Shown here: positions 1 to 10,527 of the stretch, piece by piece
Numbering within the stretch: the stretch's first letter is position 1
How the letters are laid out: each line of letters starts with the position of its first letter
Source: Pseudomonadota bacterium
Lineage (GTDB): Bacteria; SAR324; XYD2-FULL-50-16; JAHJRI01
Assembly (NCBI GenBank): GCA_022360105.1
Contig: JAKSDL010000539.1
Location: 1 to 10,527, forward strand
DNA: 10,527 nt
Reading direction: 5' to 3'
Notes under the pieces: model-generated
What the model was told of the DNA's origin: nothing
The model's input: only the letters and a program-made list of their open reading frames with translations
The model's database searches: none
Position numbers and translations under genes: made by a program

Positions 1-732
1 GGCAAAGGAGATTTTTGAATCTTCCCCCACTGCACTGCTGCGCACGGCAAATCGGATGTTTTCCCCAAAAGAGCTTTGCAGGTTGCCAAGAGCATCCTGG
101 ATTGCGATTCCAACTTCTTCCGGGATTTCGGCGTTTTGTATTAACTGCGAAATGGCATTGAACGCATTTTTTAATGATTTTAGGGATTTAAGATCAAGAT
201 CCGCCAGAAACGAGTTAATCGGCTTTCGCAACTTGTTCAGTTCAAAAAACCGATGGTAAGCACGGGTGGTTACGACAAATCCTTCCGGGATCGGTAAGCC
301 CAAAGCTGTTTTCACGGTTGACAGGTTATAGGCTTTACCGCCGACCAACTCCCCGTTTTCTGCAGTAATGTTTTCCGGCAACAAAACATAAGGAGGATTG
401 CAGTTAACAACCGGCGTTGACAGCATGAGTCGAATGTAATCGTCAAATTTCTTGAAATAGTCGGCCAGATTGCCGTAACGAACGGGAGACAGGGTTAAAA
501 GATCAGCGATAACCTGGGAAACGCATGCGGACAACTGCAAATACGTTTTTTCAATGGCTGCTGTATCAACCTGCAAACGGTTGTGATAAATTTCCTCCAG
601 CTGGGCGATCAGAAGATGAGCCTGTTTATCGTTTTCCAAAAGGGATTTGAAAGCCCGGTATTGTTTTTGTAGGTATGTACCGGGGAAAAACAACTGATTG
701 AACCAATAGCTGACCAGTTTTCTGAAATGCAT
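1..732 (-). CDS. PEP synthase / pyruvate phosphate dikinase-like protein, N-terminal part (cut by window edge)
   Basis: The visible 244 residues start at an ATG (732-730) and run off the left edge in an open frame. Residues 1 to about 118 are a mostly helical extension without a motif I recognise. From about residue 119 the PEP/pyruvate-binding (ATP-grasp-like) domain of PEP synthase and pyruvate phosphate dikinase begins. It shows VGGKAYNLS at 130-138, PEGFVVTTRAY at 149-159 and VRSSAVGEDS at 230-239, the last being the nucleotide-binding Arg-Ser-Ser segment of the family. Enzymes of this family interconvert pyruvate and PEP with ATP through a phosphohistidine, but that histidine domain lies outside the window, so activity cannot be judged. 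The extension is unusual, since classical PpsA begins close to the GGK motif. The gene follows the flavoprotein gene by 23 bp on the same strand, so it is probably the last visible gene of the molybdoenzyme operon. The ribosome site is weak (AGG about 10 nt upstream). The family call is firm; the exact substrate is unknown. Confidence 0.85.
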   Translation of the reverse strand, partial: MHFRKLVSYWFNQLFFPGTYLQKQYRAFKSLLENDKQAHLLIAQLEEIYHNRLQVDTAAIEKTYLQLSACVSQVIADLLTLSPVRYGNLADYFKKFDDYIRLMLSTPVVNCNPPYVLLPENITAENGELVGGKAYNLSTVKTALGLPIPEGFVVTTRAYHRFFELNKLRKPINSFLADLDLKSLKSLKNAFNAISQLIQNAEIPEEVGIAIQDALGNLQSSFGENIRFAVRSSAVGEDSKISFA

Positions 733-755
733 AGGAACAAATGCCTGTTTTTCTA

Positions 756-2708
756 TTAGCAGTTTATACCAAATAACTCGGCGGATTTAGCCTTAGCGCA
801 GTCGGGACAAAGCCTTAAATGATTGTGCTGCAAAAAGCCTGATTGTTCCAGTTTGCCTTGGATGTATCCCAGGTAGTCCTCGGTACCCAAGGGGATATCA
901 CAAGAAGCACAGGTCTCCATTTTTTTACGGTTAAGTTCCGTACCACACAACGATAATACCCGCTCTCCCTGGTCATCCGTTATATCCATGGCCCCTGTGG
1001 GACAGTTCTCCGCGCAGGCTCCACAAGCGATACATTTTTTCTTTGTGATCTCCAGATCGGTGCGGGTGACGTTTTCCGGATCAAGATAACCCAATTGCAA
1101 GGCTTCTACACCCATTTTGTTCGTGCAGATATCCACACAGGTACCACAGCGACTGCAGATATCGCAACGGAGGCACCGCAATGCTTCTTTTTGGGCCGTT
1201 GCTTCGTCATATCCCAACTCGACCATGTCAAAACTGTTTTTCCGTCGAGGCATGTCCAGCAAAGGCATGACAGGTTTTTTCAATTTGGTTTTTTCTGCAG
1301 AGGAGACGGGCGCAAGCTCGATACGACTTTTGTGGATGAGTCCAGATGCCGTGGTCTCTGTCATCGTATCGGAAAGATACCTGTCGATGGATTCTGCTGC
1401 CCGCCTGCCGCCTGCAATGGCTTCGATAACAGTCGCCGGTCCGGTAACTGCATCACCGGCAGCAAATACGCCCTGTACCGAAGATTCCCCTGTTTTGTCA
1501 TTAACCCTGATGGTTCCCCAGGCGGTTAGGTCCAACTCTTCCATATGCGAAAGACACTGGTAATCAACTTTTTGTCCGATAGCTGCGATCACGGTATCAA
1601 CATCGATGCAGTGATTGCTGCCCTCGATGGGAACAGGAGATTTACGTTTACGCCCGGGTGTTTCTACCAATTCGGCTTTGACGCATTCCAAGGCTGATAA
1701 CGATCCATCTTTACCCTGGACGCAAACAGGAATCGTCAGATAACAAAACTTGATACCTTCCTGTTCCGCATGTTCTATTTCCTCGTCGTCTGCCGGCATC
1801 TCCTCTCGTGAGCGACGATAAGCAATGGTCACATCTTCGCTGCCAAGCCTGAGCGCCGTTCTGGCCGCATCGATTGCCACATTCCCGCCACCAATAACCA
1901 CCACTTTGTTGCCCAGGGAGCGCTTGATCCCCAAGGCCGTGTCTTTTAAAAGCCGGATAGCGTCCATCACCCCGGAATAGTCGCATTCCCCTTTGATACC
2001 CATATCCATAGCCTTGTGGGCACCAATTGCCAAAAAGATTGCCGCATAACCATCCGTTTTCAATTGTTCAAGATTAATGTCCCGTCCAAACGTTGTGTTA
2101 TAAACAAATTCGACACCCAATTGCTCCAGCATGGCGACTTCGCGTTTGATAACTTCCATAGGCAGCCGATAGCGGGGAATGCCGACGGTGATCATTCCTC
2201 CCGGTTCGGGCAGCGACTCTAAGACTTGAACCTGGTACCCGTTCAGGGCCAGGTAGTAGGCAGCGCTCAACCCGCCCGGACCGGAACCGACCACACATAC
2301 TTTTTTGTTTTTGTCTGGCTGTTTCTCGGGATTTTTGTAAGAACCCTTAGCCATGACTTGTTCAGCCAGGAATCCTTTTAAGGACTTGATAGCGATCGGT
2401 GTATCCATATAACCACGGACGCAGCTAAACTCACATGGTCGCGTGCAAACCAGTCCGCACACCCAGGGGAAGGGATTCGTCTCCCGAATAATACTGATAG
2501 CCTCTTCATAACGACCCAGCGCAGTCAAAGCCACATAAGCCGGTACATCGATCCCTGCCGGACAGGCTGTCTGGCAGGGAGCCAGGAAATCGTCCCCTGT
2601 TTCCGATTCGGGAGGGAATGGTTTTTTAGGCTCAATTGTCTTCAGATCGGCGTCAAACGTTGAGCGAACCGCCGTAAACGGTCGGTTGTCGGTACTTGTT
2701 TTTCTCAT
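756..2708 (-). CDS. GltD/NfnL-like FAD-dependent NAD(P) oxidoreductase with C-terminal Fe-S clusters
   Basis: A 650-residue flavoprotein if started at the ATG (2708-2706). An upstream TTG (2735) would add nine residues, and neither start has a clear ribosome site. The order is as follows. A Cys-rich N-terminal Fe-S domain of the GltD/dihydropyrimidine dehydrogenase type has Cys at about 45, 49, 84, 88, 92 and 96. An FAD-binding VVGSGPGGLSAAYYL lies at 139-153. An NAD(P)-binding VVVIGGGNVAIDAAR lies at 269-283, followed by RRSREEMPA, typical of NADPH-using members. The second FAD motif, GVFAAGDAVTGPATVIEAI, lies near 413-431. A dicluster ferredoxin-like part follows, with Cys at 512, 515, 518, 521, 524 and 528 and with CIACGACAENCP at 559-570. 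Last comes a CxxC (600-603) and CxxC (634-637) tail that could be a zinc ribbon. In this operon it probably moves electrons between NAD(P)H and the ferredoxin subunit of the molybdoenzyme. It is not a glutamate synthase subunit, as no large subunit is nearby. Confidence 0.9.
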   Translation of the reverse strand: MRKTSTDNRPFTAVRSTFDADLKTIEPKKPFPPESETGDDFLAPCQTACPAGIDVPAYVALTALGRYEEAISIIRETNPFPWVCGLVCTRPCEFSCVRGYMDTPIAIKSLKGFLAEQVMAKGSYKNPEKQPDKNKKVCVVGSGPGGLSAAYYLALNGYQVQVLESLPEPGGMITVGIPRYRLPMEVIKREVAMLEQLGVEFVYNTTFGRDINLEQLKTDGYAAIFLAIGAHKAMDMGIKGECDYSGVMDAIRLLKDTALGIKRSLGNKVVVIGGGNVAIDAARTALRLGSEDVTIAYRRSREEMPADDEEIEHAEQEGIKFCYLTIPVCVQGKDGSLSALECVKAELVETPGRKRKSPVPIEGSNHCIDVDTVIAAIGQKVDYQCLSHMEELDLTAWGTIRVNDKTGESSVQGVFAAGDAVTGPATVIEAIAGGRRAAESIDRYLSDTMTETTASGLIHKSRIELAPVSSAEKTKLKKPVMPLLDMPRRKNSFDMVELGYDEATAQKEALRCLRCDICSRCGTCVDICTNKMGVEALQLGYLDPENVTRTDLEITKKKCIACGACAENCPTGAMDITDDQGERVLSLCGTELNRKKMETCASCDIPLGTEDYLGYIQGKLEQSGFLQHNHLRLCPDCAKAKSAELFGINC

Positions 2709-2738
2709 TGAAAGATTCAGGGTTAATCGATTCAAAAA

Positions 2739-3242
2739 CTATTCAAAGGTGGCAACAGCTTCCGCATGTCTCTCTTTTTTAAAATGGCCGGCATCTTCGG
2801 CAGCGCCAAAATGCAAACACTTGGTGATACATTTAGTGACACAAGCGGGTTTCAGGTCCTGGTCGACCCTATCCATGCAGAAATCGCACTTAACCACCTT
2901 GCCGGTTTCACCGTTCCACTGGGGAGATCCCCAGGGGCACCCCTTGATACATGATTTGCAACCGACGCAAAGTGAATCCTCAACATAAACAATGCCGTCT
3001 TCAGGCCGTTTTACCATAGCCCCGGTTGGACATACAGCGACACACCAGGGTTTTTCGCAATGATAACAAGGCATAAATACAAACGACATCCGAGGCAGGT
3101 TTCCAACCATCTTGGGACCCACCGGAATTAATCTGCTAAGGCGTGGTCCCACGGGAAGATTGTTTTTTGACTTGCAATGAACCTCACAACTATAGCAGCC
3201 AATGCAGCGCTTGCTATCTTGATCCAAACTGTATTTACTCAT
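2739..3242 (-). CDS. Four-cluster 4Fe-4S ferredoxin subunit of a molybdopterin oxidoreductase (DmsB/PhsB/FdhB-like)
   Basis: A 167-residue electron-transfer subunit with sixteen cysteines in the four-cluster layout of the DmsB/PhsB/PsrB/NrfC family. The groups are C13, C16, C19, C23; C59, C62, C67, C71; C92, C95, C98, C102; and C119, C122, C134, C138. The sequence CPWGSPQWN after the third group is characteristic of the family. There is no signal peptide and no C-terminal membrane helix, so it should be cytoplasmic, unlike FdnH-type subunits. The ATG start (3242-3240) is supported by a GGAG about 8-10 nt upstream. It lies 24 bp after the catalytic gene and 30 bp before the ATG of the flavoprotein gene (3 bp before the alternative TTG). 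The order suggests that it links the molybdenum subunit to the flavoprotein. The fold and role are sure; the partners are inferred from position. Confidence 0.95.
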   Translation of the reverse strand: MSKYSLDQDSKRCIGCYSCEVHCKSKNNLPVGPRLSRLIPVGPKMVGNLPRMSFVFMPCYHCEKPWCVAVCPTGAMVKRPEDGIVYVEDSLCVGCKSCIKGCPWGSPQWNGETGKVVKCDFCMDRVDQDLKPACVTKCITKCLHFGAAEDAGHFKKERHAEAVATFE

Positions 3243-3266
3243 GGTTTAATCTCCAAATAATAATCT

Positions 3267-5363
3267 CTAAGATGCCTTTTTTACCTGAACCATAGCCTCA
3301 AGCAGGGCAATACCGCCTCCTGCCGGATCGTAATGATAAAGCATTCCGGTCTCGAACCGATAATCGGAAAGCCCTTTGTTGTAGCCCCTGGTCTGCCAGG
3401 GCACTTTTCGACCAAATCCATGATCCATATACACAACTTCCGGATGGGTAAATTCGCTTACCCAGGCCTTGATTTTGCCGGAATGGGAACCATCCGCAGA
3501 GATAACTTCTACGGTATCATTGTTTTTGATGTTCAATTTTGCGGCTTCCTTGTCGTTGATCCAAAGATTGTTTTCCGACATGATTTCATTCAGATAGGGA
3601 TTGTTCTGGGTAGTACCATGAGTATGCACGGGACTTCTGCCAAAAGCTAAACGGAACATACCGTCTTTGGGTCTTATCGGGCTTTCATACGGTTTCAGGG
3701 AGGGAATTCCGCTCTCTTCAAACTTGCCGGAGATGATTTCGATTTTTCCCGATGGTGTTTTGAACTTCAAATCGTTCATCCGATCCCACCAGATCGGCTT
3801 GTCACAGAGGGTGACAAATCCTTTTTCTTTCAAATCGTCGATGCTGACGCCGGTATCTTCCAGTTGCCAGTTCCAGAATTCTTCGATGGAATCGAAATTG
3901 AGAAAATCCTTCATCCCCAATCTCTCCGCCAGGGATTTAAAAATCCACCAATCGCTTTTGGTCTCAGCTTGCGGTTCGACAGCCTGTTCCCGAATCTTAA
4001 AAGATGGTTTCAACCCTTTACCAACAGCCAGGGTAGAGGATCTTTCCAGGTAGGTTGCTGCCGGCAGAATCACATCGGAATACCAGGCCGTTTCGCTGTA
4101 GTTGGTCTCAATGGCAACTACCAGATCCAACTTATCAAAAGCTTTTTTCTGTTCCTCGGGATCGGGAAGGGAAAGCAGCGGATTGTGCCTGTAAATAATG
4201 TATCCTTTAACGGGATAGGGATCATCAGTCAGCAAGGCCTGGTAAAACAACTGCAGCAATCCCGGACCCGCATCAAAATGCTTGTATTTCCAGCCGCAAC
4301 CATCCACCCGTTTTTCCTCCGGTTTGGGAATGGTATCCAGCAAGGTCTTTAACCCTTTGCGCCCGGCATCCTTGGGGCCTTTTTGAAAAAACAGGCCGCC
4401 GGGTGCTTCCAAACTCCCCATCAAGGCATTCAGAATATAAGCGGTACGAGAGCTGTAAAAGGAATCCAGGTAGCGTGCTGTCATCCATCCCGGATGAAAT
4501 ATAACTGAGGGACTGTCCTCGGCTAATTCAAAAGCCAATCGTTTTAATTCTTCAGCCGGAATTTGGGTTTCCTTTTCCGCCCATTCCGGTGTGTAAGGTT
4601 GAACAAAAGCCTGAAGCTCGTCCAGCCCTTCAACCCACTTGCTGACAAACTCTTTGTCATATAGTTTTTCCTGCAAAATAATGTGAATCAGCCCCAGGTT
4701 AAAGGCGTAGTCCGTTCCCGGTCTGACTTGCAGAAAACGGGTAGCCTTCATAGCCGTACCGGAAGCCCTGACATCCAAATAGGTAATCTTCCCGCCACGA
4801 TCCAACATTTCCATGATAGTGCCGGCGTTTTTGACACGTAGCGACTCGAATACGTTTCTCCCGTATAAAACCAGGTGTTTGCACTGCTTGTAGTCGTAGT
4901 TAAAGGTTTTTCGACCTGATCCGAACAGGGAGAGAGCAGCGTGCTGGGTATTTCTGGCACAGGTGCAATCATGGTTGATATAGTTGGGTGAGCCTAAGGC
5001 CCTTAAAAAGCTTCGCTGAATATCCCTGAACGGACCGCCCCTGTCGCTCAGGGCAATGGCACGGGGTCCGTGTTTTTTGATGATGGTATTCATTTTTCCG
5101 GCTATATAATCAAGGGCTTCATCCCAACCGACCTCTCTCCAATTGCCTTCTCCACGCTTGCCCTCGCGCAACAGGGGGCGCCTGGGTCTCTCATAATCAT
5201 AAAGCATGGATATCCCTGCAGAACCTTTGGCACAAAGCCTGCCGGCCATACCCGCATCGTTTGGATTTCCTTCAATCCAGTCAACCACGCCGTTTTTAAC
5301 ATTCACTTTAATAGGGCATCGAACAGTACACATGCTGCAGATACTGTATACACTTTTATTCAT
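3267..5363 (-). CDS. Soluble molybdopterin oxidoreductase, PhsA/PsrA-like (DMSO reductase superfamily)
   Basis: A 698-residue catalytic subunit. The ATG at 5363-5361 is chosen because AGGAGGT (5379-5373) sits 9 nt upstream; an in-frame GTG at 5423 would add 20 residues that match nothing. The N-terminal 4Fe-4S motif is C9, C12, C16 and C44, followed by K46, the family's usual electron-relay lysine. GSPNYINHDCTCARN (124-138) is where the metal ligand is expected; C135, or less likely C133, would bind Mo or W, and no Sec codon is used. The C-terminal molybdopterin-binding domain has RSPVHTHGTTQNNPYL and a late HGFG motif. This resembles thiosulfate and polysulfide reductases more than formate dehydrogenases, which carry a Cys/Sec-His-Gly-Pro motif. 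There is no Tat signal and no NrfD/PsrC-type anchor gene follows, so the enzyme should be cytoplasmic. Candidate substrates include thiosulfate, polysulfide or an organic compound; the sequence does not decide. Confidence 0.9.
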   Translation of the reverse strand: MNKSVYSICSMCTVRCPIKVNVKNGVVDWIEGNPNDAGMAGRLCAKGSAGISMLYDYERPRRPLLREGKRGEGNWREVGWDEALDYIAGKMNTIIKKHGPRAIALSDRGGPFRDIQRSFLRALGSPNYINHDCTCARNTQHAALSLFGSGRKTFNYDYKQCKHLVLYGRNVFESLRVKNAGTIMEMLDRGGKITYLDVRASGTAMKATRFLQVRPGTDYAFNLGLIHIILQEKLYDKEFVSKWVEGLDELQAFVQPYTPEWAEKETQIPAEELKRLAFELAEDSPSVIFHPGWMTARYLDSFYSSRTAYILNALMGSLEAPGGLFFQKGPKDAGRKGLKTLLDTIPKPEEKRVDGCGWKYKHFDAGPGLLQLFYQALLTDDPYPVKGYIIYRHNPLLSLPDPEEQKKAFDKLDLVVAIETNYSETAWYSDVILPAATYLERSSTLAVGKGLKPSFKIREQAVEPQAETKSDWWIFKSLAERLGMKDFLNFDSIEEFWNWQLEDTGVSIDDLKEKGFVTLCDKPIWWDRMNDLKFKTPSGKIEIISGKFEESGIPSLKPYESPIRPKDGMFRLAFGRSPVHTHGTTQNNPYLNEIMSENNLWINDKEAAKLNIKNNDTVEVISADGSHSGKIKAWVSEFTHPEVVYMDHGFGRKVPWQTRGYNKGLSDYRFETGMLYHYDPAGGGIALLEAMVQVKKAS

Positions 5364-5372
5364 AGCTAATTT

Positions 5373-5379
5373 ACCTCCT
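5373..5379 (-). promoter_or_regulatory. Strong ribosome binding site that fixes the molybdoenzyme start
   Basis: Read on the minus strand this is AGGAGGT, nearly the full anti-16S complement, followed by 9 nt and ATG. It decides the start at 5363 over the GTG at 5423. Confidence 0.9.
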
Positions 5380-5473
5380 GATGGAAAAACAGGTCTTAAA
5401 AAATCGAATGTAGCTAACGCCACAGGAACGTTTTGGATGAAAAGGTGTGATTAGAAATCATTTGGTCATGTAG

Positions 5474-5596
5474 GACGGGTAACTTACCACCCGTCGATTT
5501 ATAGATGGGTAAGCAACAACATCTTTATGAATTGATACCTTTTGCCTGTTGATAATGTTTTCAACTGTCCGCCAAGCAGTTGCATGCTTACCCATC
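5474..5596 (-). ncRNA. Candidate structured leader RNA or palindromic element upstream of the molybdoenzyme operon
   Basis: Three nested or adjacent inverted repeats are visible. A perfect 12-bp pair has GATGGGTAAGCA at 5504-5515 and TGCTTACCCATC at 5585-5596. Inside it is a 6-bp hairpin, CAACTG (5562-5567) with CAGTTG (5577-5582) and a 9-nt loop. Beside it is a hairpin, GACGGGT (5474-5480) with ACCCGTC (5489-5495) and an 8-nt loop. If transcription starts at the sigma-54-like promoter around 5702-5718, all three lie in the 5' leader of the molybdoenzyme mRNA. No U-run follows the last hairpin on the minus strand, so it is not a plain intrinsic terminator. It matches no riboswitch consensus I know. 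The alternative is a REP-like mobile palindromic repeat: the plus strand reads GTAG just before the hairpin, as in REP sequences served by RAYT transposases. Confidence 0.45.
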
Positions 5597-5647
5597 CTAA
5601 CCTGAACAATATCTGCCATTGAGCAATTGGAGGACGGGCAGCCTGTT

Positions 5648-5675
5648 AGCAACCTGAAATTGAAAAAAAGTTGCT
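5648..5675 (-). other. Small hairpin at the expected start of the molybdoenzyme leader
   Basis: AGCAAC (5648-5653) and GTTGCT (5670-5675) form a 6-bp inverted repeat with a 16-nt A-rich loop (T-rich in the minus-strand RNA). It falls within the first about 45 nt of the leader predicted from the sigma-54-like promoter. Short stem, modest support. Confidence 0.25.
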
Positions 5676-5701
5676 GCTTAGCAGATGATCCTGACCTTTC
5701 A

Positions 5702-5718
5702 GCAAGTTCCATACCAGT
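5702..5718 (-). promoter_or_regulatory. Putative sigma-54 (-24/-12) promoter of the molybdoenzyme operon
   Basis: The minus strand reads ACTGGTATGGAACTTGCT in this stretch. The -24 element is CTGGTAT, with GG at 5715-5714. The -12 element is TTGCT, with GC at 5703-5702. The GG and GC are exactly 10 bp apart as required, and the site differs from the consensus YTGGCACGrNNNTTGCW at two positions. The predicted start is near 5690, giving a leader of about 325 nt. A match by eye, not tested. Confidence 0.6.
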
Positions 5719-5754
5719 GCAAATCGAAATCTCTGTACCTCCCCTTGTCACCGA

Positions 5755-6039
5755 TCATAACAAGAATTCTGTACCTTTTGATTCTTCATTGTTTCCCTTT
5801 TTTAAAATAAACACCCTGATCCAAAGATCCATAAAAACAAAAAGATAAATCGAAAAACTCAAAAAAAATTCGGCAGCAGAATCGAAGAACGTGAACCACA
5901 GCAACCAACACCAAGCCTTCATCATGATGAATTGAAAAAAACAAATAAGATCAACCGGTTTCATAGAAAAATAAGCTATCTCAGACCAGCACCTGATTCC
6001 TGAAAAACAACCGGGCGCTATAAAAATATTGCGGTGCAT
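5755..6039 (-). CDS. Doubtful small membrane-protein ORF in the divergent intergenic region
   Basis: A 94-codon ORF starting at ATG (6039-6037) with AAGGAG about 11 nt upstream. The product would be rich in Phe, Trp and Met, with two hydrophobic stretches (about residues 31-49 and 56-79) and a charged tail KKGNNEESKG. I recognise no family. The plus strand is very A-rich here, so the many Phe codons may only reflect composition. The frame stays open beyond its TGA stop (5757-5755) for another 98 codons to 5458, but that extension has no membrane character and overlaps the candidate promoter and the leader hairpins. Could be a real small inner-membrane protein, a relic, or chance. Confidence 0.3.
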   Translation of the reverse strand: MHRNIFIAPGCFSGIRCWSEIAYFSMKPVDLICFFQFIMMKAWCWLLWFTFFDSAAEFFLSFSIYLFVFMDLWIRVFILKKGNNEESKGTEFLL

Positions 6040-6104
6040 TAAAAAACTTGCTCCTTATTAACTGGCAGAAATATCAGGAGAAAAATAAGTCGGATACAAC
6101 AGCC

Positions 6105-6144
6105 TGCAATTATTTTATTGCAATTGTTCAGTGAAATTGAGCAA
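6105..6144 (+). promoter_or_regulatory. Dyad cluster, possible activator binding site for the sigma-54-like promoter
   Basis: Two overlapping inverted repeats: TGCAAT (6105-6110) with ATTGCA (6117-6122), and TTGCAATT (6118-6125) with AATTGAGCAA (6135-6144, one extra base in the right arm). They sit about 150-185 bp upstream of the predicted transcription start near 6292, the usual distance for an enhancer-binding protein of the NtrC family. The role is inferred from symmetry and spacing only. Confidence 0.35.
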
Positions 6145-6234
6145 AGCGATAAAAATTAATGATGGGCCCGATTTTGGATAATTCATGACCGGCACCCTAA
6201 AAAAGTCAATAAACAAAGCCAGTTAACCTGTTTC

Positions 6235-6293
6235 GCAGGCCTCGTTTTTAGACAAAATTTTGCAATGGCATATCCGTTGCTGATAAGGCCTGC
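6235..6293. repeat. 8-bp inverted repeat enclosing the plus-strand sigma-54-like promoter
   Basis: GCAGGCCT (6235-6242) and AGGCCTGC (6286-6293) are perfect inverted copies, 43 bp apart, with the -24/-12 promoter between them. The right arm covers the predicted start site (about 6292). Could be a repressor operator pair, or chance. Confidence 0.35.
6265..6281 (+). promoter_or_regulatory. Putative sigma-54 (-24/-12) promoter of the TauE/SafE operon
   Basis: ATGGCATATCCGTTGCT carries TGGCA at 6266-6270 and TTGCT at 6277-6281. The invariant GG (6267-6268) and GC (6279-6280) are exactly 10 bp apart. The predicted start is near 6292, giving a leader of about 180 nt before the ATG at 6473. The NtrB-type kinase further down the same cluster fits sigma-54 control. 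Confidence 0.6.
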
Positions 6294-6345
6294 TTAACCA
6301 AACGATCAATAATTTTTGTGTTTGGAACTCAGGATATACCCGGGT

Positions 6346-6440
6346 ATTCCGGCATACAGTAATTTTCGGAATTCCGGGGAAATTGAGATATTGTTAGTAA
6401 AAGTAGGGGTAGAGGCAGTTAGGCGTTTAACACGGCGCCT
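6346..6440 (+). other. Small hairpins in the TauE leader
   Basis: ATTCCG (6346-6351) pairs with CGGAAT (6367-6372), and AGGCG (6421-6425) pairs with CGCCT (6436-6440), the second ending 19 nt before the ribosome site. Neither is followed by a T-run. They are recorded as possible leader structure; no known riboswitch is recognised. Confidence 0.2.
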
Positions 6441-6472
6441 CTTCCTTCAATTCAATTATGGAGACAAACGTT

Positions 6473-8131
6473 ATGCGTAACAAATTCATTCTATCTGTCT
6501 TTCTGGCATTGACAGGTCTTTTTTTGATGTCGGTTTCAGTTGCAACGGCTGCAACGGAGATTTCCAATACATCTCCGGAAGCCGGTGCCAAGTTTGAGAT
6601 CAAAGGACAGGTAAATCCGGGGGAGGATTTATTTATCGTTGTTTCTTCTGCAGATCTTTTTAAGGCCTCGGATTCGAGCGGCTCCAAGGAAAAAGCCACT
6701 TTGCAGGAAAAGTTTGGTGATACCGAAATTCCACCTGTTTATTACGTCATCACCAGTGCACCGGAAAAGCTGGCTACACCAAAGGTTGTAAGCAAGGGAC
6801 GCTGGTTTCCTCCCTTTAAGTGGGATATGGAGGTGAACAAAATCAACGAGTGGAGTTCCATCCCTGATGATACCCGCGGCAAACTGGGTCCCATCGGCAA
6901 TCAGAAGCAATGGGAATACTTGATCTATACCCATGAAGATAAATTCGGAATCAACACCGTGACCAAAGAACGACCCATCGGCGGCGGAAACGCCAGAATG
7001 ATTATGAGCGGTGATAATTCAAAATCCTGGAATAAGGACGTGTCTCTGAGCCTTGACAAAGCGACCGGTGAATTCGCTGCATCGTTTATGTTGGGAAAAC
7101 GTATCCCGCCCGACACCGGCATGAATGTGTATGTTAATGGTGCTGAAGCGGGAAAAATTGCTGTTCAAAAACGCGGATTTTTCTTCAGAATCGGCGGAAC
7201 CTATATGAATCCGCTGGTGGTTTTCCTGGGCGCTTTTTTAATCGGTATGATGTTTGTGATTGTGGGAGCGGCCGGTGGTTTGTTTACAGCTGCTTTCCAG
7301 ATTACCATAGTCGGAACCAACGGTATGGTTGGTGTAAACGCCGCCAATGCGGTTAAACCGACTAATCTTTTCCTGACACTCTGTTCTCCGATCACCGGTG
7401 TTTATACCTACTTTAAGGAAGGTCGGCTGGCCTGGCCGGTAGCTTTGTTTTTCGTAGGCGGTATCCTGTTGGGTGCCTTTTGGATTGGCCCCACCTATTC
7501 AGCCAAGTATCTGCCGATGAAAGCCTACAAGTTCTATCTCGGCTTTTTCTGTCTGATCCTTTTTATCAAACTCTGGCTGGAATCTACCAAAGGCGCTATC
7601 GAAAAGAAAAAAGCGGTTAAAAAAATCGTTCAGAAATTCGACGCGGAAGTAAAACAGGCCAAAGAGGAAGGTCGGGCTGCTCAATTCGGCAAAGTGGAGA
7701 TCTCCAAGGGCTGGTCATTGAACAAGATCGATTTCAAGTTTTGGGGAGAGAGTTTTAAAGCCAACCCGATTGCGCTGTTCCTGGGCGGGATCATTATCGG
7801 TTGTATCGCCTCCGCTTTTGGCGTGGGCGGCGGCTTTATGCTGGTACCCTTTATGACTACAATCATGGGCTATCCTATGTACCTGGCCGTTCCGATTTCC
7901 CTGGTAGGTACTTTCGGAACTTCAATTGGCGGAATCTCCCGCTACATTATGAACGGCTATCAGCCGGATTGGATCATGGCCGGATTGATTGCCGCCGGAG
8001 CTATTTTAGGCGGAAAGGTCGGACCGATGATTCAGAAAAAACTCCCTGAAATCTTTTTGAAAAGGGCGTTGGCTTTAATTCTGTTTATCGTTTTCCTCAA
8101 TTACACACAAGCATTGCCTTTCCTCAGATAG
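6473..8131 (+). CDS. TauE/SafE family permease with signal peptide and large periplasmic domain
   Basis: A 552-residue membrane transporter. The ATG at 6473 is preferred over one at 6458, because GGAG (6460-6463) overlaps the first ATG and is 9 nt from the second, and because MRNKFILSVFLALTG then begins a normal signal peptide ending near VATA (residues 23-26). Residues 27 to about 243 form an exported domain without recognised motifs, rich in Trp, Lys and Gly. The TauE/SafE part follows, with paired glycine-rich repeats: IVGAAGGLFTAAF at 263-275 and FGVGGGFMLVPF at 449-460. Several hydrophobic helices surround them, and a charged cytoplasmic loop runs from about 372 to 428. Typical TauE/SafE proteins are about 250-300 residues and are linked to export of sulfite, sulfoacetate or related anions. 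This protein is roughly twice that length because of the added domain and loop. It is divergent from the molybdoenzyme operon, which fits a sulfur-compound role, but the substrate is not shown. Confidence 0.85.
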   Translation: MRNKFILSVFLALTGLFLMSVSVATAATEISNTSPEAGAKFEIKGQVNPGEDLFIVVSSADLFKASDSSGSKEKATLQEKFGDTEIPPVYYVITSAPEKLATPKVVSKGRWFPPFKWDMEVNKINEWSSIPDDTRGKLGPIGNQKQWEYLIYTHEDKFGINTVTKERPIGGGNARMIMSGDNSKSWNKDVSLSLDKATGEFAASFMLGKRIPPDTGMNVYVNGAEAGKIAVQKRGFFFRIGGTYMNPLVVFLGAFLIGMMFVIVGAAGGLFTAAFQITIVGTNGMVGVNAANAVKPTNLFLTLCSPITGVYTYFKEGRLAWPVALFFVGGILLGAFWIGPTYSAKYLPMKAYKFYLGFFCLILFIKLWLESTKGAIEKKKAVKKIVQKFDAEVKQAKEEGRAAQFGKVEISKGWSLNKIDFKFWGESFKANPIALFLGGIIIGCIASAFGVGGGFMLVPFMTTIMGYPMYLAVPISLVGTFGTSIGGISRYIMNGYQPDWIMAGLIAAGAILGGKVGPMIQKKLPEIFLKRALALILFIVFLNYTQALPFLR

Positions 8132-8212
8132 TTGACACCCCCCAATGCGCGGCGCCCGGCCCTTGTGCAATAGATATTAAGACATCAGGTGCCGTTCATT
8201 GGGTCAATTTTT
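8132..8212 (+). terminator. Two-part hairpin with T-run after the TauE gene (terminator or attenuator)
   Basis: The outer arms are CCCAATG (8141-8147) with CATTGGG (8197-8203), extended by TTGAC (8132-8136) with GTCAA (8203-8207), sharing one base at the junction. The inner arms are CGGCGCC (8150-8156) with GGTGCCG (8188-8194), including one G-T pair, closing a 31-nt loop. Five T follow (8208-8212). The long loop is unusual for a simple terminator, so it may be an attenuator that lowers expression of the downstream genes, or an RNA processing site. Confidence 0.5.
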
Positions 8213-8262
8213 AAAATCCCCTTTAACATTTTGGTTAACGTGTCATCGGGGACTTTATCTAT

Positions 8263-8907
8263 ATGCCGGTTTATATGGATACTATTATTGAAGTTACAGA
8301 CAGTCTGTTTGACGGAATCTATCATATTCTTATAGACCCTTTGCTGGCAGGTATTGCTTTTTTATTGAACCTGGTTTTTTCACCGTTGGCTTTTTTTCCA
8401 CCGGTCATCCAGGTAGGTTTCATTGCAGTTATCGCCGCCGCTGTTTCTATTCTGTTATCCCGACGCTTCCGTTCCAAAAGGGAAAAAACCTTGCGAAAGG
8501 AGTTTCAAAAAAGACTGGCCTCACTCAAAACAACATCAGCCATTGACGACAAACCTACAGAAAAAATCGTTCGACGAGGCATTAATCAGCAAGCTGATAA
8601 AATCTACGAGAAGTTGATCCTGGATAAATTCAGCGAAATGGGTATCAGCTATTTCTTTCCTCTGTTCTTTTTCCTGATCTGGATCGAATATGATCTGCTT
8701 TCTCCCGAAAAGCTGGAACTCTTAACCGGATCATCCTTTATTCTGCTGACAGAATCAGGGACGCAGGTTTCTGCTGCTTACCTGTTTATTTGGTTTTTCA
8801 GCGGGTTGCTGCTCACCTTTTATCTTTTAAGCGCCGGTTTGCGATTCATGGCAAATCGCGGTATTTTCAGGAAAAAGAACAAAACAAACAAAATGATCGC
8901 CTCGTGA
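8263..8907 (+). CDS. Membrane protein resembling the YidC/EMC3 (DUF106) superfamily
   Basis: A 214-residue protein starting at ATG 8263, with a modest GGGGA ribosome site about 10 nt upstream. Hydrophobic segments lie at about 23-45, 48-66, 127-142 and 168-190. A basic, coiled-coil-like cytoplasmic stretch between them (about 67-125) contains RRFRSKREKTLRKEFQKRL. A helix, a charged helical hairpin and then more helices is the plan of archaeal DUF106 and eukaryotic EMC3/TMCO1 proteins, relatives of the YidC/Oxa1 insertase. That family promotes insertion of membrane proteins. No diagnostic residue is conserved clearly enough to be sure by eye, so the assignment rests on architecture. It may help fold or assemble the neighbouring permease or sensor proteins; this is speculative. 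It lies 131 bp after the TauE gene on the same strand. Confidence 0.5.
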   Translation: MPVYMDTIIEVTDSLFDGIYHILIDPLLAGIAFLLNLVFSPLAFFPPVIQVGFIAVIAAAVSILLSRRFRSKREKTLRKEFQKRLASLKTTSAIDDKPTEKIVRRGINQQADKIYEKLILDKFSEMGISYFFPLFFFLIWIEYDLLSPEKLELLTGSSFILLTESGTQVSAAYLFIWFFSGLLLTFYLLSAGLRFMANRGIFRKKNKTNKMIAS

Positions 8908-8964
8908 CTCATAAACATCATTAAGCTAAGCTGCAAAAGACCACATTGTAGAGGTGAACGCCCG

Positions 8965-8994
8965 ATGAACCTTCCATTTGAGGAAAAGCAGTAG
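8965..8994 (+). CDS. Nine-residue mini-ORF (MNLPFEEKQ) coupled to the next gene
   Basis: GAGGTGA (8951-8957) precedes ATG at 8965 with 7 nt spacing, a better ribosome site than that of the next gene. Nine sense codons run to TAG (8992-8994), which ends 2 nt before the ATG at 8997. Part of the mini-ORF (GAGGA, 8980-8984) may serve as ribosome site for the downstream gene. This is the layout of a translational coupling leader. Short enough to be chance. Confidence 0.35.
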   Translation: MNLPFEEKQ

Positions 8995-8996
8995 CC

Positions 8997-9494
8997 ATGT
9001 CCAATAGATTCAGAAGCTTGTTGCCAGCCTGTGTGGTTATCTTTCATTTGATATGGCTGCTGTTGCTTCCCTCCTTACTCTTTGCAACTCAAACCCACAA
9101 GGAACCGGAAGGACTCTTTGTGCATCAGGCCGCCCATATCTTTTTTATAATTTCAATGGGCATCTTCGCTTACAGGCTTAAAACCAGCGAATTAATCAAA
9201 CAAAAAGGATGGCGTTACATCAGGATAGCCGCCTTGCTTTTAGTTGCCTGGAATCTGGATGCATTCCTGGTTCATTTTCTGGATGAGCAGCTCTATGTGC
9301 TGCATATTGAAACGGTTGACAGGTTTCACATCAAGTTAACCACGATCGACGGTTACGGGTTCTTGGGGATTCTTTATTATATATTGAAACTCGATCATCT
9401 TTGGTGTGTGCCTGCCCTGGCTTTTCTCTTCCTGGGATTGAACAGACTCGCCAAAGAGATCGAGCTGCCCGACGAAAAAAAGGAGCAGCTATGA
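8997..9494 (+). CDS. Small multi-helix membrane protein of unknown family, partner of the sensor kinase
   Basis: A 165-residue protein I do not recognise. Hydrophobic segments lie at about 9-30, 40-60, 74-95, 120-133 and 135-149, so four or five helices are likely, with a charged C-terminus (IELPDEKKEQL). Histidines fall inside or at the edges of the helices: H43 and H47 (VHQAAH), H93, H103, H111 and H134. Such spacing is common in membrane proteins that bind heme, metals or quinones, but ligand binding is only an inference. The stop TGA (9492-9494) overlaps the ATG of the histidine kinase (ATGA), so the two are co-translated and probably act together. It could be a sensory or signal-relay subunit for the kinase. 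Confidence 0.65.
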   Translation: MSNRFRSLLPACVVIFHLIWLLLLPSLLFATQTHKEPEGLFVHQAAHIFFIISMGIFAYRLKTSELIKQKGWRYIRIAALLLVAWNLDAFLVHFLDEQLYVLHIETVDRFHIKLTTIDGYGFLGILYYILKLDHLWCVPALAFLFLGLNRLAKEIELPDEKKEQL

Positions 9495-10527
9495 TTGTTA
9501 ACTCCCTGCCCATCGTCCTGGTCGACCTTTTCGGTTCCATTGCCATGATCGTCCTTTCCCTCTTATCATTAAGTCTGGTCCATCGTATTAAGTCGAGAGA
9601 CCCGAACGGGGTAATTTGGAGGTACTTGCAGTGGGTTTGTATGTCGCTTACCTTGTTTGCGGTTTCCCGCTCGGCGGGTCATATCTTGAAACAATTCCTG
9701 GTTTTTTCGGAGCACGCCGATCTCTGGCAAAAAATCAGTCCCTTCAGCGGTGGATTCAACACCCTGATGTTTGTAGTAGTAGGATCTGTCACTTTGTTCT
9801 TTAATACGGTTTGGCGGATCTACCAGGAAATGGAAACGGACAAGGCCGCTTTGCAAACCGCTCACCTGGAGCTTGTCTATTTCAATCAACATTTGGAGGA
9901 CCAGGTCAAATTGCGGACCTCGGAACTAAGCCGTTCCGAAAGCAAATACCGGCGAATCTTCGAAATTTCCAGGGATGTGATCATGGTTACTTCCATCAAC
10001 GGGGAAATACTGGATTTGAATCCCGCCGGTTACAATGTTTTCAAGCTAACCCGAAATGCTTTGTTGCAAGGCGACATGAATATTCAATCGTTTTTTGCCG
10101 ATCAAAAAGACTGGGACAAGTTAAGCGCCATCCTGCAGAAAAAAGGATTTTTGTCGACCAGGGAAATGAGTCTGACCAGAACCGACGGGTCTTCCATGCT
10201 TTCGTTGATCAGTTGCAGCCTCAACGCAGAATCGGACGAGGCATCGCCTACCATTCATTACCTGATCAAGGATATCGAACAGAGACGACTGATTGACAAG
10301 CACATGATCCAGGCGGACAAGCTGGCTTCCATTGGTGAGTTCTCTGCGGGCATCGCCCACGAAATCAACAATCCGCTGGGCATTATTCTCGGCTATACGC
10401 AACTGCTGTTGCGCAATGAAAAAAACGACTCGGGGAAAGCCGAAGATCTAAAAATCATTGAAAAGCATGTGCAAAATTGCAAATCAATTGTCTCGGATTT
10501 GCTCAACTTTGCCCGCAGTTCCAAAAC
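9491..10527 (+). CDS. Membrane-bound PAS sensor histidine kinase, NtrB type (cut by window edge)
   Basis: The first 345 residues of a sensor kinase; the frame is open at the right edge. The ATG at 9491 has AGGAG 6 nt upstream and overlaps the previous stop by 4 nt. Hydrophobic helices lie at about 6-30, 44-64 and 88-110, with short external loops and no large periplasmic domain, so sensing is likely within the membrane or through the neighbouring membrane protein. A coiled-coil linker covers about 112-150, ending KLRTSELSRSESKYRRIFE. A PAS domain covers about 151-263, with NGEILDLNPAG at 170-180. The dimerisation/phosphoacceptor domain has H290 in AGIAHEINNPLGIILGYTQLL, the form found in NtrB-like kinases. 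The ATP-binding domain lies beyond the window. Such kinases usually act on sigma-54-dependent response regulators, which fits the sigma-54-like promoters here. The signal sensed is unknown. Confidence 0.95.
   Translation, partial: MIVNSLPIVLVDLFGSIAMIVLSLLSLSLVHRIKSRDPNGVIWRYLQWVCMSLTLFAVSRSAGHILKQFLVFSEHADLWQKISPFSGGFNTLMFVVVGSVTLFFNTVWRIYQEMETDKAALQTAHLELVYFNQHLEDQVKLRTSELSRSESKYRRIFEISRDVIMVTSINGEILDLNPAGYNVFKLTRNALLQGDMNIQSFFADQKDWDKLSAILQKKGFLSTREMSLTRTDGSSMLSLISCSLNAESDEASPTIHYLIKDIEQRRLIDKHMIQADKLASIGEFSAGIAHEINNPLGIILGYTQLLLRNEKNDSGKAEDLKIIEKHVQNCKSIVSDLLNFARSSK

What the first reader, a model, noticed from the sequence alone, without database searches (positions are those of the whole stretch)
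756..5363. Soluble PhsA/PsrA-like molybdoenzyme coupled to a GltD/NfnL-like flavoprotein instead of a membrane anchor
PhsA/PsrA-type enzymes normally carry a Tat signal and are anchored by a quinone-linked NrfD/PsrC subunit. Here the catalytic subunit begins MNKSVYSICSMC with no export signal, and no anchor gene lies in the operon. The next genes encode a four-cluster ferredoxin and an NAD(P)/FAD flavoprotein with additional clusters. This predicts a cytoplasmic NAD(P)H-linked complex, possibly reducing thiosulfate, polysulfide or an organic substrate, or a bifurcating enzyme if ferredoxin also takes part. The components are visible; the complex and substrate are inferred.
Basis: partly seen in the sequence, partly recalled or inferred. 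Interest (0 to 1): 0.7.

Follow-up and report, generated by a model that had tools for sequence, protein, structure and literature searches.

The report
Cytosolic sulfur molybdoenzyme with swappable electron module
This operon appears to encode a cell-interior relative of thiosulfate/polysulfide reductases that is wired to an NADPH-type flavoprotein instead of a membrane anchor, and in related bacteria the same enzyme pair sits beside other electron modules, including a complex I that lacks its NADH-binding part.

Summary
The three genes are real and read as described. The catalytic subunit (698 aa) starts behind a strong ribosome-binding site, has no export signal and no NrfD/PsrC gene beside it, and is followed by a 16-Cys ferredoxin and a GltD/NfnL-like flavoprotein. 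It belongs to a widespread clade: 101 of 395 sampled genomes of one phylum carry it. A mixture-model tree puts its 53 soluble members in one fully supported clade without the Tat-exported paralogs. NrfD was found near 5 of 150 soluble genes and 8 of 20 control paralogs. The catalytic-ferredoxin pair is the constant core; what follows varies: NADPH-type flavoproteins, NuoE/NuoF modules, or a complex I without NuoEFG (32 of 150). Complex I linkage needs at least four changes on the tree. A TauE/SafE-family gene lies near 68 of 150 (0 of 20 controls). Best reading: a cytosolic NAD(P)H-linked thiosulfate or sulfane-sulfur reductase; chemistry and direction are inferred. Bifurcation is not supported in the window itself. 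The complex I link was noted in one genome before (PMC5165239), and consecutive locus tags in a proteome paper fit it. My ten paper searches showed nothing on the module swap or the flavoprotein version.

The parts
3267..5363 (-). Catalytic subunit: soluble PhsA/PsrA-like bis-MGD molybdoenzyme, 698 aa, [4Fe-4S] ligands C9/C12/C16/C44, Mo-ligand cysteine C135 by alignment
   Evidence: AGGAGGT upstream of the ATG read
2739..3242 (-). Four-cluster ferredoxin subunit, 167 aa, DmsB/NrfC-like
   Evidence: 16 Cys in four quartets read in the translation
756..2735 (-). NAD(P)/FAD flavoprotein (GltD/NfnL type) with N-terminal Fer4_20, C-terminal 2x[4Fe-4S] and CxxC...CxxC tail; ATG start at 2708 gives 650 aa; YRR motif after the second nucleotide-binding loop
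1..732 (-). Context: start of a PPDK_N (pyruvate phosphate dikinase / PEP synthase type) gene, 23 bp behind the flavoprotein, cut by the window edge
6458..8131 (+). Context: divergent TauE/SafE-family transporter, 557 aa; related genes near 68 of 150 soluble-clade genes, the window counted
8263..8907 (+). Context: 214-aa membrane protein, EMC3/TMCO1-like match below the curated cut-off
8997..9494 (+). Context: 165-aa membrane protein with no Pfam or NCBIfam match; recurs beside the kinase (26 of 150 loci, the window counted)
9491..10525 (+). Context: PAS/HisKA sensor histidine kinase, cut by the window edge; related kinase near 43 of 150 loci, the window counted

Best explanation
The operon encodes a soluble three-subunit NAD(P)H:sulfur-compound oxidoreductase. 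NADPH (preferred by motif) reduces the FAD of the flavoprotein; electrons pass through its [4Fe-4S] clusters to the four-cluster ferredoxin subunit and on to the [4Fe-4S]/bis-MGD centre of the catalytic subunit. There a sulfane-bearing anion in the cytosol, most likely thiosulfate, is cleaved reductively to sulfide and sulfite. Sulfite would then go to the Dsr pathway or leave through the neighbouring TauE/SafE protein. In relatives the same catalytic-ferredoxin pair appears to exchange electrons with NuoE/NuoF-type modules or with a complex I that lacks its N module. Shown: the gene set, absence of signal and anchor, clade membership, variation of the module, neighbours. Inferred: the physical complex, NADPH, the substrate and the direction.
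For: Intact cofactor ligands and full-length similarity to 2vpw. The NCBIfam PhsA model is the best match (562.8 bits, below its 694 cut-off). No Tat, no anchor. A ferredoxin gene within 1.2 kb behind the catalytic gene in 123 of 150 loci. Labels of same-strand genes within 6.5 kb behind it (150 loci): complex I 34 (one, the upstream copy in L011, wrongly assigned; 32 by the stricter rule), flavoprotein 33, fused NuoF-GltD-like 16, NuoE plus NuoF 6, two-gene Nfn type 2, none 42, contig too short 17. YRR, read as NADP(H) preference in DsrL (PMC7596348, passages), in 53 of 61 flavoproteins; three of the eight misses are about 593 aa, the length of a NuoF alone. Sulfur context: dsrA in 96 of 101 genomes with the gene and 92 of 294 without (tables, counted; Fisher 4.5e-32, kinship not corrected); TauE-family gene near 68 of 150 loci against 0 of 20 controls. 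In Desulfolithobacter dissulfuricans PhsA-1, PhsB-1 and two Nuo subunits bear consecutive locus tags, and the two Nuo subunits were detected only under thiosulfate disproportionation (PMC9751629, passages).
Against: Nothing here shows activity. The PhsA cut-off is not reached, and some conserved positions differ from PsrA-type, exported and PhsA paralogs: R108 in 99% of the clade where the rows compared have H, Y or K. In D. dissulfuricans PhsA-1 and PhsB-1 occur in both conditions, PhsA-1 is only slightly more abundant under disproportionation, and the authors doubt a major role. 42 of 150 loci show no electron module of the kinds searched, 12 of them also no ferredoxin. TauE-family proteins have diverse substrates (recalled). 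The 20 controls are few and come from the same genomes; the label references are the window's own genes.
Confidence: 0.5

Rival explanations
1. Same complex, opposite direction: it oxidises a reduced sulfur species (sulfide, sulfane sulfur, or sulfide plus sulfite to thiosulfate) and hands electrons to NADP+, or in relatives to complex I and menaquinone with proton pumping.
For: Complex I in its usual direction would conserve energy; PMC5165239 (passages) leaves open oxidation or reduction for the Thermodesulfovibrio pair beside nuo genes.
Against: A two-electron thiosulfate potential near -0.4 V (recalled) makes NADPH-driven reduction at least as plausible. No sequence test run here separates the directions.
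Confidence: 0.2
2. Same architecture, different substrate: an oxyanion other than thiosulfate, formate, an aldehyde, or an organic sulfur compound.
For: Substrates of this superfamily cannot be read from sequence alone; matches after 2vpw include acetylene hydratase and formate dehydrogenases; a clade-specific residue.
Against: Nearest solved kin is a PsrA-type enzyme; co-occurrence with dsrA and with TauE-family genes.
Confidence: 0.2
3. An ordinary PhsAB whose NrfD-type anchor is encoded elsewhere in the genome.
For: NrfD genes exist in 31 of 32 genomes with the soluble gene; NrfD begins about 4 kb or less upstream in L030, L156, L170, L174, L183.
Against: No Tat signal upheld in the clade; paralogs with their own adjacent NrfD coexist in some of the same genomes, e.g. 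G023 and G029; soluble-clade profile scores are 653-1483 bits, the next class 480 or less; electron modules often follow the ferredoxin gene instead.
Confidence: 0.06
4. The window's own complex is electron-bifurcating.
For: The flavoprotein's best solved matches (9bov, 8oh5, and 9n5u named NfnA) are, as I recall, NADP-binding subunits of HydABC-like complexes; relatives carry NuoE/NuoF genes.
Against: The window encodes no NuoE, no FMN/NAD NuoF and no second flavoprotein; the BfuBC core that defines that family (PMC9304861, abstract and passages) is missing.
Confidence: 0.04

Closest known systems
PhsABC / PsrABC thiosulfate and polysulfide reductases (CISM family)
   Same: Catalytic and ferredoxin subunits are homologous; same aligned cysteine ligands.
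   Different: No Tat signal, no NrfD anchor gene, cytosolic by prediction; separate, fully supported clade.
Thermodesulfovibrio N1 THER_0567/0568 beside nuo genes (PMC5165239, passages)
   Same: A Psr-type A and B pair next to an 11-subunit complex I without NuoEFG; its authors suggest coupling to sulfur-compound oxidation or reduction.
   Different: One genome, no clade defined and no flavoprotein or NuoEF alternative in the passages seen. Whether these proteins fall in the present clade was not tested.
DsrL (PMC7596348, passages)
   Same: NAD(P)/FAD flavoprotein with N-terminal and C-terminal two-[4Fe-4S] domains feeding a sulfur enzyme; YRR motif.
   Different: Gene partner is a molybdoenzyme, not DsrAB; extra CxxC tail in the window protein; no dsrAB in the window.
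Bfu/HydABC family (PMC9304861, abstract and passages)
   Same: Some relatives carry NuoE, NuoF and NuoG-N-like genes plus GltD-like domains behind the catalytic pair.
   Different: Window lacks the BfuBC core; the words thiosulfate and polysulfide do not occur in the paper's main text.
Sulfide dehydrogenase SUDH / Nfn-type flavoproteins
   Same: Cytosolic NADPH-linked polysulfide reduction (as described in PMC5317093, passages); the flavoprotein kinship to Nfn-type proteins is recalled.
   Different: No molybdoenzyme is involved there (recalled).
MOLY cluster MolyABC (PMC12998232, passages)
   Same: PhsA-like AB pair in sulfur disproportionators without a membrane anchor.
   Different: Described there as exported with a TorD-type chaperone. 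Paralogs of that make-up here have Tat signals, one checked case has a PF02613 chaperone gene upstream (L089), and the two of that group on the tree fall outside the clade.

Membership tests
PhsABC/PsrABC | bis-MGD catalytic subunit with [4Fe-4S] and cysteine Mo ligand | tested here: met
   (by alignment)
PhsABC/PsrABC | four-cluster ferredoxin subunit | tested here: met
PhsABC/PsrABC | Tat export signal on the catalytic subunit | tested here: not met
   window: first cluster Cys at residue 9; clade: 1 automatic hit of 150, an over-long start, against 17 of 20 controls
PhsABC/PsrABC | NrfD/PsrC-type anchor gene in the operon | tested here: not met
   window; clade: 3 of 150 in the same-strand run. 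Cytochrome b anchors were not searched for in the other loci.
PhsABC/PsrABC | NCBIfam PhsA equivalog cut-off 694 bits | tested here: not met
   562.8 bits
PhsABC/PsrABC | thiosulfate or polysulfide reductase activity | not testable with these tools
   needs purified enzyme
DsrL | domain order Fer4_20, FAD/NAD(P), linker, 2x[4Fe-4S] | tested here: met
DsrL | organism has dsrAB and the protein serves DsrAB | tested here: inconclusive
   no dsr gene among the window products scanned; no whole genome held; dsrA in 96 of 101 genomes with the clade
DsrL | falls in the DsrL clade of a flavoprotein tree | not tested
   no DsrL reference sequence was fetched
Bfu electron-bifurcating family | BfuB (FMN, NuoF-like) and BfuC (NuoE-like) core | tested here: not met
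   absent from the window products scanned; present in loci such as L019
MOLY cluster | exported MolyAB with TorD-type chaperone gene | tested here: not met
   no signal and no such gene among the window products scanned

The most novel reading that the evidence does not exclude
This clade is an interchangeable cytosolic thiosulfate-reductase core that bacteria plug into whatever can supply low-potential electrons: an NADPH flavoprotein (the window), NuoEF-type bifurcating modules, or a complex I that has lost its NADH module and runs backwards, using the proton gradient to push menaquinol electrons onto thiosulfate. The last would supply a missing step of thiosulfate disproportionation, where electrons from sulfite oxidation are too weak to reduce thiosulfate unaided (potentials recalled).
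Probability: 0.3. Interest if true: 0.82.

Novelty: new variant of a known kind. Interest (0 to 1): 0.62.

Why it matters
Several sulfur bacteria have a complex I without NuoEFG and no known electron partner; [quoted passage not shown] The operons here offer one answer to both: PhsAB-like proteins that face the cytosol and are encoded with complex I, NADPH flavoproteins or NuoEF modules. They also warn that genes annotated as thiosulfate/polysulfide reductase chain A (the source's name on many hits) need not be the periplasmic, quinone-linked enzyme that the name implies, which changes energy budgets for sulfate reducers and disproportionators.

Tried and rejected
Rejected: anchored Phs/Psr (no signal, no anchor gene, separate clade); bifurcation in the window (no NuoE/NuoF); membership in the MOLY cluster. 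Led nowhere: AlphaFold model of the flavoprotein (mean pLDDT 56.8, 11-row alignment), so no fold search was run; Rfam scan of the window gave 0 matches; promoter scan of 5300-6500 found 2 sites against 3.2 in shuffles; a paper search on thiosulfate reductase with glutamate-synthase-like partners returned 0 papers.

Rows dropped or doubtful: L041 (26% identity) was not counted as a clade member; catalytic ORFs under 300 aa were dropped before counting and those under 600 aa before the trees; duplicates were merged by residues 100-400, giving 170 unique ORFs (150 clade, 20 controls). The 150 include the window; without it TauE, kinase, 165-aa and PPDK counts are 67, 42, 25 and 6 of 149. In one search the upstream catalytic gene of L011 was labelled complex I although the nuo genes follow the second copy; L163 is labelled flavoprotein although nuo-type labels lie upstream; L023, L177 and L200 hold a NuoF of about 593 aa, not the fused protein. 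Gene maps come from a simple ORF caller with BLAST labels from a small reference set, so modules unlike the references count as none, and NrfD was sought with ten references. NuoB and some other nuo labels were not checked by Pfam; NuoD or NuoH was in L016, L024, L030, L153, L170, L209 and L225. The 150 loci are not a random sample: they combine the window, a genome scan, second copies in 32 genomes and 101 genomes of one phylum. Fisher tests ignore kinship. In the dsrA count one genome (G362) with a weaker dsrA match was counted as lacking it.
Full report
What is there. The window holds a compact minus-strand operon: a 698-aa molybdopterin oxidoreductase (5363-3267), a 167-aa ferredoxin with four [4Fe-4S] quartets (3242-2739) and a 659/650-aa flavoprotein (2735 or 2708 to 756), followed after 23 bp by a PPDK_N gene that leaves the window. 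Divergently, on the plus strand, lie a TauE/SafE-family transporter, two small membrane proteins and a PAS/HisKA kinase. Pfam, NCBIfam and PDB comparisons agree on the families. The catalytic start has AGGAGGT nine bases upstream; the first cluster cysteine is residue 9, which leaves no room for a Tat signal.

A clade, not an oddity. A database search found 4029 proteins with E up to 0.001 among 7996 scored candidates; the 119 best others listed are 70-75% identical, and the N-termini printed begin at or near the cluster motif with a few longer or shorter called starts. A scan of genome contigs gave 41 loci, 40 of them at 45% identity or more. In 32 genomes behind these loci the profile separates 42 clade members (653-1483 bits) from the next class (480 bits or less). 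In 395 genomes of one phylum, 101 carry the gene at E up to 1e-180.

No signal, no anchor. Among 150 unique clade members the Tat test rang once (L156, an over-long start); among 20 control paralogs from the same genomes it rang 17 times. A looser test for a hydrophobic stretch before the cluster motif rang in 5 of 150: L097, L144, L152 and L156 have an ATG within about 10 residues of the motif, L004 a GTG 11 residues before it. NrfD genes exist in 31 of the 32 genomes, yet were found between 8 kb upstream and 10 kb downstream of only 5 of 150 clade members against 8 of 20 controls. Three of the five (L170, L174, L183) are in the same-strand run; in L170 it belongs to a cluster with an Hdr-like CCG protein, a multihaem cytochrome and a second ferredoxin.

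Tree. FastTree on 173 rows and IQ-TREE with a mixture model on 63 chosen rows, short search, both give one fully supported soluble clade. The Tat-exported and NrfD-linked paralogs sampled, and the PhsA of an E. coli plasmid, fall outside; PhsA is its sister there, on a long branch whose place is unsure.

A constant pair with swappable modules. The ferredoxin gene follows the catalytic gene within 1.2 kb in 123 of 150 loci. What else lies within 6.5 kb behind it varies. Labels: complex I 34 (one of them wrongly assigned), flavoprotein 33, fused NuoF-GltD-like 16, NuoE plus NuoF 6, two-gene Nfn type 2, none of these 42, contig ends too soon 17. Pfam confirms representative cases: L016 has NuoA, C, D, H, I, J, K, L and M behind the pair and, between A and C, a 119-aa ORF that reads like NuoB; NuoD or NuoH also in L024, L030, L153, L170, L209 and L225; L019 has NuoE, a NuoF-GltD fusion, a NuoG-N-like protein and a second NuoE and NuoF; L038 has a NuoG-N-like protein and an NADH_4Fe-4S/Fer4_20/Pyr_redox protein; L182 has a 1131-aa fusion. 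With a stricter rule 32 loci have nuoD within 4 kb, and none of them has a NuoE- or NuoF-labelled gene behind the pair in the stretch read. On the 63-row tree, complex I against the other modules needs four changes (last line); three are forced by starred branches in the group table. So the link arose or was lost repeatedly.

Which cofactor. The flavoprotein shows GGGNVAID...AYRR. A YRR motif is read as NADP(H) preference in DsrL (PMC7596348, passages). 53 of 61 flavoproteins in the clade's operons have it; three of the eight without it are about 593 aa, the length of a NuoF without a GltD part. In the window there is no NuoE, NuoF or second flavoprotein, so I expect plain NADPH-linked transfer and no bifurcation.

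Which substrate. Context points to sulfur: dsrA in 96 of 101 genomes with the gene and 92 of 294 without (tables, counted by script; kinship not corrected), a TauE-family gene near 68 of 150 loci and 0 of 20 controls, a related kinase near 43 of 150 and 0 of 20 (the window is one of the 150). The closest solved structure is of PsrA type. Against an easy name, the PhsA cut-off is missed and at least one position is clade-specific. Thiosulfate cleavage is my first choice because it is a low-potential two-electron reaction (near -0.4 V, recalled) that suits NADPH, bifurcating modules and a reversed complex I alike.

Literature, as far as seen. [quoted passage not shown] PMC9751629 (passages) lists PhsA-1 GF1_30490, PhsB-1 GF1_30500 and Nuo subunits GF1_30510 and GF1_30520 (NuoB), the latter two among proteins found only under thiosulfate disproportionation, while PhsA-1 and PhsB-1 occur in both conditions; it remarks that subunit C is missing and doubts a major role. 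That these four genes are neighbours is my reading of the consecutive tags; it matches the order seen here, e.g. in L010-L017. PMC12142623 (passages) asks for an unknown partner of its complex I without an N module; PMC4911364 (passages) describes another such complex. PMC7117923 (passages) lists PhsAB, NuoABCDHIJKLM and a TauE/SafE permease among transcripts of a shrimp epibiont. PMC12998232 (passages) defines the exported MOLY cluster. Passages of PMC8780430, PMC4046663, PMC3739170, PMC12724263 and PMC5317093 named thiosulfate reductases or complex I genes but not this arrangement. Ten paper searches (with listings, empty) showed no paper on the flavoprotein version or on module exchange; I read listings and passages only, and most subscription papers are not in that library.

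Verdict.

Noticed in passing
window 6458-10525: TauE/SafE transporter, a 165-aa membrane protein and a PAS/HisKA kinase recur around the clade (68, 26 and 43 of 150 loci, the window counted; 0 of 20 controls each), which suggests a dedicated transporter and sensor.
   Followed up: partly
window 1-732: A PPDK_N-domain gene follows the flavoprotein by 23 bp; related genes lie near 6 of 149 other loci (e.g. L025, L036, L038, L039, L147); controls 0 of 20, not significant.
   Followed up: partly
window 2708-2735: The flavoprotein lacks an N-terminal stretch of roughly 75-90 residues that the 712-721-aa homologs have, and there is no room for it between the two genes.
   Followed up: partly
L170, L174, L183: Directly upstream of the catalytic-ferredoxin-nuo operon sit a second ferredoxin and NrfD; in L170 also an Hdr-like CCG protein and a multihaem cytochrome: a possible larger membrane assembly.
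   Followed up: partly
L001:245-8913: Two soluble catalytic genes (73% and 46% identical to the window's) in tandem, each with its ferredoxin, followed by one NuoG-N-like protein and one flavoprotein.
   Followed up: no
L214, L215, L218, L219: Complex I operons with two different ferredoxin genes behind the catalytic gene.
   Followed up: no
L036, L039, L147, L222 and others: A sub-clade whose ferredoxin (about 150 aa) overlaps the catalytic gene by a few bases and has no electron module of the searched kinds nearby.
   Followed up: no
L089:8470-11314: Tat-exported PhsA-like paralog with a PF02613 (NarJ/TorD-type) chaperone gene just upstream, as described for the MOLY cluster of sulfur disproportionators.
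   Followed up: partly
window 5504-5515 and 5585-5596: A perfect 12-nt inverted repeat with 69 nt between the arms in the intergenic region upstream of the operon.
   Followed up: no
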